Positions 1-64,000 of a stretch of 64,000 nucleotides of DNA are shown one piece after another (within the stretch, counting starts at the first letter, position 1; each line of letters starts with the position of its first letter). The position numbers and the translations under genes were made by a program. The DNA comes from a virus, in the IMG/VR virus record IMGVR_UViG_3300032296_004087, positions 1 to 64,000 of that record; one strand, 5' to 3'. A model generated the notes under the pieces. It was given only the letters and a program-made list of their open reading frames with translations. It was not told the origin of the DNA and did no database searches.

Positions 1-1
1 C

Positions 2-1051
2 CAAGGTGCCCAAGGAGGACAAGGGTTTCAAGGTGCTGAAGGAGCTCAGGGAGCTTTAGGTCCGCAAGGGGCTCAAGGTGGAACAGGATTCCAAGGAGCT
101 CAAGGAGCCATAGGTGCTCAAGGGTCTCAGGGTGCTCAAGGGGGTCAGGGATTCCAAGGTGCTCAGGGTGCTCAAGGACCACAAGGTTCTCAGGGAGCGG
201 TAGGAGGTCAAGGATTCCAAGGTGCTCAAGGTCACATAGGGCCACAGGGTTCACAAGGTGCCGTCGGAGCTCAAGGTTTCCAAGGAGCTACAGGAGCAAC
301 CGGTCCTGAAGGTGCTCAAGGAGCTCAAGGAGGACAAGGTTTTCAGGGAGCTACGGGACATATAGGTGCTGTTGGCCCACAAGGTGCCCAAGGAACTACT
401 GGTTACCAAGGAGCTCAAGGTGCTCAAGGTGCGAAAGGTCCTCAAGGTGCACAAGGAGGTCAAGGATTCCAAGGAGCTCAAGGTGCTCAAGGTGCGAAAG
501 GTCCTCAAGGTGCTCAAGGAGGACAAGGATTTCAAGGGGCTACAGGAGGTCAAGGTGCTCAAGGTTTTCAAGGAGCAACTGGAGGACAAGGATTTCAAGG
601 AGCACAAGGTGCTCAAGGGGCTGTAGGACCTCAAGGAGCTCAAGGAGGACAAGGGGCACAAGGGCCTCAAGGAGCGCAAGGTTCTAAAGGACCTCAAGGT
701 GCTCAAGGACCTGTAGGTTTTCAAGGAAGTCAAGGTGCTCAAGGAGCTACAGGACCTCAAGGAGCACAAGGAGGTCAAGGTTTCCAAGGAGCGGCTGGAG
801 CTCAAGGATTCCAAGGTGCTGCCGGTGGACAAGGTGTTCAAGGAGGTGTTGGACCCCAAGGTGCTCAAGGGGTACAAGGGGCGAGAGGACCACAAGGTGC
901 CCAAGGTGCTCAAGGAGGTGGAGGTCCTCAAGGAGCACAAGGTGACATAGGTGGAGCTGTTGCAGGTCCTCAAGGAGCTCAGGGGCAAAAAGTTGCTACA
1001 GGTGCTCAAGGTCCAACTGGACCACAGGGTGCTCAAGGAGCTCCCGGTCCA
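2..1051 (+). repeat. Gly-X-Y coding repeat (collagen-like shaft)
   Basis: About 1 kb of imperfect 9-nt units built on GG(T/A)GCTCAA and GGATTCCAA. The repeat makes long false open frames on both strands and is a likely site of length change by recombination. Confidence 0.9.
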
Positions 1052-1390
1052 ACTGGACCTTCAGATTTTAGATTAAAGACAAACATTCATCAAATTGAAT
1101 CCGCATTGGAGACAATACAGAAAATCAGAGGTGTTGAATTCAATTGGTTAGAAGATTATGCTTGGGGAAAGAAAGAAGAGCCAGAAATAGGATTCATTGC
1201 ACAAGAAATACTTCAGTTTTACCCTGAATTAGTGGTTGGTTCTGAACAAAATACCTACATGGTAAGATACGGTGAAGTAATTGCTATTTGTATCGAGGCT
1301 CTTAAAGAACAGGATACTATAATCAATCAACTCGAAGAAAGAGCTGAAAAATTATTTAATAGGGCGAAAGAAAAAGGTTTGCTGATTTAG
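2..1390 (+). CDS. Collagen-like tail fibre with C-terminal S74 chaperone (5' end outside window)
   Basis: The reading frame is already open at the left edge, so the protein is partial (462 residues seen). The first about 345 residues are uninterrupted Gly-X-Y triplets, mostly GAQ, GFQ, GPQ and GGQ, the pattern of a phage collagen-like fibre shaft. After the last triplets comes SDFRLKTNI, then a domain with [24 protein letters not shown] and EALKEQ. These are the hallmarks of the Peptidase_S74 intramolecular chaperone (endosialidase/T5 L-shaped fibre type), in which the Ser of the SD-x-R-x-K start acts with Lys to cut the chaperone off after trimerisation. The C-terminal about 30 residues form a coiled coil. 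The role is receptor binding or a virion fibre. Codons in the shaft are far more GC-rich than the rest. It ends 4 nt inside the convergent downstream gene. Confidence 0.9.
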
Positions 1391-2409
1391 ATATAGTCTG
1401 AAAATAACTCGTTAAAACTTTCTTTCATTTTGGTCCAATCGGCATAGTCAGGTGCGAATACCCTAACGCATTCAAATACATTCATATCTATACCATTTTG
1501 TAGAACACTCATAAAATAACCATAATTTTCAATAGTATGGGTACCTTCACCTCTCATTTCATCGAAATACCTTTTCATTAAACCAACAAAGTCATTGACT
1601 TCAATTCTAAAATCATATTGAGTTTTGGTTGGGTCTATAGGGGATTGTTTTGAGACCCAATCACCTTTACCAACAAAAAAATCACTCAATGAATTGAAAA
1701 TGATTTCATAGAGTTCAGATTCATATGCGTCGTTGTATGCGCTTTCGTATAAAGAATGTAACTCTGACCTCAAATCTTCCAAAATACCCAATACTGAGAG
1801 AGCACTATCTTCATCTGAAAAAATCTTAGGGATATTCTCTTGGGTTAGTTCAACGAAATCATTATGACCTTGTTCTTCGGCAATTGATTGAAGTAGCTCT
1901 GTTTCAGGATAAATCTTCTCACTTTCATTCAGAAAATCTTTTAACACTCTTTGATATAAAATAGTTTCATTTTTGGGAGTTAAATCTTCGATAACATCCC
2001 GATAAAGGTTTTCAGATGATACATCAAAACGTCCCCAATCATTTTCACCATCCAAAATGTTTGCAACGGTGCTTTGACTCAAACCATTTCTAATACTATC
2101 ACAAAATAACTCAGATAGGTCACTTCGGTCAGCAATTGTTAAAAATGTTCTACCATCATCCTCAACAGAAATTTCATCGAAGAATTCTACCATCATCGAT
2201 AAAAACTTCTCGGGATGGTTTTTGGCAATATAATAATAGCCATGGTTATGATATTCTTCGTTATCATTAGAAGTCAAATCTATTTGGTCAAGTAATCCTT
2301 TTTTATCTAACAATCCAATAATAGGTTCTATCTTACCATCCAAGGCACTTAATACACCTTCTAAGTCACCTTCGTTAAATTTTTGAAGTAAAAAATCATA
2401 CTTACTCAT
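1387..2409 (-). CDS. Unknown acidic protein, 340 aa
   Basis: I do not recognise a family. The start [11 protein letters not shown] at 2409 is preferred over an upstream in-frame ATG at 2445 because a TATTTATA element (2415-2422) ends 5 nt before it and the earlier ATG lies inside the hairpin upstream. The protein is acidic and mostly helical by composition, with no signal peptide or membrane segment. It lies convergent to the tail fibre, overlapping its stop by 4 nt. Confidence 0.75.
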
Positions 2410-2414
2410 ACCAT

Positions 2415-2422
2415 TATAAATA
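2415..2422 (-). promoter_or_regulatory. TATTTATA element
   Basis: Reads TATTTATA on the minus strand, 5 nt before the ATG at 2409. Confidence 0.55.
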
Positions 2423-2427
2423 CAAAA

Positions 2428-2456
2428 GGGGATGGATTTATCCATCCCCCCTTTTT
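2428..2456 (-). terminator. Hairpin terminator, possibly bidirectional
   Basis: GGGGATGGA/TCCATCCCC stem with a 4-nt loop. It is flanked by T runs on both strands and lies just after the 45-residue minus-strand gene. Confidence 0.7.
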
Positions 2457-2477
2457 TAAAGAGAACCTAAGGTCGTA

Positions 2478-2615
2478 TTACTTTTTGTTATAATACTTTT
2501 CTACTGTCTTTTTGATGGCATCTTTAACGCTCTCTTGTTGGGTAACTCTCTGTGCTGCGGCTTGAGTTGCAGCTTGTTGAGGGTTTTGATTTTTGTTTTT
2601 GCATCCACAGCCCAT
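2478..2615 (-). CDS. Small Cys/Gln-rich protein, 45 aa
   Basis: Small open frame starting MGCGCKNKNQNPQQAATQAA and ending in a Lys-rich helix (VKDAIKKTVEKYYNKK). A TATTTATA element lies upstream on the same strand (2644-2651) and a hairpin terminator directly follows, so it has its own transcription unit. The N-terminal CGC could bind metal. Function unknown. Confidence 0.6.
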   Translation of the reverse strand: MGCGCKNKNQNPQQAATQAAAQRVTQQESVKDAIKKTVEKYYNKK

Positions 2616-2643
2616 CGATTAAAGTATTTTTGTTGTTTATAAT

Positions 2644-2651
2644 TATAAATA
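2644..2651 (-). promoter_or_regulatory. TATTTATA element
   Basis: Minus-strand copy 28 nt before the ATG at 2615. It is part of a divergent intergenic region with the next element. Confidence 0.5.
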
Positions 2652-2665
2652 TAGATTTGTTTTGG

Positions 2666-2672
2666 TATTTAT
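2666..2672 (+). promoter_or_regulatory. TATTTAT element
   Basis: GGTATTTATC, 20 nt before the ATG at 2693. Confidence 0.5.
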
Positions 2673-2692
2673 CAAATATAAAGATTAAAATT

Positions 2693-3688
2693 ATGTCAGC
2701 AGCCGAGGAAAGAAGAAAAACAGGTAAATGGGAATTGGGTCCTGGTTTGGACGAAGAGGGAAGACAGGTCAATGCTCTTTATCAGTATTTGGTAAGTGAG
2801 GGAGAGATAAATGAAATTGATGATGATATTCAAGAGAATTTGGACAGACTAAGGAATCGTAAAGATGAGTTGGAAAATCAATATGAAGATACCTCGTCAC
2901 CTGAACTCATTGCCCAAATTGAGCAAATTGATGAAGAGTTGTCTCAGTATGATGAATATATTGATGTTTATGATATACAACCTGAGGGTGATTATGAAGA
3001 TTATATGAAGTCTTATTGGATTGAAAAATTAGGACAGACCTATGCTGTGGGTGATGATTATGATATCGATGAGGCTACCAAAAAAAACTTAGAGAACTTC
3101 CTTGATGAAGAAGGGTACGACTCATTACCCGATTGGATTTTGGAAAGTGGTATTTCAGAGAGAGATGTTGTTGAATATGCAGAGGACCTTTTTAATGATT
3201 GGATTAGAAACGACCCTGAGGATTATTTGGATGATGACGCTAAGGATTTGTCCAATGAACAAAAAAAAGAATATCAAGTTTATCAGAAAAAATCTAAAAT
3301 TTTGGCTGAGAGACTTGAAACTTTCAAAAAAATTGCGGAAAAAGAAACTGAAAAAAGGAAAGAAGAATTTCAAGATTTGATTGAGACTTTAGAATCTGAG
3401 ATGGAAAAAATGTTGGAATTAATAGAGGAAATTGAATCAGACCCACAGGGAGATTATCTCGAAGAAAAAATTGAGGAGGAAATTGAAAAAAGAGTTGAAG
3501 AAGTTCGTGAAGCGCCTTTGGACTTTCTGAAAAATTATGATTTACCCATATCTAACTTTATTGACCAAAGTGATGTAATTGGTGATATTATTCGAAATGA
3601 TGGATACACGGCAATTTCTCCATATGATGGTAAAATAGGTGAAGAAAATGTTGAGGGGACAACATATTACATTGTCCGAGTTGATTAA
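2693..3688 (+). CDS. Unknown acidic coiled-coil protein, 331 aa
   Basis: Start chosen at MSAAEERRKTGKWELGPG because the frame upstream is AT-rich intergenic DNA containing a TATTTAT element. Residues about 40-80 and 180-280 are rich in Glu, Lys and Gln and look like long coiled coils (EKETEKRKEEFQ, EEKIEEEIEKRVEE). No catalytic motif is seen. Its length, charge and position near the fibre gene fit a virion or scaffold-type protein, but that is only inference. Confidence 0.8.
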   Translation: MSAAEERRKTGKWELGPGLDEEGRQVNALYQYLVSEGEINEIDDDIQENLDRLRNRKDELENQYEDTSSPELIAQIEQIDEELSQYDEYIDVYDIQPEGDYEDYMKSYWIEKLGQTYAVGDDYDIDEATKKNLENFLDEEGYDSLPDWILESGISERDVVEYAEDLFNDWIRNDPEDYLDDDAKDLSNEQKKEYQVYQKKSKILAERLETFKKIAEKETEKRKEEFQDLIETLESEMEKMLELIEEIESDPQGDYLEEKIEEEIEKRVEEVREAPLDFLKNYDLPISNFIDQSDVIGDIIRNDGYTAISPYDGKIGEENVEGTTYYIVRVD

Positions 3689-3715
3689 AAAGATTAGTTT
3701 GTTATTTTTTAAAAA

Positions 3716-4504
3716 ATGGGTAGAGGAAAAAACCAACATTTTAAGTTAAGCCCTGAGTGGATGTTCACTCAGCCTATTGACTTTGAATATAACAAATATA
3801 CTTTGTTAGGGTACCTTCAAAAGTGTGAAAAAAGTTTCGATAACTTTGAGATTTACCCCGACTTTGTGGAAATCTCTTTACACTTAGCCAACCTTCAGTC
3901 CCTTATGAAGGAAAGAACACTTCTTTTAACTAATAAAAAGTTCCAATCCCCTGATGATGAAATTCTTCTTAAGGAACTATATCCCAAAAGAATTACTGGT
4001 CTAACAGAGGATGAATTTGCCGAAATTGAAAAAACGATTATGTATTCGGGAAACAAACTTTTAGATGTCTTCAATGTTGGTAAATCAATTTGGAACATAG
4101 TTTACGAATCTACCAATGTTGTTTTAAAGAAAAACAAAAAGTTTGTCAATAGCGGTCGGGGGTTTGTTTATTTCCCTATAAAGGATTTAAAAAAAGTTTT
4201 AGTTTGGGAATTCAGGTTTGAAAAAAACCGAACCACCAAAGGGGAAACCAAAATGATTATGGATTTAATTTGGGAGGGTGACCCTCAAGGATTAAAAATA
4301 TTTGACATCTGTTTGGAGAGGTCATCGTGGAATAATGTCGAAGACATTGAAAAATTGCCGTTGTTTGAGATTACAACAAACAATAAATTTCCGATGGAAG
4401 AAACTCTTATTCCGATGATTAAGAGAAAGATTGTGGGGTACCTTACTCAAAGTATACCATTAAAAGACTTTAAACACTTTGATAGTTCCAAATTAATTTC
4501 GTAA
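3716..4504 (+). CDS. Unknown protein, 262 aa
   Basis: Starts MGRGKNQHFKLSPEWMFTQP, 27 nt after the previous stop, same strand. Mixed alpha/beta composition with a basic central part (KKNKKFVNSGRGFVYFP). No signal peptide, membrane segment or recognised motif. It appears to head a run of short, tightly spaced genes to 5321, probably one transcript. Confidence 0.75.
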   Translation: MGRGKNQHFKLSPEWMFTQPIDFEYNKYTLLGYLQKCEKSFDNFEIYPDFVEISLHLANLQSLMKERTLLLTNKKFQSPDDEILLKELYPKRITGLTEDEFAEIEKTIMYSGNKLLDVFNVGKSIWNIVYESTNVVLKKNKKFVNSGRGFVYFPIKDLKKVLVWEFRFEKNRTTKGETKMIMDLIWEGDPQGLKIFDICLERSSWNNVEDIEKLPLFEITTNNKFPMEETLIPMIKRKIVGYLTQSIPLKDFKHFDSSKLIS

Positions 4505-4512
4505 TATTGTTT

Positions 4513-4707
4513 ATGTCTTTTAACAAACGGATTATAACCAAAGAACAAACCATCAAGTATCTTAGTGAAAAATCGGTGTCCAAACTTTTTGGAAGTGCCG
4601 ATGCACTTTTCTTTAATGATGAGTTTACCCTTAAAGTATACGAAAGTTATATTATGGGTTTGACAGATGTGGAATTGTTTAATATCTTTAAGCAAGATAT
4701 AAAATAA
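4513..4707 (+). CDS. Small unknown protein, 64 aa
   Basis: MSFNKRIITKEQ start; a TTG two codons upstream is the alternative. Eight nt after the previous stop and 8 nt before the next gene. The pattern KEQTIKYLSEKSVSKLF suggests a short helical protein. Function unknown. Confidence 0.6.
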   Translation: MSFNKRIITKEQTIKYLSEKSVSKLFGSADALFFNDEFTLKVYESYIMGLTDVELFNIFKQDIK

Positions 4708-4715
4708 GAATTTTT

Positions 4716-4928
4716 ATGAAGTGTATTAAATCAACCAAACTTAACAACACCTATAAGGTGGGGGATATTGTCCGTGTGGAGGACTTCGAAGCTGACCTTA
4801 AGGTTTCAACAGGGGTGTGGGAGTTCGTGCCCAAGTCAGAGTGGAAGAAAGAGGTCCGTGGAACTCAGATACTTCCCGTTGTGGAAGAAAAACCAAAGAA
4901 GAAGAAAAAAACCAATAAACAAGACTAA
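4716..4928 (+). CDS. Small basic-tailed protein, 70 aa
   Basis: Starts MKCIKSTKLNNTYKVGDIVR. The VGDIVRVEDF segment resembles a small beta-barrel (SH3/KOW-like) and the C-terminus is Lys-rich (EKPKKKKKTNKQD). Its stop overlaps the next start as TAATG, so the two are probably translationally coupled. Function unknown. Confidence 0.65.
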   Translation: MKCIKSTKLNNTYKVGDIVRVEDFEADLKVSTGVWEFVPKSEWKKEVRGTQILPVVEEKPKKKKKTNKQD

Positions 4929-5122
4929 TGGAAATCGACCAAATCACCCTCAAGACTCTAATGAGCAAACTTAGTCAGCCTGTTCATATTAGTTACATCG
5001 CTCGTTACATTCTCAAACAAGAATACGATGTGACCAACAGAGTAATGAAAAAGTTAATTGAGGATGATGTGGTCGAAGAGAGTCCGATGGGAAAGGAGTA
5101 TTATGTTCGTAAAACTACATAG
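4928..5122 (+). CDS. Possible winged-helix protein, 64 aa
   Basis: The sequence MEIDQITLKTLMSKLSQPVH, then YIARYILKQEYDVTNRVMKK and DDVVEESPMGKEYYV, has the helix-helix-wing spacing of a small winged HTH. Putative DNA-binding regulator; inference from pattern only. Confidence 0.6.
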   Translation: MEIDQITLKTLMSKLSQPVHISYIARYILKQEYDVTNRVMKKLIEDDVVEESPMGKEYYVRKTT

Positions 5123-5321
5123 GGTGATGAATAGACACCATTGGGCGGTTTCGCTAAGAATTTTTCGTTTACCTATCTTTGCTTTTTCTTTATCCAAAGG
5201 AACTGCTTGGATAAGATTTTTCGGTCGAGGAATATCCGTTACAACACAACCTTTGTTTTCTGTTAGAAACAGATTAAAGAAGTCCCTCAAGTTGGGCAAA
5301 TTTTATTTTGAATTACTATGA
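5103..5321 (+). CDS. Small basic protein, 72 aa
   Basis: MFVKLHRVMNRHHWAVSLRI; Arg/Lys-rich and hydrophobic (IFRLPIFAFSLSKGTAWIRF). It could start at 5103 (overlapping the preceding gene) or 5127. Its stop overlaps the glutamine synthetase start as ATGA, which supports a real coupled gene. Function unknown. Confidence 0.55.
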   Translation: MFVKLHRVMNRHHWAVSLRIFRLPIFAFSLSKGTAWIRFFGRGISVTTQPLFSVRNRLKKSLKLGKFYFELL

Positions 5322-6472
5322 AAATTAAATTAGAATATGTATGGCTTGATGGTTATACCCCCGAGCCAAACCTTAGAAGTAAGGTTAAAGTAATAGACAT
5401 TAAGAACGCTGAGGGAAGAGTTTCTTTGGACGATTGTCCTGAGTGGAGTTTTGACGGTTCTTCAACTCGTCAGGCTGAGGGTAAGTTTTCGGATTGTATC
5501 CTAAAACCTGTTAGAGTTTATGCTAATGTTCTCAATAAAGGTTACCTAAAATCATATTTTGTCCTTTGTGAGGTCATGTACCCTGATGGTACTCCCCATG
5601 AAACGAATACTCGTGCAAATGTTGGGTTCGAAGAACAAGACCTTTGGTTTGGATTTGAACAAGAGTATACCATCTACCAAAACGGTCGTCCACTTGGATT
5701 TCCAAAGAACGGCTACCCTGAACCTCAAGGTAAGTACTACTGTGGTGTTGGTAACGGACAAGTTCATGGACGAGAGTTTGTGGATAACCACATGGAGATG
5801 TGTATCAAAGCGGGTATAGATATCACAGGAACAAACGCAGAGGTTCTCCTTGGTCAGTGGGAGTTCCAAGTATTCAGTCAAGGAAAACTACAGGCTGGTG
5901 ATGACCTATGGATGTCTCGTTACATCCTTCTTCAGATGAGTGAAGAGTACGGATTCAAAATTGAATTCCACCCCAAACCAGTTCAAGGAGATTGGAATGG
6001 CTCAGGGCTCCATTGTAACTTCTCTAACAAAAAGATGAGAGATGAAGGTGGTGAGGAGTACTTCCACAATATCTTCAGAGCCTTCGATAGTCGTCACAAA
6101 GAGCACATTGAAAACTACGGTTCAGAAAACGCTCTTCGTCTAACTGGTAAACACGAAACCCAATCCATTGATACTTTCAGTTGGGGTGTCTCTGACCGAG
6201 GAGCTTCCATTAGAGTTCCTTTGGCAACCTCCAAAGAATGGAAAGGTTATGTGGAGGACCGTCGTCCCGCATCGAATGGTGACCCCTATAAAATCGTTAG
6301 AGTTATTTCCGAAGCTTTGGACCTTGCAGTTCAAATTAATAAAATCAATCACACCATGAACTCCAAGATTGATACTGAAAAGGCTAAAGAGGCTTTGGCA
6401 TACTTGGGTATTAATTGGAACCACTCTCAAGAACTTAGAGAGGCGGAAAAATTAGGCCCGGACGATGAGTAA
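5318..6472 (+). CDS. glnA: Glutamine synthetase, type II
   Basis: Makes glutamine from glutamate, ammonia and ATP. The 384-aa length and sequence match the short GSII (eukaryote-like) family, not the 470-aa bacterial GSI: YVWLDGYTPEPNLRSK at 7-22, FDGSST (45-50), CEVMYPDGTPHETNTRA, the metal-binding GFEQEY (112-117), the NGSGLHCNFS loop (227-236), TGKHET (276-281) and RGASIR (294-299). All expected active-site blocks are present, so it is probably active. It is coupled to the gene before (ATGA) and overlaps the methyltransferase after it by 8 nt. In a phage this is an auxiliary metabolic gene that may supply glutamine for nucleotide synthesis. Confidence 0.95.
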   Translation: MKIKLEYVWLDGYTPEPNLRSKVKVIDIKNAEGRVSLDDCPEWSFDGSSTRQAEGKFSDCILKPVRVYANVLNKGYLKSYFVLCEVMYPDGTPHETNTRANVGFEEQDLWFGFEQEYTIYQNGRPLGFPKNGYPEPQGKYYCGVGNGQVHGREFVDNHMEMCIKAGIDITGTNAEVLLGQWEFQVFSQGKLQAGDDLWMSRYILLQMSEEYGFKIEFHPKPVQGDWNGSGLHCNFSNKKMRDEGGEEYFHNIFRAFDSRHKEHIENYGSENALRLTGKHETQSIDTFSWGVSDRGASIRVPLATSKEWKGYVEDRRPASNGDPYKIVRVISEALDLAVQINKINHTMNSKIDTEKAKEALAYLGINWNHSQELREAEKLGPDDE

Positions 6473-7094
6473 ACCCTATATCCAACAAACTCTCACCTAT
6501 ACTGAAGATGGTAGGTTAATGGACGAAACAGGACAAGCGGTAATGATGGATTGGGAACGCCCAATTATGGAACAAGCGGCAAAGGTCATTACCCAAAATG
6601 GTGGACGAGTTCTCAATGTAGGATTCGGAATGGGAATTATTGACACTGAAATTGAAAAATATCCCAACACCGAACATTGGATTATTGAACCTCACTTAGA
6701 TGTCTTTACTAAAATGATGGATGACGGGTGGCACCTTAAATCCAATGTAAAAATCCTACACGGAGACTGGCAGTGGTTTCTTAAATACTTACCTAAGTTT
6801 GATGGTATCTACATCGACACTTGGGATGAACAAATTTGGGACTTCTTGAAGAATACACCGAACATGCTTAAAGAGGGGGGTATCCTTTCATTCTTTAATA
6901 ATCCTCGTGGTGATGAGAAAGGATTACATATGTCTCAAGAAGAATATGACATTTTGTCACCCATATGTCAAATTGACTTTGAGACTATTGAGTTGAATCA
7001 CATTGACGGACCTGATAAACAAACTGCAAACGGAGGATTTTATTGGCATCCCGATTGGAAGACCTATTATTGTCCTATCATAACTAAAAAATAG
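6465..7094 (+). CDS. GAMT/RMT2-like SAM-dependent methyltransferase
   Basis: 209 aa. The motifs AVMMDWERPIMEQAA, GGRVLNVGFGMGIIDTEI (SAM-binding motif I), HWIIEPHLDV (motif II acidic end) and FDGIYIDTWDE are characteristic of guanidinoacetate methyltransferase / arginine N-methyltransferase 2 relatives. The true substrate (guanidino group, protein arginine or other) cannot be read from the sequence. It overlaps glutamine synthetase by 8 nt, so the two are one operon. A paralogue is at 15720. Confidence 0.85.
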   Translation: MSKPYIQQTLTYTEDGRLMDETGQAVMMDWERPIMEQAAKVITQNGGRVLNVGFGMGIIDTEIEKYPNTEHWIIEPHLDVFTKMMDDGWHLKSNVKILHGDWQWFLKYLPKFDGIYIDTWDEQIWDFLKNTPNMLKEGGILSFFNNPRGDEKGLHMSQEEYDILSPICQIDFETIELNHIDGPDKQTANGGFYWHPDWKTYYCPIITKK

Positions 7095-7136
7095 ACAAAC
7101 TTTTTGTAGTCTGTCGTAATAATCATAGTGTTGTGG

Positions 7137-7144
7137 TATTTATT
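7137..7144 (+). promoter_or_regulatory. TATTTATT element
   Basis: GGTATTTATT, 11 nt before the ATG at 7156. Confidence 0.45.
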
Positions 7145-7155
7145 AAAAAAACATT

Positions 7156-7860
7156 ATGAAAAAAATCGATTTAAATTCTGGTGATAAGTTCCATTATTGG
7201 ACTGTAATTTCTCTATCTGATTTTGAAACTAAAAAAGGGGAGAGATATTATAAATGTTCTTGTGACTGTGGTACAATCAGGGATGTCAGGGCAAGTACTC
7301 TCAAAAATGGGCAAACAAAATCTTGTGGTTGTTTTGTGAAAGAAACAATGTCAAATTTAAAAAGAATTAATATTCAAGGTGTAAAATTTGGAAAACTAAC
7401 ACCAATCAAGAGAGTTCATCATAATAATGGCAAACATTTAAATCATTGGTTGTGTGAATGTGATTGTGGTAATCACATTGTTGTAGCAACAAGTTCTCTG
7501 ATGAAAGGTCAAAAATCTTGTGGTTGTATTAGGAAAGGTGAAAGTAACCATAATTGGAAAGGTGGCAAAATAACTACTCGTGCTGGTTATGTAAAAAAAC
7601 ATGCTCCAAATCATCCTAATAATATTATTGGTTATGTTTTAGAACATAGATTAGTAATGGAAGAAGTTTTAAGTCGATATTTAGAACCAAATGAAGAAGT
7701 GCACCATAAAAATGGTGTTAGAAATGACAATTCGATAGAAAACTTAGAACTTTGGGTAAAATCCCAACCTCCTGGTCAACGAGTTGACGATATGATTGTT
7801 TTTTGCTATAATTTCCTTAAAAAGTATAAACCACAAATTTTAAAAAATGAGTTTGAATAA
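7156..7860 (+). CDS. HNH endonuclease with zinc-finger repeats
   Basis: 234 aa. Two similar N-terminal units, each with C-x-C-DCG followed by S-CGC (CSCDCGTIRDVRASTLKNG..SCGC and CECDCGNHIVVATSSLMKG..SCGC), form Cys4 zinc fingers. The C-terminal part, LEHRLVMEEVL..LEPNEEVHHKNGVRNDNSIENLELW, is an HNH_3 nuclease core. This architecture is typical of free-standing phage homing endonucleases that cut a recipient genome to spread. It overlaps the DUF3310 gene by 14 nt. Confidence 0.9.
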   Translation: MKKIDLNSGDKFHYWTVISLSDFETKKGERYYKCSCDCGTIRDVRASTLKNGQTKSCGCFVKETMSNLKRINIQGVKFGKLTPIKRVHHNNGKHLNHWLCECDCGNHIVVATSSLMKGQKSCGCIRKGESNHNWKGGKITTRAGYVKKHAPNHPNNIIGYVLEHRLVMEEVLSRYLEPNEEVHHKNGVRNDNSIENLELWVKSQPPGQRVDDMIVFCYNFLKKYKPQILKNEFE

Positions 7861-8080
7861 AGAAATGGTCAATCATCCAGACCACTATCAATTTGGAAAA
7901 GAAAATACATATGAAGTCATCAAAGTCATTGAAGCTCTTGAAATGGATTTTCATCTTGGTAACACTTTTAAGTACATCGCTCGGGCGGGTAAAAAAGGAA
8001 CGGACAAAGAAATCCAAGACCTGAAAAAGGCTCTTTGGTATTTAGAGAGAAAAATTCAACTTTTGGAATCTAATCGATGA
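7847..8080 (+). CDS. DUF3310 family protein
   Basis: 77 aa. VNHPDHYQFGKENTYEVIKV, then FHLGNTFKYIARAGKKG and LKKALWYLERKI match the DUF3310 signature found in many phages. The biochemical role is not established. Its stop overlaps the next start (ATGA). Confidence 0.9.
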   Translation: MSLNKEMVNHPDHYQFGKENTYEVIKVIEALEMDFHLGNTFKYIARAGKKGTDKEIQDLKKALWYLERKIQLLESNR

Positions 8081-8244
8081 TTTTATATCTTCTTTGGGGT
8101 TCGATATTTGGAATGTTATTCCATTATGTTATGATTGTAACTCAACAAGAAGTTGAATTTACTGAAATAGTATTGGTGGTCCTTGGTTGGCCACTGATAT
8201 TACTTGTTTTTGTATTTGGATTAATTAATGAACTAAGAAAATGA
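8077..8244 (+). CDS. Small membrane protein, 55 aa
   Basis: Short frame with ATGA overlaps at both ends (8077 and 8241), strong evidence that it is translated. The sequence MILYLLWGSIFGMLFHYVMI and a second stretch VLVVLGWPLILLVFVFGLI form two hydrophobic helices. Function unknown. Confidence 0.7.
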   Translation: MILYLLWGSIFGMLFHYVMIVTQQEVEFTEIVLVVLGWPLILLVFVFGLINELRK

Positions 8245-9113
8245 TTGAAAATTTTACTAAAAAAATCCTCAATGGAGATTGTATTGAGGTTATGAAAACC
8301 ATTCCTGAGGGTTCTGTTGACCTTGTTTTAACCTCCCCACCCTACGGAGTAAACATCGCATATGATGTGCACAACGATGATATGACACCTGAGGAGTACC
8401 TTAAATTCACCAAAGAGTGGATGACCGAGGCGTATCGGGTGTTGAAGGACGATGGTCGTATTGCTTTAAACATCCCATACGAGATTAATCGTCAAGATAA
8501 AGGTGGACGAGTATTCTTAGTCAGTGAGGTTTGGCAGACTATGAAACAAATAGGATACAAATTCTTTGGAATCGTTGATTTGGAAGAAGAGTCACCACAC
8601 CGTAGCCGTACAACCGCATGGGGAAGTTGGATGAGCCCAAGTTCACCTTACATCTACAACCCGAAAGAGTGTGTTATCTTAGCCTACAAGAAAGAACACA
8701 TTAAAAAAATTAAGGGTCAACCTCAATGGACAAACGAATGGATTGATGTTGAAGATGAAAATGGTGTAACCAAACAAAAAAAGGTTTATACTGAAGACCA
8801 AAAAAGAGAATTCATTGACTTGGTATTTGGACAGTGGAATTACTTTGCCGATACCAAGAGTATGACCAAAGCTACTTTCTCAATGGACATCCCAACCAAA
8901 GCAATTAAAATTCTGACTTACAAGAATGATGTTGTATTGGACCCATTTGCTGGTAGTGGGACTAGTTTGGTCGCCGCAGAAGTATTAGACCGTCGTTGGA
9001 TTGGAATTGAATTGTCACCCAACTACACCGAAGTTGCTCGAAAAAGAGTTCAGGGGTTTATTGATGAGAAAAAACAACAAAAAATTAATTTTGAAAAAGA
9101 TTTGGCGGAATAA
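8241..9113 (+). CDS. DNA methyltransferase (N4-C or N6-A, beta class)
   Basis: 290 aa. Catalytic motif IV TSPPYG comes early (about 31-36) and SAM-binding motif LDPFAGSGTSLVAAE late, the beta order typical of N4-cytosine and some N6-adenine enzymes. GSWMSPSSPYIYNPKECVIL belongs to the target-recognition half. No restriction endonuclease is adjacent, so it is probably a solitary phage methyltransferase that protects against host restriction. Confidence 0.92.
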   Translation: MIENFTKKILNGDCIEVMKTIPEGSVDLVLTSPPYGVNIAYDVHNDDMTPEEYLKFTKEWMTEAYRVLKDDGRIALNIPYEINRQDKGGRVFLVSEVWQTMKQIGYKFFGIVDLEEESPHRSRTTAWGSWMSPSSPYIYNPKECVILAYKKEHIKKIKGQPQWTNEWIDVEDENGVTKQKKVYTEDQKREFIDLVFGQWNYFADTKSMTKATFSMDIPTKAIKILTYKNDVVLDPFAGSGTSLVAAEVLDRRWIGIELSPNYTEVARKRVQGFIDEKKQQKINFEKDLAE

Positions 9114-9159
9114 AAATTTTGTTGTAGGTTTGTCTTGTTGATTAATAAAAACTAAAAAC

Positions 9160-9480
9160 ATGACCAAAACTCAACAAATCGAAACAGTCCGCCAGTTGGT
9201 TGAAGACTACTGTGCTCGGGAAATGTTCCTCACCCACGGATTCACACCCACGGATGATGAATACCAACACATTTTAAACATCGCAGAAAGTATACTTTGT
9301 ACCAAATGGAATGTAGGTTACCCCGGTGGTAGTTTTGTTCAAGCTGTGGTGGAAAACAACCTACAACTTGCCGTATCACGGGCTGACTATATCAATCGGA
9401 AGTACATCCCCCTTTACATTGGGCTTTTACAGTCGGTGGAATGTCCCAAAGAATTAACTTACAATAGCGAAATCGAATAA
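9160..9480 (+). CDS. Unknown protein, 106 aa
   Basis: Starts MTKTQQIETVRQLVEDYCAR. Mostly helical, with FLTHGFTPTDDEYQHILNIA and WNVGYPGGSFVQAVVENN. No recognised family. Followed by a terminator. Confidence 0.65.
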   Translation: MTKTQQIETVRQLVEDYCAREMFLTHGFTPTDDEYQHILNIAESILCTKWNVGYPGGSFVQAVVENNLQLAVSRADYINRKYIPLYIGLLQSVECPKELTYNSEIE

Positions 9481-9501
9481 GTTGAGTTTTTAATTTAATG
9501 A

Positions 9502-9536
9502 GAGACCTCTATCTGTAAAGGTGGGGGTTTTTTATT
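9502..9536 (+). terminator. Putative terminator
   Basis: Imperfect stem (ACCTCTATC/GGTGGGGGT) followed by T6. Confidence 0.5.
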
Positions 9537-9544
9537 TGGGTCCA

Positions 9545-9551
9545 TATTTAT
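9545..9551 (+). promoter_or_regulatory. TATTTAT element
   Basis: ATATTTATC, 4 nt before the ATG at 9556. Confidence 0.5.
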
Positions 9552-9555
9552 CATT

Positions 9556-9966
9556 ATGAACTTGAGTAAAACCATCAAAAGAATTCTCAGGGAAGAGTTG
9601 AATAATGGTTTAACCAAATTTGAACGACAGAAAAAATTAATTAAAAAAATCTTGGATAGTTCATCTTATGAGGGGGTATGTGGTTACACCTTTACCCACG
9701 ACGAAGACAATGATAGAGTGGCTAGTGTAATTGTTAATTTCTCCGAGGGATGGTACAGGTATAGTGATGACAGAAATGAATTGAATAGAAGACTACGAAC
9801 GATTGGAGTAACCAAAATCGAGATTGAAAATAGGATAAGTAATTTTTTGGGTATAAAGAACCTTTATATCGGTTCTATTTTGGTTGATTGTGATTCAAAA
9901 TTAAAAGAGAATGATGACTCAAAGAGTGTGTCTTCTGAATTTATTGAAAGGATATTCAGGTCTTAA
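9556..9966 (+). CDS. Unknown leader-tagged protein, 136 aa
   Basis: Begins MNLSKTIKRILREELNNG, a short amphipathic helix with an L-R-E site, similar in style to the other leader-bearing proteins in the window. The remainder (about 115 aa) has a beta-rich segment VCGYTFTHDEDNDRVASVIV and matches no family I know. Its own promoter element and terminator make it a single-gene unit. Inferred to be a packaged internal protein. Confidence 0.7.
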   Translation: MNLSKTIKRILREELNNGLTKFERQKKLIKKILDSSSYEGVCGYTFTHDEDNDRVASVIVNFSEGWYRYSDDRNELNRRLRTIGVTKIEIENRISNFLGIKNLYIGSILVDCDSKLKENDDSKSVSSEFIERIFRS

Positions 9967-9988
9967 ATAACTGAAACTAAAAACACGA

Positions 9989-10017
9989 CCCTCTTCTGAA
10001 GAGAAGGGGGTTTTTTT
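9989..10017 (+). terminator. Rho-independent terminator
   Basis: CCCTCTTC/GAGAAGGGGG stem with TGAA loop, then T7. Confidence 0.85.
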
Positions 10018-10034
10018 ATTTCGAAACTTTTTAG

Positions 10035-10042
10035 TATCTTTG
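10035..10042 (+). promoter_or_regulatory. Bacteroidetes-type -7 box (TATCTTTG)
   Basis: TATCTTTG, 5 nt before the ATG at 10048. No clear -33 TTTG; the terminator T-run occupies that place. Confidence 0.6.
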
Positions 10043-10047
10043 TTTAT

Positions 10048-10668
10048 ATGATTGACAACCTACATCAAATCAAGTCTCTGCTTAACTTCGAAAAGGAGGG
10101 GGACTTTTACATGCTTTATGTTTTGAAGCGTAAGAAAGACCAAACCACTGATAAGTCAAATCATCAATCAGTTAGAACGATAAAGACCTACTGTATTGAA
10201 AGTGTTGAGTATCTCGAAAAGAGGTATGAAGAGATTAAAGAACTTTGTGAGATGTTCAAAGCCAGAGCATACATTCATGTTCAAAAGCAAAGTCACCACG
10301 ATGTGTCGTTGAACATGTTAGTTGCTTTGGCTGAGCGTATTCGTAACGGTCAACATAGCCAGCAACATTTATTTGATTCTGTCGTCGGTCAATTGAAAAC
10401 TTTGGAAAAGCGATGGGTTATCGATATCGATGGAATATCAATTGATGGTTTTGCTCATGCACCTTTTTATAAAGAAATGCGTCGGTATATTAGTGAACTG
10501 CAAAGTGAAACTGGTAAAGAAGTTGAGATGACTTTCATTCCAACTAAGGCTGGATTTCATATTATTGCCTCACCTTTCAATCTCCAAAAGTTTAAAAAGC
10601 GTTATCCTGAGGTAGATGTTCAGAAAAAAAATCCGACGATTTTGTATATTCCAAATAGTTTAAATTGA
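10048..10668 (+). CDS. Unknown protein, 206 aa (possible primase-like core)
   Basis: No family recognised with confidence. The C-terminal half contains RWVIDIDGISIDG (D-x-D) and FIPTKAGFHIIASPFNLQ, spacing that loosely resembles motifs I (DxD) and II (sxH) of archaeo-eukaryotic primases. It is also compatible with an unrelated phage fold. It is the first gene of the run that leads into the RNA ligase. Confidence 0.7.
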   Translation: MIDNLHQIKSLLNFEKEGDFYMLYVLKRKKDQTTDKSNHQSVRTIKTYCIESVEYLEKRYEEIKELCEMFKARAYIHVQKQSHHDVSLNMLVALAERIRNGQHSQQHLFDSVVGQLKTLEKRWVIDIDGISIDGFAHAPFYKEMRRYISELQSETGKEVEMTFIPTKAGFHIIASPFNLQKFKKRYPEVDVQKKNPTILYIPNSLN

Positions 10669-10681
10669 TTATGTTTGTTAA

Positions 10682-11758
10682 ATGACTATTGAGACGCTTA
10701 ATCGTTATTATGAAGATGGGTTGTTGTACAAACAAACTCATCCCACCCTTCCATTGACTATATGGAACTACACCGAGAAAGTTCAGTACGAAGGGTTGTG
10801 GGACGAGGTTACGGTTCAATGTAGAGGTCTTATAACTGAGAATACCACTGGTAAAATATTGGTTCGCCCCTTTAAAAAATTCTTTAACTACGAGGAGGTT
10901 ATTGGTAAGGAAGTAATCCCTTCCAAGGGCGATTATGTTTACATCCAAGAAAAAATGGATGGTTCTTTGGGTATTTTATTCAACTACGAAGACCAATGGA
11001 TTATGGCAACCCGTGGTTCATTTGCTTCTGAACAAGCAATCAAAGGTCTTGAGATTGTTAAATCAAAGTATTTTTTGGCTTCATGGTCAAAAGAATATGC
11101 CTACTTAGTGGAGATAATTTATGAAGCGAATCGAATTGTTGTTCGATACGATGAAGAAAAAATTGTGTTCTTATCCGTGGTTTTGAATGAGAGTTGGAAA
11201 TGGGAACCAACGGACGACACCGAACTACACTGGACTACCGCAAAGATGGTTCTACATGCTAACGGTGTTGAAGAAGATGATTTGGTTAAAACCGAACAAC
11301 ATTTCAATTTCTCTGATGAGTTATACAAGTCGTTGAAAGAAAAGAACGAGACCAATAAAGAAGGTTTTGTCCTTAGATTCCAACCTGGTAACTTCAGGAT
11401 GAAAATCAAGTTTGAAGAATATGTTCGTCTCCACAAGGTCATGACCAATCTTTCAACCACTGCGGTTTGGGAGGTATTGTCATCGGGTGGTAGTATGGAT
11501 AGTATTTTAACTCATGTTCCTGATGAATTCTACCGCAAAATCAAAGAGTATGAGAAAGAATTGATTATTCAGTTCAACCAACTTGAGGAGGAATACCAAA
11601 ACCACTTTGATTCAATAAAAGGATTGGGGATACGAAAGTTTTTTGCACTAAGTGCACGAATGTTTAAACATCCAACAATCTTATTTGCCATGTTGGATGG
11701 TAAGGATGTAGAACCAATCATTTGGAAATTAATCAAACCTGAGTTTCGTAAGTTGTAA
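10682..11758 (+). CDS. RNA ligase, T4 Rnl1-like
   Basis: 358 aa, close to T4 RnlA (374). Nucleotidyltransferase motif I is KMDGSLG (91-97) with Lys91 as the expected AMP-linked residue. CRGLITE (48-54) is the upstream conserved block. Motif IV is EGFVLRF (227-233) and motif V KIKFEEYVRLH (241-251). It joins RNA 3'-OH and 5'-phosphate ends, in T4 to restore tRNAs cut by anticodon nucleases. Followed directly by a phosphoesterase and a P-loop kinase that would supply the end-healing steps. Confidence 0.92.
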   Translation: MTIETLNRYYEDGLLYKQTHPTLPLTIWNYTEKVQYEGLWDEVTVQCRGLITENTTGKILVRPFKKFFNYEEVIGKEVIPSKGDYVYIQEKMDGSLGILFNYEDQWIMATRGSFASEQAIKGLEIVKSKYFLASWSKEYAYLVEIIYEANRIVVRYDEEKIVFLSVVLNESWKWEPTDDTELHWTTAKMVLHANGVEEDDLVKTEQHFNFSDELYKSLKEKNETNKEGFVLRFQPGNFRMKIKFEEYVRLHKVMTNLSTTAVWEVLSSGGSMDSILTHVPDEFYRKIKEYEKELIIQFNQLEEEYQNHFDSIKGLGIRKFFALSARMFKHPTILFAMLDGKDVEPIIWKLIKPEFRKL

Positions 11759-11767
11759 AATATTTTA

Positions 11768-11775
11768 TATCTTTG
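11768..11775 (+). promoter_or_regulatory. Bacteroidetes-type -7 box (TATCTTTG)
   Basis: 4 nt before the ATG at 11780; lies right after the RNA ligase stop. Confidence 0.65.
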
Positions 11776-11779
11776 TCTT

Positions 11780-12427
11780 ATGAAAATTGTATTGGAAAAA
11801 GGGCAAGGTCTGTTTTTCACATCAGACACTCACTATAACCACGGAAACATTTGTCGTGCTACTACCAATTGGGTGGGTGCTGAAAACCTGACCCGTGATT
11901 ATAAGTCCTTAAACCACATGAATGATACTTTGGTAAACCGAATCAATGAGATGGTAGGTGAGGACGATATTTTGATTCACCTTGGTGACTGGTCGTTTGG
12001 CGGATTTGAATCCATAGCAGAGTTCCGTAATCGGATTCTTTGTAAGAACATTCACCTGACCTTCGGAAACCACGACCATCACATCCGTCGAAACAAAGGA
12101 GATATCCAAGATATTTTTTCATCTTGTCAGGACTACCTTCACTTGGATATTCGCAAACCAATCGGTAAAGAGGTTCTGAAATATTCTATGGTGTGTATGC
12201 ACTACCCGATTGCATCTTGGGATGGTATGAATGACGGTGTTGCTCACCTTCATGGACATGTTCACCTTTCACCTAACCTTCGTATCAACGAAGGACGGGC
12301 AATGGATGTTGGCGTGGACGGAAATGACCTTTACCCAATTTCTTTTGAGGAAATCCGTAACATTATGAAGGACCGTCCTCACCGAAAATTGACCTTACCA
12401 AAAGACCACCACGAAAAACGACTGTAA
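11780..12427 (+). CDS. Calcineurin-like metallophosphoesterase
   Basis: 215 aa. The metal-binding blocks are complete: SDTH (15-18), LGDWSFGG (69-75), GNHDHH (96-101), MHYP (140-143) and HGHVH (158-162). The family includes RNA 2',3'-cyclic phosphodiesterase/3'-phosphatases such as the central domain of bacterial Pnkp. Being between an RNA ligase and a P-loop kinase, it most plausibly heals RNA 3' ends, although other phosphoesters are possible. Confidence 0.88.
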   Translation: MKIVLEKGQGLFFTSDTHYNHGNICRATTNWVGAENLTRDYKSLNHMNDTLVNRINEMVGEDDILIHLGDWSFGGFESIAEFRNRILCKNIHLTFGNHDHHIRRNKGDIQDIFSSCQDYLHLDIRKPIGKEVLKYSMVCMHYPIASWDGMNDGVAHLHGHVHLSPNLRINEGRAMDVGVDGNDLYPISFEEIRNIMKDRPHRKLTLPKDHHEKRL

Positions 12428-12428
12428 A

Positions 12429-12830
12429 ATGAAAGAACTATATGTGCTCAGGGGATTACCAGGAAGTGGTAAATCAACAATTGCTAAAATGATTGTGGGG
12501 AATAAAGACTATTGTCACAAAGAAGCTGACATGTATTTTGTTGATAGGGAAGGGAACTATAAGTTCAACCCATCTGAAATCAAACTTGCACACATGTGGT
12601 GTCAAAACGAAGTTGAGTATTTGCTTAATTACGAACATTCACCTGTTGTTGTATCAAACACTTTCACCCAAGAGTGGGAAATGGAATATTACCACAAGTT
12701 GGCTGAAAAATATGGGTATCGTGTTCATTCCTTGATTGTGGAAAACCGCCATGGTGGTGTCAACGAACATGGAGTACCTGAAGAAAAGTTAGAACAAATG
12801 AAAAACAGGTTTGAAATTAAATTAATTTAA
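12429..12830 (+). CDS. P-loop kinase, polynucleotide-kinase-like
   Basis: 133 aa. Walker A GLPGSGKST (9-17), then DMYFVDREGNYKFNPSEIK and VVVSNTFTQEWEM. The arrangement matches the short AAA_33/NEDD4-BP2 and Pnkp kinase group, which phosphorylates 5'-OH ends. It starts 2 nt after the phosphoesterase and its stop is followed by a double terminator. Likely partner of the RNA ligase. Confidence 0.85.
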   Translation: MKELYVLRGLPGSGKSTIAKMIVGNKDYCHKEADMYFVDREGNYKFNPSEIKLAHMWCQNEVEYLLNYEHSPVVVSNTFTQEWEMEYYHKLAEKYGYRVHSLIVENRHGGVNEHGVPEEKLEQMKNRFEIKLI

Positions 12831-12851
12831 AGTGGTCAACTTCGACCACTT
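12830..12851 (+). terminator. Hairpin after kinase gene
   Basis: AAGTGGTC/GACCACTT perfect 8-bp stem overlapping the stop codon; no T-run, so possibly an mRNA 3' stabiliser. Confidence 0.55.
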
Positions 12852-12865
12852 AAAATAATATTCAG

Positions 12866-12893
12866 AACCCCCTTGAAAGAGTGGGGTTTTTTT
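12866..12893 (+). terminator. Rho-independent terminator
   Basis: AACCCCCTTGAAAGAGTGGGG then T7. Confidence 0.75.
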
Positions 12894-12910
12894 ATTAGGT
12901 TTCCATTATC

Positions 12911-12918
12911 TATTTATT
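12911..12918 (+). promoter_or_regulatory. TATTTATT element
   Basis: 5 nt before the ATG at 12924. Confidence 0.5.
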
Positions 12919-12923
12919 TGATA

Positions 12924-13319
12924 ATGAAAAAACTATTACTTTTATTTTTGCTTGTGTCCTTCACAAGTTTATTTTCTCAGGAAACTAAGATTACTTACCT
13001 CAGAGCGCAAAACGCTTCAATGGGTGTAAGACAAGATGAAAACAGTCCAGTCACAGAGTGGATTATTGACAGTAAGGAGGTCAACATCTTGGTTGAACTT
13101 CACCAAACTAAGGTTGTGATTTATAGTAAAACAACTCAGAATTACCATGTGGTTAACGCTGTCAATGCGTCTGTTGGAACATCAAGATGGTTGTGTAAAG
13201 ATTCCGATGGTAAGAGTTGTTATGTTGCCATGCACTTTGATGAAAGATATGCTGGTCTGATAACTTTGGCTGTGGAATACAATGATTTGGTTTGGTTTTA
13301 TATCTGCAATAAAGAATGA
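12924..13319 (+). CDS. Secreted protein of unknown function, 131 aa
   Basis: N-terminal signal peptide MKKLLLLFLLVSFTSLFSQ with a Bacteroidetes-style Ser-Gln end. The upstream in-frame ATG at 12873 lies within the terminator, so 12924 is chosen. The mature part is about 112 aa, beta-rich, with three Cys (W-LCKDSDGKSCYV, YICNKE). Exported to periplasm or surface; no family recognised. Confidence 0.75.
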   Translation: MKKLLLLFLLVSFTSLFSQETKITYLRAQNASMGVRQDENSPVTEWIIDSKEVNILVELHQTKVVIYSKTTQNYHVVNAVNASVGTSRWLCKDSDGKSCYVAMHFDERYAGLITLAVEYNDLVWFYICNKE

Positions 13320-13378
13320 AAAAACTTTTTTGAGTGGGTATTTGACCCTTTGATTCGATTTTATTATTATTTGTTAAA

Positions 13379-13624
13379 ATGAATAAAATGAAAATTAATT
13401 TACCATCAATTTTGGATTGGGGAGTTAGAATTATAGCTTTCTTTCTGGTCCTTTACCTCTCCGTTGAAACAGATAAGTTTGCCTTTGGAATGATGAATGC
13501 TAAAAACACAATCTCTTTCGGGTTAGGTGTTTCGTTGTTTTTGGGAACTAACATCATTGTTTTCTTCGCGATTTACAAATTATTCAAATCAACCATTAAC
13601 AAAAACTTTGATAATCTTGTCTAA
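13379..13624 (+). CDS. Two-helix membrane protein, 81 aa
   Basis: MNKMKINLPSILDWG, then hydrophobic helices VRIIAFFLVLYLSV and FGLGVSLFLGTNIIVFFAIY. Its size and topology would suit a holin-like or small host-membrane protein, but nothing specific supports that. Confidence 0.65.
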   Translation: MNKMKINLPSILDWGVRIIAFFLVLYLSVETDKFAFGMMNAKNTISFGLGVSLFLGTNIIVFFAIYKLFKSTINKNFDNLV

Positions 13625-13641
13625 TAAGAAAACTTAGTGTA

Positions 13642-13649
13642 TATTTATT
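13642..13649 (+). promoter_or_regulatory. TATTTATT element
   Basis: 3 nt before the ATG at 13653. Confidence 0.5.
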
Positions 13650-13652
13650 ATT

Positions 13653-13778
13653 ATGAACATAGAACAAGCAAAACAAATTCTTAAAGAACACGGTCGTCCT
13701 ACTTGCCCATGTAAATACAATGGTAGTACCGACCTAATGATTCAAGAGGCTCAGAAACTCTCGACTCAATCAGAATAA
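13653..13778 (+). CDS. Small CPC-containing protein, 41 aa
   Basis: MNIEQAKQILKEHGRPTCPC followed by KYNGSTDLMIQEAQKL. Bounded by its own promoter element and terminator, which supports a real gene. The Cys-Pro-Cys could be a metal ligand. Function unknown. Confidence 0.55.
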   Translation: MNIEQAKQILKEHGRPTCPCKYNGSTDLMIQEAQKLSTQSE

Positions 13779-13783
13779 AGAAA

Positions 13784-13810
13784 GACCCTCACCAAAAGTG
13801 GGGGTTTTTT
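13784..13810 (+). terminator. Rho-independent terminator
   Basis: ACCCTCACCAAAAGTGGGGGT then T6, the commonest terminator form in the window. Confidence 0.85.
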
Positions 13811-13821
13811 CTTATCTCAGG

Positions 13822-13829
13822 TATTTATA
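13822..13829 (+). promoter_or_regulatory. TATTTATA element
   Basis: GGTATTTATA, 14 nt before the ATG at 13844. Confidence 0.5.
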
Positions 13830-13843
13830 ATAAAAGAATTTTT

Positions 13844-14212
13844 ATGAACAGTGAAGTTATAGCCAAGTTAGTCCAAATTCAAATGCAATTTAGATTTATG
13901 CATTGGCAGACATTCTCCTATGCAAAACACAAGGCTTATGGTAAGATATACGAAGCACTTGTTAATTTAGTTGATGAATTTGCTGAAGTATGTATGGGAA
14001 AACACGGAAGACCAGAATATCTTGGAGGTTTGAGTTTAGAGATTGAAGATTTATCACAGATGTCTTTACAAGAGTTTGTTGATGACTCGGTAAACTTCCT
14101 ATTGTCTTTTGATGAAATCTATGACCCAACCCTTGACACAGATTTGTTAAACCTAAGAGATGAGATGGTTGCGTTAATAAACAGAGGAAAATACTTATTC
14201 ACTTTAGAATGA
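13844..14212 (+). CDS. DUF5856-like, ferritin-like helical protein
   Basis: 122 aa. LVQIQMQFRFMHWQTFSYAK, HKAYGKIYEALVNLVDEFAE and a second pair of helices resemble the DUF5856/Dps-like four-helix proteins seen in large phages (the HWQT..S..KH..YG..Y motif). Possible metal binding or virion role; not proven. Overlaps the next gene by 4 nt (ATGA). Confidence 0.7.
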   Translation: MNSEVIAKLVQIQMQFRFMHWQTFSYAKHKAYGKIYEALVNLVDEFAEVCMGKHGRPEYLGGLSLEIEDLSQMSLQEFVDDSVNFLLSFDEIYDPTLDTDLLNLRDEMVALINRGKYLFTLE

Positions 14213-14598
14213 AAAAAAATATCCGTATCACCGAAAAGGCACTATCTCGTATTATCGACAATGTGATTAAAGAACAAGAAGTGGTTGTAGAAATGAAAGT
14301 CAAAGACTTAAAAAATAAGGTCAATGAACAACTTTCAAGTTATCAACTATCATCGGGAGATGTTCGTGAAATTCAAAATGCTTTGAATGAATATTTTAAG
14401 ATGAAAAAAATACCAACAAAAATAGTTGTTGATGAAAGGTGGGGACCTTCAACGGTCGAGGCACTTAAGAAATTCCAAAAAATGGAGAAACTCGATGTGG
14501 ATGGAATTCCTGGACCGAGTGTTTATGAAAAAATGGTTGAGTTAGGTATCAGAGGTAACTTTTTCGAAAGATGGTTATCCAAACTTGGTTTGTTCTGA
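14209..14598 (+). CDS. Leader-tagged peptidoglycan-binding protein
   Basis: 129 aa. The N-terminal leader MKKNIRITEKALSRIIDN ends in VIKEQ (I-x-E site, residue 22). The middle is a linker helix. The C-terminal about 65 residues (VREIQNALNEYF, VDERWGPSTVEALKKFQKM, LDVDGIPGPSVYEKM) form a PG_binding_1 domain: the D-x-x-(W/F)-G-P-x-T-x-A-(L/V)-x-x-FQ motif is clear. No catalytic domain is present. I infer a capsid-carried cell-wall binder that could act with the muramidase-like protein at 24912. Confidence 0.85.
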   Translation: MKKNIRITEKALSRIIDNVIKEQEVVVEMKVKDLKNKVNEQLSSYQLSSGDVREIQNALNEYFKMKKIPTKIVVDERWGPSTVEALKKFQKMEKLDVDGIPGPSVYEKMVELGIRGNFFERWLSKLGLF

Positions 14599-14620
14599 TA
14601 AAAACCAATTAAAATTAAAT

Positions 14621-14659
14621 GGGGACTAAAGTAAAAGTTTTACTTGGTCCCCTTTTTTT
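14621..14659 (+). terminator. Terminator shared by convergent genes
   Basis: Long stem GGGGACTAAAGTAAAA / TTTTACTTGGTCCCC, with T7 on the plus strand; it overlaps the end of the minus-strand DUF192 gene. Confidence 0.8.
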
Positions 14660-14973
14660 ATGTCAAGCTCATTTGCGGAACTACCTTGAATTTCAAGAAC
14701 TAATCTTCCTCTACCGCAATAACTATCACAATCTTCATCCTTACAAGGCTGGCAATTGTGATGTACTTTAGTTATCGTTGTTCCTTCAATAAAGATTATG
14801 TCTAAGGGGATTATACAGTTCTTCATCCAAAAACAACTGGTGTCTTCATCCATAACAAATAACATTCCGTTGAACTCATCAGTGAAAGTTCTGTTCATCA
14901 TTCCTTGAGCTTTGTCAAAATTACTTGTAACAACTTTTACATTAAAGATATTATCCCCTATTTTTAACCTCAT
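14626..14973 (-). CDS. DUF192 family protein
   Basis: 115 aa. Features of DUF192 are present: RTFTDEFNGMLFVMDEDTSC, FWMKNCIIPLDIIFIEG, ITKVHHNCQPC and VLEIQGSSANELDIKKGDQV. An inserted CKDEDCDSYCGRG stretch gives four extra Cys that may bind metal. The family's reaction is unknown. The promoter element TATTTATA on the minus strand (14980-14987) lies 6 nt upstream. Confidence 0.85.
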   Translation of the reverse strand: MRLKIGDNIFNVKVVTSNFDKAQGMMNRTFTDEFNGMLFVMDEDTSCFWMKNCIIPLDIIFIEGTTITKVHHNCQPCKDEDCDSYCGRGRLVLEIQGSSANELDIKKGDQVKLLL

Positions 14974-14979
14974 AGTAAT

Positions 14980-14987
14980 TATAAATA
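14980..14987 (-). promoter_or_regulatory. TATTTATA element
   Basis: Minus strand, 6 nt before the ATG at 14973; its last base is the A of the Nudix start codon. Confidence 0.45.
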
Positions 14988-15412
14988 TGAAAGAGAAGAT
15001 TTATGTTGGTGTTGTTGTAAAAGTTAATGACGAAGTTTTACTTTGTAAAAGGTCTACCAAAGCAACTTTGCCGGGTGTATGGTCCGTCCCTGCGGGTAGT
15101 GTTGAGAAAGGTGAAACCACAAAAGAAGCTGCTGTTAGAGAATTCCATGAGGAAACTGATATCATTATTTCCTCAGATGACTTAACCTTTGTTGGTTTGG
15201 TTCCTCGTACTTCAAGAGATGGTAGGTTTGTAAAAGGGTGGATGTATGTTTATCTTTTACAATCTAATCCGTATTTGTATCCCGATTTAGAAAATGCTAA
15301 AGATGGTCAAGAACACAGTGATTGTGGGTATTTTACTTACGAAGACATTATGGAAATGAACACTGGTGAATTTTTCAAAAAATTATTAATGGCAATTTTA
15401 AATAAAGTTTAA
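14987..15412 (+). CDS. Nudix hydrolase
   Basis: 141 aa from MKEKIYVGVVVKVN. Nudix box GSVEKGETTKEAAVREFHEE (G-x5-E-x7-REUxEE) is intact. It hydrolyses a nucleoside diphosphate linked to another group; substrate not predictable. In phages such enzymes clean damaged or unwanted nucleotides or act on NAD-type compounds. The start lies within the divergent promoter region shared with DUF192. Confidence 0.92.
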   Translation: MKEKIYVGVVVKVNDEVLLCKRSTKATLPGVWSVPAGSVEKGETTKEAAVREFHEETDIIISSDDLTFVGLVPRTSRDGRFVKGWMYVYLLQSNPYLYPDLENAKDGQEHSDCGYFTYEDIMEMNTGEFFKKLLMAILNKV

Positions 15413-15486
15413 CTTTTCAAAACAAAACATATATTTATTATCTCAACCGAGAGGTTGACACACCCCACAAAAAGTTCTACAGGTCA

Positions 15487-15517
15487 TTTGACAAATCCTA
15501 AATTTGTTTTATCTTTG
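15487..15517 (+). promoter_or_regulatory. Bacteroidetes-type promoter for the small RNA
   Basis: TTTG (15487-15490), 19-nt spacer, TATCTTTG (15510-15517). Transcription would start about 15521. Confidence 0.75.
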
Positions 15518-15520
15518 TAG

Positions 15521-15601
15521 AACACTCGGAAGAAGGACTTCGGTCCCTTTCACATCCCACAATGAGTGTTCGAGAGAACATAGTAGTTGTGGGATTTTTT
15601 T
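15521..15601 (+). ncRNA. Small structured RNA with pseudoknot potential
   Basis: About 80 nt with a strong promoter and no open frame. Helix 1: GAACACTC (15520-15527) pairs with GAGTGTTC (15564-15571), enclosing a GGAC-TTCG-GTCC hairpin. Helix 2: CCCACAA (15556-15562) pairs with TTGTGGG (15587-15593) and is followed by T7. The two helices interleave, so both together make an H-type pseudoknot, or they compete as in an attenuator. GTTC-GAGA-GAAC is another local hairpin. It lies directly before a tRNA gene. Confidence 0.65.
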
Positions 15602-15623
15602 CGGGTGTCGGTCTTTAAAATAT

Positions 15624-15697
15624 TGCGGGATAGAGCAGTTGGTTAGCTTGCAAGGCTCATAACCTTGAGGTCGAAGGTTCGAATCCTTCTCCCGCCA
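15624..15697 (+). tRNA. tRNA with CAT anticodon, initiator-like (tRNA-Met)
   Basis: Cloverleaf: acceptor TGCGGGA/TCCCGCC, D stem GAGC/GCTT, anticodon stem CAAGG/CCTTG with loop CTCATAA (anticodon CAT), T stem GAAGG/CCTTC with loop TTCGAAT, discriminator A; CCA not encoded. Base 1 (T) does not pair with base 72 (C), and the D stem has A11:T24. Both are initiator-tRNA features, although the G-C run of a classic initiator anticodon stem is missing. An elongator Met or a k2C-Ile reading cannot be excluded. Confidence 0.9.
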
Positions 15698-15719
15698 CTA
15701 ACTCCAAATTCAATTTCCC

Positions 15720-16307
15720 TTGAAATATTCTTACGTAGAAAATAAATTAATCGACGAGAAGGGAAATGCTGTGATGATGGATTGGGAAAAACCAATCATG
15801 AAATTGGTTTCCGAAATTATTTGTAAAAATAGGGGGAGAATCCTTAATATCGGGTTCGGAATGGGAATCGTTGACACTTACATTTCTGAACTACTACCAA
15901 TGGAACATGTTATCATTGAAAGGAATTTGGATGTCTACGAATATATGGTGGATAATGGTTGGTTGGAAAAACCAAACACAAAGGTAATTTTCGATTCGTG
16001 GCAGAATGTTTTGGATGACATAGGAATTTTCGATGGGATTTATTTGGATACATGGTGTGATGAAAGACTCCAATCAACACCTAAACTTCTTGAAAAAAAT
16101 TTGAAAGTTGGTGGTGTGTTTTCTATGTGGTACAATCAATCAGAATTTTCAGAAATAGTTCAAAAATTAGATGATAAGTACTCGGTGTCCTACATTCAAC
16201 TTCGTAACGATGAATTGATACCCTATTCACAACATCAAAATGGGGAAGTTTATATTGACCCCCACTTGCAAAATATAACCATCCCACAAATTATAAAAAA
16301 TTTTTAG
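15720..16307 (+). CDS. GAMT/RMT2-like SAM-dependent methyltransferase, second copy
   Basis: 195 aa with a TTG start (KYSYVENKLIDEKGNAVMMD) 22 nt after the tRNA. It shares AVMMDWEKPIMK, RILNIGFGMGIVDTYI, HVIIERNLDV and FDGIYLDTWCDE with the protein at 6465, so the two are paralogues of the guanidinoacetate/arginine methyltransferase family. The C-terminal third is divergent, which suggests a different substrate. Confidence 0.82.
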   Translation: MKYSYVENKLIDEKGNAVMMDWEKPIMKLVSEIICKNRGRILNIGFGMGIVDTYISELLPMEHVIIERNLDVYEYMVDNGWLEKPNTKVIFDSWQNVLDDIGIFDGIYLDTWCDERLQSTPKLLEKNLKVGGVFSMWYNQSEFSEIVQKLDDKYSVSYIQLRNDELIPYSQHQNGEVYIDPHLQNITIPQIIKNF

Positions 16308-16315
16308 TTGGGTTG

Positions 16316-16343
16316 TTGACAAACTCGAATCTTTGATTATACT
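16316..16343 (+). promoter_or_regulatory. Promoter for the large RNA
   Basis: TTGACA (16316-16321), 16 nt, TATACT (16338-16343), a near-perfect sigma70-type pair. An overlapping AATCTTTG (16328-16335) resembles the Bacteroidetes -7 box, so which one is used is uncertain. Confidence 0.55.
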
Positions 16344-16344
16344 T

Positions 16345-17206
16345 TAACAAGAAGTCAGAAACACGGAATTCAAATCTCACCATCCGTAGTTAATAGAGTA
16401 AGTTTCTGATTTTGTTCTTTGAATTACAAAACAGGCGGTTTAGCGTCTTTAGATAACCCCAGCGATGGGACTAAAAGGGATGAAGGGTTTAGCGACCTTT
16501 GTAGTCTCGCAGGGCTTCGGTCTTGACAACTAAACAAAGTACCTACGGTGAAAACCCTGACGGCAAGTGCTGAGGGGGAGACATCATCCCGATTTTGTAG
16601 AGAATCGGGGTTGAGATGGAGACATCAACAGGAAAAGGTACAGGTGACGGTTTGAGACATCCCGCTGGGTGTTGTAAAGCTGAGTACCAGTCTGAGGGGT
16701 TACCACGGGTTTAAACCCACCGTAGTCCTGATTGACCGTCAACTGGCGGGTTGACAGAGAGGTGTGAAGCATTTCGTTCTCAAAAGGAATGGACCTTCTC
16801 CCGAAGCACATCTTTCATTCTTCTACAAAGCTACATATCAATGTGAATGATATTCAATGATACAAGCAAAAGTCTTCGGGCGTTGGTACTGAAAGGTGTC
16901 TAATCCTTCAGGTCATCGGACCAATGAAGGCACGGATAGGACCGCAAGTCCATCGGTGTTGATTGAGAAACTACTCGTGGGACGGCCATCCCTCAGTCAG
17001 CTCGCAAGGTTGAAGAGATAGGAGTATCAGTTGAGTTGGTGTCAACGAAAAGAGTGGTAGACTCAAATTACCGACATTGGTTGGTTACGACAGGCAACTG
17101 TTGTGGACCGAGTGGGGAAACCATAATCCCACCAAAGACTGACCACCTAAGCTCGTAGTCTCAGAGCATTAGCCAAACCCCCTTCCGAAAGGTTGGGGGT
17201 TTTTTA
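16345..17206 (+). ncRNA. Large structured non-coding RNA (GOLLD/ROOL-type candidate)
   Basis: About 860 nt with no credible open frame, noticeably higher GC than its neighbours, a promoter at the 5' end and a terminator at the 3' end. Helices seen by eye: TCAGAAAC 16355-16362 with GTTTCTGA 16402-16409; CCCGATT 16588-16594 with AATCGGG 16603-16609; GTCAAC 16738-16743 with GTTGAC 16750-16755; CCTTCA-GGTC 16905-16914 with GACC 16919-16922 and TGAAGG 16925-16930; TGATTGAG 16960-16967 with CTCAGTCA 16992-16999; GTGGG 17112-17116 with CCCAC 17128-17132. Size, phage context and nearness to a tRNA fit the GOLLD and ROOL giant RNA classes, but I have not matched a consensus. It could be a new class. 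Confidence 0.75.
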
Positions 17207-17207
17207 T
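17176..17207 (+). terminator. Rho-independent terminator of the large RNA
   Basis: AACCCCCTTCCGAAAGGTTGGGGGT stem-loop then T5. Confidence 0.9.
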
Positions 17208-17216
17208 TTAAAGAGG

Positions 17217-17224
17217 TATTTATA
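17217..17224 (+). promoter_or_regulatory. TATTTATA element
   Basis: GGTATTTATA, 5 nt before the ATG at 17230. Confidence 0.5.
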
Positions 17225-17229
17225 AAAAT

Positions 17230-17691
17230 ATGAAACTTTTAAGTGTTCTTAAAGAAACAATTTTTGTTGTCGAAGAAATGGGCCCTGGCTCAGAACCTTA
17301 TGATTACTACAGAGAGGGTGAATACTTAGTTGAGTGGTGGACAGCCCCACATGTATATGAACAACGAGATGGTAAACCTCGAATACCTGATATAAGGATA
17401 TTCGATAAACTTATCGATTTATCAAGTCCCCTGATACTAACTAAGTATTTTTTTCAAGGGACAAAATTCAAGGAGATAAAACCTGAAGATAGTTTTCATC
17501 CGAGATTTATAATCAGAAAGATAAAAGGTAATTCAAGACCTCAAATGGTGGTGCAAATTGAAGAACTAAACTCTGAAAAGAAAAAAATCGTCCTGCAAAT
17601 ACTTTCTTTTTTAGATGTGGAGGGTCGTGATTTTTATTTCCTTGATAGAGGGGAGAAAACCTTGCGATTTATTATGGACTTAGAAGAATAA
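17230..17691 (+). CDS. Unknown protein, possibly leader-tagged, 153 aa
   Basis: Starts MKLLSVLKETIFVVEEMGPG; the amphipathic first 16 residues ending in V-V-E-E are a weak version of the packaging-type leader. The rest includes YLVEWWTAPHVYEQRDGKPR and RFIIRKIKGNSRPQMVVQIE. No family recognised. Confidence 0.65.
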   Translation: MKLLSVLKETIFVVEEMGPGSEPYDYYREGEYLVEWWTAPHVYEQRDGKPRIPDIRIFDKLIDLSSPLILTKYFFQGTKFKEIKPEDSFHPRFIIRKIKGNSRPQMVVQIEELNSEKKKIVLQILSFLDVEGRDFYFLDRGEKTLRFIMDLEE

Positions 17692-17693
17692 AA

Positions 17694-17725
17694 TTTGGCA
17701 GTCTAAAATTTATTTTTTATATTTG
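17694..17725 (+). promoter_or_regulatory. Bacteroidetes-type promoter
   Basis: TTTG (17694-17697), 20-nt spacer, TATATTTG (17718-17725), 18 nt before the ATG at 17744. Confidence 0.7.
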
Positions 17726-17743
17726 TGTTGTAATTCGATAAAA

Positions 17744-18031
17744 ATGAAACACAACACCATTATCATCAAACACCCGAAGTTGGGTAAATTAGTTCATCAG
17801 ACTTTCGATAAGTCTGGTCAGTTTAAATTGTTTCTTATGGGTATTCATGGACCACTTGAATTGAAAACCGACCTGAATTTTTTCAATGGTGACGATTTTC
17901 TTCTCAATATACCTCACAAAATTCTCTGTGAATGTATTATTATAACTAAACATGTTGGAGAAAAGAAAGGAAATTCTTTGTCTGAACATTTCAAATCTCG
18001 AATGGAAGCCGAGGTAATCAAAGAGTCCTAA
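17744..18031 (+). CDS. Unknown protein, 95 aa
   Basis: MKHNTIIIKHPKLGKLVHQT start chosen after the promoter rather than 7 codons upstream. Contains GKLVHQTFDKSGQFKLFLMG and HKILCECIIITKHVGEKKGN. No family recognised. Followed by three successive hairpins. Confidence 0.65.
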   Translation: MKHNTIIIKHPKLGKLVHQTFDKSGQFKLFLMGIHGPLELKTDLNFFNGDDFLLNIPHKILCECIIITKHVGEKKGNSLSEHFKSRMEAEVIKES

Positions 18032-18105
18032 CCTCTCTGTTAGGTGGTGGAGCGTCCAACAACCTGTTGGACCCAAGAAAGGTCAGTTAACTCTGACCTT
18101 TTTTA
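18027..18105 (+). terminator. Three-hairpin 3' region with terminator
   Basis: CCTAAC/GTTAGG (18027-18044, overlapping the stop codon), GTCCAAC/GTTGGAC (18054-18072), then AAGGTCAG/CTGACCTT plus T-run (18079-18105). Only the last looks like a classic terminator; the two before may be regulatory or protect the mRNA end. Confidence 0.7.
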
Positions 18106-18891
18106 TTACATATTTGAAAAATAAAGAGGGGTGGGAAACTCCGAATATGAAATTATCCCTTGTAAAATCATCCCTTTATTTTTTGGTCGGTTAAAAATTT
18201 GCTTAACAAACTTTTCATCACTTTCAAACTGAAGAAAAGTTTCAGTCCTTACTGTTACATCATACTCCTTTAACACTTTCAATCGGTTTTCAAATACGTT
18301 AGAAAGTGGAGTTGTAGTACCTTCATAATCGTTCAATTCTGAATTAACTTGAGCATCATCTGATATTTCGAAATATACTTCAATACTTTTTTCTTGCCAA
18401 TCTTCTTCTTCACCAGTTCCATCACAAGTATCACAACTACCAGAACCATCCCCATCACAATAATCACACCCAACTTCTCCAGTACCTTGGCAAGTTGAAC
18501 ACGGTTCACCATCGATTTCTTCAGTACCATCACATTCAGGACATTCATATTCACCCCTACCATCACAATAATCACAGTCTACTTCGCCGTCACCATCACA
18601 TGCAGAGCAAGTATCAAAAACATCGGTGTAAGAGGTGTAAAAGGTTAAAACTATTTTAGTTTCTTCAGTTTTCAAAATAAGATAGTTTAAATCCAAATTT
18701 GAATCTACTTGAGTCAACTGATAAATGAAAATAAATAATTTGAAAATACTTTCTTCATCAAAAAGAGAGAAAAACTCATTTTGTTTAGTATACAAATACT
18801 TGAATCGTTCTAAAAAAGTTTCCATATTTTCCCCTGAGGGAAAAAAAGAAACTAATTTTTTGGCTATGATATAAAGTTTTTCGTTAGTCAT
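18106..18891 (-). CDS. DnaJ-type zinc-finger protein without J domain
   Basis: 261 aa. Residues about 93-165 carry six C-x-x-C modules (CSACDGDG, CDYCDGRG, CPECDGTE, CSTCQGTG, CDYCDGDG, CDTCDGTG), i.e. the CxxCxGxG repeat of the DnaJ cysteine-rich domain extended from four to six, enough for three zinc ions. There is no HPD J-domain, so it cannot stimulate DnaK in the usual way. Flanking parts are not recognised. It could bind unfolded protein or act as a scaffold. Element TATTTATA on the minus strand (18903-18910). Confidence 0.8.
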   Translation of the reverse strand: MTNEKLYIIAKKLVSFFPSGENMETFLERFKYLYTKQNEFFSLFDEESIFKLFIFIYQLTQVDSNLDLNYLILKTEETKIVLTFYTSYTDVFDTCSACDGDGEVDCDYCDGRGEYECPECDGTEEIDGEPCSTCQGTGEVGCDYCDGDGSGSCDTCDGTGEEEDWQEKSIEVYFEISDDAQVNSELNDYEGTTTPLSNVFENRLKVLKEYDVTVRTETFLQFESDEKFVKQIFNRPKNKGMILQGIISYSEFPTPLYFSNM

Positions 18892-18902
18892 AATGAATAA
18901 TC

Positions 18903-18910
18903 TATAAATA
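18903..18910 (-). promoter_or_regulatory. TATTTATA element
   Basis: Minus strand, 11 nt before the ATG at 18891. Confidence 0.5.
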
Positions 18911-18974
18911 TAAGTAAAATAAATTCATGTAATGTTTCACTTTTGTAGCTTGATTTTTACATTTAAATAAAAAA

Positions 18975-19385
18975 ATGGATGTAAGAGTTACAAAACAAGA
19001 AATTCTATCCAACCCTAATGATTACGAATTGGGTAAGTTGGTTAGACAAAGATATTGGGAACTTTATGAAAAAGACATTAATCAAAACTTTGATGAACAT
19101 GTGGGTTTGGTAATCGGTGAAGACGGATTAGTAAAATCTATTATCAACGCGGAATCAATGATGCAAACTTGTTCAATTTGTGGTGAAAATACATACAGAT
19201 TGTCTTCGGAACATTTAGTGGGTACAGAACACATGCAATGTGTGTTAAACCAACAAAACGAATTTGATGTTTGTGTTATTTGTGGTAGAGAAACCTCATA
19301 TAAAAGAAGTACTCCAATTGATATGAGAATTGGTTATGTCGAAGGGGCGGGACAAACATGTGACGGGACATGTCGAAGAGTATAA
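18975..19385 (+). CDS. Zinc-binding protein of unknown function, 136 aa
   Basis: MDVRVTKQEILSNPNDYELG start. Two C-x-x-C pairs (CSICGEN and CVICGRE) plus later Cys (TCDGTCRRV) suggest one or two zinc sites. N-terminal half helical. Function unknown. Confidence 0.7.
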   Translation: MDVRVTKQEILSNPNDYELGKLVRQRYWELYEKDINQNFDEHVGLVIGEDGLVKSIINAESMMQTCSICGENTYRLSSEHLVGTEHMQCVLNQQNEFDVCVICGRETSYKRSTPIDMRIGYVEGAGQTCDGTCRRV

Positions 19386-19386
19386 A

Positions 19387-19416
19387 TTGACAAAAAAGTT
19401 TAAATAACTATATTTT
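19387..19416 (+). promoter_or_regulatory. Bacteroidetes-type promoter
   Basis: TTG (19387-19389) about 19 nt before TATATTTT (19409-19416), which ends 4 nt before the ATG at 19421. Confidence 0.55.
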
Positions 19417-19420
19417 TACT

Positions 19421-20668
19421 ATGAACACAAAAAAACCATCTGCTATAGTTTATGGTTGGCATAAATTGGGGGACACAATTCTTTTTTCTGATATCTATTG
19501 GGAAGAATATCTCCACGATGAAGTAAACTTATATTCATTACCATACACAGGAAAAGTGGTGGAAGATTATACACGATATAGACCTGATATAATATTATCA
19601 ATTGGCGAAGAAATTGAAATTCCTCATTTTCATTTGAAAAAAATTCATGTTCATGTGGATGAAATGTTACCTGACTTAGTTATTGCAAATATCATTGTTT
19701 GTCAAAGTGTTTTTAGACATTGCGAGTTTCCGAGACCAAGATTTTCTATTTTTACTCCAACTTACAAAACCAATGAAAGAATCGTCAGGGCTTACGAATC
19801 CTTAAAGAATCAGACAAATACTAATTGGGAATGGATTGTTTTGGATGATTCACCCGATGATGTGACATGGAGATTAATACAAGATATTGCGGCAAAAGAT
19901 TACCGAGTCAAACCTTTCAGATTATACCCATTGACTGGTGGTAATGTTGGATTGGCAAAACACCGAGCGGCTATGATGTGTGATGGTGATTGGTTAGTTG
20001 AACTTGACCACGACGACCATTTGGTTTCCAATGCGTTGGAGATTTCAAATGAGGCAATAAATAAATTTCCTGATGCAGGGTTCTTGTATAGTGACTGTTC
20101 TGAGTCTTACGAAGACGGTGAAATGAAGTATTATGACCATGATTGGTCAGGTAATTGGTACGCAAGAGAGGACAATTATTTTGATTTTGGTTATGCGGGA
20201 CACACATGGGCTGAAGTTGACGGTGAAAAAATATTGGCACACCATTACCCTGATGTTAACCCGTTGAGTATTCGTTTTAATATATCAATGCCAAACCATG
20301 TGAAAATGTGGAAAAGGGAAGTTTACCACCAAATTGGCGGACATAATAAGGCGATACCTGTTGCCGATGACTTAGAAATTTCTATTAAAACATTCCTTTA
20401 TACCCGAATGATTCATGTCAAGAAAGTTCTTTACCTTCAGAAAAACAATAGAAACAGTACTGTAGATAACAACTCTCAAGACATTAATCGTAGAGCCCGA
20501 CTAATTCGAGACCATTACGATAAAAGAATTCATGAAAGAATCAAGGAATTAGGATTTCATGATTGGAATTGGGATGAAGAGGCTGGGCACTCTCAGAAAT
20601 TCCAAAATAGTGTGCCCATAAGAAAATACTTCGAAGAAGAACAAATAATGAATTATATCTATGAATAA
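19421..20668 (+). CDS. Glycosyltransferase family 2
   Basis: 415 aa. An N-terminal about 95-residue region (Rossmann-like, maybe a second donor-binding fold) precedes a GT-A domain: FSIFTPTYKTNERIVRAYES, WEWIVLDDSPDD, GGNVGLAKHRAAMMCDGDWL and the metal-binding LVELDHDDHL. A later ADDLEISIK is the catalytic-base region. It transfers a sugar to a glycan or other acceptor. First of three overlapping sugar genes (8-nt overlap with the next). Confidence 0.88.
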   Translation: MNTKKPSAIVYGWHKLGDTILFSDIYWEEYLHDEVNLYSLPYTGKVVEDYTRYRPDIILSIGEEIEIPHFHLKKIHVHVDEMLPDLVIANIIVCQSVFRHCEFPRPRFSIFTPTYKTNERIVRAYESLKNQTNTNWEWIVLDDSPDDVTWRLIQDIAAKDYRVKPFRLYPLTGGNVGLAKHRAAMMCDGDWLVELDHDDHLVSNALEISNEAINKFPDAGFLYSDCSESYEDGEMKYYDHDWSGNWYAREDNYFDFGYAGHTWAEVDGEKILAHHYPDVNPLSIRFNISMPNHVKMWKREVYHQIGGHNKAIPVADDLEISIKTFLYTRMIHVKKVLYLQKNNRNSTVDNNSQDINRRARLIRDHYDKRIHERIKELGFHDWNWDEEAGHSQKFQNSVPIRKYFEEEQIMNYIYE

Positions 20669-21821
20669 AAAAACTAAAATTGTATTAAATGCTATGGTTG
20701 CCAATGAGGCGCGTACCATCACTCGAATGTTAGACTCAGTATATCAACATGTTGATTATTGGGTAATACAGGATAATGGTTCAACTGATGGAACACAAGA
20801 AATTATCAGAAATTTCTTTAAAGAAAAAAATATACCAGGATTTCTTTATGAAATCGAATGGCAATTTCCTGGTTGGAACAGAGACCATGCACTTCAAACT
20901 TGTTTAAAGACTGACCATGGTTGTGATTGGATTATTCGAATGGATGCTGATGAAAGACTTGAAATCGATGAAGATTTCGATTGGACTTTATTAGAAAATA
21001 TGGAAGTGGACTCTTGGAATATTATTGTTAGAAGTTTTAATACAAGATACTACCGCACATGGTTGTGGAATGCCAATCGTCCTTGGTTCTTTCAACATGA
21101 TAAACGACACGAAACAATTCACTTACCCGAAGTTGGTGAAGATTTCGAAAGAAGAGTTCTACCTGAAAGTTTCCGTCACATTGTGACCAACGATGGACAA
21201 ACATGGGCGGCTCCTCGTAAATTTCTCCGAGATGCTCTCGAATTAGAAATCGATAAAGTCGTTGGTAACACCGTATTAGAAGACCATTACCATTTGTGGT
21301 ATGTGGGTAAAAGTTATTCAGATTGTTATGGTAATCCTAACGAGTTACCATTCGGTAAAGACCACTCTGATGAATATGCACGAAGGGCAATTTTTTATTT
21401 TAATCATTTTCTAAGAGTATCACACAACTATTGGGAAACAGGAAAACCTGCACGAATCGATGAGATGTCATATACAACATTTTTGTTGATGGGTTCGGCA
21501 TACTCATTCCGAGGTGAATATGAAGAAGCTGAAAAATCATGGAATCAAGCGGAACAATTCGCACCTGGTAGAAATGAACACCTTATGTACCACGCTTTAT
21601 TCTTAGAGGATAATAATCGAATTCAAGAGGCTCTTGATTTGGTAAATCAAATGATGAACCCTGAAAGAAAAAATCCTTTTCCAACATATTGTTTTTTGAT
21701 TGAAGACCGATGTTACTTAGACACAGGTAAAAAAGAGTTAAATGAATGGAAAGATAGACTAACTCGTAAGTTGACTGAACCTATAATCAAAAACGAAGGT
21801 GTCACTTTCTCCTTTTCATAA
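20661..21821 (+). CDS. Glycosyltransferase family 2 with TPR-like tail
   Basis: 386 aa. VLNAMVANEARTITRMLDSV, IQDNGSTDGTQEIIRNFF and the DxD-type IIRMDADERLE form the GT-A core. C-terminal FRGEYEEAEKSWNQAEQFAP and ALFLEDNNRIQEALDLVNQM look like TPR helices. Acts with the preceding transferase and the following UDP-galactopyranose mutase. Confidence 0.88.
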   Translation: MNKKTKIVLNAMVANEARTITRMLDSVYQHVDYWVIQDNGSTDGTQEIIRNFFKEKNIPGFLYEIEWQFPGWNRDHALQTCLKTDHGCDWIIRMDADERLEIDEDFDWTLLENMEVDSWNIIVRSFNTRYYRTWLWNANRPWFFQHDKRHETIHLPEVGEDFERRVLPESFRHIVTNDGQTWAAPRKFLRDALELEIDKVVGNTVLEDHYHLWYVGKSYSDCYGNPNELPFGKDHSDEYARRAIFYFNHFLRVSHNYWETGKPARIDEMSYTTFLLMGSAYSFRGEYEEAEKSWNQAEQFAPGRNEHLMYHALFLEDNNRIQEALDLVNQMMNPERKNPFPTYCFLIEDRCYLDTGKKELNEWKDRLTRKLTEPIIKNEGVTFSFS

Positions 21822-22911
21822 AAAATACGATTACATAATTGTGGGCTCCGGTTTATTCGGGGCCACTTGTGCATATGAACTATCAAAAAAGTTCAAGTGT
21901 TTGGTAATAGATAAGCGTTTAACCATTGGAGGAAACTGCTACACCGAAAACTTGGATGGAATTCATATTCACAGATATGGAGCTCACATTTTTCATACCT
22001 CTGATAAAGACATATGGGAATGGGTGAATCAATTTGCGGAATTCCGACAATTTGTCAATTCACCTATAGCAAATTATAACGATGAGTTATATTCTCTCCC
22101 ATTTAATATGTGGACATTCCATCAATTGTGGGGAGTAAAAACTCCTGAGGAAGCTAAAGCAAAAATTGAGAGTCAAAAATATAAAGGTGCCATCACTAAC
22201 TTGGAAGAACAAGCTCGTTCAATGGTTGGTGATGACATCTATTTTAAACTTATCAAAGGGTATACTGAAAAACAATGGGGTAAAAAGTGTACAGAACTAC
22301 CAGCATCAATTATCAAAAGATTACCCGTTAGATTCACTTGGGATAACAATTATTTTAATGACAAATACCAAGGTATACCAATTGGTGGTTACACACAAAT
22401 CTTCGAAAAACTTCTCAGTGGTATTGAAGTTCACTTAGGCACGAATTTCTTTGAAAAAAGAGATTACTATGAATCAATATCGGATAAGATTATCTACACA
22501 GGACCTATTGATGAGTTCTATGACTATGAATTTGGTAAATTGGAATATAGAAGTCTTAAGTGGGAAAATACCTACATGCATACTGAAAGTTTTCAAGGAC
22601 ATCCTGTGGTTAATTACACTGATGATGAAACTCCTTACACACGGATTATTGAACACAAGTATTTTGACAATCAAAATCAAAAAAGAACTTATGTAAGTAA
22701 GGAGTTTCCATGTGATTATACGGGTGATAACGAACCCTATTATCCCATACGAGATGAGATTAATTCAGAAATGTATAGGAAGTATAAAGAACTTGGTGAA
22801 ATTTCTTTAAAATACATCTTTGGTGGTAGACTTGGGACTTATATGTACTATGACATGCATCAAGTGATTGGTCAAGCCTTAACAACGGTTAATAAGCTGA
22901 TTCGAACTTAA
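21799..22911 (+). CDS. glf: UDP-galactopyranose mutase
   Basis: 370 aa, typical length. FAD-binding YDYIIVGSGLFGATCAYEL near the N-terminus, CLVIDKRLTIGGNCYTE, the family signature GIHIHRYGAHIFHT, and YTEKQWGK. Converts UDP-galactopyranose to UDP-galactofuranose. The start is a GTG inside the end of the preceding gene (23-nt overlap), as no in-frame ATG lies near. Together with the two transferases it suggests the phage adds or changes galactofuranose-containing glycans on host envelope or virion. Confidence 0.95.
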   Translation: MSLSPFHKKYDYIIVGSGLFGATCAYELSKKFKCLVIDKRLTIGGNCYTENLDGIHIHRYGAHIFHTSDKDIWEWVNQFAEFRQFVNSPIANYNDELYSLPFNMWTFHQLWGVKTPEEAKAKIESQKYKGAITNLEEQARSMVGDDIYFKLIKGYTEKQWGKKCTELPASIIKRLPVRFTWDNNYFNDKYQGIPIGGYTQIFEKLLSGIEVHLGTNFFEKRDYYESISDKIIYTGPIDEFYDYEFGKLEYRSLKWENTYMHTESFQGHPVVNYTDDETPYTRIIEHKYFDNQNQKRTYVSKEFPCDYTGDNEPYYPIRDEINSEMYRKYKELGEISLKYIFGGRLGTYMYYDMHQVIGQALTTVNKLIRT

Positions 22912-23164
22912 TATCTGTGGCACACAATGTATCTTTACTAAGTAGAGACATTGTTTTAGTTATGGTTTGTGTAATAACATAAGATATCTCACCTTGGTTG
23001 ACTTCAGGTGTTTTCGTTAAAATGTCAACACCGTAAACCCAATCACACATTGCGGTTTTAACCGGTGAGCTGAAAATAAAAGTTAGTGAAATTGAATCGA
23101 TATCTTTAAACGCAGGACTTTTTTTTAAAAGATTTGACAAAATCTTTTGTACTGATTTTTTCAT
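22889..23164 (-). CDS. Unknown protein, 91 aa
   Basis: MKKSVQKILSNLLKKSPAFK start; convergent with and overlapping the end of glf by 23 nt. Short amphipathic N-terminus, then SLTFIFSSPVKTAMCDWVYG. No family recognised. Confidence 0.55.
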   Translation of the reverse strand: MKKSVQKILSNLLKKSPAFKDIDSISLTFIFSSPVKTAMCDWVYGVDILTKTPEVNQGEISYVITQTITKTMSLLSKDTLCATDIKFESAY

Positions 23165-23221
23165 AATTATGTTTTTGTCGACCACTATCCATAATTTTCT
23201 ACAAATATAAATAGTTCTATA

Positions 23222-23253
23222 TTTGTTTCTATAATATGTTTTTTGTATCTTTG
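23222..23253 (+). promoter_or_regulatory. Bacteroidetes-type promoter for umuDC
   Basis: TTTG (23222-23225), 20-nt spacer, TATCTTTG (23246-23253), ending 4 nt before the ATG at 23258. Confidence 0.8.
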
Positions 23254-23257
23254 AAGT

Positions 23258-23575
23258 ATGAATTTTGCGGACACAACACTTAAGATAAAATCTCAGACAA
23301 CTGGGTTTGCTTCACCCGCAGAGAGCTATGTGGATAAAAGATTAGACCTCAATGACTTAATTGTTGGGGATGTCTATTCCACATTTTATTTTAGGTATAA
23401 AGGACCCAAAACTCTTGGTGTTGAAACCAACGATGTATTGGTTATTGATAGGTCACTATCACCCCAAGACGGGGACCTTGTTGTGTTAACAGATAAACTA
23501 TGTTTTAAAATCAGGCCATACGAAGGTCAAACCAATTTATGGGGTAAAGTTTCGTGGGTCTTAAAGAAAAAATGA
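23258..23575 (+). CDS. UmuD-like protein lacking the catalytic serine
   Basis: 105 aa. TGFASPAESYVDKRLDLNDL aligns with the UmuD cleavage-site region, STFYFRYKGPKT with the G-D-S-M block, NDVLVIDRSLSPQDGDLVVL and the Lys region LCFKIRPYEG follow, then WGKVSWVLK. The nucleophile Ser of GDSM is replaced by GPKT (49-52), while a Lys (84) remains. Thus self-cleavage looks impossible although the fold is kept. Only 15 residues precede the scissile position, versus 24 in E. coli. It is upstream of a umuC gene under one promoter, so it is probably a constitutive UmuD'-like partner of the polymerase. Confidence 0.8.
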   Translation: MNFADTTLKIKSQTTGFASPAESYVDKRLDLNDLIVGDVYSTFYFRYKGPKTLGVETNDVLVIDRSLSPQDGDLVVLTDKLCFKIRPYEGQTNLWGKVSWVLKKK

Positions 23576-23576
23576 G

Positions 23577-23657
23577 ATGATTATTATTGGAATTATTGTT
23601 ATATTTTTATTACTTGAGATTAATCACAATGTGAAAAAATCTAACAATAAAAATTGA
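23577..23657 (+). CDS. Putative 26-residue membrane peptide
   Basis: MIIIGIIVIFLLLEINHNVK; starts 2 nt after umuD and lies wholly between umuD and umuC. A single hydrophobic helix with a basic tail. May be just a coupling frame. Confidence 0.35.
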   Translation: MIIIGIIVIFLLLEINHNVKKSNNKN

Positions 23658-23677
23658 ATTACATCAAAATAAAATAA

Positions 23678-24880
23678 ATGGACCGAAAGATTGGCATTAT
23701 TGATGCAAACAATTTCTATGTAAGTTGTGAAAGGGTATTTAATCCAATTTCAATTGGGAGACCAACAGTTGTACTTTCAAACAACGATGGGTGTGTAATT
23801 GCTCGAAGTCAAGAAGCTAAAGATTTGGGTATTAAAATGGGGGAACCTTTTTTCCAAAGAAGAGACTTCATGGAAGAACATCGTTTTTGTGTTTACTCAT
23901 CAAATTACAATCTTTATGGTGATATGTCAGACCGAGTGATGGCGGTCATTAAAGAGTATTCTAAACAGGTTGAAGTTTATTCCATAGATGAGGCTTTTGT
24001 TGACTTCTCAAATATCCCCGATAAAGAATTAATACCAACTTTGGAACTAATTCAATATGAGGTCAAACAACGAGTAGGTATACCGGTATCTATTGGCGTA
24101 GGTCCCAACAAAACTTTAGCCAAATTAACTTCTCATATTGCCAAAAAACAACCTTCCTATAAAGGGATTTGTAGTTATTGGGAATTCAAAAACTTTAGGA
24201 ATGACTTGTACGAAATACCCATTGATGAAATTTGGGGAATAGGTAGAAAATGGTCAAAGAAATTCAAAGAGGGTGGTGTTGAATCGATAGGTCAATTTGT
24301 AATGTTGTCTGATACCATAGTAAAAAAAATGACTAATGTGAATGGGCTTAGGGCAAAAGTAGAAATACTAGGGATGTATTGTCATCCCGTGAAACCCATA
24401 CCTAAATTCAAAAGAAATATTGCCTCAGCTCGTTCATTTGGGCAAGATGTTGACCAACTTGATGACATCTCACAAGCTATGTACACTTACATTAAAAATG
24501 GTGTGAGAAAAATGGATGAAAGTGGCGCGGAAACAAATCGAGTAACTATTTTTGTGAGTGGTAACATACACAAGGGTCAAAAACATTCCTCGAGTAAACA
24601 ACTATATCTTCAACAACAAACAAAAGATGTTGATGAAATTTGGAGTCAAATATTCCCACATCTTCAAAACTTATTTGAAAGTGGTAAAAAGTATAAAAAG
24701 TGTGGGGTAATTTTTCATAATCTAATTCCTGATACTCAAACACAAACAACTTTATTTACCGAAGAGGTTAAAATTGTTCAACCACCTGTTTCATTAACAA
24801 ATAAATGGGAAATGAGACAAGATTTTAAAACTCAACATTATACAACTTCTTGGGAAGAAATTCCTGAAGTGTTTGTTTAG
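23678..24880 (+). CDS. umuC: Y-family DNA polymerase, UmuC-like
   Basis: 400 aa. Catalytic [18 protein letters not shown] (Asp9 region), [35 protein letters not shown] and [10 protein letters not shown] (SIDE 102-105) are all intact, followed by the Hh[21 protein letters not shown] and a little-finger region. It copies damaged templates as the Pol V subunit. Phage translesion synthesis would help survival of UV-damaged genomes. Confidence 0.95.
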
Positions 24881-24891
24881 AGTCTAAAAGA

Positions 24892-24899
24892 TATTTATA
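24892..24899 (+). promoter_or_regulatory. TATTTATA element
   Basis: GATATTTATA, 12 nt before the ATG at 24912. Confidence 0.5.
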
Positions 24900-24911
24900 T
24901 GATAATATCTT

Positions 24912-25667
24912 ATGAAAAAAGTATTAAGAGAGGAAATCCTCCGACAAAAAAAATTAATGAACCTACAAGAACAGAATCAGTCTTGGGGTGATGCATTATA
25001 TGATTACATGTCCTCAGGACTCAAAAGTATATTTTTTGGGGACGATGACGAGGATGAAAAAAAACCAAAAAAGCTGGAGGACAAGATTGGTTCCTTTGAA
25101 AAAATTGCTAAAGAACTTATCGATGAAATTGAAGGTGGGTATTTCCATCCTATAATGGTCAAAGGTGGTAGAGGATTTCCCAAAGGTAGTCGTTCTATGG
25201 GAGATTCGGGTGAAACTATGTTCGGTATCGACAGAAAACACGGGGCGGAAATTAATACTTCCTCAGAGGGTAGACAATTTTGGGGTTTAATCGACGCAGC
25301 AAACGCATCTAAAAAATGGCCTTGGCTTTTCATGGGGGGCAATTTAGAAGGTCCTTTGAAGAATTTGGCTTCTCGGATGATTAAAAACAATTTTAACAAA
25401 TTTGCTGATAGATATTTGACTTCTGACGCAAAAAAAATTGTTCAAAGTGATGAAGGTTTACTTACCCATTTTATCTATGCAACATGGAATGGACCAGGTT
25501 GGTTTAATCAATTTGCTAAGAGTATTAATTCACAAGTAGAAAAAGGGGTTACTGACACTGAAAAATTAATGAAAATTGGTTTACAAGATAGAAAAAACTC
25601 TAACAATAAATTGATTTCATCCTCGGCTGAAAAAATTGAAAAAATTACAGGTACAAATTTAGTATAA
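24912..25667 (+). CDS. Leader-tagged muramidase-like protein (GH108-like)
   Basis: 251 aa. N-terminal leader MKKVLREEILRQKKLMNLQE then Q, a L-Q-E site at residue 20. Residues about 65-110 contain DEIEGGYFHP, a Gly/Lys-rich loop and GDSGETMFGIDRKHG, resembling the E-G-G-Y...D-x-G-G-x-T-x-x-G-I of GH108 N-acetylmuramidases, with Glu74 as likely acid. Later LTHFIYATWNGPGWFNQFAK matches the C-terminal helix region of lysozyme-like folds. It probably cuts peptidoglycan during entry if carried in the virion. Confidence 0.75.
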   Translation: MKKVLREEILRQKKLMNLQEQNQSWGDALYDYMSSGLKSIFFGDDDEDEKKPKKLEDKIGSFEKIAKELIDEIEGGYFHPIMVKGGRGFPKGSRSMGDSGETMFGIDRKHGAEINTSSEGRQFWGLIDAANASKKWPWLFMGGNLEGPLKNLASRMIKNNFNKFADRYLTSDAKKIVQSDEGLLTHFIYATWNGPGWFNQFAKSINSQVEKGVTDTEKLMKIGLQDRKNSNNKLISSSAEKIEKITGTNLV

Positions 25668-25668
25668 G

Positions 25669-27204
25669 ATGATACTGAGCGAAGGGAGAAAAGAAGAAAT
25701 TTTATCAAAATACATTATACCAATACTCGCTGAAAAAAAATTGGTAAAAGAGTATTTGAGTGGTGGTGCTTTAGGTTCAATTTATGATTATCTGATAACA
25801 GATTTATTCATTATTGATACTAATTTCAAGTATTTGGATGACATATTAAGAAATTATTATCTTGAAAATACGCCTTCTGAAAATATACAACCATTAAGTT
25901 TTGAAGATGCTAAACGGTATGTAATGAACAGGAGAGATGAGATGGACCGTTTAGTTGAAGCTCTCAAATTTTTTGATGTACACAATAAAAAATATAAACA
26001 CCAAGAGTTTAAAAAATATGCGGATAATGACTTATTCTATTTTTTGAAAGAAACGGATGGTCTTAGGGAAGAATTTAACAAAAAAAAGGGTGAAAAAGAA
26101 GTTGAAAAAGTCTTTGAGAACGAAAGAATATTAGTTATAAGACCAAAGACATACGAAGCATCTTGTGTTTATGGGGCTGGAACAAGATGGTGTACATCAT
26201 CCAAATCAACTTCAAGTCACTTTGAAAATTACACTGAAACAGGGTCACTTTATTATTTTATAACTAAAGGGGTTGATTCCTCCAACAAATTTTACAAAGT
26301 TGCTCTTTATAGAAATGATGTGGGTCTGGATAAATGGTATGACGCAACTGACCGCGAATTAGGTGAAAACGAAATTGAACTCTTAACCTCTGCTTATGGT
26401 GATACACTCAAAAATGTTGATGAGGATTTTGATAAATTAAAACCTAATCCTCTGTTGAATGAAATTTTTCCAAAGAATTTTGCAATAGCTTTCGAAAGCC
26501 GACTCATGTCAGGTAAACCTCCCATTGATTTGAATGTCAATTTCAATGTTAAAGAAACAATTGAACCCTCTATTTCTAAAGTTAAATGTTCTATTTACCA
26601 AATTGAAGGAACAAATGAAAAAATTGTTGGAAATTACATGTTAATTATAAACATGAATTGTACCCGTTCAACTTGTACTTTTGGTGTAGTGTTTACCGAA
26701 CCTACCACCAACTCTGTACTTTTGGGGGAAAATCAATTTATAATGTACCTGAATGTTGTTGGTAAATCATCAGAAGTTCTAAGACAACAAACTTTCCGAA
26801 AAATTTTCACGTTCATTGTAATTCAATTAAGAAACAATCCTAAGTACTTGAGTAGTTTAGTCGGAAGAGATGAAATCTTGGTTTCTGCCGCCAATAAAGG
26901 TTATTCCTTTAAATTTCGTGATAGAGGTTTAATAAAAAAACTTACTGATTGGTTGGATTCGGGAAAAAAAACAGACAAAGTTGATTTTCTACTGGGTACA
27001 AACATCTTAAAAAAACAGGGTAACAGTTTGATTTCTACTTCAACAGGTAGTGAAATCACCCCAAGAGGATACCTATCAGGATTTTTTCAAGCAGCAAAAT
27101 CTGCGGGAATCATAGACTATAAGAGAGTCGGTAGAAAGACTCTTATGACTAAAGGTCCAAACTATAGAAAGTTTATGAAGGGTTCCAAACTCAGATATAT
27201 CTAA
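25669..27204 (+). CDS. Leader-tagged protein with YGAxTxWC domain, 511 aa
   Basis: Begins MILSEGRKEEILSKYIIPIL-AEK (L-A-E site, residue 22), 2 nt after the muramidase gene. Residues about 155-200 hold ILVIRPKTYEASCVYGAGTR, then WCTSSKS, HFENYTETGSLYYFI, which match the protein at 39486 (TCKYGAKTKWC, HYDMGSLGILI). The shared core C-x-YGA-x-T-(R/K)-WC with a following G-S-L is a conserved phage domain I cannot name; the paired Cys and acidic residues suggest an enzyme. The C-terminal 300 residues are unrecognised, with a possible wHTH at the end (SGFFQAAKSAGIIDYKRVGR). Confidence 0.72.
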   Translation: MILSEGRKEEILSKYIIPILAEKKLVKEYLSGGALGSIYDYLITDLFIIDTNFKYLDDILRNYYLENTPSENIQPLSFEDAKRYVMNRRDEMDRLVEALKFFDVHNKKYKHQEFKKYADNDLFYFLKETDGLREEFNKKKGEKEVEKVFENERILVIRPKTYEASCVYGAGTRWCTSSKSTSSHFENYTETGSLYYFITKGVDSSNKFYKVALYRNDVGLDKWYDATDRELGENEIELLTSAYGDTLKNVDEDFDKLKPNPLLNEIFPKNFAIAFESRLMSGKPPIDLNVNFNVKETIEPSISKVKCSIYQIEGTNEKIVGNYMLIINMNCTRSTCTFGVVFTEPTTNSVLLGENQFIMYLNVVGKSSEVLRQQTFRKIFTFIVIQLRNNPKYLSSLVGRDEILVSAANKGYSFKFRDRGLIKKLTDWLDSGKKTDKVDFLLGTNILKKQGNSLISTSTGSEITPRGYLSGFFQAAKSAGIIDYKRVGRKTLMTKGPNYRKFMKGSKLRYI

Positions 27205-27836
27205 TCTTGGTTGGTGTCGGATTCTGTAATATCGTAATAAAAAGAGTTACCATCCTCAGTTACCCATCTATCTGACAGATTTTCCACCGAAGGTAAGTCA
27301 GTATCAACTTTGAATTGTTTCAAATCTTCAGGTAATTTCTTGGTTACCCAGTTGGAATCCCTCCAAAATATCCTGTTGTTTGGCATACAAAGAAGATATC
27401 CTTCGTCGGATTCAAATACATGACCACATTTGTAATCTGAAGGTTCATCACTGTAGGGATTGTTATACCAATCAACAGTAAAAATATATGTTCCCCAAAC
27501 TTTGTTTCCATCTCTCAGAACTATTTGAGCCCTGTGATAGGCTAAAAAATCGTAATCTATTATCGAGACATTCTCACTAAAACAATCCCAAAGTTGTTTA
27601 AAATTGAAAGGAATATCATTTGTGGGAATTTTTGTATAAACCTCCGAAAGTGGTATCCTACTTCTAACCATACCGTCATCTGTCATCACGTGGAAAGTTA
27701 GAATTTTTCCTGAAATAGATTGTATTGCAAAAACATAAACATTGTAAAAATCGTTGTAATCACTTTTATTTTTGGTAAAAAAAGATTTTCTTACGAAACC
27801 TTTAAAACTCGGGATATTTGCATTGTATAATGACAT
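27201..27836 (-). CDS. Unknown protein, 211 aa
   Basis: MSLYNANIPSFKGFVRKSFF; beta-rich, aromatic (WYNNPYSDEPSDYKCGHVFE, RIFWRDSNWVTKKLPEDLKQ). Convergent with the previous gene (4-nt overlap). No recognised family. Confidence 0.65.
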   Translation of the reverse strand: MSLYNANIPSFKGFVRKSFFTKNKSDYNDFYNVYVFAIQSISGKILTFHVMTDDGMVRSRIPLSEVYTKIPTNDIPFNFKQLWDCFSENVSIIDYDFLAYHRAQIVLRDGNKVWGTYIFTVDWYNNPYSDEPSDYKCGHVFESDEGYLLCMPNNRIFWRDSNWVTKKLPEDLKQFKVDTDLPSVENLSDRWVTEDGNSFYYDITESDTNQD

Positions 27837-27841
27837 ACATA

Positions 27842-27871
27842 ATTTTTTTTAAAAAGGGGACCGAAGTCCCC
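27842..27871 (-). terminator. Terminator
   Basis: GGGGACTTCGGTCCCC followed by T5 on the minus strand; it ends transcription of the 47-residue minus gene before the next minus gene. Confidence 0.75.
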
Positions 27872-27958
27872 TTTCTCTCAGTTAAGAGAATCCGGTAATA
27901 CACTAATCTACATCCGTGGGACGACCGGCCACCTTTGGACCTTGAAAAGATAAGTGAA

Positions 27959-28102
27959 TTACTTCTTAAAGAGAAGTTTCTTAAAAAACTTTTTTATCTT
28001 ACCCCACACACTCAAATCATTAATTGTAATAATTTCTTTTGAATAGGTTAATCTTTTTTTCTTTTTTAATTTTGAGTGGAGTTCCCAATTAATTATTGAC
28101 AT
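27959..28102 (-). CDS. Small Lys-rich protein, 47 aa
   Basis: MSIINWELHSKLKKKKRLTY, ending KKFFKKLLFKK. Frame is closed by a terminator downstream, and a minus-strand TATTTATT (28125-28132) lies 22 nt upstream. Strongly basic, possibly nucleic-acid binding. Modest support. Confidence 0.45.
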   Translation of the reverse strand: MSIINWELHSKLKKKKRLTYSKEIITINDLSVWGKIKKFFKKLLFKK

Positions 28103-28106
28103 AGTT

Positions 28107-28138
28107 TTTGACTTTATAAAAAATAAATAGTATATTTG
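28107..28138 (+). promoter_or_regulatory. Bacteroidetes-type promoter
   Basis: TTTG (28107-28110), 20-nt spacer, TATATTTG (28131-28138), 19 nt before the ATG at 28158. Confidence 0.75.
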
Positions 28139-28157
28139 TGAAGTAAAACAAATTGAA

Positions 28158-28379
28158 ATGTTTGATTGGAAAGAAGGGGACCGATATATTCATTACTCAA
28201 CAAGGGGGGAACTCTTTATTGGTACGGTGTCTCGTTTAATCTTGATTCAAGAATACGAACCTCGTTTTAAATGTAAGTTTACGAATTTAATTTTGGTTAA
28301 TGAAAAAGAAAAACAGATTCACGCCGATGGTTCAAAGGGTCTGATTTATAAGATAAGTTCTTGTGATGAATTGGAATGA
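28158..28379 (+). CDS. Unknown small protein, 73 aa
   Basis: MFDWKEGDRYIHYSTRGELF then IGTVSRLILIQEYEPRF; small beta-barrel pattern. Overlaps the dCMP deaminase start by 14 nt, so the two are coupled. Confidence 0.65.
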   Translation: MFDWKEGDRYIHYSTRGELFIGTVSRLILIQEYEPRFKCKFTNLILVNEKEKQIHADGSKGLIYKISSCDELE

Positions 28380-28809
28380 GTATTTTTTGAGTATTGCGGA
28401 GTCTGTGAAGTCGAAGTCAAAAGACAGACGCACTCAGATTGGCGCGGTGATTGTAGGGGAAGACAAGGAAATTGTTTCAACTGGATTTAATTCCTTTCCT
28501 CGCGGTATCGATGACAATGTCGAGGAACGACAAATTCGACCTGAAAAATATTATTGGTTTGAACACGCAGAAAGAAACGCACTCTACAACGCTGCACGAA
28601 TCGGTGTTTCTACAAAAAATACTACAATGTACCTTACTTGTGGTATTCCTTGTGCGGATTGTGCTCGAGGAATAATAAGTTCTGGTGTTAAAGCAATTTA
28701 TTGTAAGACAGAAGATACAACTAAAAACAGGGTACATTGGGACGAACATGCCAAACGAAGTTTACAAATGTTTGAGGAATCTGGTGTTGAAATATTTTTT
28801 TACGAATAG
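28366..28809 (+). CDS. dCMP/cytidine deaminase-like enzyme
   Basis: 147 aa. Zinc and catalytic motifs HAE (67-69) and PCADC (95-99) within HAERNALYNAAR and TCGIPCADCARGIISSG. The N-terminal RRTQIGAVIVG and insert FPRGIDDNVEERQIRPEKYYW fit phage deoxycytidylate deaminases, which make dUMP for thymidylate synthesis. ATG at 28366 is used; a GTG one codon earlier is possible. Confidence 0.92.
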   Translation: MNWNEYFLSIAESVKSKSKDRRTQIGAVIVGEDKEIVSTGFNSFPRGIDDNVEERQIRPEKYYWFEHAERNALYNAARIGVSTKNTTMYLTCGIPCADCARGIISSGVKAIYCKTEDTTKNRVHWDEHAKRSLQMFEESGVEIFFYE

Positions 28810-28841
28810 TTTGACTGAATCATATTTTGTTTGTATCTTAG
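28810..28841 (+). promoter_or_regulatory. Bacteroidetes-type promoter, weak
   Basis: TTTG (28810-28813), 20-nt spacer, TATCTTAG (28834-28841); one mismatch in the -7 box. Confidence 0.45.
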
Positions 28842-28859
28842 TATTCTAAATTAACTTAC

Positions 28860-29147
28860 ATGACAACATTTACTATTATTAATATGATTGGATGGTCTTC
28901 TTTGTTGATTGCATACCTTGTTAAAGGTTACATGTCACGAAAGGAAACTCAAATTCAAGAACAACTTAATCAACGACTTCTTAAGTCAAAGGATTTATCC
29001 ATTGAAGAAGTAGTTCAACTGGCACATGAGATGGAAGACCACCAAATTAAAAGATTCGGGGCATACGGTTCCTATGGTATTTATTCACAAATTTTAACCT
29101 TTGGTATTGGGTTATTCACCGCAAATCTTATTTTTCAATTTATTTAA
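28860..29147 (+). CDS. Two-helix membrane protein, 95 aa
   Basis: N-terminal helix TIINMIGWSSLLIAYLV, a charged middle (ETQIQEQLNQRLLKSKDLSI), and C-terminal helix YSQILTFGIGLFTANLIFQF. Function unknown; topology could suit a membrane regulator of lysis. Confidence 0.65.
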   Translation: MTTFTIINMIGWSSLLIAYLVKGYMSRKETQIQEQLNQRLLKSKDLSIEEVVQLAHEMEDHQIKRFGAYGSYGIYSQILTFGIGLFTANLIFQFI

Positions 29148-29157
29148 ATAAATTATT

Positions 29158-29595
29158 ATGACTATAAAACAAGCGCTCAAAGAAAAAAATAAACTTACCA
29201 AACAGATAAACTCTTTGGTGATTCGTATACAAAAATATAACTCAATGGAAGAAGGTTCTGTTCGAACCTACGACCCAAGGGAAGACATGAACAACTTAAC
29301 CAATACTGTCTCTAATTTGGTTACACTCAAAACTCAAATTCACCAAGCAAATGCCAAGGTGTATGATTTGATTTTCCGTCTCTCAGAATGTAAGGGAATG
29401 GTAAAATATCTCCGAGCAATCGATTGTACCGAGGGTAAGACCAATGAGTCTCGCAGATATGGTGAATCTGCAACCATTGTAAAAACCACCATTTTTAACC
29501 AAGTGGAGATGGATAATATTATCTCTAATTACGAAACTGAGATTGAGAAAATCCAAGAGGAGTTGGATGTTCACAATGCAACCACCCACATTTAA
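29158..29595 (+). CDS. DIP1984/septicolysin-like coiled-coil protein
   Basis: 145 aa. The pattern LKEKNKLTKQINSLVIRIQK, EEGSVRTYDPREDMNNL, LKTQIHQANAKVYDL and C-terminal NQVEMDNIISNYETEIEKIQ..ELDVHNATTHI follows the DIP1984 family from end to end. The family is helical and of unknown role (named partly after septicolysin). Cytoplasmic. Confidence 0.7.
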   Translation: MTIKQALKEKNKLTKQINSLVIRIQKYNSMEEGSVRTYDPREDMNNLTNTVSNLVTLKTQIHQANAKVYDLIFRLSECKGMVKYLRAIDCTEGKTNESRRYGESATIVKTTIFNQVEMDNIISNYETEIEKIQEELDVHNATTHI

Positions 29596-29782
29596 GTTGG
29601 TGTCTGTTAAGAGATGGGATTTTTCGAACCAAGGTTCAACCTACATTAAACACTAAGTAGTGGATGTTTGATTTCGATGGGAATGTCAAAAGTCATAAAT
29701 CAACATAGTTCAAAAGTCGTCAAAGGAGCATCAATAATCTCAAAACTCTTTTAAATAAATCTCTGACCTTACAGCCCAACAG

Positions 29783-29811
29783 CCCCCACTCTTTCCGAGT
29801 GGGGGTTTTTT
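29783..29811 (+). terminator. Rho-independent terminator
   Basis: CCCCCACTCTTTCCGAGTGGGGG then T6. The 190 nt before it (29596-29782) holds no open frame. Confidence 0.88.
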
Positions 29812-29816
29812 GATTA

Positions 29817-29824
29817 TATTTATA
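29817..29824 (+). promoter_or_regulatory. TATTTATA element
   Basis: 12 nt before the ATG at 29837. Confidence 0.5.
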
Positions 29825-29836
29825 AAAAAAAAGATT

Positions 29837-29983
29837 ATGTGGTTTATTTACTTAATTGTTTTCTCACTCCTTATGGGAGGTTTATTTGTTTTGGCAGAAT
29901 TAGTTGTTTATAATTTACCTAATACTATGTTTTCGAAATGGTGGAGAAAATATGTTGTATTTGAGTGTCAAGATTGTGATTAA
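29837..29983 (+). CDS. Small membrane protein, 48 aa
   Basis: MWFIYLIVFSLLMGGLFVLA helix, then PNTMFSKWWRKYVVFECQDC. Single membrane segment with a short Cys-containing tail. Promoter element upstream supports expression. Confidence 0.6.
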   Translation: MWFIYLIVFSLLMGGLFVLAELVVYNLPNTMFSKWWRKYVVFECQDCD

Positions 29984-30002
29984 TAGAATCAGGTAACCCT
30001 TT

Positions 30003-30455
30003 TTATGGTTCTAATTTAGAAATCATATTTAGACAATTTTCTTTTATCCACTCAGGTTCCCCTTGAAGAATTTCAATGAATTGGAGTTCCCATAGATAAC
30101 AAATATATTCTTCCTTTAATAAAGAAAAAGATGTTCCTGATTGAATAATTTCCAAGTGTTTTGATTCATGAACCAAAATGCACGCAATATTTTCAACGGA
30201 ATTTAGTTTCATATCACCCTGTGAAATTGTGATGGTGTAATTACCCTCTACAGTTGAGAACTCTCCGTTCCAAAAACTTATTTTTTTACAATGTTTTAAA
30301 ACAAAGTTATAAGTTTTGGTGTCGGTATGTTTAATTAGTTCTAATGCTTGTTCAACCTGAGGAACCCAAGTATCACCTACCAAGTCAATTTTAATTTGTC
30401 CACAAACTTTTAAATTAATTAATAGAAAAATTGGTAACCAAAGAAATTTTTTCAT
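30003..30455 (-). CDS. Secreted protein with HExxH-like motif, 150 aa
   Basis: Signal peptide MKKFLWLPIFLLINLKVCGQ. The mature part contains CILVHESKHLEIIQSG; HESKH fits the zinc-protease HExxH motif, and a downstream KEEYICYLWELQF could give a third ligand. A small exported metallopeptidase is plausible. Confidence 0.65.
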   Translation of the reverse strand: MKKFLWLPIFLLINLKVCGQIKIDLVGDTWVPQVEQALELIKHTDTKTYNFVLKHCKKISFWNGEFSTVEGNYTITISQGDMKLNSVENIACILVHESKHLEIIQSGTSFSLLKEEYICYLWELQFIEILQGEPEWIKENCLNMISKLEP

Positions 30456-30462
30456 ATTTATA
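30455..30462 (+). promoter_or_regulatory. TATTTATA element
   Basis: 23 nt before the ATG at 30486, and overlapping the minus-strand start codon at 30455. Confidence 0.4.
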
Positions 30463-30485
30463 AGTACATTAATCTACATCCGAAT

Positions 30486-32381
30486 ATGAGAAAATTATTA
30501 TTTCTTTTTTTCGGGACAATTCTTGTGAATAATTTATATTCACAGTCGTGTCCTATACCAACTTTAACAGGAACTCATATCACTATAGATTCCACTTATC
30601 AGATTGGTACATCAACAGCGGGTAAAACAAATGTTGGACTTTGTTTTTATAATAATTCAGGAACTGATATCGCAGCAGTGCAATTTAGACTGTTTTATGA
30701 TAATCAAGCTTTTGGGTCCGTTGATACCATAACTTCTTTGAACACAACTTTTTCACAATATCTCCAATATCAGGATAATCCTGCTTTGGGATATGTGACC
30801 ATTACCCTCACATATACCGGTAGTCTCAATACATTTGATATCCCTGACGGTGGATTGTTTCAAGTGACATTGAACCACACTGCGGCATTGTCAACTACCT
30901 ATTTCAATGTGGGTAATTTAACATTTAATGGTGGTAATGTGTTCAGTGAGACTGCGACCTCACAAGGGGGTAATGACTTTACTTTGAACCTCACAAATTT
31001 TGGTGGTCAGTTATTGTCTCGTACTTTTTCATATCATGTAAATTTTATGAATGTTACCGGTACACCCGCTAAACATGTAAGTGTTGCTCTTGAGAAAAAG
31101 TTAAAAACAACTTCAACTTGGACTTCTGTGAGTGTTGATACTAGCAACCTTCAAGGATGGGTATCATTTAACGATGTTAACATTGATACTACAGCGTTCG
31201 ATGTTAGACTTGCTGTACAGGGAGACACTTTAAACTTTGGGAACATTATTTCTGTTGCTGATGCTCAGAGAGTGAATCAATATGTACTTGGTCAACAAAC
31301 ACCAACAGGGTTTGATTTCCACGCTTCTGATGTGAACGGAGATGGTCAGATTACAATATCCGATGTTTATGCAATTTACGGAAGAATATCAGGTAGGTTC
31401 TCTTCATGGATTAACTCAGTTGCAGATGTGAAATTCTTCACCGAGGCACAGTTTAACACAATTGATGGTTCAGCTTCAAACCTTATTTCTTCAACAGGTG
31501 GAGTAACTAACTTCACATTCGAAATTCTACCAAATACCTCCGATACTGTAACATACTATGTTTTAGGAATGGGAGATGCTAACGGAACAGGATTCAAAAG
31601 AGCTCGTTTAACACCCATCGAAATAGTTAATCCCAATAATGCTAACTTACACATTATAGATGTTACTACAGAATACGACAATAACCTTGAGAGCATCGAA
31701 GTTAATTTTCCTGAATTGGGAGTTGATGAGGGGGATTTGGTAAGTGTTCCTGTAACTTTAAAAACAAATGATATCGATTTGGGCTCATTGCAATTAGCTA
31801 TTAAGTATGATAGTGACCTATTAGAATTCGAATCTTTGGTAACTGAGTTGAAGAGTTCTTATTGGTTGACATTTATCAACACAAATGATGGTGAAGTTGA
31901 GTGGGGGGGATATGACCCTTCATTCAATCAAAATTTAGTAAACAATGGTGAAATCCTTTTTACTTTAAACTTTACTGCAAATGAACTTCAATCCGATTGG
32001 AATAAAAGTCCTTTATATGTTACAAGAAAGTTTGCTGGTGACCAAAACGCAAAGGATTTAAAAATCACCCCAACTGATGGTATATTACAAGTTTTAAAGA
32101 TGGACCCCAATGACATATCGGTTAAAAATCAAATGGTTTTATTCCCCACACCAACCGATGGTTTAGTTACTGCAAGGTTTAAACTTTATGAAAAAAGTAA
32201 TGTGACTTTAGCTGTTTACGATTTAGGGGGTAAGTTAGTTTTTGAAGTAATTGAGGGAACTTATCCAATAGGAATTTATGAACAAACTTTTGATTTAGGT
32301 TCTTTAGCGGCAGGTGAGTATGTTGCAATTCTCAATACTGAAAAAAAGAAAATTGTTGAAAGAACAACAAAAACAAAATAA
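30486..32381 (+). CDS. Secreted cohesin-like/dockerin protein with T9SS sorting tail
   Basis: 631 aa. Signal peptide (1-20, ending LYSQ), a cohesin-like beta-sandwich (about 22-175), an immunoglobulin-like region, a dockerin-like calcium module with SDVNGDGQITISDVYAIYGR (281-300) preceded by SVADAQRVNQYVLGQ, a second cohesin-like domain (about 410-520; GSLQLAIKYDSDLLEFESLV), and a C-terminal sorting domain (about 560-631: QMVLFPTPTDGLVTARF, VYDLGGKLVFE, LAAGEYVAIL). This layout is that of Bacteroidetes proteins exported through type IX secretion. In a phage it would be made by the infected cell and displayed or released. The dockerin segment is similar to that in the gene at 35382. Confidence 0.88.
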   Translation: MRKLLFLFFGTILVNNLYSQSCPIPTLTGTHITIDSTYQIGTSTAGKTNVGLCFYNNSGTDIAAVQFRLFYDNQAFGSVDTITSLNTTFSQYLQYQDNPALGYVTITLTYTGSLNTFDIPDGGLFQVTLNHTAALSTTYFNVGNLTFNGGNVFSETATSQGGNDFTLNLTNFGGQLLSRTFSYHVNFMNVTGTPAKHVSVALEKKLKTTSTWTSVSVDTSNLQGWVSFNDVNIDTTAFDVRLAVQGDTLNFGNIISVADAQRVNQYVLGQQTPTGFDFHASDVNGDGQITISDVYAIYGRISGRFSSWINSVADVKFFTEAQFNTIDGSASNLISSTGGVTNFTFEILPNTSDTVTYYVLGMGDANGTGFKRARLTPIEIVNPNNANLHIIDVTTEYDNNLESIEVNFPELGVDEGDLVSVPVTLKTNDIDLGSLQLAIKYDSDLLEFESLVTELKSSYWLTFINTNDGEVEWGGYDPSFNQNLVNNGEILFTLNFTANELQSDWNKSPLYVTRKFAGDQNAKDLKITPTDGILQVLKMDPNDISVKNQMVLFPTPTDGLVTARFKLYEKSNVTLAVYDLGGKLVFEVIEGTYPIGIYEQTFDLGSLAAGEYVAILNTEKKKIVERTTKTK

Positions 32382-32383
32382 AA

Positions 32384-32410
32384 CTTGAGGTCTCAATTTG
32401 AGACCTCAAG
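32384..32410 (+). terminator. Perfect inverted repeat
   Basis: CTTGAGGTCTCAA and its near-exact complement; no T-run, so terminator or mRNA stabiliser. Confidence 0.6.
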
Positions 32411-32451
32411 ATGCCAAAGAATACAATAAACCAAAACTAAATTAATTTATT

Positions 32452-32772
32452 ATGTCAGAGGAAACTCAAGAAGGTGGGATGTCAACAATCAAAAAAACTC
32501 TAATAGGATTAGCGACAACTGCCGTAACAGGTGCGGGAGCATATGTTGCAACACATATTAATCAACTTTTCGGAATAGAGGAAGATGTAAAAACTGAAGA
32601 AGTAGCTCCAGTTCAACAGTCAACCCAACCCGCCCCGATTGTTCTTAACATCGACAACTCATCGCAAAATTCTAATCAAAATAGTGGGGGTACAACAGTG
32701 ATTAAAGAAACTAAAGTTGTTGAAAAACCTGTTAAAGAAGATAAAAGTGAGAGTGAAGATGCACCTTGGTAA
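32452..32772 (+). CDS. Small membrane-anchored protein, 106 aa
   Basis: MSEETQEGGMSTIKKTLIGL, one weak hydrophobic helix (IGLATTAVTGAGAYVAT) then an acidic Pro/Gln/Asn-rich tail. Overlaps the next start by 14 nt. Unknown role; the helix could also be a membrane anchor for the secretion cluster. Confidence 0.65.
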   Translation: MSEETQEGGMSTIKKTLIGLATTAVTGAGAYVATHINQLFGIEEDVKTEEVAPVQQSTQPAPIVLNIDNSSQNSNQNSGGTTVIKETKVVEKPVKEDKSESEDAPW

Positions 32773-33472
32773 AATTTTTATATCACTTTTTTTATTAGGT
32801 ACAATATCTTTAAGTGGTCAGATTGCAAAAATTCAGACAGAAGAATACACTGCAGGATTTGAGGCAAAAAAAACACTTGATGAATTGCCACCATATCAAG
32901 ACACAATCCAAATCCCAATTCAAATTCTTAAAATTGGTATTAATGATGATGTATACGAAATGTATCCTGAACTTCGTGATGCCAGAGTTGGACTTGGTGT
33001 AACAAATATTGTATTAGAATATTTGGAAGAAACTGAGAGATTTGTTTTTACTGAGGACAAACTTGAAATCAAGGAAAGAATGGTTCAGCAATTCAAAGCA
33101 TCTAATAAAGGATTTACTGAAAATAAATTGGACGGTAAAGGTAAGATTAAACTTGCCAAGTATTTTGTTTACATTGAAGTGTACGATTTTTCTGTAGGTG
33201 AAGATGAGGTTGTTGAAACTTCAGGTGTGACAATTAAACAAATTACTCAACTCGGATTACAAGTTAGATTTGTTGATTCTGAGACAGGAGAGGTAATTAC
33301 AGGTTCCGGTCAAGGAAGAGCAATTACAATCAAAACCTCAAGTGTTTTAGGTGATATCGAGGGACCGGCATTTAATCGTTCAACAGTTGGGGTATCCACT
33401 AAAAAGGCTTTGGAAACAGCATCGGTAAGAGTGGTTACAAAAATGATAAAAAAAGGGGTATTCAAAAGTTAA
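32759..33472 (+). CDS. CsgG-like secreted protein
   Basis: 237 aa from MHLGKIFISLFLLGTISLSG (signal peptide). FVYIEVYDFSVGEDEV, then LGLQVRFVDSETGEVITGSG and NRSTVGVSTKKALETASVRV follow the CsgG/curli-secretion family pattern. No lipobox Cys is visible. CsgG forms an outer-membrane export pore in E. coli; here it could form a related periplasmic or outer-membrane assembly with the neighbours. Confidence 0.75.
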   Translation: MHLGKIFISLFLLGTISLSGQIAKIQTEEYTAGFEAKKTLDELPPYQDTIQIPIQILKIGINDDVYEMYPELRDARVGLGVTNIVLEYLEETERFVFTEDKLEIKERMVQQFKASNKGFTENKLDGKGKIKLAKYFVYIEVYDFSVGEDEVVETSGVTIKQITQLGLQVRFVDSETGEVITGSGQGRAITIKTSSVLGDIEGPAFNRSTVGVSTKKALETASVRVVTKMIKKGVFKS

Positions 33473-33508
33473 TATGTCACCTCGAAAATTATTTTTAGAT
33501 ACTAACCA

Positions 33509-34936
33509 ATGAAAAGGATAATAACGACATTATTTGTTGTTATGTCCACAATTATTTTTGGACAGGGGTTCACATATTCTTATGTGGACCCTTGTTCCAG
33601 ACAGATTAAAACTCTCCAAGTTACAAACAATCAAGCCATAACAGTAAACTATTTAGGGAATATCAATAGTTTTTCATCTAATGATTTTATTAATGGAAAC
33701 TTTGATTTGTGGGTCAATCAAATTACAGCGGCGGTCGCTAACCAACCATGTGATGAGTTATTAACTAATACACAAGTTTCTCAAAATATGTTTATTACTC
33801 AGAATTTAATTTCTACATTAACAAGTATCACGGCCTCTTCCACAATGACAGCCTCTAATGCTGTCGCAAATTCTGTATCGAACTCAACATCATCAAGAAA
33901 AAACAATAGAGAAGGAAACAAAAACAATAGTAATTCAAACTCGACCTCCAATAATCAAAATAATTCGGCAACAGATGGAACAAATAATAATACTCAAGGA
34001 AATACATCAAATGGTTCAACAACTCAGGGTGGAGGAACTCAACAAGGAGGAAATACATCAGGTGGTTCTTCAACTTCAAAAGGAAATAATTCGCAAGGAG
34101 GAACAAATAACCAACCAGCTGGGGTTTCTCAAGGGGGAAGTGGACAGACTCAGCGGGGTGTAACGGGAGAATCTGCACAAACTAATCCTAATGCTACTGG
34201 TGTACAAAATGAAACTTCGGGTGGGGGTAATGGTGGTACGACTAATTCGGTGGCTAATGCCGCAGAAGCCACATCATCAGGTTCAGATGGTAAAGGTGGT
34301 GGTAAACCAAAAGTTGGTTCGTTGATAGGTGTTGGTGATATTGTTGCAATCAGAGTTAATGAAGACAAATCCAATCAGTTCAGAGGTACGATGTCTGTTA
34401 CTAAGTCTAATACAAACAACACAAGAGCTAAAGGTGTTCTTTTAAACTATACCACAACAGTTAATAACTCGAATCTAACCTTTTATGGCGCTTTTTCCAA
34501 TAAAAAAAGAACAAACACTATGATTGTTGCAAATTCATCAATGATAGATTTTGAGCGTAATTTCTTTAACACTACAACGGCTCTTGATTCAAAAACATTC
34601 GGAAAAACATCCATTATGGGTGGATTAAATTTTACTATCGGAGGATTGGGTGGTGAATCTTTTACAAATATTTCGGCGGTAGGCGGTGGATTCCACCCAT
34701 TTAAATTAAACAAAAACTTATCAGGTAACCTTTTGGTTCTTGGTGTTTACTCACCGTTTACTCAATTTTATGAAGGGAAATGGTGGGACTCGGGTTGGTT
34801 GATGGTTCCCTTTAGTTCTTGGGATTATACGATATCTAAAAACTTCAAATACAATGTTAGTTTTTCAGGTGTCTATCAAGTTCAAGGGAGTATTCTCCAA
34901 TTTCAAATATTAACAGGTGGAAAAATATTACTATGA
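33509..34936 (+). CDS. Secreted protein with low-complexity linker and beta-barrel-like end
   Basis: 475 aa. Signal peptide (MKRIITTLFVVMSTIIFGQ). Residues about 120-270 are Ser/Asn/Gly/Thr-rich (many NN, SGG, QGG), a flexible linker. The C-terminal about 200 residues show alternating polar/hydrophobic strands (KGVLLNYTTTVNNSNLTFYG, NLLVLGVYSPFTQFYEGKWW) like an outer-membrane barrel. Next to the CsgG-like gene, so possibly its surface partner. Overlaps the next gene by 4 nt. Confidence 0.7.
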   Translation: MKRIITTLFVVMSTIIFGQGFTYSYVDPCSRQIKTLQVTNNQAITVNYLGNINSFSSNDFINGNFDLWVNQITAAVANQPCDELLTNTQVSQNMFITQNLISTLTSITASSTMTASNAVANSVSNSTSSRKNNREGNKNNSNSNSTSNNQNNSATDGTNNNTQGNTSNGSTTQGGGTQQGGNTSGGSSTSKGNNSQGGTNNQPAGVSQGGSGQTQRGVTGESAQTNPNATGVQNETSGGGNGGTTNSVANAAEATSSGSDGKGGGKPKVGSLIGVGDIVAIRVNEDKSNQFRGTMSVTKSNTNNTRAKGVLLNYTTTVNNSNLTFYGAFSNKKRTNTMIVANSSMIDFERNFFNTTTALDSKTFGKTSIMGGLNFTIGGLGGESFTNISAVGGGFHPFKLNKNLSGNLLVLGVYSPFTQFYEGKWWDSGWLMVPFSSWDYTISKNFKYNVSFSGVYQVQGSILQFQILTGGKILL

Positions 34937-35382
34937 AAAATATCCTATTATCAATTGGTTTAATAATGTCCTTAGGTTTATTTGGACAAACTTGTTATAC
35001 TGTTAAAGGTATTGAAAATAAAAGTGAAAACCCTGATTTATCTTCAAAAAGGTTTACCTTTGGAGTTAAACAAATTGCTGAGGAACTTATCAGTGAAAAA
35101 TTAAGTTTGTGTGAAGAAGGAACCTCGGTTTTCGTTAATATCATTTCAATTGAAGCTCCTTCGGTTGGTATTAACATTGGTCCTTTTATGATTAAAAAGA
35201 AAATTACAGAGGTCAAAACTGAAGTGGTGATTGAGGGTGTCAAGTATGAAGGATTCGGAAGTGCTAAACTTGCGGTTAAAGCGGGTTTTGCTGAGCTCAG
35301 AGATGAAAATTTACCATTCGAAAAATCAGTGTTTTCATCTGCAATTAAAAAATCATTAGAAAACGCGATTGGAAAATTGTGA
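34933..35382 (+). CDS. Secreted protein, 149 aa (CsgG-cluster partner)
   Basis: Signal peptide MKNILLSIGLIMSLGLFGQ. Mature part includes FTFGVKQIAEELISEKLSLC and VKYEGFGSAKLAVKAGFAEL; alpha/beta with no catalytic motif. Start overlaps the previous stop and its own stop overlaps the next start (TGATG), so it is part of a coupled secretion operon. Confidence 0.7.
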   Translation: MKNILLSIGLIMSLGLFGQTCYTVKGIENKSENPDLSSKRFTFGVKQIAEELISEKLSLCEEGTSVFVNIISIEAPSVGINIGPFMIKKKITEVKTEVVIEGVKYEGFGSAKLAVKAGFAELRDENLPFEKSVFSSAIKKSLENAIGKL

Positions 35383-36581
35383 TGAAAAAATTCGTTGCCA
35401 GTATTTTATTCTTAGTTCTTGTATTTCATTTGCAAGGACAAGAATTTACCTATTCGGGTAACATCTATGATGGGAATGAGGTAGGTGTGCAAGGTGTTGA
35501 AGTACAACTTTTAACAAAAAATATTTCAAATTATGAAATTACTAACCCAACATATTCTAATTTTGCCTTTGCGGGGGGTACCTCAGTAAACGGTTGTGAC
35601 GATTGTGTTCAAGGACCCTTCAATATTGGTTTTAATTTCACCTATTTTGGTAACACTTATACACAATTTTATGTTAGTTCGAATGGTTGGATAGGATTTT
35701 CACCCGGTCAAACAAGTGGTTATGTTGCCCAATTTTTACCAAATGGTAGTGCACCAAAGAATGCTATCTTAGCTGATTGGGAAGATTTGTTTCCTTCCTC
35801 AGGTCAAATGAATTATTATGTGACTGGAAGTTCCCCAAACAGAAAAATGGTTTTTAATTTTAACAGGGTACCATTTTATGATTGCAGGAGTATTTCAGTG
35901 ATTTGGCAAATAGTATTAAGTGAAACTACAAATGAAATTGACATTAACCTTCAATCAAAACCACAATGTGGTGGATATTCCGCCACTTTAGGTCTTACTA
36001 ATATCACAGGAACACAAGTTGTTCCTGTTGGTGGAAAAAACGCGGTGCAATGGTCCATAACTCAAGGTACTTCTTATAAGTTTACACCTTCAACTGTTCA
36101 AACAACATTCAATTATAATAGGTCGGTTTACACCTCAGCCGTTGGAAATTACAACTTCGGTTCAACAGGTTTAGATATTAACAACTATCAGTTTCAAATA
36201 GTAGTTCCCAACCCAACAACAACAAGTCCCTTATCGGTTACCGATGCTAAGTATGTGTCTGATTTAGTTTTAGGTGTTATTCCTATTACTTCCAAAGAAT
36301 ACTATAGAATGGACATTAACAATGACGGGAGAATTACTGTATCGGATGGTTTTCTTTTGTTTGGTGTAACAACAGGTCTAAAAAACAATACTATTCTTGC
36401 ACCTTCAGTAAGAATGTTCAATAGTGGTGAATGGACAACAATCAAAAACTCCACAAATAATCTTAAGTCTACAATTCTTGGTCAGTCTTCAATGACTATC
36501 TCGAACCCTGTAAGAGGTGGCTCAACTAACATCTATTTATTAACCACAGGATACTCAAATAAAAATAAATTAATTTATTGA
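35382..36581 (+). CDS. Secreted adhesin-like protein with dockerin module
   Basis: 399 aa. Signal peptide (MKKFVASILFLVLVFHLQGQ). Central region FNIGFNFTYFGNTYTQFYVS, SSNGWIGFSPG, ILADWEDLFP resembles nidogen-like/PA14-type extracellular folds of Bacteroidetes adhesins. A dockerin-like segment YYRMDINNDGRITVSDGFLL preceded by SVTDAKYVSDLVLGV matches that of the gene at 30486. No T9SS tail is evident. Likely surface or secreted, acting with the cohesin-like protein. Confidence 0.75.
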   Translation: MKKFVASILFLVLVFHLQGQEFTYSGNIYDGNEVGVQGVEVQLLTKNISNYEITNPTYSNFAFAGGTSVNGCDDCVQGPFNIGFNFTYFGNTYTQFYVSSNGWIGFSPGQTSGYVAQFLPNGSAPKNAILADWEDLFPSSGQMNYYVTGSSPNRKMVFNFNRVPFYDCRSISVIWQIVLSETTNEIDINLQSKPQCGGYSATLGLTNITGTQVVPVGGKNAVQWSITQGTSYKFTPSTVQTTFNYNRSVYTSAVGNYNFGSTGLDINNYQFQIVVPNPTTTSPLSVTDAKYVSDLVLGVIPITSKEYYRMDINNDGRITVSDGFLLFGVTTGLKNNTILAPSVRMFNSGEWTTIKNSTNNLKSTILGQSSMTISNPVRGGSTNIYLLTTGYSNKNKLIY

Positions 36582-36583
36582 AA

Positions 36584-37183
36584 ATGACTAAAATAAAATC
36601 ACTAATACTATTAAGCCTTGTAAGTTTAATTTTTATTTCCGCACAAGCTTTAAAAGATGTTAAAGTTAAAAACCAAATTTTTGAGGTAAATTACTCTCAA
36701 TCATTAGAACAACCACTTGAACTCACTTATCGTTCTATTAATAGACCTACAAATGTAAATCGTGGTTCTATGGATTTTAAAACAGAACCTAATGTTCATA
36801 CTTCAGACCATAACGATTATGCAAAAAATATTTGGGATAAAGGACACTTAGCTCCCGCAGCTACTTTCTCAGATAATATGGATAATCTCAAAACTACTTT
36901 CTCATATCTTAATTGTGCCTTACAAGACCAATACTTAAACAGGGGGGAATGGAGATTACTTGAAGAACAAGAAAGAAAATGGGATGACAAAGAAAATCTA
37001 ACAGTAAGGATAATATTGGATTTTGATAAGAGTTCTTTAGTTATCCCAACAGGTGCAATGGTACCTAAGGGTTTTACCAAACACATTTATTTCGAAACAT
37101 CAAAGAAGTGGGAATGTTATTACTTTCCAAATGAAAAACCAACAAAAAAATGGAATGAACACAAAATTAAGTGTGTTCACTAA
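36584..37183 (+). CDS. DNA/RNA non-specific endonuclease (secreted)
   Basis: 199 aa. Signal peptide with ISAQ end, then NIWDKGHLAPAATFSD (85-100), the NUC1 D-(R/K)-GH active site with catalytic His88, and SYLNCALQDQYLNRGEWRLL for the metal-binding Asn region. Exported nuclease that would degrade extracellular or periplasmic nucleic acid. ATG at 36584; a TTG 2 codons upstream is possible. Confidence 0.82.
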   Translation: MTKIKSLILLSLVSLIFISAQALKDVKVKNQIFEVNYSQSLEQPLELTYRSINRPTNVNRGSMDFKTEPNVHTSDHNDYAKNIWDKGHLAPAATFSDNMDNLKTTFSYLNCALQDQYLNRGEWRLLEEQERKWDDKENLTVRIILDFDKSSLVIPTGAMVPKGFTKHIYFETSKKWECYYFPNEKPTKKWNEHKIKCVH

Positions 37184-37788
37184 GAATTCTGAACTTCAAG
37201 TTTTAACCAATTATAAAACACATTACTGATTTCATCAGGTGAAGTGAGTTTCAAGTCTTTAATTTGGGATTTTAAGTATTCTATAGTTTTCTCAAATGTT
37301 GAGAGGGGCATTTGTTTGTAAAAACCATTTGGTATGATAATATTTTTTAAAAAACCATTTTTTTGTAATTCTCTTAATTTTCTTGTTGCAAATTCATCTG
37401 CAACCAATTCAATTTCTTTCATCAATTTTGCAGCTTCTCCAATGGACATTTCATTTGTGTAAAGTTTCAACATTTTTTCTTTACCATATTTTTTAAATTG
37501 ATATTGGTGGGCAAATTCATGAAATACAGAAAATAAGAACAAAGGTAGTGGTTGTTTAAAAACATTCTCACTAAAAATAATACCATTAATTAGTGCAACT
37601 GCAATACCCATTCGCAGTTTACCCAATTCAATTTTTTTTACACCTGATTTTTGTATATGATTTTCAATAACATCCCAAAACTCAATTATTTCGGGGTAAG
37701 ACGCAAAACTTTTTAATTTAAACTCATCTAACCCTTCAATTTGTTCTGTTAGCAACTTAAGTTGAGATTCATTTACAATAATTTTCAT
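37180..37788 (-). CDS. Leader-tagged zinc metalloprotease-like protein
   Basis: 202 aa. Leader MKIIVNESQLKLLTEQ (L-T-E site, residue 15). HEFAH (90-94) in FLFSVFHEFAHQYQFKKYGK is a zinc HExxH, and IELVADEFA (E132) about 38 residues later gives a likely third ligand, as in gluzincin-like peptidases. Promoter element TATTTATA (37794-37801) 5 nt upstream. Inferred to be injected and to cut a host protein. Confidence 0.75.
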   Translation of the reverse strand: MKIIVNESQLKLLTEQIEGLDEFKLKSFASYPEIIEFWDVIENHIQKSGVKKIELGKLRMGIAVALINGIIFSENVFKQPLPLFLFSVFHEFAHQYQFKKYGKEKMLKLYTNEMSIGEAAKLMKEIELVADEFATRKLRELQKNGFLKNIIIPNGFYKQMPLSTFEKTIEYLKSQIKDLKLTSPDEISNVFYNWLKLEVQNS

Positions 37789-37793
37789 TGTTT

Positions 37794-37801
37794 TATAAAT
37801 A
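37794..37801 (-). promoter_or_regulatory. TATTTATA element
   Basis: Minus strand, 5 nt before the ATG at 37788. Confidence 0.55.
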
Positions 37802-37817
37802 GTTATTGTTAAAAGTA

Positions 37818-37825
37818 TATTTATT
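37818..37825 (+). promoter_or_regulatory. TATTTATT element
   Basis: 5 nt before the ATG at 37831. Confidence 0.55.
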
Positions 37826-37830
37826 GTATT

Positions 37831-38097
37831 ATGGGAAATAAAGTTAGAATCTCTGAAACCGATTTGGTTAACCTAATTGAGAAGGTAATTAAAGAAGAAC
37901 CGATGAAGGACATGAATAGTTTTGGATTTAACATGTTAGGTAAATCTGAAGAAGAAAAAAGTACAATCAGAAAACTTGATTACTTTGAAAGAATTTTTAT
38001 TCCACGGTTCCAAGAAATTAAAGATGTACATGGATTAGAGTTTGTAATTAAACTCTTAAATAATTTGGCGGTTACTTTTGATGAGGTTAAGGATTAA
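37831..38097 (+). CDS. Leader-tagged unknown protein, 88 aa
   Basis: Leader MGNKVRISETDLVNLIEKVI then KEE (I-K-E), closely like those at 14209 and 46289. The rest, FERIFIPRFQEIKDVHGLEF and LLNNLAVTFDEVKD, is a short helical protein with no known family. Divergent from the metalloprotease. Confidence 0.7.
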   Translation: MGNKVRISETDLVNLIEKVIKEEPMKDMNSFGFNMLGKSEEEKSTIRKLDYFERIFIPRFQEIKDVHGLEFVIKLLNNLAVTFDEVKD

Positions 38098-38129
38098 TTT
38101 AATTCTGTAAAGGTCCAAAAGAATACTTG

Positions 38130-38357
38130 ATGAAAAAAGTTAAAAATGGTTTCGAAGTTTTCGACAAAAAACACAAGAGATTTGGTGGACACTGGCAAAA
38201 ATTATCTAAAATAGTAGGATTGGACTATCTGACCATTTATTTTGGTTGGTGGGATTTCTCATATGACCATGAGTGGTATGATGGGCAACATCATTGGTTA
38301 ACTTTAAAAGTAATACGAATTTGTTGGGGTGGAAAACCATTCAAGGATTTAAACTAA
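38130..38357 (+). CDS. Unknown Trp-rich small protein, 75 aa
   Basis: MKKVKNGFEVFDKKHKRFGG then YLTIYFGWWDFSYDHEWYDG. Eight Trp and many His. No family recognised. Confidence 0.55.
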   Translation: MKKVKNGFEVFDKKHKRFGGHWQKLSKIVGLDYLTIYFGWWDFSYDHEWYDGQHHWLTLKVIRICWGGKPFKDLN

Positions 38358-38368
38358 GTGATTTTTTT

Positions 38369-38740
38369 TTATTGATAGGTAATCCAAGACTTTGGAAAAT
38401 CACCTTCAGACATTTTTTGGTATTCAACTACGACATCTCTGTGAGGTGAGGTAAAAATTCCTACTCGGACATAACCGTCGGTACGAGGTAGAATGTGTAA
38501 CTGATAGTTTAGTGATTCTACCGACTGACCAAAAGTATTTGCGTTTTCAATATCCACAAAAGAACCTACCACCAAATAATACATTGGAGTTGAAAGCTCG
38601 GGTTGTCTCTCTTTAAGGGTGTGGTGTGAGGGTTGAGACTCGGTTACAAATGACACATCATCTTTACTTCGACCAATCATAAGGAGAATGACCACTACAG
38701 CCAAGACTCCGATTACCTTTAATTTACCTGCGGGTTCCAT
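38369..38740 (-). CDS. Membrane-anchored SPOR domain protein
   Basis: 123 aa from MEPAGKLKVIGVLAVVVILL (one N-terminal membrane helix), then a polar linker and YYLVVGSFVDIENANTFGQS through DGYVRVGIFTSPHRDVVVEY, the SPOR domain pattern. SPOR domains bind septal, stripped peptidoglycan; the phage protein may sit in the host inner membrane and act on division or lysis. Confidence 0.78.
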   Translation of the reverse strand: MEPAGKLKVIGVLAVVVILLMIGRSKDDVSFVTESQPSHHTLKERQPELSTPMYYLVVGSFVDIENANTFGQSVESLNYQLHILPRTDGYVRVGIFTSPHRDVVVEYQKMSEGDFPKSWITYQ

Positions 38741-38786
38741 GTTGAGTAAAGTTTTTTTGTCAATTAATAAAAAAATAGAAAAAAAA

Positions 38787-38819
38787 TTTGGTAGTGTCAA
38801 TTTTTTGTTTTTATATTTG
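38787..38819 (+). promoter_or_regulatory. Bacteroidetes-type promoter
   Basis: TTTG (38787-38790), 21-nt spacer, TATATTTG (38812-38819); the ATG at 38864 is 44 nt on, giving a real leader for once. Confidence 0.7.
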
Positions 38820-38863
38820 TGGTGTTGTTGAACCACTAACTAAAAACCAACAACATAAATGTT

Positions 38864-39412
38864 ATGTCTAAATTTCTCAAACAAGCAGAAAAGAAGTTCG
38901 CCACCAAAGCGGTTGTGAACATGAACCAAACCCTCAACAGTGTAATCACTGAGGCTTATGTTAAACTCAACCCAAGTGCGTACGGAGACCGTATTCAGGA
39001 GAAGATTCGTCAGACTCTCGGAGCGTCTACAGTAAATGCGTCAGAAGAACGGGGTGACATGGTAAAAGGTAATCGTTTCTACGAGACCAAGGTTACTTAC
39101 CTTTCTCGTTCGAGCAAGACCTACTCAATCCGTCACATTCGTCCTTGGGGTCGTCACACTAACTACTTGTTCTGTCTCATTGACAGCGCAAATCGTTTCA
39201 CTCCACAGTTTTTTGTCTTGGACAAGTACCGTCTTAATTCTTTCACCCTTCGTGCTATGAGTGGTACACCTCGTTCAAACATGGACAATCACAATGTCGA
39301 ACTGTCACTGACGGTTGGTCGTAACTCAGAATCGATGAAGAAACTTCATCGTTACAACTTACTTGAGAACACAAGTGCTGAGGCTTTGGTCAAGTGGTTT
39401 GACGCTCTGTAA
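38864..39412 (+). CDS. Unknown basic protein, 182 aa
   Basis: MSKFLKQAEKKFATKAVVNM; contains NRFYETKVTYLSRSSKTYSI and HTNYLFCLIDSANRFTPQFF, where E-T-K within a beta hairpin could be a PD-(D/E)xK-like core. That is weak. Codon use is GC-richer than its neighbours, which may indicate high expression or transfer. Strong own promoter and terminator. Confidence 0.65.
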   Translation: MSKFLKQAEKKFATKAVVNMNQTLNSVITEAYVKLNPSAYGDRIQEKIRQTLGASTVNASEERGDMVKGNRFYETKVTYLSRSSKTYSIRHIRPWGRHTNYLFCLIDSANRFTPQFFVLDKYRLNSFTLRAMSGTPRSNMDNHNVELSLTVGRNSESMKKLHRYNLLENTSAEALVKWFDAL

Positions 39413-39432
39413 GGGTTATCCCTTATGGAAAT

Positions 39433-39461
39433 AAACCCTCACCCTTGTGGTGGGGGTTTTT
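39433..39461 (+). terminator. Rho-independent terminator
   Basis: AACCCTCACCCTTGTGGTGGGGGT then T6. Confidence 0.85.
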
Positions 39462-39473
39462 TATTTACAATGA

Positions 39474-39481
39474 TATTTATA
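39474..39481 (+). promoter_or_regulatory. TATTTATA element
   Basis: GATATTTATA, 4 nt before the ATG at 39486. Confidence 0.55.
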
Positions 39482-39485
39482 GATT

Positions 39486-39995
39486 ATGAAAATAGTATTG
39501 AAGGAAACTCAATTTAATATTTTATTAGAAAAATATAAAATCGGGGATGAGGAAAGAGTGAAACTCATGGAAACCGATGATTTTCTGTTGGTAGTACCTT
39601 TAACTCACAATGCGACATGTAAATATGGTGCTAAAACAAAATGGTGTGTAACTGAAAAAGACCCCGATATGTTTGAAAGACATTATGACATGGGTAGTTT
39701 GGGGATATTAATTGTCAAAAATCCTGAAGTAATAGAGACCTTGGGTAATGAAAAATTTGCATTTTATGTGAATCGTCCCACCTCGATTGAAAACGCGAGA
39801 AACATCGAAAAGATTTTAGTTTATGATGATTCTGACCATTTTATTCCTTCACGGAGTTTTCTTAATTTTGCGGACAATTTAGGGTATCTTCCTCAAATCG
39901 AACAAGCAATGAAAATTTTTATAACATACGCCGATAAAAAATTTAACCCTGAAAATTCAGAAATGATAAGAAGGGGTTTACGAAATCCATTTTGA
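39486..39995 (+). CDS. Leader-tagged YGAxTxWC domain protein, 169 aa
   Basis: Leader MKIVLKETQFNILLEKYKIG (L-L-E site). Then FLLVVPLTHNATCKYGAKTK-WC and HYDMGSLGILIVKNPEVIET, the same core as in the 511-aa protein at 25669. Small enough that this domain is nearly the whole protein. Followed after 1 nt by a ParB-like gene, so it is part of a two-gene unit. Confidence 0.72.
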   Translation: MKIVLKETQFNILLEKYKIGDEERVKLMETDDFLLVVPLTHNATCKYGAKTKWCVTEKDPDMFERHYDMGSLGILIVKNPEVIETLGNEKFAFYVNRPTSIENARNIEKILVYDDSDHFIPSRSFLNFADNLGYLPQIEQAMKIFITYADKKFNPENSEMIRRGLRNPF

Positions 39996-39996
39996 T

Positions 39997-40518
39997 ATGA
40001 TTTTAAAAGAAGAGATTAAAAGAATCAAAGAAGTCATGGGACTCATTTCTGAACAAGACAAAAAAAACTTGGACAAGTTCATTATGGTTTATCCCAAAGG
40101 AATGGGTGTGGAATATGGTGAAGAGATTCCAACATCAGAGACTTATTACATTCCCTTGGGGATGGTCAAGGAAAATGAGATTTTCAAAGATGAGGATTAT
40201 TTTATGTCGAATGAAAATGTTCAGGATATGATTAAAAAATTGAGTAAGGGAAGTGAATTAGAACCCATTATGGTTATTCAACATCCTGAAAACGAAGATG
40301 TTTTCCTAATTATGGATGGACACCATAGAAAATTTTCTTATGAAAAGGCAAACAAGTTAGAGATTCCAGCCAGAATTGTAGAATACGAAAATATACTTTT
40401 AGCCGATGAAAACGGAGAAATTGTTTCGTCGTTAGATAAGGTTCGAAATGATATGGAGTTTCTTAGAAATTACTTTGTTACCCCTGACGGAACTGCAGAA
40501 TATTCAAAAGAAGATTAA
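39997..40518 (+). CDS. Leader-tagged ParB-like protein
   Basis: 173 aa. Leader MILKEEIKRIKEVMGLISEQ (I-S-E site, residue 19) is near-identical to those at 62996 and 63538. Central SKGSELEPIMVIQHPENEDV and IMDGHHRKFSYEKANKLEIP match the ParB/sulfiredoxin-like core (D-G-x-H-R). Such domains can be NTPases, nucleases or DNA-spreading proteins; activity unclear. Confidence 0.75.
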   Translation: MILKEEIKRIKEVMGLISEQDKKNLDKFIMVYPKGMGVEYGEEIPTSETYYIPLGMVKENEIFKDEDYFMSNENVQDMIKKLSKGSELEPIMVIQHPENEDVFLIMDGHHRKFSYEKANKLEIPARIVEYENILLADENGEIVSSLDKVRNDMEFLRNYFVTPDGTAEYSKED

Positions 40519-40910
40519 AGTCTTGCACCATCAAAATACCAATTAACAAATGGGTATTGACTTGCTAACTCTTGGATGTAAAGAAAAACTTCGTCTCTCA
40601 TTTCATCATCCCCTTCATCATCATTATCGTTTGCTGTAACATTTACATGAACGTCACCATTAATTGTGTGAACATTAAAAGTCATTGAGTTGTCTAAAAA
40701 GTACTCAAACTTTCGGTTTTGAAATCCATAAACTTCAATTTCATCTCCAAGAACCAACATTCTACCAATCTCAACAATATCTTGTTTCAGAAGAAAATCG
40801 GCAAACATTAAAGTGTTCTCTGATGGGTCCCCAACGATATTGTTTTCATCTGCAGAGTTAAATTGTTCGTGAATTGTTCTGTATTGTGACTCGGTAATGA
40901 TGAGTTTCAT
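40515..40910 (-). CDS. Leader-tagged acidic protein, 131 aa
   Basis: Leader MKLIITESQYRTIHEQFNSA (I-H-E site, residue 15). Rest is acidic (ANDNDDEGDDEMRDEVFL) and ends VNWYFDGARL. A paralogue, also on the minus strand, is at 47786. No known family. Convergent with the ParB-like gene, 4-nt overlap. Confidence 0.7.
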   Translation of the reverse strand: MKLIITESQYRTIHEQFNSADENNIVGDPSENTLMFADFLLKQDIVEIGRMLVLGDEIEVYGFQNRKFEYFLDNSMTFNVHTINGDVHVNVTANDNDDEGDDEMRDEVFLYIQELASQYPFVNWYFDGARL

Positions 40911-40927
40911 AAGTTTTTACTTTTATG

Positions 40928-40940
40928 ATAAATATTTATT
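40928..40940. promoter_or_regulatory. Divergent double TATTTAT element
   Basis: ATAAATATTTATT reads TATTTAT on the minus strand (40928-40934) and TATTTATT on the plus strand (40933-40940), serving genes at 40910 and 40944 (3 nt gap). Confidence 0.55.
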
Positions 40941-40943
40941 AAT

Positions 40944-41357
40944 ATGGATTTGGTCTATGATTATCAAGAAGGTAGGGATGAAGTAAAAGAAAGACTTCCT
41001 TTCGACATTGAAAAACTCTTGAATGAGGGTGTAGTTTTTATCACTCCCGCAATCGATGGTGACCCTGATTCACCCACTTACAAAGAATTCACAGGGGAAG
41101 ATTACTCTCATCTTATCACCCTTTACAATTTGGTGCACTCTTCACCTGAAAGTTGGGTAAGAACTGCAGTGACTAAAAGGGGGGATGTTAGACCCTACAA
41201 AGACAAGTTTTGGGAAAAGATATACGATGGTAAGTACAATCAAATACTTTGGAGTTTAGATTACTTGGACCTCGACCCAATGAAGATGTTGGTGGAGTAC
41301 CCCTTGGACGAACAAGTCAGTAGAGTAAAGGAGATTATATCTCATTTGGTCAAGTAA
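40944..41357 (+). CDS. Unknown protein, 137 aa
   Basis: MDLVYDYQEGRDEVKERLPF, with GVVFITPAIDGDPDSPTYKE and LWSLDYLDLDPMKMLVEYPL. Cytosolic, no family recognised. No leader, despite the TATTTATT element. Confidence 0.6.
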   Translation: MDLVYDYQEGRDEVKERLPFDIEKLLNEGVVFITPAIDGDPDSPTYKEFTGEDYSHLITLYNLVHSSPESWVRTAVTKRGDVRPYKDKFWEKIYDGKYNQILWSLDYLDLDPMKMLVEYPLDEQVSRVKEIISHLVK

Positions 41358-41376
41358 GAAATTTGTTATATCTTTG
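41345..41376 (+). promoter_or_regulatory. Bacteroidetes-type promoter
   Basis: TTTG (41345-41348), 20-nt spacer, TATCTTTG (41369-41376), 4 nt before the ATG at 41381; lies within the end of the previous gene. Confidence 0.78.
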
Positions 41377-41380
41377 TCGT

Positions 41381-41704
41381 ATGTTCAAACTCATACGATA
41401 CTTCCTCATCCATCGGGTCACTAAGAACCCCATGACTGCTGCTCGCATTTATCAGATGATTTATCACCCTGAGGTTTTTCAGATTGCTGACAGACCTCGT
41501 AAGGTTGAAACAAGGATGGATTATACCCCTGAAACTCCGAGTTCACCGCCATTAAAAAGGGGTGGACATCGTAGTGGTAATGTAGTTTTGACTGAAAGAG
41601 AAGAAATTGAGGGAGCTCTTCGACAACTTCAGAGTAAACCCAAAAAGTCCGTGGCAGATAAAACATCAATCGATATGTTACGGGCCGTTCTAAACAACAT
41701 GTAA
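41381..41704 (+). CDS. Unknown basic protein, 107 aa
   Basis: MFKLIRYFLIHRVTKNPMTA; Arg-rich with a C-terminal helix EEIEGALRQLQSKPKKSVAD. First gene of the host-promoter unit that leads to the PD-(D/E)xK-like and DUF262 genes. Confidence 0.6.
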   Translation: MFKLIRYFLIHRVTKNPMTAARIYQMIYHPEVFQIADRPRKVETRMDYTPETPSSPPLKRGGHRSGNVVLTEREEIEGALRQLQSKPKKSVADKTSIDMLRAVLNNM

Positions 41705-41705
41705 T

Positions 41706-42023
41706 ATGACAGAACAACAAATTCAAAAATACGGAGAGATTCAATACCTACGAGGTAGATTGGATGAGCTCCATAAAGCCATACCAACGGTCTTGGACAT
41801 TTCCCGACATAGGAAGTTGGATTCGAGATTAGAAAAGTATTATGATAAACTTAAAGAGATTGATGAAATCGCTTATCACTTGTACTTAGTTGAGATTAAT
41901 TCCCGTAAGAGGTCCAAAGAACGAGGTAAAAAACACATACAGACTCTTTTAGAGGAGATTTTACACGAAGTGAAGGACTTAACACTCAGGGAAAAGATAA
42001 TCTCACAAATCCAAAAATATTGA
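41706..42023 (+). CDS. Unknown coiled-coil protein, 105 aa
   Basis: MTEQQIQKYGEIQYLRGRLD; helical throughout (RLEKYYDKLKEIDEIAYHLY, KHIQTLLEEILHEVKDLTLR). Overlaps the next start (TGATG). Confidence 0.6.
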   Translation: MTEQQIQKYGEIQYLRGRLDELHKAIPTVLDISRHRKLDSRLEKYYDKLKEIDEIAYHLYLVEINSRKRSKERGKKHIQTLLEEILHEVKDLTLREKIISQIQKY

Positions 42024-42514
42024 TGGCTGAATATTCATTTCGTAAAGATATTATCGAGGGTGAAGCCGGCGAGGATTACATCATAGATTTTCTAACCAAA
42101 GGTTGGAAGGGAACTTTACTTGAGAAGAAGAAAGACTATACATGGGATTTTAAAATCGATTTTGAAAATTCGGGTGTTCAAACTTTTGAATCCAAGACTG
42201 ATGTCTATTGTATTCCACCAAGTAAGGTTAATGGTAAACAAATCAAAGGTAGGGATACTGGTAATATATTTATTGAGTTTTCTTGTCGTGGGAAAGACTC
42301 GGGTATTAAGGTCACTGAGGCGGATTGGTTTGTATACTATTTCAAGTTCTTGGGTGAGTTATGGATGATAAAAGTCCAAGACCTCAAGAAGTTAATTGAT
42401 GAGAACAACTTTAGGGTTGGTGTCGGGGGAGACCCAGGTTCCAATTCCTCGGGACACTTGATTCCTAAGATAAAGTTCCGTGATAAATTCTTAGTTAGAA
42501 TAAATTTATTTTAG
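42023..42514 (+). CDS. Putative PD-(D/E)xK nuclease
   Basis: 163 aa. GEAGEDYIIDFLTKGWKGTL, DYTWDFKIDFENSGVQTFES-KTD: a W-D-x-K-I-D then T-F-E-x-K arrangement of PD-(D/E)xK nucleases, and later FVYYFKFLGELWMIKVQDLK. Likely a DNA-junction or end-processing nuclease. Confidence 0.65.
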   Translation: MAEYSFRKDIIEGEAGEDYIIDFLTKGWKGTLLEKKKDYTWDFKIDFENSGVQTFESKTDVYCIPPSKVNGKQIKGRDTGNIFIEFSCRGKDSGIKVTEADWFVYYFKFLGELWMIKVQDLKKLIDENNFRVGVGGDPGSNSSGHLIPKIKFRDKFLVRINLF

Positions 42515-42579
42515 AATTATTTGGCAGTGTTATTTCTTTGCCTTTACTTTGACTCAAGTTTAACATAAACCACTAAATA

Positions 42580-43860
42580 ATGACCAACCGTATTTACATC
42601 AAAAATAGTACTACTTCAGTACGAAATTTTGTGGAGAACTATTCAGAAGACACCACACTATTCCTTCCTTCAATCCAACGAGATTTTGTTTGGGGTAAAA
42701 AAAATAAAGATGGGTATTATGAAGCAATCCTTCGTAACATGACTCCTACACCAATCATTCTAGCTGACATTGAAACGGCAATGAACCATGCAAAACACAC
42801 AAATAACATGGAAGATTACCAAGTTTTCAAAGAATACTTTGAGGAGGGTAAACAATATATTTCAATAGATGGTGGTAACCGTACTAAGTACCTCAATGAA
42901 AGGTATGAGATGCAAAACGGTATGTTCAAAAACATGAGTGATGAACTCAAAACCTTTTTTCAACATGAAATTCAGGTTTCGGTTTATATGAACTTGACAT
43001 TCTTCGAAATGCATGAAATGGCGGGTAAGGTAAACATGGGAGTACCTTGGAATAAAGCAGACAAGCGTAATGTATTACCTGGTCCCATTGCCCAATATGT
43101 TCGACACCTAACCAACCAATACTCACCAATTTTCGGTGAATTCTTGACCATAAAGGAAATGCGTACCCGAAAGGTAGATGAAACTTTAGGTTATTACTTG
43201 GCTTACCATCAGACCAATCCCGATGGGTTGAAACAAGACTTACTCGATGCGCTGTACCTTCGAAACCACATTGACCACAAGGACCAATTCGAGATTGTGA
43301 TTTTCTTGTGGTCTAAAGTTATTACCATTATTTTAGATGGTAAGTATAAAGTAAAGAAGACTTTCTCGTTAAACCTTTTTATTTATCTCACTGAAATGTA
43401 TCGTGAGCATGGGTATAAACTAAACTTTGAGGTAATTGAGGACTTTGCAAAAAAATATGTGGAATTAGAGGAGACACGAATTATCGAAAAATTCGAGGTT
43501 GCCGATGTTACTTGTGCTGTGAATTGGAATGATTGGCAGCGTTACTCAAAAGACTTGTCAAAAAAATACTCCCGTATCTATAATGACATGTTACCATTCG
43601 TGGGAGATTACTTCATCAGTTTAGACCGTACCCGAGTTTACACCGAGGACGAAAAAATTGAGATGTTCGTTAAGACCAACGGTGTTGTTAATAAATTGGA
43701 CGGAACCAGTGAAAAGATTTCAGTCCTTCAAGCACTTAACGGAAAAGAATACCACGCGGACCACATCAAACCTTACTCTAAAGGGGGACAAACCACTGTA
43801 GAAAATGGTCAATTACTTCGGAAAAAGGACAACCTGAAAAAATCAAATAAGGTCTTTTAA
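42580..43860 (+). CDS. DUF262-HNH endonuclease (GmrSD-like)
   Basis: 426 aa. N-terminal DUF262 motifs FLPSIQRDFVWGKKNKDGYY and QYISIDGGNRTKYL (D-G-x-x-R NTP/ParB-like site), helical middle, then C-terminal GKEYHADHIKPYSKGGQTTV and NGQLLRKKDNLKKSNK, a full HNH. Relatives (GmrSD) cut modified DNA; a phage copy may cut host or rival DNA. Followed by a terminator. Confidence 0.85.
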   Translation: MTNRIYIKNSTTSVRNFVENYSEDTTLFLPSIQRDFVWGKKNKDGYYEAILRNMTPTPIILADIETAMNHAKHTNNMEDYQVFKEYFEEGKQYISIDGGNRTKYLNERYEMQNGMFKNMSDELKTFFQHEIQVSVYMNLTFFEMHEMAGKVNMGVPWNKADKRNVLPGPIAQYVRHLTNQYSPIFGEFLTIKEMRTRKVDETLGYYLAYHQTNPDGLKQDLLDALYLRNHIDHKDQFEIVIFLWSKVITIILDGKYKVKKTFSLNLFIYLTEMYREHGYKLNFEVIEDFAKKYVELEETRIIEKFEVADVTCAVNWNDWQRYSKDLSKKYSRIYNDMLPFVGDYFISLDRTRVYTEDEKIEMFVKTNGVVNKLDGTSEKISVLQALNGKEYHADHIKPYSKGGQTTVENGQLLRKKDNLKKSNKVF

Positions 43861-43868
43861 CCTTTTTT

Positions 43869-43900
43869 AAACCCTCACCAAAAGTGGGGGTTTGTTTTTT
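43869..43900 (+). terminator. Rho-independent terminator
   Basis: AACCCTCACCAAAAGTGGGGGT and a T-rich tail. Confidence 0.8.
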
Positions 43901-43936
43901 CATAATAAGTTTCTTATACTTTCAAAAAAAAACTAT

Positions 43937-44368
43937 ATGAGTAGAGTTAAAATTTCCACTGATAAGGGAGAGATGATTGCCGAACTATACGATGAGGCAA
44001 CTCCCATCACCGTCAAGAACTTTCTTGATTTGATTAATAAAGGGTTCTACAATGGACTCAACTTTCACCGAGTGATTCCAAACTTTGTGATTCAGGGTGG
44101 ATGTCCTGAGGGAACAGGAAGAGGAGGACCTGGTTACAACATTCCATGTGAGGTAACAGCACCAAATCAATTCCATGATAAAGGTGTGTTGTCAATGGCT
44201 CACGCTGGAAGAAACACAGGAGGTTCACAGTTCTTTATCTGTCACAACCGTCAAGGTACACAACATTTGGATGGTAACCACACTTGTTTCGGTAAGATTG
44301 TCGAGGGGGTAGATGTAATTGACCAAATCGCACAAGGGGATAAAATTAACTCAATCGAACTAAATTAA
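43937..44368 (+). CDS. Cyclophilin-type peptidyl-prolyl isomerase
   Basis: 143 aa from MSRVKISTDKGEMIAELYDE. NFHRVIPNFVIQGGCPEGTG with the catalytic Arg, GVLSMAHAGRNTGGSQFFIC and HLDGNHTCFGKIVEG are classic. Cytosolic (no signal peptide). Speeds proline isomerisation; perhaps helps folding of phage proteins. Uncommon in phages. Confidence 0.94.
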   Translation: MSRVKISTDKGEMIAELYDEATPITVKNFLDLINKGFYNGLNFHRVIPNFVIQGGCPEGTGRGGPGYNIPCEVTAPNQFHDKGVLSMAHAGRNTGGSQFFICHNRQGTQHLDGNHTCFGKIVEGVDVIDQIAQGDKINSIELN

Positions 44369-44381
44369 AAAAAAAACTATT

Positions 44382-44906
44382 ATGAAAAAACTAATAATCG
44401 ACCAAGCACACTCAGACATTGAGTTTAAAGTAAAACATCTAATGATTTCAACCGTTAAAGGTCACTTCAATACTTTCAGCGGTGGAGTAAGCGAAGACGG
44501 AAATCTTACTGTATCAATGAATGTAAATTCAATCAACACGGGTAGTCTTGATAGAGACAGTCACCTTAAATCTCCTGACTTCTTTAACTATGAAGAATTC
44601 CCAACAATTGACTTTGCCGGTAAAATGGGTGAAGACATGACTAACATTGTTGGTGAAATTACCATTAAGGGTATCACCGAGCAAATAGCTTTGGATGTGG
44701 AATACAACGGACAAGGAGTTGACCCATGGGGAAACACCAAGCACGGATGGGAAATCACCGGTACAATCAATCGCACTGACTTTGGTCTTACATGGAACGC
44801 CCCTTTGGAGGCGGGTGGCGTGTTGGTAAGTGAGGAAGTAAAACTCAAGATTGATGTTCAGATGATGGAAGTTGTTGAAGAAATGGAAACATCTTCTCCT
44901 GAGTAA
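44382..44906 (+). CDS. YceI-family protein, cytosolic
   Basis: 174 aa. DQAHSDIEFKVKHLMISTVK, GHFNTFSGGVSEDG, SRDSHLKSPDFF-type SLDRDSHLKSPDFFNYEEFP and GITEQIALDVEYNGQGVDPW match YceI, a lipocalin-like barrel that binds isoprenoid-type lipids. There is no signal peptide. Starts 13 nt after the cyclophilin, so the two form a host-like pair. Confidence 0.92.
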   Translation: MKKLIIDQAHSDIEFKVKHLMISTVKGHFNTFSGGVSEDGNLTVSMNVNSINTGSLDRDSHLKSPDFFNYEEFPTIDFAGKMGEDMTNIVGEITIKGITEQIALDVEYNGQGVDPWGNTKHGWEITGTINRTDFGLTWNAPLEAGGVLVSEEVKLKIDVQMMEVVEEMETSSPE

Positions 44907-44928
44907 TTGACCCTAAACTAAAAATAAT

Positions 44929-44956
44929 ACCCTCCACCAAAATGTGGGGGGTTTTG
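44929..44956 (+). terminator. Rho-independent terminator
   Basis: ACCCTCCACCAAAATGTGGGGGGT then TTTGT. Confidence 0.75.
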
Positions 44957-44964
44957 TATTTATA
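44957..44964 (+). promoter_or_regulatory. TATTTATA element
   Basis: 12 nt before the ATG at 44977, directly after the terminator. Confidence 0.5.
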
Positions 44965-44976
44965 ATAAAGAAAGTT

Positions 44977-45327
44977 ATGAAAAAGTTTTTATTTTTGATT
45001 ACGTCACTTTTTTTGTTTTCCTGTGAAAAACAGGAAGTCATTTGTGATACGTCATTTAAATCTTATCACCTTTATGTGAAAGACACTTTAGAGTACATCT
45101 ATGTTGAAGATATCAACAACAACAATGTTCTCTATAGTGATTCTTTGCTTTACTCTCGGTTTAAAGTTGTTGATGATAGTTACTTAAACATAATGGGAAG
45201 GAACCAACAAGCGACCTTGAACATTAGATTCCGTAATATTGGTGATACGGTTCACCAACGATTTGCCGTGATTGTTTATACAGATAATTGTCATGTTAAT
45301 CTTTTTTATCCCTCTGATACCTTATGA
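44977..45327 (+). CDS. Lipoprotein, 116 aa
   Basis: Signal MKKFLFLITSLFLFSCEKQE with lipobox F-L-F-S-C. Mature beta-rich domain (YHLYVKDTLEYIYVEDINNN). Membrane-anchored, unknown function. Coupled to the next lipoprotein by a 4-nt overlap. Confidence 0.72.
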   Translation: MKKFLFLITSLFLFSCEKQEVICDTSFKSYHLYVKDTLEYIYVEDINNNNVLYSDSLLYSRFKVVDDSYLNIMGRNQQATLNIRFRNIGDTVHQRFAVIVYTDNCHVNLFYPSDTL

Positions 45328-46205
45328 AAAAACTTTTATTTACATTGCTAGCGACTTCGGTGTTGCTTAGTTGTACGCAAAAAACAAATTATGAACTTAC
45401 CACCTATGATGTACAGTTCGAAGAAGATTGGGTTTCCGACTGGTGTGGGGACCCAAACAATGACCCAAATGTTCAACAAATAATTACTGATACTAGCGTT
45501 CAGTTTCGTTCAGGTAGGGTTGTATCAACTCATGGATATAAAAACATTTCACAAATCACGGCAACCATTGATTTATCGGGTATGGCTCCCAACAGTGTTC
45601 AAAATAACAATTGGTTAAATGCATCGTTTTATATGGTAAACAGTGCAATTCAACCTAAAGGTAATAGTTACTGTGATGCTGGTGGTTCTATCCCATATTG
45701 TAATGAAATAGATTTTATGGAAACCAATGGAAATAGAATCTTACAACAGACTATTCATTTGGGTGGTAATCAAAGATATGAATATACTTTTACCGATGCT
45801 GTGTTCTCTGATAATTGCTATGGTAATTTGGTGGCGACAGAGCAGGGAACTCATAGTCTAGTTGGTGTTATTGATATTACCAAACCATTTCAAATGACAA
45901 TTGATTTCAATAGTGATTATACAAATATGACTATCACAGTATCACAAAATGGGAATAGTGAGGTAATTTACGATGTGCTATCGGGTAAAGGAGCTGACAA
46001 TAGCAATATTGATATGTCACTACTTAAATCTTCAATGGAAGTTGGTTGGTGGATTACACCAGGTTATTGGGAAGGATATTCTCCAAAGGGTCCTGGTGAC
46101 AATCCTTGGTTTATAGGTAATTGCTATAGTGACCAACTATGTAAAAACAACGACAACGCTTGGGTACTCTCAAATGTTAAAGTTACGGCAGAAGAACAAA
46201 TTTAA
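45324..46205 (+). CDS. Lipoprotein with GH16-like glucanase motif
   Basis: 293 aa. Lipobox SVLLSC at Cys17. CNEIDFMETNGNRILQQTIH contains E-I-D-F-M-E (128-133), the ExDxxE catalytic signature of GH16/laminarinase-type enzymes (nucleophile and acid Glu), in an all-beta context with a late W-W-I-T-P-G-Y-W. Probably a surface-anchored glycan hydrolase or glycan-binding jelly roll, which could act on exopolysaccharide or exclude other phages. Confidence 0.72.
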   Translation: MKKLLFTLLATSVLLSCTQKTNYELTTYDVQFEEDWVSDWCGDPNNDPNVQQIITDTSVQFRSGRVVSTHGYKNISQITATIDLSGMAPNSVQNNNWLNASFYMVNSAIQPKGNSYCDAGGSIPYCNEIDFMETNGNRILQQTIHLGGNQRYEYTFTDAVFSDNCYGNLVATEQGTHSLVGVIDITKPFQMTIDFNSDYTNMTITVSQNGNSEVIYDVLSGKGADNSNIDMSLLKSSMEVGWWITPGYWEGYSPKGPGDNPWFIGNCYSDQLCKNNDNAWVLSNVKVTAEEQI

Positions 46206-46227
46206 ACTTTTATTTTTCCTTCTATAA

Positions 46228-46257
46228 GCCCTCACTTAAAGTGGGGGTTTTTTATTT
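46228..46257 (+). terminator. Rho-independent terminator
   Basis: GCCCTCACTTAAAGTGGGGGT then T6. Confidence 0.85.
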
Positions 46258-46265
46258 TAAAAAAG

Positions 46266-46273
46266 TATTTATA
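46266..46273 (+). promoter_or_regulatory. TATTTATA element
   Basis: 15 nt before the ATG at 46289. Confidence 0.5.
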
Positions 46274-46288
46274 ATAAAATATATTTTT

Positions 46289-46882
46289 ATGAAAAAAGTT
46301 ATTCAACTTACAGAATCAAATTTGGTAAAAGTAATTAAGAAAATTATTAAAGAACAAACAAGTAGTGGTGGGTATGAATTTGAAATGATTTACGACTTAC
46401 CAAATTCAAGTATTGAACAAATTAATGGTATGGTAAAAAGAAACCCTGCTATTCGTGCTGGAGTAAGATTAGTGACTGATAACCCAAATCAATTAGTGTA
46501 TACTAAAAAAGTTAGAATTGACGGAGCTTACAAAAAAGTTGCTAAAATGAATACTCTACCAAATACGTGTATTGATGGTGAATTAGAATTTGATATTACT
46601 TTTTTGATTAAAGAAAATAAAGTAAAGATGATTATTAACAATATGATTTTCAATGCCAGAAGAATTTATTTAGGAAATACACCTTGTTCAGATTGTTTCA
46701 ATTATGGATTCATTGGTTCTCAACCAAACCCTCAATCCGTTGGAGGAAGATTAATGTGTGATAAAACTGGAATATGGAATCGGTTGATTTCTATCATAAC
46801 TCCGAACATAGTGACTTTCCGTGAAGAAGTTAAAAATGGGTTTACAAATTCAGAAGGGGTAAAAAATGATTATGATTTCTAA
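46289..46882 (+). CDS. Leader-tagged unknown protein, 197 aa
   Basis: Leader MKKVIQLTESNLVKVIKKII then KEQ (I-K-E, residue 22), same class as 14209 and 37831. Remainder includes YTKKVRIDGAYKKVAKMNTL, ELEFDITFLIKENKVKMIIN and CSDCFNYGFIGSQ (C-x-x-C). No family recognised. Confidence 0.7.
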   Translation: MKKVIQLTESNLVKVIKKIIKEQTSSGGYEFEMIYDLPNSSIEQINGMVKRNPAIRAGVRLVTDNPNQLVYTKKVRIDGAYKKVAKMNTLPNTCIDGELEFDITFLIKENKVKMIINNMIFNARRIYLGNTPCSDCFNYGFIGSQPNPQSVGGRLMCDKTGIWNRLISIITPNIVTFREEVKNGFTNSEGVKNDYDF

Positions 46883-46902
46883 GTATTAATTACTTTTAAT
46901 AA

Positions 46903-46935
46903 AACCCTCACTCAAAAAGTGGGGGTTTTATTTTT
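46903..46935 (+). terminator. Rho-independent terminator
   Basis: AACCCTCACTCAAAAAGTGGGGGT then T-rich tail. Confidence 0.8.
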
Positions 46936-46940
46936 ATGGA

Positions 46941-46948
46941 TATTTATT
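46941..46948 (+). promoter_or_regulatory. TATTTATT element
   Basis: GGATATTTATT, 12 nt before the ATG at 46961. Confidence 0.5.
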
Positions 46949-46960
46949 GAAAAAAAAACT

Positions 46961-47698
46961 ATGAAAAAACTATTAAAAGACAACTGGAAAGTAGCACTCA
47001 CAATAATCATTGTTTTGGGATTAGTGTCAAATTATTCTGAAATCAAAAAAGGAATCAAAGATGCTTGGACTCAAGATGAAACAACAGAAGACCTCGAATC
47101 AAATGAAATTGTAAAGATACACGAAGGTTCTTTTGCTTTTTGTGGTGCATCAGGAGCTCTACCTACTGGAAAAAAGATTATTGTTCAAGGAGTTGAATAT
47201 GACGAAGGTTGTGCAATATGTCCGGTATTAGATGGACCATCAATTTCCAATTTGGCGATGAATGGTATTAGTGGCACCTATGGAAAATTCAATGTTTCCG
47301 AAAACTTTCAAACTCCCGATGGAACCAATAAAACTATATGGTCTTTCTTTTGGTATTATGATTCAACCAAAACAATTCCACAATTTAATCCCGAGAATAA
47401 TCAATGGGAAATGTTACCACCTGTAAACCGTTCGTTTGTTGTAAACCTTGATTCACCGAGCACAAGTGAGAGTAATATGTTTGCAATGCCTGGTATTATC
47501 TTTGACACAACATCTACAGGTATTGTGCTCGCTAAAGTATATGGACCACTCAATGAAGCTGCTGTTCCATTACATAAAGCAATTCCTGTCAAATCGGGAA
47601 TGACTTCGGTGACTGCGGCTAAGGAGGGATTTCCATATCCTGTGGGAACACCGGTACCTGTTGCAAAGTTCAGTAAAGAACTCCAAAGCAAAAAATAA
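46961..47698 (+). CDS. Membrane-anchored protein with Cys pairs, 245 aa
   Basis: MKKLLKDNWKVALTIIIVLG (N-terminal membrane helix), then an extracytoplasmic domain with FAFCGASGALPTGKKIIVQG and YDEGCAICPVLDGPSISNLA (C-x-x-C). No recognised family. Beta-rich C-terminus. Confidence 0.65.
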   Translation: MKKLLKDNWKVALTIIIVLGLVSNYSEIKKGIKDAWTQDETTEDLESNEIVKIHEGSFAFCGASGALPTGKKIIVQGVEYDEGCAICPVLDGPSISNLAMNGISGTYGKFNVSENFQTPDGTNKTIWSFFWYYDSTKTIPQFNPENNQWEMLPPVNRSFVVNLDSPSTSESNMFAMPGIIFDTTSTGIVLAKVYGPLNEAAVPLHKAIPVKSGMTSVTAAKEGFPYPVGTPVPVAKFSKELQSKK

Positions 47699-47724
47699 TA
47701 CTTACACAACAATTAAATTAATAC

Positions 47725-47759
47725 AACCCTCACTCAAAAGGTGGGGGTTTTTATTTTTC
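47725..47759 (+). terminator. Rho-independent terminator
   Basis: ACCCTCACTCAAAAGGTGGGGGT then T-rich tail. Confidence 0.8.
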
Positions 47760-47785
47760 TTGAAATTGATTAAAACTTATAAGTT

Positions 47786-48208
47786 TTAAATAGATTCTCC
47801 CTCAATATACCAATTGATGGAAGGGGTTCTTTTTGCGACTTCTCTAATGTAATTAAAAATTTGATTGAGATGGCGATAATAAAGTTTATAACCTTCATTT
47901 TCACCATCTCCTTCAACATTAACATGAATTTCTCCGTCAAAATCGTCAACCTTGAATATGATTTGATTATCCATGAAATAATCAACAAATAAATGTTCGG
48001 GGAAAGCAAAAATTGTGATTACATCATCGTAAACATTAATAAGTTCCAATTCAATTATTCCATTTTTTACGAGTAAATCTACAACAGTTAATGTTTCTGG
48101 GGATTGTGTTCCTATAAAAGGATTTTCATCATTTAAATTTTCTTCACCTTCAAAATCAAATTGTTCCTTTAGGTTTTGATATTGGGATTCTGTAATTAGG
48201 TATTTCAT
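47786..48208 (-). CDS. Leader-tagged acidic protein, 140 aa
   Basis: Leader MKYLITESQYQNLKEQFDFE (L-K-E site, residue 15). Clear paralogue of the protein at 40515: both have an acidic stretch, a DxDG-x-(V/I)HVNV segment and a NWY end (here SINWYIEGESI). Unknown fold. Confidence 0.7.
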   Translation of the reverse strand: MKYLITESQYQNLKEQFDFEGEENLNDENPFIGTQSPETLTVVDLLVKNGIIELELINVYDDVITIFAFPEHLFVDYFMDNQIIFKVDDFDGEIHVNVEGDGENEGYKLYYRHLNQIFNYIREVAKRTPSINWYIEGESI

Positions 48209-48224
48209 AATTGAAGATTATTTT

Positions 48225-48232
48225 TATAAATA
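48225..48232 (-). promoter_or_regulatory. TATTTATA element
   Basis: Minus strand, 16 nt before the ATG at 48208. Confidence 0.5.
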
Positions 48233-48259
48233 TCTCGTCGAATGTGTTTTTATATTAGA

Positions 48260-48266
48260 TATTTAT
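48260..48266 (+). promoter_or_regulatory. TATTTAT element
   Basis: GATATTTATC, 16 nt before the ATG at 48283. Confidence 0.45.
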
Positions 48267-48282
48267 CTAAAAACAAATTCAT

Positions 48283-48657
48283 ATGTGGCAAGCAAATATT
48301 ACAATCAACAATAACACAGGATACAACCTAACAATAGATGGTGTTGGTCCCGGTAATACAACAATGACACCCAACTCAACATTCAGTTGGTCATCAACAG
48401 AGGTTCATAACACAAAGAGCTTATTGTTTTGGGTACAAGAGAATGTATGGTATATGCAAGGTAACTTATCCTTTGGTCCCGAAGCGGGAGTATATGTGGA
48501 CCGTGGATGGATGGCGGACACAGACCAAACAATAGAGATGGTGGCAGACGCAAATGGTAAGGAATGGACACAGACATCAAACGGAGGAGAAACGCTTCTA
48601 CAATGGAATGAATTCGAAAGTGGGGGTAATATAACATTAACCTTCAGTAAACAATAA
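48283..48657 (+). CDS. Beta-sandwich protein, possibly aegerolysin-like, 124 aa
   Basis: MWQANITINNNTGYNLTIDG, GVGPGNTTMTPNSTFSWSST, VYVDRGWMADTDQTIEMVAD and a C-terminal strand GGNITLTFSKQ. The N-terminal N-N-(N/T)-x-G-Y-x-L and W-x-S pattern and length recall small membrane-binding beta-sandwich toxins such as aegerolysins, but the match is loose. No signal peptide. Confidence 0.6.
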   Translation: MWQANITINNNTGYNLTIDGVGPGNTTMTPNSTFSWSSTEVHNTKSLLFWVQENVWYMQGNLSFGPEAGVYVDRGWMADTDQTIEMVADANGKEWTQTSNGGETLLQWNEFESGGNITLTFSKQ

Positions 48658-48663
48658 CGAAAG

Positions 48664-48695
48664 ACTCTCAACAATGCTGAGAGTTTTTTCTTTTA
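48664..48695 (+). terminator. Rho-independent terminator
   Basis: ACTCTCA/TGAGAGT stem, then T6CTTTT. Confidence 0.85.
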
Positions 48696-48751
48696 CAATG
48701 GTTTACCAAATAGTTGTATTCAATTAGATTTTTGTATTAGGCGAAACCTTG

Positions 48752-49702
48752 ATGAAAGATTTAATATTAATTACTGCTTTTACCCCAACTCCTCAGTACG
48801 AGGAAATTTTAGAAAACACAATTTTGTCGGTTAAAGAAACTGGTTTTGATATTTTGCTAATCAATCACAGTCACACACCAAGTAGAATTCAAAAACTTTG
48901 TCAGTATTATTTTTACGACCATCTAAATGATGTCAGTGAAGACCCAAATTTAAGGAGTTTTGAGCATTTTAAAATGGATGACTTTGAAATTTGGTCCAAG
49001 TATAGAACCAAAAACTTTTATGGGTTTGCAATTTACCGAATGTTTTCCATGGGGGTTAAAATAGCCAAGAATTTTGGATATGATAGATTGCATCATTTGG
49101 AGTATGACACTCAAGTATTGGATTCCAAAATATTCGAGGAACACAATGAATATCTCCAAAGTAATGACGCTGTTTTTTATACTAGTGATGGTACAAAAAA
49201 TGGTTTTTTACTGGGGTGTTTTAAATCATTTAATGTTTCGAATTTGCCGCACACTTTCGAGAATTATAACAAGGAGCATATGACCAATACCATGTTGAAT
49301 CTCCCATGCGTTCCCTTAGAAAATTATACAAAATACATATTCAATGATTTTAAAGTAAAATATTTGGAAAGTAAAACAACTAAGACAAGATTGTTTGGTG
49401 AAGTAGTAACAGATAGAAATAAACACTTCACTATGTTTTACAGTCCTTTTGAGGAAAAGGTTAAGTTTTTTATCAGAAACATATGGACTGAAAATCAAAA
49501 AGTTATGGTAATTACCAATGAAAGTTTTACTCAAAACATAATTGTTTTGCCAAATCAGTGGCACATAAGAACGTTATGTGATGTAAATGATTTTAAAAGC
49601 ATTATGGTTTTACAAAACAATTCTTTGATTTATGAATTTCGAATAAATAACAATGAAGAACTTGAAACTTTCAAACAAAATGCATTCAGCAAAAACAAAT
49701 GA
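48752..49702 (+). CDS. Glycosyltransferase-like protein
   Basis: 316 aa. DLILITAFTPTPQYEEILEN, GFDILLINHSHTP, then GYDRLHHLEYDTQVLDSKIF (D-x-D-like E-Y-D) gives a GT-A-type fold of a little-studied class. Overlaps the following BKACE gene by 4 nt, so it may act in the same pathway. Confidence 0.65.
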   Translation: MKDLILITAFTPTPQYEEILENTILSVKETGFDILLINHSHTPSRIQKLCQYYFYDHLNDVSEDPNLRSFEHFKMDDFEIWSKYRTKNFYGFAIYRMFSMGVKIAKNFGYDRLHHLEYDTQVLDSKIFEEHNEYLQSNDAVFYTSDGTKNGFLLGCFKSFNVSNLPHTFENYNKEHMTNTMLNLPCVPLENYTKYIFNDFKVKYLESKTTKTRLFGEVVTDRNKHFTMFYSPFEEKVKFFIRNIWTENQKVMVITNESFTQNIIVLPNQWHIRTLCDVNDFKSIMVLQNNSLIYEFRINNNEELETFKQNAFSKNK

Positions 49703-50532
49703 AAAAGATAATTAATTTTACTCCAACAGGGACACAACCCACAAGGGAAAATTCTTTGGCACCACTTGAGGTCAACGAGATAATTGAGGAAGTGCACCAG
49801 GCTTATGAGATTGGCATAAGCATTACGCACATACACGCCAGGGACCCTGAAACTTTTTCGAACACATATAAGAAAGAAATTTACGGACCAATAATAGAAG
49901 GTATAAGAAAACACTGTCCTGAGCTTTTGGTATGTGCATCCTTAACGGGAAGGAACTTCCCTGAGCTTAGTCAAAGAACGGAAGTATTGGAATGCTTACC
50001 CGATATGGGTTCACTAACGATGTCATCACTTAACTTCCCAACTGGAGCATCGACTAATCAACCTGAGATGATATTAGATTTGATTTCCAAAATGGGGGAA
50101 TATGGTGTGCAGCCAGAAATTGAATGTTTTGATTCCGGTATGGTTAATTACACCAAATACCTTATTTCAAAGAACATATTAAAGCCACCATTTTACATGA
50201 ATGTAATTTTGGGTAACATCTATAATGTGCAAAGTGATTTAAGCTCATTAGCGGCAATAAAAAGCTCCATACCATATAATGTCACAACTTGCATAGGTGG
50301 GATTGGCAATCAGCAATTAAAGAGCAATATACTTGGTTTAATGGAGTTTGATGGCATAAGAATTGGTTTGGAGGATAATTTATTTTACAAAGGTAAGATA
50401 AAAGCCACCAACATAGAATTACTAAAGCGTGCGTATAGAATAATGGATGAACTGGAAATGGAGTGTATGTCATCAAAAGAACTAAGAGAGAATGGATATG
50501 GAAACAAACTTATTGATAGTAGGAAAGGGTGA
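49699..50532 (+). CDS. BKACE (DUF849) beta-keto acid cleavage enzyme
   Basis: 277 aa. IINFTPTGTQPTREN near the N-terminus, ITHIHARDPET (HxH metal site), PEIECFDSGMVNY and DGIRIGLEDNLFY are family signatures. Members convert a beta-keto acid plus acetyl-CoA to acetoacetate and a CoA ester. Substrate class cannot be predicted here. The end overlaps the next start by 41 nt. Confidence 0.88.
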   Translation: MKKIINFTPTGTQPTRENSLAPLEVNEIIEEVHQAYEIGISITHIHARDPETFSNTYKKEIYGPIIEGIRKHCPELLVCASLTGRNFPELSQRTEVLECLPDMGSLTMSSLNFPTGASTNQPEMILDLISKMGEYGVQPEIECFDSGMVNYTKYLISKNILKPPFYMNVILGNIYNVQSDLSSLAAIKSSIPYNVTTCIGGIGNQQLKSNILGLMEFDGIRIGLEDNLFYKGKIKATNIELLKRAYRIMDELEMECMSSKELRENGYGNKLIDSRKG

Positions 50533-51136
50533 TGATATTCTCACGATGATATTTGATAATCTCGCTTCCAATAATGAATCTGGAAATGTGGATGTTCTAA
50601 ATAATCTCAACATAGAGATATTAAATAAAATTGCTCACCCAAGTTTCAACATCAATATGTTCACTGAAGTTGATGCGAATCAATACCCACAATTTTGTTT
50701 AGGGGTATACAACCCATCAATTAAAAAAACTTTGGTAAACAAATATAACTTAGATATTAACAAAGCCATTAATGTTATTCATTCAACATTAAACAAGAGC
50801 GACACAGCTATTTTAGGTGGGGGAATACTAATTAACTCACTAGTTAGCATAGCAGCTCATACTATAATAGGAAATTACGTGAGCATAAACAGACATGTAT
50901 CAATAGGTCATCACACGACAATAGGGAATTACACTTCAATCAACCCAGGGGTAAACATAGCAGGTAACGTAAGTGTAGGAGAAGCAACGACAATAGGAAT
51001 GGGGGCAAATGTATTAAACAAAATAAAGATAGGTTCCAATACAATCGTAGGAGCTGGCTCTGTTGTCACAAAAGACTTACCAGATAATGTTGTAGCTTAT
51101 GGAAACCCATGTAAGATTATAAGAGAGAATATATGA
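50492..51136 (+). CDS. NeuD/PglD-like hexapeptide acyltransferase
   Basis: 214 aa. N-terminal small Rossmann-like part (TNLLIVGKGDDILTMIFDNL), then a left-handed beta-helix of hexapeptide repeats from about 110 (VSIAAHTIIGNYVSINRHVS, IGHHTTIGNYTSINPGVNIA) and the closing IVGAGSVVTKDLPDNVVAYG-NPCK. Transfers an acyl group to a sugar or amino-compound, possibly to a substrate of the neighbouring PLP enzyme. Start could be ATG 50492 or 50498. Confidence 0.85.
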   Translation: MDMETNLLIVGKGDDILTMIFDNLASNNESGNVDVLNNLNIEILNKIAHPSFNINMFTEVDANQYPQFCLGVYNPSIKKTLVNKYNLDINKAINVIHSTLNKSDTAILGGGILINSLVSIAAHTIIGNYVSINRHVSIGHHTTIGNYTSINPGVNIAGNVSVGEATTIGMGANVLNKIKIGSNTIVGAGSVVTKDLPDNVVAYGNPCKIIRENI

Positions 51137-51285
51137 TTAGGCTTGATGTTAAAGTGGGGGATGTAATTCTAATGGGAAGATTCAAAAACAAAAAGGTTAC
51201 AGTAAAGACAATAGGACAAGACGAACATGGAATGCCCACAGTAAATGGAAAACCCATATGTACTTTTAGGTATAAGAAAGACTAA
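51133..51285 (+). CDS. Small conserved phage-type protein, 50 aa
   Basis: MIRLDVKVGDVILMGRFKNK, VTVKTIGQDEHGMPTVNGKP. ATGA overlap with the preceding stop. The KVGD.I..GRFKNK.V.VK.IG.DE.G.PT.NG pattern recurs in small proteins of T4-like phages. Small SH3-like barrel; function unknown. Confidence 0.7.
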   Translation: MIRLDVKVGDVILMGRFKNKKVTVKTIGQDEHGMPTVNGKPICTFRYKKD

Positions 51286-51365
51286 AGATAAAAAGTTTTT
51301 TCAATTAAGATTTAATTGTTTCAAATTTCTGTTGTACATTAGACTTGTAATTTAGAAACAGAGAT

Positions 51366-51530
51366 ATGACAACACAACAACAACTCCACTTGAACCTTTT
51401 CAGGGAAGGTCTTTCTATGCGAGAAGCAGGATATGGAGAAAATCGTATTTGGGACTTCCTAAATACAGAATTGCAAAATGATTATTTGACTGATAAGATT
51501 TTTGATTTAGTTTTACGAACAAAAATCTAA
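51366..51530 (+). CDS. Small protein, 54 aa
   Basis: MTTQQQLHLNLFREGLSMRE, AGYGENRIWDFLNTELQNDY. Helical, HTH-like hint. Free-standing in the intergenic region; unknown. Confidence 0.5.
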   Translation: MTTQQQLHLNLFREGLSMREAGYGENRIWDFLNTELQNDYLTDKIFDLVLRTKI

Positions 51531-51618
51531 AATAAAATTGGTCGTTTAAACCCTCCCACAAACCCTTCGCTTTACTCACTAATTCCCCATTACTATATTA
51601 TTATTTTATAATTTGAAT

Positions 51619-52506
51619 ATGCATAACAAATTAATTGTGGGACAGACTCCCTTGCTGCCCCTTGATATTGACGGGGTAAGAATATGGGGAAAAGCCGAGT
51701 TTATGAATCCATCTGGTTCTATTAAGGACCGCCCTATGAGCAATATTTTAAAAAGGGTGATGGAGAATAACTTACTGAAAAGGGGGGACACACTTGTGGA
51801 GGCAACATCGGGAAACGCAGGGATTTCTTTTGCTATGTTCTGCGCGATGTATGGTATTAAATGTGTGATTGTTATGCCAAGTAATATGAGTGAGGAAAGA
51901 AAACAAATGTTACGATTATATGGTGCGGAACTTATAGAGGTGGGTGCAGGAGATTTCGATGGTGCGATAAGACTAAGAAATGAATTGGCTGAAGATAATG
52001 GATGGTTCAATGGTAATCAATTTGCATCAAAGTGGAACATAGAAGCCCACAGAGAAGGTACGGGAGTAGAATTACTCTATCAATGTGATATGAATTGTTT
52101 TATCCCTACAGCGTTTGTTGCGGGTACGGGAACAGGAGGTACACTAATGGGTGCAGGAGAGACCTTAAAGAATTATTATCCTGATATGGACATAGTTGCT
52201 GTGGAACCTGCGGAATCTCCTGTAATGAGTGGAGGAGAACCTGGACTGCATGGTATACAAGGAATAGGAGATGGTTCAAAGTTTTTGGTGGATTTAAACA
52301 TGGTAGATAAAATTATCACAATAAAGACCCATGACGCAAAGGAGATGTCCAAAAGACTTACCAAAGAATATGGATTGTTTGTAGGTATAAGTGCGGCAGC
52401 TAATGTATTGGGTTCACTAAGATACTCACAAGATAAGGGTAAAGAAGATATCTTAACTATTCTATGTGATAGGGGTGAGAGATATCTTAGTTCTTTGAAT
52501 GGGTAA
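51619..52506 (+). CDS. PLP-dependent cysteine synthase-like enzyme
   Basis: 295 aa. NPSGSIKDRP (PLP Lys in SIKDR), EATSGNAGISFA (substrate loop), AGTGTGGTLMG (phosphate loop), GIQGIGDG and ILCDRGERYLS. All CysK/CysM family sites are intact. It is expected to make cysteine from O-acetylserine (or act on a related O-acyl substrate). ATG 51619 is used; a TTG two codons earlier is possible. Confidence 0.92.
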   Translation: MHNKLIVGQTPLLPLDIDGVRIWGKAEFMNPSGSIKDRPMSNILKRVMENNLLKRGDTLVEATSGNAGISFAMFCAMYGIKCVIVMPSNMSEERKQMLRLYGAELIEVGAGDFDGAIRLRNELAEDNGWFNGNQFASKWNIEAHREGTGVELLYQCDMNCFIPTAFVAGTGTGGTLMGAGETLKNYYPDMDIVAVEPAESPVMSGGEPGLHGIQGIGDGSKFLVDLNMVDKIITIKTHDAKEMSKRLTKEYGLFVGISAAANVLGSLRYSQDKGKEDILTILCDRGERYLSSLNG

Positions 52507-52512
52507 TTAATA

Positions 52513-52520
52513 TATTTATT
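52513..52520 (+). promoter_or_regulatory. TATTTATT element
   Basis: 4 nt before the ATG at 52525. Confidence 0.5.
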
Positions 52521-52524
52521 GACT

Positions 52525-52653
52525 ATGTTAGCCCTTCAGATTTTTTTTATGGTATTGTTTGTTGTTGGATTTTTCCAAATGATAGAATGGTTATTTACCC
52601 TACCTCGTACAATTATGGATTGGTGGTATAATAATCATCACAAACATCGTTAA
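52525..52653 (+). CDS. Small membrane protein, 42 aa
   Basis: MLALQIFFMVLFVVGFFQMI helix followed by a Trp/His-rich tail (MDWWYNNHHKHR). Unknown; promoter element supports expression. Confidence 0.55.
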   Translation: MLALQIFFMVLFVVGFFQMIEWLFTLPRTIMDWWYNNHHKHR

Positions 52654-52698
52654 CAGGGGGGTACTTGACCACATAGATTCTGTGGTTATGTTTCCCAA

Positions 52699-53538
52699 AT
52701 GAGTTTTGAAGAAAAAAGGTCCCGAAGTGAGGGATGGGAAAAGGCGAAATACGAAGGTCATTTAAACGAAGACAGTTTCACTCGGGAGAATGTTTCATCA
52801 GAGATATTAAGTATTTTAGATGAGGATGAACATATAGTATCCATCGATGGTGGGGGTTCGAATGAGTTAAAGGTAGTGACTTTGTTTGGTTATAAGGCTC
52901 CCTCTAAGACCGATAAGGTTATTTTAACAAACAAGAGGTCCATCACCATATCTTTAAAGAAGTCAGATGGTGGACAGGTATATTTGATTCCATCGGACAA
53001 ATTTTTCAGTGGGTTTGAGATATGGTATAACAGGGAGGTCCCATCAGAGGTGGGGGAAATTATTACATTGTTCACGGGTGAGTCTGATGATGTAGAAAAT
53101 GTACTACAGGATGAGATGGTGATGAAACAGAACATGCAGGTCTCACCGTCTCAGAGAACTCGAAGGTTGTGTTTCGATGCGCTTGATGTATATGATTCTT
53201 CAAAGGTTTCAAAGACATTAGAGTGGTTTAGGGAGAACATTGGTTTAATTACTGACTATGTCTTCTCTCGAGGATTATCGGATGACTCCCATCAATTCGC
53301 GGAGTATTTGTATTACAAGAATTTCTTGGATGAAGATAACTCGATGGATAAGGTTTTTAAGATATCTGAATTGGCGGATTTATGTCAACAGAATTCACAT
53401 AGGGTCGAGTTTGGTCATAGGTATGGGAGAACATCGATTCAGCTTCCGTTTGGTCATGTGCAGATGCATCAAGACACATTGCAATTCCACCATAGTTATT
53501 CCAAAATATTGGGGTTGTTTGTTGTTAATAATATTTAA
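52699..53538 (+). CDS. Putative type II restriction endonuclease
   Basis: 279 aa. Residues 50-92 (DGGGSNELKVVTLFGYKAPS, KTDKVILTNKR, ITISLKKSDGGQ) have the D-x(12)-S-x-K geometry of PD-(D/E)xK restriction enzymes, with Asp72 and Lys87. The C-terminal HRVEFGHRYGRTSIQLPFGH is an unknown block. It directly precedes a DNA methyltransferase gene with which it would form a restriction-modification pair. No leader. Confidence 0.65.
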   Translation: MSFEEKRSRSEGWEKAKYEGHLNEDSFTRENVSSEILSILDEDEHIVSIDGGGSNELKVVTLFGYKAPSKTDKVILTNKRSITISLKKSDGGQVYLIPSDKFFSGFEIWYNREVPSEVGEIITLFTGESDDVENVLQDEMVMKQNMQVSPSQRTRRLCFDALDVYDSSKVSKTLEWFRENIGLITDYVFSRGLSDDSHQFAEYLYYKNFLDEDNSMDKVFKISELADLCQQNSHRVEFGHRYGRTSIQLPFGHVQMHQDTLQFHHSYSKILGLFVVNNI

Positions 53539-53551
53539 TTTACTATATTTT
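53518..53551 (+). promoter_or_regulatory. Bacteroidetes-type promoter for the methyltransferase
   Basis: TTTG (53518-53521), 22-nt spacer, TATATTTT (53544-53551), 4 nt before the ATG at 53556. Confidence 0.5.
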
Positions 53552-53555
53552 TATT

Positions 53556-54278
53556 ATGATTGATTTACGCTTAGGAGACTGTTTAGATGAGATGAAGAAG
53601 ATAGAGTCTGATTCCATTTCATGTATTGTCACATCGCCACCTTATAACAAAAAAGGTTTATCGGGAAAGTCCAAACCTGGCAATCAGGTGTGGAAGAAAT
53701 ATAACATCGACTATAATTCCTATGGTGATGATTTGACTGAAGAAGAATATTCACAATGGATGGTGGATGTTCTCAATGAAATGAAAAGAATTATCAAACC
53801 TGATGGTTCTATATTTTTCAATCACAAACCCCGTAGACACAATAATAAAGTACATCTCCCAACAGACTTTATCTCAAAGAGTGACCTACAAATATATCAA
53901 CTAATCATATGGAATAGATTATCTTCTCCTAACATTAGGAAAGACCTATTACTTCCATGTACTGAACATATCTATTGGCTCACCAAAGGAAAACCTAAAG
54001 TATTCAAAGATAATATAGATTCTAAGTTTCATTCAGAGGTATGGACAATTAACCCTGATAAAAATCCTCATCATCCAGCACCATTCCCCCAAATACTTGT
54101 GGAGAATTGTATGTTACTAACAACACAAGAAGGTGATACCTGTTTGGACCCATACTTAGGTTCAGGTACATCAGCAATTATAGCTCAATATCATAATAGA
54201 AACTTTATAGGTATAGAGATAGATGAGAAGTATATGAATCTAACTAAAGAGAACCTTAAGAAGTCTACACAAGAGTAA
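53556..54278 (+). CDS. DNA methyltransferase (N4-C type)
   Basis: 240 aa. IVTSPPYNKKGLSG (motif IV), IIKPDGSIFFNHKPR, LDPYLGSGTSAIIAQYHN (motif I). Motif order beta, TSPPY typical of N4-cytosine enzymes. Only distantly like the methyltransferase at 8241. Would protect phage DNA from the adjacent predicted endonuclease. Confidence 0.92.
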   Translation: MIDLRLGDCLDEMKKIESDSISCIVTSPPYNKKGLSGKSKPGNQVWKKYNIDYNSYGDDLTEEEYSQWMVDVLNEMKRIIKPDGSIFFNHKPRRHNNKVHLPTDFISKSDLQIYQLIIWNRLSSPNIRKDLLLPCTEHIYWLTKGKPKVFKDNIDSKFHSEVWTINPDKNPHHPAPFPQILVENCMLLTTQEGDTCLDPYLGSGTSAIIAQYHNRNFIGIEIDEKYMNLTKENLKKSTQE

Positions 54279-54303
54279 ATGTGTAAATCAGTTCACGCAG
54301 TTC

Positions 54304-54340
54304 GGGGGTGAGGTTAAAACCCTAAAGGGTTTCACCCCCT
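54304..54340 (+). other. Strong intergenic hairpin
   Basis: GGGGGTG..AAACCCT-AA-AGGGTTT-CACCCCC. No T-run follows, so not a clear rho-independent terminator. Confidence 0.6.
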
Positions 54341-54342
54341 CA

Positions 54343-54986
54343 CTTTGTTCTCTGATTCACACATTCCCCCCCCTTTAACAAGCCCCCCTTTTTAAGGTGA
54401 CACAATAGTAGGTGGTAGATTATACCTAACCTTTATGATGACAAAGACAAGGGGACTTCGTCCCAAATTCATACATCATAACCCATAGGTATTTTCTATT
54501 CTTATAAAGGTAATCCCACTTTTACCCACAGGGTTTTATTAGGGGATTTTAATGAGATACTATTTGAGGTCACCTGTTAATGTGTCAGTTAAATGGGGGG
54601 GATTTATGGTCGATTATAGGGATAAACTATCACCCTTGAGGTCCTCGTTGAAGGAGATTTCATCTCTCGGGCGGTCTGATACTATAACATCCTTTTTTTG
54701 CTGGAGTTTCTAATACCTTAAAAATTACCTCTGACGCTATCTACAGGGGGGATTTTTTATGGCTGGTGATACGACCAGCAAGAATATGTGGTAGAAAGTG
54801 GGGACTAGTGGAGAGGGGGGAACATAGGTAAAACCTATCAAAGGGATTGCCCTTTCCTTAACGCTCAACCAAATTCCTGACAAATTGTCAAAAATGGGAC
54901 ATGGGAGTAACCCCCACTTTCCCCCCCTTTATATCACCACACGGAAATTAGATTTACAAATCACCATTATTTTATATGTTCCGAGT
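54343..54986 (+). other. Intergenic region with G/C tracts
   Basis: About 640 nt without a confident gene. It contains several runs of seven or more C or G (e.g. 54366-54373), a short hydrophobic/basic frame at 54552-54713 (MRYYLRSPVNVSVKWGGFMV) that I do not consider supported, and T-rich stretches. Possible untranslated RNA or decayed DNA. Confidence 0.4.
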
Positions 54987-55262
54987 ATGGATTTTATCAC
55001 CCCACATATAGAACACTTAGGGGATAACCGTATTAGGATTGACCTTTACTCTAAAGAGGGGGGGACATTTTTGGGGATGTTATATTATGAGAGGGCAAAG
55101 AACGGGTTTCTAAGGAAACCGATAGGATTAAAGAAGATGGCTTGCGTGGATGCAAAGATAGAGACCCTCTTTAATTTGTTCCCCCAAGTAGAACCGAAAG
55201 ATGTATTGGACTACTGTCAGTCACTTCTTATGGGGGGGGACAAAGATACAACAAATATCTGA
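54987..55262 (+). CDS. Unknown small protein, 91 aa
   Basis: MDFITPHIEHLGDNRIRIDL chosen as start. Beta then helix (RIDLYSKEGGTFLGMLYYER, AKIETLFNLFPQVEPKDVLD). The frame contains two homopolymer G runs (7 at 55058, 8 at 55232), which may slip. Confidence 0.5.
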   Translation: MDFITPHIEHLGDNRIRIDLYSKEGGTFLGMLYYERAKNGFLRKPIGLKKMACVDAKIETLFNLFPQVEPKDVLDYCQSLLMGGDKDTTNI

Positions 55263-55392
55263 TTCCACCAAAGAAATATTTATCAACAATTTTTGGTCAT
55301 CTCAAAAATACTCTGTACCTTTAGGGTGGTTGTGGGTGGGAACCACATAAGAAAAAAACAATCCCCCCCCTTTCAACGAGACATAAAATATA

Positions 55393-55424
55393 TTTGTCCA
55401 ATTAAAATATCCGCAGTATATTTG
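55393..55424 (+). promoter_or_regulatory. Bacteroidetes-type promoter
   Basis: TTTG (55393-55396), 20-nt spacer, TATATTTG (55417-55424), 7 nt before the ATG at 55432. Confidence 0.78.
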
Positions 55425-55431
55425 TATCATT

Positions 55432-55632
55432 ATGGAAAACAATATAACAATCACCCTTACCAAGGAGGAGTATGATACCCTCCAAACTATCTTATTCTAT
55501 TGGGTCGACCAAGTGGAATATGATGTGGAACAAGCAATGAAAGACAATGACCCCAACGGTGAACTCGAGGAGCTAACCGACAACCTCCTTGTCTCTATGA
55601 GTATCAACAAGAAGTTACAACCAAGTGAATAG
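55432..55632 (+). CDS. Small acidic protein, 66 aa
   Basis: MENNITITLTKEEYDTLQTI, LFYWVDQVEYDVEQAMKDND. Beta-strand then helix; could be a small anti-restriction or regulator-type protein, but only inference. Strong host-type promoter. Confidence 0.65.
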   Translation: MENNITITLTKEEYDTLQTILFYWVDQVEYDVEQAMKDNDPNGELEELTDNLLVSMSINKKLQPSE

Positions 55633-55709
55633 TCTATTACTAATCTACTCCACTATGTTCCTTGTCGGAATGGGGGGAATAATTTTATTACTTATTTTTC
55701 CCCCCCATG

Positions 55710-55741
55710 TTTGGTAGAGTCAAATTAATGTTGTATATTTG
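55710..55741 (+). promoter_or_regulatory. Bacteroidetes-type promoter
   Basis: TTTG (55710-55713), 20-nt spacer, TATATTTG (55734-55741), 4 nt before the ATG at 55746. Confidence 0.8.
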
Positions 55742-55745
55742 AACT

Positions 55746-55838
55746 ATGGTTGACACAGTAATCATTCTCCTTCTTGTTATTGCAGTTCTTGCAATGGTCA
55801 TCGGGTATTTCATATCCCAAAACATCGAAGACCTATGA
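55746..55838 (+). CDS. Membrane micropeptide 1, 30 aa
   Basis: MVDTVIILLLVIAVLAMVIG then YFISQNIEDL. Single transmembrane helix. Coupled by ATGA to the next frame and served by a near-ideal promoter, so it is likely translated. Confidence 0.6.
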   Translation: MVDTVIILLLVIAVLAMVIGYFISQNIEDL

Positions 55839-55915
55839 ATCCAATCTGGCTCATCCCCATTATCGTATTGGTAATCCTCGGAGCACTTGTCATATACGAA
55901 AGAGGTCGCGACTGA
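55835..55915 (+). CDS. Membrane micropeptide 2, 26 aa
   Basis: MNPIWLIPIIVLVILGALVI then YERGRD. Single transmembrane helix, basic tail. Translationally coupled to the peptide before. Confidence 0.55.
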   Translation: MNPIWLIPIIVLVILGALVIYERGRD

Positions 55916-56161
55916 ACGGGGGGGAGGACACAGTAGCACCCTGTGTTAACCTCCCCTCCATATAGGGTCCCCCTATACCCCCTTAGAGGGGGGGGGTCCC
56001 CCGTATCCCCCCCTACTACCCCCTATTTTTGGTCACAGGGGGGGACAATACCGTCTGTGTAGCAAAAAAATTTTTGGTAAAAAAATTGATATTTTCCATA
56101 ACTCGACCCTTGTTTTTAAATGGGGGTCAAAATTAAAAAAAGAATTTTTGGAAAATTTTCC
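55916..56161 (+). other. G/C-tract intergenic region
   Basis: Dense runs of C and G (e.g. about 55940-56045, including a 9-G run) interleaved with A/T. No frame. Such tracts may form G-quadruplex or polymerase-pausing structures. A TATTTATT element (56162-56169) follows. Confidence 0.45.
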
Positions 56162-56169
56162 TATTTATT
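56162..56169 (+). promoter_or_regulatory. TATTTATT element
   Basis: 3 nt before the ATG at 56173. Confidence 0.55.
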
Positions 56170-56172
56170 GAT

Positions 56173-56739
56173 ATGATAACTGAAAAGCAAAAAGAAATGT
56201 TGTTCAAGTTGTGGAGCAATCTTGGAGTGAGTTTGCAGTCACCCAAGTATCTTGATATTTCTTTTCCTAATCCTCAAGAGTTCAAATATTTGGTTGCACT
56301 ATTTTATGGGTTAAAAAGAGATAATCCAACCAATACTTTGATTGCTTTGGAACAAGATATCAAACAAAAAAGTAATGAGTTTTTATCCTTACCCGAAAAC
56401 TCTCCATGTGGGGGGAAACTAAGGATGGTGAAAAATAACGCTTTAGCCACTACATCGTATGGGGGAGTTACACAAAGAAATCAATTTGTTTCACTTCAAG
56501 GAACATTCGCATTTGAAATTCCTGAAGATTTTGTATGTGAGGACTTGGAGGATTATTCTGATATCGATGAGATATACCAAGTTGAGCAATGCTTCACCGA
56601 GGAATGTGTTCGTGATAGTATAAATAAGTTGAAAGTATTTTTGAAGGATAGATACGCACTCATCCTTAACGACATTCGAGCTTATTCAGAGGACAATTTT
56701 ATTGGTGACATTCAAATTGAAACAACAGTTGATTTCTAA
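56173..56739 (+). CDS. Unknown protein, 188 aa
   Basis: MITEKQKEMLFKLWSNLGVS, with LRMVKNNALATTSYGGVTQR and FEIPEDFVCEDLEDYSDIDE. No family or typical leader recognised. Confidence 0.65.
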   Translation: MITEKQKEMLFKLWSNLGVSLQSPKYLDISFPNPQEFKYLVALFYGLKRDNPTNTLIALEQDIKQKSNEFLSLPENSPCGGKLRMVKNNALATTSYGGVTQRNQFVSLQGTFAFEIPEDFVCEDLEDYSDIDEIYQVEQCFTEECVRDSINKLKVFLKDRYALILNDIRAYSEDNFIGDIQIETTVDF

Positions 56740-56813
56740 AACACGACCCTTGTTTTAAAAGGGGGGTCAATTTCGATTCCGGAATTTTGGGAAAAAATTC
56801 ATAAATTTGGGTC

Positions 56814-56821
56814 TATTTATA
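56814..56821 (+). promoter_or_regulatory. TATTTATA element
   Basis: TCTATTTATA, 4 nt before the ATG at 56826. Confidence 0.6.
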
Positions 56822-56825
56822 TCTT

Positions 56826-57617
56826 ATGAAGATTGTCATCTCAGAGGGCCAGTACGAAAGGTTGATTGAAACCGAAGAGGAGGAGAAAGTTCTTCGTATA
56901 CCATCTTTGAAAATTTTCGATGATGATTGGTTTGTTTTACAAAAGTTTTTGGAGTTAAAGGGTAATCCACCTTATTCTATTGGGGGAGATTTGGACTTAT
57001 CAGAATTACCAATTCAATCATTGGGAAACCTTCAATCAGTTGGTGGGTTTTTGGATTTGAATGAAACACCAATTAAATCCCTTGGAAATCTTCAAACAGT
57101 TGGTGGAGATTTGGACTTGGAAGGAACACCAATTCAATCATTGGGAAACCTTGTATCAGTTGGTGGGACTTTGGATTTAAAAGGAACACCAATCAAATCT
57201 TTGGGAAACCTTAAATCCGTTGGCGGGGATTTATCTTTGGTAGGAAGAGCAATTGAATCTTTGGGAAACCTTGTATCAGTTGGTGGGGATTTATATTTGC
57301 AAGAAACACAAATCGAATCTTTAGAGAACCTACAATCAGTTGGGGGAAAGTTGGATTTGAATTGGTCAAAAATCCGTTCTTTGGGAAACCTTCAATCTGT
57401 TGGTGGGGGTTTGGATTTGGAAAAAACACCAATTCAATCTCTTGGAAACCTAACATCCGTTGGTGGGTATTTGGATTTGAGATATTCACGAATTAAATCC
57501 TTGGGAAACCTTCAATCAGTTGGTGAGTTTTTGGATTTGAGAAAAACACCACTATCTAAGATGTACACTAGAGAACAAATCCGAGAAACGGTAAATGTTG
57601 CGTATATCTATTTATAA
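56826..57617 (+). CDS. Leader-tagged leucine-rich repeat protein A (9 repeats)
   Basis: 263 aa. Leader MKIVISEGQYERLIETEEEE (L-I-E site, residue 15), a conserved neck (VLRIPSLKIFDDDWFVLQKF, LELKGNPPYS), then nine units of about 20 residues, consensus VGGDLDLxxTPIxSLGNLQS, and a C-cap TPLSKMYTREQIRETVNVAY-IYL. It is a solenoid, probably protein-binding, inferred to be packaged. Its last codons ATC TAT TTA TAA contain the next gene's TATTTATA element. Confidence 0.85.
   Translation: MKIVISEGQYERLIETEEEEKVLRIPSLKIFDDDWFVLQKFLELKGNPPYSIGGDLDLSELPIQSLGNLQSVGGFLDLNETPIKSLGNLQTVGGDLDLEGTPIQSLGNLVSVGGTLDLKGTPIKSLGNLKSVGGDLSLVGRAIESLGNLVSVGGDLYLQETQIESLENLQSVGGKLDLNWSKIRSLGNLQSVGGGLDLEKTPIQSLGNLTSVGGYLDLRYSRIKSLGNLQSVGEFLDLRKTPLSKMYTREQIRETVNVAYIYL
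57609..57616 (+). promoter_or_regulatory. TATTTATA element inside a stop codon
   Basis: Formed by the last codons (Tyr-Leu-stop) of gene A; 4 nt before the ATG at 57621. Confidence 0.6.
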
Positions 57618-57620
57618 GTT

Positions 57621-58052
57621 ATGAAGATTGTCATCTCAGAGAGCCAATATAACAAGTTGATTGAATCCGAAGAGGAGCAGAAAGTTCTTCGTATACCATC
57701 TTTGAAAATTTTCGATGATAATTGGTTTGTTTTACAAAAGTTTTTGGAGTTAAAAGGTAATCCAACTTATTCAGTTGGTGGGGATTTGGATTTGCAAGGA
57801 ACTCCAATCAAATCTCTTGGAAACCTTCAATTTGTTGGTGGGTATTTGTCTTTGCAAGACACATCAATTGAATCTCTCGGAAACCTAAAATCAGTTGGTG
57901 GGTATTTGAATTTGGCATATACATCAATCGAATCTCTTGGGAACCTTCAATATGTTGGTGGGGATTTGAGTTTGCATGGTACACCCTTATCGATTTACAC
58001 TAGAGAACAAATCCGAGAAATGATAAATGTCGAAGGTAGAATTTATAAATAA
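57621..58052 (+). CDS. Leader-tagged leucine-rich repeat protein B (3 repeats)
   Basis: 143 aa. Same leader (MKIVISESQYNKLIES) and neck, only three SLGNL units, and a C-cap TPLSIYTREQIREMINVEGR. Tandem paralogue of A by near-identical nucleotide sequence in the 5' part. Start is 3 nt after A's stop. Confidence 0.83.
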   Translation: MKIVISESQYNKLIESEEEQKVLRIPSLKIFDDNWFVLQKFLELKGNPTYSVGGDLDLQGTPIKSLGNLQFVGGYLSLQDTSIESLGNLKSVGGYLNLAYTSIESLGNLQYVGGDLSLHGTPLSIYTREQIREMINVEGRIYK

Positions 58053-58055
58053 ACC

Positions 58056-58610
58056 ATGAAGATTGTTATCTCAGAGAGCCAATACCAAAGGTTGATTGAA
58101 TCCGAAGAAGAACAGAAAGTTCTTCGTATACCATCTTTGAAAATTTTCGATGATGATTGGTATGCTTTACAAAAGTTTTTGGAGTTGAAAGGTAATCCAA
58201 CTTATTCAGTTGGTGGGGATTTGGATTTGCGTGATTTACCAATTAAATCCTTGGGAAATCTTAAATCCGTTGGTGGAGATTTATATTTGGAAAGAACACC
58301 AATTAAATCATTGGGAAACCTTCAATCCATTAATGGAGATTTGTATTTGGGAGGAACAATAATAAAATCTCTTGGAAACTTAACATATGTCGGTGGGTTT
58401 TTGGATTTGAGAAGAACACCAATTGAATCCTTGGGAAACCTTCAATCCGTTGGTGGAGATTTGGATTTGTTTGGGGCTCAAATTAAATCATTGGGAAACC
58501 TTCAATCCGTTGGCGGGTATTTGGATTTTAGAAGTACACCCTTATCTGATATGTACACTAAAGAACAAATCCTACAAATGGTAAATGTTGGTGATGATAT
58601 CTATTATTAA
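58056..58610 (+). CDS. Leader-tagged leucine-rich repeat protein C (5 repeats)
   Basis: 184 aa. Leader MKIVISESQYQRLIESEEEQ, neck, five units, C-cap TPLSDMYTKEQILQMVNVGD. The preceding element is the variant AATTTATA (58040-58047), and the start is 3 nt after B's stop, so this copy may depend on read-through. Confidence 0.83.
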   Translation: MKIVISESQYQRLIESEEEQKVLRIPSLKIFDDDWYALQKFLELKGNPTYSVGGDLDLRDLPIKSLGNLKSVGGDLYLERTPIKSLGNLQSINGDLYLGGTIIKSLGNLTYVGGFLDLRRTPIESLGNLQSVGGDLDLFGAQIKSLGNLQSVGGYLDFRSTPLSDMYTKEQILQMVNVGDDIYY

Positions 58611-58613
58611 ATC

Positions 58614-59288
58614 ATGAAGATTGTTATCTCAGAGAGCCAATTTAACAGGTTGATTGAAACCGAAGAAGAGCAGAAAGTTCTTCGTATACCATCTTTGAAA
58701 ATTTTCGATGATGATTGGGATGTTTTGCAAAAGTTTTTGGAGTTGAAAGGTAATCCACCTTATTCCTTGGGTGGGGATTTGTTTTTGATGGGAACACCGG
58801 TTAAATCCTTGGGAAACCTTGTATCCGTTGATGGGTATTTATACTTGGAAGAAACACCAATTAAATCATTGGGGAACCTTCAATCTGTTGGTGGGTATTT
58901 GGATTTGAGAGGAACTCCAATCAAATCCTTGGGAAACTTAATATCAGTTGGTGGGGATTTGGTTATGGATGATACGCCAATTAAATCCTTGGGAAACCTT
59001 CAATTCGTTGGTAACAGGTTGTATATGCCAGGAACAAAAATAGATTCTTTGGGAAACCTTAAATCTGTTGGTGGGGATTTGTCCTTACAAGGAAGTGAAA
59101 TACAATCTTTAGGAAACTTAACAACAGTTGGTGGTGAGTTAAATTTAATCTCAACAAAAATCAATTCTCTTGGTAAATTAAATTTTGTTGGTAAAAATTT
59201 ATATTTACAACGAACACCTTTATCTAATGAGTACACTGAAGAACAAATCCGTAAAATGGTGGATGTTAAGGGTGAAATCTATTTATAA
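58614..59288 (+). CDS. Leader-tagged leucine-rich repeat protein D (7 repeats)
   Basis: 224 aa. Leader MKIVISESQFNRLIETEEEQ, neck, seven units including divergent ones (MPGTKIDSLGNL, LISTKINSLGKL), C-cap TPLSNEYTEEQIRKMVDVKG-EIYL. Its end again encodes TATTTATA. Confidence 0.83.
   Translation: MKIVISESQFNRLIETEEEQKVLRIPSLKIFDDDWDVLQKFLELKGNPPYSLGGDLFLMGTPVKSLGNLVSVDGYLYLEETPIKSLGNLQSVGGYLDLRGTPIKSLGNLISVGGDLVMDDTPIKSLGNLQFVGNRLYMPGTKIDSLGNLKSVGGDLSLQGSEIQSLGNLTTVGGELNLISTKINSLGKLNFVGKNLYLQRTPLSNEYTEEQIRKMVDVKGEIYL
59280..59287 (+). promoter_or_regulatory. TATTTATA element inside a stop codon
   Basis: Built from the Tyr-Leu-stop codons of gene D; 4 nt before the ATG at 59292. Confidence 0.6.
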
Positions 59289-59291
59289 GTT

Positions 59292-59567
59292 ATGAAAATA
59301 GTAATAACTAAACCACAACTTTCCATTTTTTTGAGAAGAAGATTTTCTGCAGAGGACCTTTTATGGATTGTTAATGATGTTAAGGAAATGATTGACGAGG
59401 GTTATGGTGTGGAATCTGCGGTGTATGATGGAATTAGGGAATTTATTAAAAGTAAAAATTTTATTGACATAGATGAATTCGGTGATGAACAATCCTATTG
59501 GAATTCTTATTTGAAGTATGAGATTGCACTTGTTTCTTATGTGAAATCTGAGTTGGGTTTGGATTAA
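59292..59567 (+). CDS. Leader-tagged FLRRR protein, 91 aa
   Basis: Leader MKIVITKPQLSIFLRRRFSA, a divergent copy of the MKIVISESQ leader, without the leucine-rich repeats. Rest (EDLLWIVNDVKEMIDEGYGV, ESAVYDGIREFIKSKNFIDI) is helical. It resembles the protein at 62037 (both have FLRRR). Confidence 0.65.
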   Translation: MKIVITKPQLSIFLRRRFSAEDLLWIVNDVKEMIDEGYGVESAVYDGIREFIKSKNFIDIDEFGDEQSYWNSYLKYEIALVSYVKSELGLD

Positions 59568-59629
59568 AAAACATCTGCTAAGAATTACACTAAAGAGGAC
59601 ATGTTGGAAGTGATATCTATTTATAAGTT
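59568..59629 (+). pseudogene. Remnant 3' end of a leucine-rich repeat gene
   Basis: After the stop of the previous gene the text reads SAKNYTKEDM, like the C-cap LSNEYTEEQ of gene D; then in another frame VGSDIYL-stop, like the ends of C and D. So a C-terminal piece survives with a frameshift, but no body. Confidence 0.6.
59618..59625 (+). promoter_or_regulatory. TATTTATA element in the remnant
   Basis: Conserved from the lost gene's stop codon; 4 nt before the ATG at 59630. Confidence 0.6.
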
Positions 59630-60064
59630 ATGAAGATTGTTATCTCAGAAAGCCAATACCAAAGGTTGATTGAAGTCGAACAAGAGCAAAAAGTTCTTCA
59701 TATTCCTTCATTGAAAGTTTTTGGTTTGGATAGATTGGAAGCTTGGAACAACCTGCAAGAATTTCTGGAAAGAAAAGGTAATCCACCTTATTCTATTGGT
59801 GGTAATTTGGTCTTAGCAGAATTACCAATTGAATCTCTTGGAAACCTAAAATCAGTTGGTCAGGCTTTGGTTTTGTCAAATTCACTAATCAAATCTTTGG
59901 GTAATCTCGAATCCGTTGGTGATGATTTGTATTTAAACAGAACACCAATTCAATCTCTCGGAAATTTGAAATTCGTTGGTGGAGATTTGTATTTGAGAGG
60001 AACACCAATTTCCCAAAGTCCAATTACGGGTGTTAAAGTTGGGGGAGGAATTATGAGAGGGTAA
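59630..60064 (+). CDS. Leader-tagged leucine-rich repeat protein E (3 repeats)
   Basis: 144 aa. Leader MKIVISESQYQRLIEVEQEQ, more diverged neck (VLHIPSLKVFGLDRLEAWNN), three units, and a different C-terminus (SPITGVKVGGGIMRG). It is the outer, oldest-looking member of the array. Confidence 0.8.
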   Translation: MKIVISESQYQRLIEVEQEQKVLHIPSLKVFGLDRLEAWNNLQEFLERKGNPPYSIGGNLVLAELPIESLGNLKSVGQALVLSNSLIKSLGNLESVGDDLYLNRTPIQSLGNLKFVGGDLYLRGTPISQSPITGVKVGGGIMRG

Positions 60065-60130
60065 ATTGATTACTCCCCCCTTTAGACTATCTCCCAACGA
60101 AAAAACAATTTATGGAAACTATTTAAGATT

Positions 60131-60748
60131 ATGGACTTTGACAAGATGAATAGGATACTCGATATGTTTATGAGGAGCATGTATGGTGTGGATGCCTATT
60201 TGACCCCTATTAGGAGTTTTCCTCCGATAGTTTATAGGGCAAACATCTTATTTTTTCCGTCCAAGTTTTTAAAAGGGAGTTCAGAGTATTCTGAAAAATA
60301 TTATAAATTTTTCAACAGAGATGAGAAGGAAATCGAAGATGATATTTTCAGAGCGTTTAAGTATTTGGGTGTCAATTCTGGAAATATTGATAGGGGTTCG
60401 ACATTAATACATATTTCTTCAGATATCCCTGAATATCTTAAAAACTATCAGAGGGAGTTGATAGTTCACATCAATGATTTTATCGAATCTGATACAATTA
60501 AAGATTATCGGTTATCCGAGGCAGTTTCTAATTTCAGGGTGGATAGTATTGACCCTGTGGTCGTTCTCACTGGTAGGGGAGATAGTCCATATATTAATTT
60601 TAAAATAATCTACGATTCGAAGAGTTTTTATAATTTGGCATCATTACTCAATAGTTGGGAAGTTAGAAATCCTTTGATGGATTATTTAAAAACAAAAATG
60701 AAGGTTGACCCACAAATTGATTTTTGGTTTGATGGTCGAGGAAGATAA
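60131..60748 (+). CDS. Unknown protein, 205 aa
   Basis: MDFDKMNRILDMFMRSMYGV, alpha/beta with STLIHISSDIPEYLKNYQRE and VVVLTGRGDSPYINFKIIYD. Ends QIDFWFDGRGR, reminiscent of the ends of the proteins at 40515 and 47786. No leader. Confidence 0.65.
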   Translation: MDFDKMNRILDMFMRSMYGVDAYLTPIRSFPPIVYRANILFFPSKFLKGSSEYSEKYYKFFNRDEKEIEDDIFRAFKYLGVNSGNIDRGSTLIHISSDIPEYLKNYQRELIVHINDFIESDTIKDYRLSEAVSNFRVDSIDPVVVLTGRGDSPYINFKIIYDSKSFYNLASLLNSWEVRNPLMDYLKTKMKVDPQIDFWFDGRGR

Positions 60749-60773
60749 TGTAATTTTCACCCCCCCTTTTTAT

Positions 60774-61415
60774 ATGGACAATAAATACTTAGAACTACTT
60801 GAGGACCAATATGGGTTTATTATGCCAAACCTTTTGTTGGATAAGATTGACAATGTTGAATTAAGGGAAGTTTCTAACGGATTAAGGTTGTTTGTTGATA
60901 ATCAATCTTGGATGGGTATTAATTTAAAAGACTACCGTGAGGTGTATCAGTTTTTTTCCCATTATTTTTTGGCTGAGGGTAATGTCTTGTGCTCGGGTAT
61001 GGGACTTCTCATTCGTGAATCTTGGTTGTTATCGAAGGGTATTAACATTACTTTGGTTGAGGTTAATGATTCCATCATCGAATACCATAGAAAATATAAC
61101 TCCCCCCTTTTGGATTCGCTCACTTTAATTCATGGGGATATTCATAATCACCATGGGAGATACGATGTTGTTTTATTGGACCATTATGAGCATGAGAAAG
61201 AAGAGTGGATTATTGAAGATGTTAAGATGGTGATGAATAATATTGACTGTGATGTGGTATGGTTTTGGCCCTTAGAGAGGATATGTCATAATAATGGGGG
61301 GTGGGATTTTTACTGTAACTTAAGGAAGGAAATTCCTAAGTTACCTGATTTAAACAAGGAAGTTTTTGATTTATTCGTAAAATATTATTTCGTTGAATTA
61401 GAAAATTTGAAATGA
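60774..61415 (+). CDS. Class I SAM methyltransferase-like protein
   Basis: 213 aa from MDNKYLELLEDQYGF. EGNVLCSGMGLLIRESWLLS (motif I-like), ITLVEVNDSIIEYHRKYNSP (motif II with acidic end), LTLIHGDIHNHHGRYDVVLL (D-I, motif IV). A spermidine-synthase-like Rossmann fold. Substrate unknown. Confidence 0.72.
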   Translation: MDNKYLELLEDQYGFIMPNLLLDKIDNVELREVSNGLRLFVDNQSWMGINLKDYREVYQFFSHYFLAEGNVLCSGMGLLIRESWLLSKGINITLVEVNDSIIEYHRKYNSPLLDSLTLIHGDIHNHHGRYDVVLLDHYEHEKEEWIIEDVKMVMNNIDCDVVWFWPLERICHNNGGWDFYCNLRKEIPKLPDLNKEVFDLFVKYYFVELENLK

Positions 61416-61434
61416 ATTTAATGTTGTTTTTTTT

Positions 61435-61463
61435 ACCCCCCTTTTTATAGTGGGGGTTTTTTG
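61435..61463 (+). terminator. Rho-independent terminator
   Basis: ACCCCCCTTTTTATAGTGGGGGT then T5. Confidence 0.8.
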
Positions 61464-61476
61464 TTATAATTGTTTT

Positions 61477-62019
61477 ATGAAAACATTTCTTGAAATTGGT
61501 TCTTGTGATTTCGATACATTGGAATACTTGGCTGATTTGGGATGGAATGGTGTTATGATTGAACCCATCCCCAAATATTATAATCGGTTAAGGGGGGGGA
61601 ATCCTCGTTCTAATATTCATTATCTAAATGTTGCGGTTGATTGGACCGAGGGTGAGCGGGTTATGTATATGGCATCTAAGGAAAAAGTTAGTGAAATTGG
61701 TTATACATCAGGGATGTCTTCATTTTTTCCTAACCCTGAGGTTTTATCCGAAGAGGTTATTGTTAAGACATTAACCATTGAAAGGATTTTTGAGATATGT
61801 GGAGTAGAACATGTTGATTTCTTGAAAATAGATACTGAAGGGTACGACGCTGAGATTGTTAAGATGTTTCCTTTTGAGAGATGTAAACCTGACTTTGTTA
61901 AAGTTGAGAAGGAACATCTATCACATAAGGATTTGAATGACACCATTTCTCGTTTGTCGAGCAACGGATATCATTGTGAATGGACCGAAAGGGATATTTT
62001 TGCTTTTCGGGTGATGTAA
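61477..62019 (+). CDS. FkbM-family methyltransferase
   Basis: 180 aa from MKTFLEIGSCDFDTLEYLAD. GVMIEPIPKYYNRLRGG, YLNVAVDWTEGERVMYMASK, and VDFLKIDTEGYDAEIVKMFP (family signature) and VKVEKEHLSHKDL. Methylates an oxygen of a sugar or similar acceptor. Contains an 8-G run (61592-61599) in the coding frame that could cause switching. Confidence 0.88.
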   Translation: MKTFLEIGSCDFDTLEYLADLGWNGVMIEPIPKYYNRLRGGNPRSNIHYLNVAVDWTEGERVMYMASKEKVSEIGYTSGMSSFFPNPEVLSEEVIVKTLTIERIFEICGVEHVDFLKIDTEGYDAEIVKMFPFERCKPDFVKVEKEHLSHKDLNDTISRLSSNGYHCEWTERDIFAFRVM

Positions 62020-62023
62020 ATGG

Positions 62024-62031
62024 TATTTATT
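62024..62031 (+). promoter_or_regulatory. TATTTATT element
   Basis: GGTATTTATT, 5 nt before the ATG at 62037. Confidence 0.55.
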
Positions 62032-62036
62032 GACAT

Positions 62037-62354
62037 ATGAAATACAAAATTTCAGAGAGTCAGTTTTTTAATATGTTTCTTCGTCGTAGGTTGGAGACAT
62101 TTGGAAAATATGTTAGTTCGACATATAATTGGTTGGACGCTAAAGGGTATGATAATTATGATGATTTTTTCACAAGGGTTGTCTTCAGTAGTGTAAGGGA
62201 TTTCTTATCTGAGGAAGGGAATTTAGATTACGATACTTACCTTAAACTCATGGACCAAGTATTACCTTTTATGGAAAAATATGTCGAAAAAGAATATGGT
62301 GATGAAATCCGTAAGCATTTCTATAATGAAAATCGAGTTTTTCCATTTAATTAA
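62037..62354 (+). CDS. Leader-tagged FLRRR protein, 105 aa
   Basis: MKYKISESQFFNMFLRRRLE; leader of the same family as 59292. Helical remainder (YDDFFTRVVFSSVRDFLSEE, TYLKLMDQVLPFMEKYVEKE). Unknown function. Confidence 0.65.
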   Translation: MKYKISESQFFNMFLRRRLETFGKYVSSTYNWLDAKGYDNYDDFFTRVVFSSVRDFLSEEGNLDYDTYLKLMDQVLPFMEKYVEKEYGDEIRKHFYNENRVFPFN

Positions 62355-62417
62355 ATAAGGTGGGTTGATTAAATTTAAACCAAACATTTAGTTATTTTAT
62401 AATTCACTGTGATTTTA

Positions 62418-62424
62418 TATTTAT
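62418..62424 (+). promoter_or_regulatory. TATTTAT element
   Basis: ATATTTATC, 4 nt before the ATG at 62429. Confidence 0.5.
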
Positions 62425-62428
62425 CTAC

Positions 62429-62794
62429 ATGAAAAAGACTTACTTGGTTACTCGGGAGCAATTAGATAGAATCGTTACGAAATATTTGGATGGTATGATG
62501 AAAGGTGGTAGAGTTGTCGAATCAAACCCTTACGATTATTTAAAGACCATCGAGTTTATTAATGCTGACGATGAGGTTATGTTAACTCTTTTACAATACA
62601 ATTTAGAGGACGAGGAGTCAGATAGTGTTTTTTTTGATGAAACCGCAAAATTATCTATATCTGAGAAATTGGTTTCATTCTTTATCAGAAACTTGGGAAT
62701 CAGAGAATACAAAGTGGTTGATTTAATTAGTGATTGGTTTGAGAACACCTATGACTATGACTTTGATGAGATAGAGGTGTTACCGAAAATATAA
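62429..62794 (+). CDS. Leader-like tagged protein, 121 aa
   Basis: MKKTYLVTREQLDRIVTKYL; leader variant (V-T-R-E-Q-L). Acidic remainder, FINADDEVMLTLLQYNLEDE. No family recognised. Confidence 0.6.
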   Translation: MKKTYLVTREQLDRIVTKYLDGMMKGGRVVESNPYDYLKTIEFINADDEVMLTLLQYNLEDEESDSVFFDETAKLSISEKLVSFFIRNLGIREYKVVDLISDWFENTYDYDFDEIEVLPKI

Positions 62795-62809
62795 TTAGTT
62801 TTTTTTCAT

Positions 62810-62945
62810 ACGCCGGAAACGGTTCCGACTCCCCCTACCCCCTCTTTTTTTCGGTTGTACCGCGGTTTCCGACCTTCGGTCGGTGTTACACCTCTGACGC
62901 CGGTAACCCGAACCCCTTCGGGGTTATTGTCCCTTATTTAATAAC
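62810..62945 (+). other. GC-rich hairpin region
   Basis: About 135 nt with several stems (CCGAC-CTTCG-GTCGG at 62869-62883, AACCCC-TTCG-GGGTT at 62911-62925, CGGAAACGGTTCCG) unlike surrounding AT-rich DNA. No open frame. Could be a structured RNA, or a processing or packaging-type site. Confidence 0.5.
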
Positions 62946-62982
62946 TTATAATGAAAGGGTCTCTCAGATAAAGGGGTCGTGA

Positions 62983-62990
62983 TATTTATT
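62983..62990 (+). promoter_or_regulatory. TATTTATT element
   Basis: GATATTTATT, 5 nt before the ATG at 62996. Confidence 0.6.
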
Positions 62991-62995
62991 TGTAT

Positions 62996-63535
62996 ATGAA
63001 CCTGCAAGAGAACATTATTAGAATCAAACAAGTGATGGGTTTGAATGAGCAATACCCAGAAGGGATTGACCCTAAAGATTTGGAAGCCCAAGAAGTTCCC
63101 ATCGATAATGTGGAACCCGAGGAAACCCCCAATCAGGAGGAACCAAAGAATTCTGATGATTTTTCAAATAGTGTGGTTCCACAGATTGTTTGGAGAGCTG
63201 GACGAGTTGGTAGCAGTCCCAAAGGTGGTGGTATATGGTTTGGTGAAACAAAAAAAGATGTTGAAAACTTTGCCTGGTCCGTTAGGGATGAAAGAAGGGA
63301 AGGTTTGCCATACTATATCAACCTTCAAAACCCAAGGTATTATAAAAACTTCTGGAATGATTATTTGATTAAAGCTAAAGGAGCTGGACGAGATGTTCTT
63401 ATGAATGCTTTAATGAATGCTGGTTATGATGGTATTATCATTGATACTGATACTTGGAACGATACTGCAGATGAGTATGCCGTTACCTCAAAGCAATTTA
63501 TTGTATTTGACCCCAAAAATGTGAAACCAGCATGA
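62996..63535 (+). CDS. Leader-tagged ADP-ribosyltransferase-like protein
   Basis: 179 aa. Leader MNLQENIIRIKQVMGLNEQ (L-N-E site, residue 18), an acidic linker (20-57), then IVWRAGRVGSSPKGGGIWFG-ETKKDVENFAWSV, YYINLQNPRYYKNFW, ALMNAGYDGIIIDTDT and QFIVFDPKNVKPA. The order (R/H)-G-x, G-(I/A)-x-F-(S/G)-x..A/NFA, L-x-NP, G-Y-D-G-(I/V), V-F-D-P-x-(Q/N)-(I/V)-K is that of ART-PolyVal/MuF-type ADP-ribosyltransferases. T4 Alt is a packaged enzyme of comparable type. Confidence 0.75.
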   Translation: MNLQENIIRIKQVMGLNEQYPEGIDPKDLEAQEVPIDNVEPEETPNQEEPKNSDDFSNSVVPQIVWRAGRVGSSPKGGGIWFGETKKDVENFAWSVRDERREGLPYYINLQNPRYYKNFWNDYLIKAKGAGRDVLMNALMNAGYDGIIIDTDTWNDTADEYAVTSKQFIVFDPKNVKPA

Positions 63536-63537
63536 AA

Positions 63538-64000
63538 ATGAACCTGCAAGAGAACATTATTAGGATTAAGGAAGTAATGGGGATTCTTATCGAAACAAGG
63601 GAAGGTCTTTTGAATTATTTGAGACGACAACTCCCAAATTTTCCTGATTATGTAATAAAAGATTGGGTCTATAAATTTAATAAAGAAGGGTCTGCTGAAG
63701 GTATTCAAGATTGGATTGATAGTCAACTTAAAGACATGGAATGGGAATTACAAAAAGATTTCCCAATATCAATGAATATATTTACCGATAAAACAAAAAA
63801 AGAGTTAAAAAGTAGGATTAGGGGTAAAATAAGACAAGATGTTGGTAAAGATATCGAAAGACACGAAATACAAAAATCATTATTAAAAAGTAAGGGGATT
63901 TCCGAAGAACCAATTATTTTATTTAAAACCAAAGATGGTAAATATGAATTAGGTGAAGGGTGGCATAGAACAACACAAACATTTATTGAATTCCCTGACG
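63538..64000 (+). CDS. Leader-tagged unknown protein (3' end outside window)
   Basis: Starts 2 nt after the ADP-ribosyltransferase gene. Leader MNLQENIIRIKEVMGILIET is almost identical to that gene's, but the remainder differs: Lys-rich helices and LGEGWHRTTQTFIEFPD at the edge. At least 154 aa. Unknown function. Confidence 0.7.
   Translation, partial: MNLQENIIRIKEVMGILIETREGLLNYLRRQLPNFPDYVIKDWVYKFNKEGSAEGIQDWIDSQLKDMEWELQKDFPISMNIFTDKTKKELKSRIRGKIRQDVGKDIERHEIQKSLLKSKGISEEPIILFKTKDGKYELGEGWHRTTQTFIEFPD

What the first reader, a model, noticed from the sequence alone, without database searches (positions are those of the whole stretch)
39486..39995. Stand-alone YGAxTxWC domain shared with the protein at 25669
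C-x-YGA-x-T-(K/R)-WC...G-S-L is the only similarity between a 169-aa and a 511-aa tagged protein. Conserved Cys, Trp and Gly suggest an enzyme or binding domain, apparently undescribed.
Basis: seen in the sequence. Interest (0 to 1): 0.55.

Follow-up and report, generated by a model that had tools for sequence, protein, structure and literature searches.

The report
Phage-packaged domain, distant PcfJ relative
A small phage protein turns out to carry a widespread, unnamed viral protein domain, distantly related to a domain of unknown function from plasmids and other phages, behind a short leader that looks like a label for loading the protein into the virus head and delivering it to the host with the viral DNA.

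Summary
In detail: the 169-aa and 511-aa proteins share one domain (blastp E 3e-10), and the motif occurs twice in the window, never in 100 shuffles. It has no Pfam or NCBIfam family, only PHROGs of unknown function. Trp and the second Cys are constant (61 of 61); the first Cys is not (46 of 61), so there is no conserved Cys pair. It is a distant relative of the PcfJ domain, itself of unknown function: a PcfJ profile puts 18 of these proteins in its top 20, against at most 8 in 100 shuffled profiles. Most start with a leader containing L/I-x-E, like T4 capsid-targeting propeptides, and one relative (PA5oct) is annotated as a virion protein by ESI-MS/MS. The front is shared, the tails vary. Best reading: head cargo delivered at infection. 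Packaging is inferred for the window's proteins; the activity is unknown. New variant of a known kind.

The parts
39486..39530 (+). Leader of the 169-aa protein: 15 residues ending L-L-E, predicted capsid-targeting propeptide
   Evidence: Sequence. T4 propeptides of internal proteins are 10-19 residues, and gp21 cuts after L/I-X-E (PMC9026906 sections 2.5 and 2.6). In 10 relatives whose upstream stretch was printed, the domain starts right after I-x-E (8) or V-x-E (2). Cleavage not shown.
39555..39839 (+). YG (PcfJ-related) domain, about residues 24-118
   Evidence: AlphaFold2 model from 96 sequences, pLDDT 84.6, pTM 0.79, strands 24-29, 33-38, 70-77, 90-96, 111-113
39618..39647 (+). Signature C-K-YGA-K-T-K-WC (residues 45-54); W53 and C54 constant in the family
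39849..39980 (+). C-terminal helical tail, residues 122-165
   Evidence: DSSP on the model
25669..25683 (+). Leader of the 511-aa protein: M-I-L-S-E before G-R
   Evidence: Sequence; the E-G-R is invariant in 20 aligned full-length sequences. Family statistics count sites starting at residue 4 or later, so this one, at residue 3, is not in that count.
25684..26097 (+). Helical N-terminal region shared with most long relatives
   Evidence: N-terminal parts of 130 proteins fall in 9 clusters, one of 116
26101..26373 (+). YG domain of the 511-aa protein, residues 145-235; motif at 26164-26193
26476..26763 (+). Beta-rich domain, residues about 270-365
   Evidence: AlphaFold2 model pLDDT 83.1, pTM 0.41
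26908..27201 (+). Winged-helix-like C-terminal domain, residues 414-511
   Evidence: VIA-align rows over this part are mostly winged-helix proteins (LmrR Z 6.7, CadC 6.5, HpaR 6.4), below the Z 8 mark
39997..40518 (+). Next gene, one base after the finding: tagged ParB/SerK-like protein, possible partner
   Evidence: PHROG ParB-like E 9.3e-5; NCBIfam SerK 6.9e-6 and parB_part 2.5e-5, both far below cut-off; free serine kinase chain E 0.005
24912..25667 (+). Tagged gene directly upstream of the 511-aa protein, function unknown
   Evidence: no Pfam family at E 1 or better, no NCBIfam at 0.1

Best explanation
The 169-aa protein is a phage head cargo protein: a 15-residue leader that targets it into the prohead and is removed by the prohead protease after L-L-E, followed by a compact domain (here 'YG domain') that is a distant, phage-specialised relative of the PcfJ domain. 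The mature domain is ejected with the DNA and acts in the host at the start of infection. In the 511-aa protein and most long relatives a leader, a helical spacer and the YG domain form a shared front end for an exchangeable tail. The most likely role of the domain is recognition or modification of a host component through a pocket around the constant Trp-Cys, the conserved Tyr, the two Lys and the D-x-x-D. Shown here: the domain, its spread, the distant PcfJ kinship, the leader statistics, the shared front and variable tail. Taken from a record's annotation: virion presence of one relative. Inferred: packaging and cleavage of the window's proteins, ejection, and any activity.
For: Domain real and widespread. 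Mostly viral: a scan of 84,980 prokaryote genomes with the strict core pattern found 2 stretches and confirmed 1 relative, on a 383-kb contig that by eye looks phage-like. PcfJ kinship: 8 PcfJ-like proteins among Foldseek ranks 22-36 in the viral library; PcfJ is the commonest sub-threshold Pfam hit, 12 of 96 members, next family 4; profile alignment score 18.3 against 300 column-shuffled nulls, mean 9.9, maximum 16.6; PcfJ profile top 20 holds 18 YG proteins, shuffled mean 2.1, maximum 8 of 100. Both families keep G-x5-C. Leader: L/I-x-E starting in residues 4-30 in 137 of 157 YG proteins, 283 of 746 control ORFs, 0.39 in shuffles; 65 of 80 after thinning at 50% identity. Virion: PA5oct gp279 is annotated 'structural protein, ESI-MS/MS' and follows the terminase gene. 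Cargo-like fusions: Phage_lysozyme (E 2.2e-22) in L054 and DUF5872 (1.1e-12) in L100, 2 of 10 relatives scanned. Shared front, variable tail: among 130 proteins, domain 1 cluster, N-terminal part 9, tails 42.
Against: No Peptidase_S77 (T4-type prohead protease) or Gp23 match was found in the 117-kb record, which may be a fragment. Around six clustered YG genes of Salicola phage SCTP-2 no head gene is annotated in 15-60 kb, though nearly all genes there are 'hypothetical'. Direct profile comparison was weak: E 0.36 with full alignments, 0.013-0.016 with trimmed ones. The reciprocal search did not bring PcfJ proteins to the top. In one search at least one of 100 shuffled profiles gave a single YG protein a higher score (14.5 bits) than the real profile did (11.3); the evidence there is the ranking, not the scores. 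In one search one member hits an unrelated family (FimA4_C) with a better E-value (0.0014) than the best PcfJ hit (0.0032). No PcfJ hit that I saw passes Pfam's cut-off. Leader counts come from related proteins, the controls include unverified ORFs, and the 169-aa protein itself is outside the 157 (too short a front). MIJ3 virion MS of major bands reported four proteins, two tail proteins, a tail fibre and the capsid protein (PMC6892783, passages). No biochemical activity is tested.
Confidence: 0.6

Rival explanations
1. The YG domain is a packaging or assembly chassis: it holds the protein in the prohead core, and the variable tail is the functional cargo.
For: The front end is shared while tails fall into 42 clusters among 130 proteins; PA5oct gp279 is annotated as a virion protein and lies beside the terminase gene.
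Against: Related PcfJ domains sit on plasmids such as pCF10; the 169-aa protein has almost nothing besides the domain; constant Trp-Cys and a nearly constant Asp suggest a pocket.
Confidence: 0.22
2. It is a non-virion early protein with host-takeover or counter-defence function made after infection; the leader is not a packaging signal.
For: No head gene is annotated around the SCTP-2 cluster, though most genes there are unnamed; many copies per genome (up to 8) fit arms-race expansion.
Against: L/I-x-E leader enrichment, similar leaders on several other window genes, virion annotation of a relative.
Confidence: 0.15
3. A member of the GNAT acetyltransferase fold.
For: VIA-align 2 top row RimL, Z 5.2, rmsd 4.0 over 98 residues, and several other acetyltransferases.
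Confidence: 0.03

Closest known systems
PcfJ domain (Pfam PF14284; PcfJ of conjugative plasmid pCF10 and many phages)
   Same: Predicted fold similarity, G-x5-C spacing, by eye the order of elements (strand, glycine turn, Cys, Tyr, strand ending in Lys/Arg, strand), sub-threshold sequence matches, profile ranking above shuffles
   Different: PcfJ has EG-x4-HC and later T-x-E, Q and N; the YG family has YG-x-x-T-x-WC, K and D-x-x-D; YG proteins carry leaders and their own N-terminal region; no hit seen passes the PcfJ cut-off
T4 internal head proteins (IPI-III, Alt) with capsid-targeting sequences
   Same: Short N-terminal leader ending L/I-x-E; several unrelated proteins of one phage share leader types
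   Different: Mature parts not shown to be related; cleavage and packaging not shown here; no gp21-family protease in the 117-kb record
Polyvalent proteins (PMC5512222; start of abstract and passages seen)
   Same: Relatives join the domain with lysozyme or DUF5872 or DUF4116 repeats in one chain
   Different: The window's 169-aa protein has one domain; PcfJ is not mentioned in that paper's main text
PHROG 17056 and 28193
   Same: Both window proteins match (E 7.5e-6 to 3.7e-8); PHROG 28193 fits an SCTP-2 protein end to end
   Different: Unannotated, unknown function

Membership tests
PcfJ (PF14284) | Score above the curated Pfam cut-off (25 bits) | tested here: not met
   P0001 and P0002: no PcfJ match at E 1 or better; relative L034 16.3 bits; 12 of 96 members match, best E only 0.0032 (which lists no bit scores for them)
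PcfJ (PF14284) | Signature E-G-x4-H/N-C-V/L, then Tyr, T-x-E, Q and N | tested here: not met
   G-x5-C is kept, but E is Y/F, H is W, and T-x-E/Q/N are replaced by K and D-x-x-D
PcfJ superfamily (distant kinship only) | Profile similarity above shuffled controls | tested here: met
   0 of 300 shuffles reach the score; 18 of top 20 against maximum 8 in 100 shuffles; reciprocal search not supportive
PcfJ superfamily (distant kinship only) | Same predicted fold | tested here: inconclusive
   PcfJ-like models are the next tier in the viral library, best E 6.8e-3, prob 0.99, TM (query) 0.36; no solved PcfJ structure was found by profile
T4-type capsid-targeted internal protein | Short N-terminal leader ending L/I-x-E | tested here: met
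   15 residues ending L-L-E; enrichment in the family over controls
T4-type capsid-targeted internal protein | Cleaved after the leader and present in the mature head | not testable with these tools
   Only the PA5oct relative is annotated as seen by ESI-MS/MS
T4-type capsid-targeted internal protein | A gp21-type protease in the same genome | tested here: inconclusive
   None in the 117-kb record, which may be a fragment
Polyvalent protein | Two or more disparate activities in one chain | tested here: not met
   For the 169-aa protein itself (no Pfam domain; one compact domain); met in relative L054 with a lysozyme domain
GNAT acetyltransferase | Significant structural match | tested here: inconclusive
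   Z 5.2 at best, no Foldseek PDB match at E 0.001

The most novel reading that the evidence does not exclude
Large phages run a widespread modular delivery system: a head-targeting leader and a PcfJ-related YG core serve as the shared front of proteins whose tails are swapped (leucine-rich-like and DUF4116 repeats, lysozyme, ParB/SerK-like, winged helix), often with several paralogues per genome, each delivering a different host-directed function at DNA entry; the YG core itself acts on the host through its constant Trp-Cys.
Probability: 0.35. Interest if true: 0.75.

Novelty: new variant of a known kind. Interest (0 to 1): 0.52.

Why it matters
If right, it names a common but unannotated viral domain, ties two function-less PHROGs to the function-less PcfJ domain of plasmids and phages, and gives a sequence rule (leader plus YG core) for listing candidate head-packaged, host-delivered proteins in uncultivated phages. 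Cultivable Pseudomonas phages of the PA5oct group carry it (one copy each in PA5oct and Paride), so the idea can be tested directly.

Tried and rejected
Known-family explanations: Pfam, NCBIfam and PADLOC gave nothing above cut-off for the two proteins. Solved structures: none by profile, none by Foldseek at E 0.001; GNAT rows in VIA-align are too weak to keep. A plasmid home: the 511-aa protein's domain finds no match in 72,556 plasmid records. Cys-pair metal or disulfide pocket: rejected because the first Cys is missing in 15 of 61. A proven fusion link with the neighbouring ParB-like gene: relative L099 carries a DGNHR motif in the same chain, but blastp is only E 0.43 and Pfam finds nothing there at 0.01, so it stays a lead. 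First crude profile comparison with PcfJ was not significant; the reciprocal search with the YG profile ranked a PcfJ ORF only tenth among non-YG ORFs. A muramidase reading of the gene at 24912 (from memory of a motif) found no support. Literature (listings only, held library only): a search for PcfJ mostly returned worm plasmids; narrower ones gave 0, 1, 2 and 2 papers, none with a functional study of PcfJ in title or the part of the abstract shown (I opened none of these). One consensus form of the core peptide is in no held paper.

Limits: most family sequences were gathered with the motif itself, so invariance in A1 is partly built in; one cut segment (L114) of 95 was left out of A1. Of the 21 records used for the profile-based set, 16 were picked through the DNA motif and one through a genome scan with the core pattern, and all 21 because they carry the domain, so the first-Cys figure is an upper bound and 21 of 21 is no prevalence. 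Two of the 21 (G087, G096) look like near-duplicates from their scores. In one search, 16 of 17 PcfJ proteins were used (a near-copy left out). In one search two true PcfJ ORFs (L158, L026) were taken out before counting the top 20, for real and shuffled profiles alike; with them in and the untrimmed profile, one search gives 16 of 20. In one search 71 ORFs were reduced to 61 distinct sequences; the other copies of G087 were not fetched. In some searches 195 ORFs were reduced to 157 distinct ones with at least 60 residues before the domain, which leaves out the 169-aa protein; only 130 with at least 80 residues after it were clustered.

Full report
What is there. The ORF at 39486-39995 encodes 169 residues. 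It shares a single region with the 511-residue protein at 25669-27204: 20 of 51 residues identical, E 3e-10 for that comparison. The DNA pattern for the core occurs twice in 64 kb and in none of 100 shuffles. A search of the 117-kb record that holds the window finds only these two copies at E 1 or better.

How widespread. With earlier loci and the window these gave 135 ORFs with the motif, the window's own and near-identical copies included, and 97 after thinning at 80% identity. In 21 records chosen because they carry the domain, a profile search found 68 copies, 1 to 8 per record. Among 50,697 phage records the 169-aa protein finds 1 (Salicola phage SCTP-2) at E 0.01; the domain of the 511-aa protein finds 14 at E 1 or better: SCTP-2, 11 Pseudomonas records of the PA5oct group and Caulobacter phage CcrBL9 (two records). 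No plasmid record matched. In 84,980 prokaryote genomes the strict core pattern hit 2 stretches, of which 1 was confirmed, on a 383-kb contig in a Chitinophagales assembly whose neighbours look phage-like by eye; looser variants would have been missed. Foldseek in the viral library also finds models from Marseillevirus LCMAC201 and LCMAC202, so the domain probably reaches giant viruses.

What is conserved. In 61 distinct copies aligned to the profile, Trp and the following Cys are constant (61 of 61), the Gly nearly so (60), then Thr (57), Tyr (57), an Asp (56 of 58) and two Lys (51 of 61 and 50 of 60). The Cys pair is therefore not the core; the W-C is.

Fold. AlphaFold2 on 96 sequences gives a confident model (pLDDT 84.6, pTM 0.79). 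No solved structure matches well: Foldseek best E 0.43, VIA-align best Z 5.2, no profile match in the PDB. In the viral library 20 matches have E 0.001 or better, among them the PA5oct structural protein and CcrBL9. The next tier holds 8 'PcfJ-like' proteins among ranks 22 to 36, the best at E 6.8e-3.

PcfJ kinship. This lead was tested four ways. (i) Of 96 members scanned against 24,736 Pfam models, 12 hit PcfJ below threshold, best E 0.0032; the next family has 4 members, and one member hits FimA4_C at 0.0014. (ii) Trimmed profiles score 18.3; 300 column-shuffled PcfJ profiles average 9.9 and reach 16.6 at most; the reversed profile gives 9.4. (iii) A PcfJ profile from 16 sequences, run over 2,404 ORFs (187 of them YG), puts 18 YG proteins in its top 20 after two true PcfJ ORFs are removed; 100 shuffled profiles average 2.1 and reach 8, the reversed one 5. 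The best single YG score is 11.3 bits, and at least one shuffled profile reached 14.5, so the ranking carries the argument, not the scores. (iv) Both families keep the spacing G-x5-C. Against it: raw profile E-values are modest (0.36; 0.013), the reciprocal search is silent, and no hit seen passes the PcfJ cut-off. I call it distant kinship, not membership. The function of PcfJ is unknown to me, and the literature listings offered none. Two phage loci carry true PcfJ genes on the same stretch as YG genes (L158, L026).

The leader. The 169-aa protein begins with 15 residues ending L-L-E. T4 internal head proteins have 10-19-residue propeptides that target them to the prohead, and gp21 cuts after L/I-X-E (PMC9026906, sections 2.5 and 2.6 read). 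Across 157 distinct YG proteins with at least 60 residues before the domain (the 169-aa protein is not among them), 137 have L/I-x-E starting in residues 4-30, against 283 of 746 other ORFs and 0.39 in shuffled N-termini; the stricter L/I-x-E-(G/S)-(R/K) is in 78 of 157 against 3 of 746. After thinning at 50% identity 65 of 80 keep L/I-x-E and 27 of 80 the strict form. In the closest relatives of the 169-aa protein, most of them longer, the domain begins directly after such a site: of 10 printed, 8 have I-x-E and 2 V-x-E. By eye, another module often ends there. That is what a protease-cut head polyprotein would look like, but no cleavage is shown here.

Virion evidence. PA5oct gp279, which carries the domain, is annotated as a structural protein by ESI-MS/MS and lies just after the terminase gene. 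In the MIJ3 paper (passages only) four virion proteins were identified from major bands: two tail proteins, a tail fibre and the capsid protein. In SCTP-2 six YG genes cluster at 30-42 kb; no head gene is annotated in 15-60 kb, but nearly all genes there are hypothetical. The 117-kb record itself shows no Peptidase_S77 or Gp23 match.

Architecture. Among 130 proteins with a tail of at least 80 residues, the domains form 1 single-linkage cluster, the N-terminal parts 9 (one of 116) and the tails 42. DUF4116 repeats occur in an SCTP-2 protein (E 3.1e-17) and in L108 (1.3e-12). In two relatives of the 169-aa protein a Phage_lysozyme domain follows (L054, 2.2e-22) or DUF5872 precedes (L100, 1.1e-12); the Pfam scan of 10 relatives gave one further, sub-threshold hit (Recep_L_domain in L103) and nothing at 0.01 for six. 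Leucine-rich-like repeats and a nucleotidyltransferase-like motif are seen by eye only. The 511-aa protein ends in a winged-helix-like domain.

Reading. The simplest account is a head-packaged, protease-matured protein delivered with the DNA, carrying a phage version of the PcfJ domain. For the window's proteins packaging is inferred; for the family one member is annotated as a virion protein. What the domain does is open; a host-directed binding or modifying role fits its constant W-C and D-x-x-D, while a role as packaging chassis fits the shared front and variable tails. My estimates: distant PcfJ kinship about 0.85, head cargo about 0.7, enzymatic activity of the domain about 0.4.

Noticed in passing
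window 56826-60064: Five neighbouring tagged ORFs (56826, 57621, 58056, 58614, 59630) share very similar N-terminal stretches of about 30 residues (leader plus EEEQKVLRIPSLKIFDDD-like part; 59630 the most different): a tandem family with a common front end.
   Followed up: no
window, e.g. 37180-37788 (-), 40515-40910 (-), 47786-48208 (-), 14209, 37831, 46289, 62996, 63532: By eye, at least three further leader types recur on otherwise different ORFs, often ending near L/I-x-E, EQ or EE; my crude pattern flagged 10 of 94 ORFs. A set of candidate head cargo.
   Followed up: partly
window 39997-40518 and L099:3-1880: The gene right after the finding is ParB/SerK-like and tagged; relative L099 has a DGNHR ParB-like motif in the same chain as its YG domain. 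Possible functional pair, similarity too weak to prove.
   Followed up: partly
L158 and L026: True PcfJ genes (E 5e-15 and 2e-8) lie on the same phage stretches as YG genes.
   Followed up: no
plasmid and phage loci L133-L140, L141: PcfJ genes are preceded by PcfK-like genes in 7 of the 8 records fetched; in the eighth (L137) an 'AcrIIA9 family' gene follows. In pCF10 PcfJ is likewise next to a gene annotated as Cas9 inhibitor AcrIIA9 family.
   Followed up: no
L040:10691-13132: A YG protein whose tail contains a nucleotidyltransferase-like motif (PGGFKPPHKGH), seen by eye; Pfam gave no match at 0.01.
   Followed up: no
Marseillevirus LCMAC201/202 proteins in BFVD: Three giant-virus proteins, two of them annotated as ankyrin repeat protein and glutamate-tRNA ligase, match the YG model at E 1e-6 to 4e-6.
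   Followed up: no
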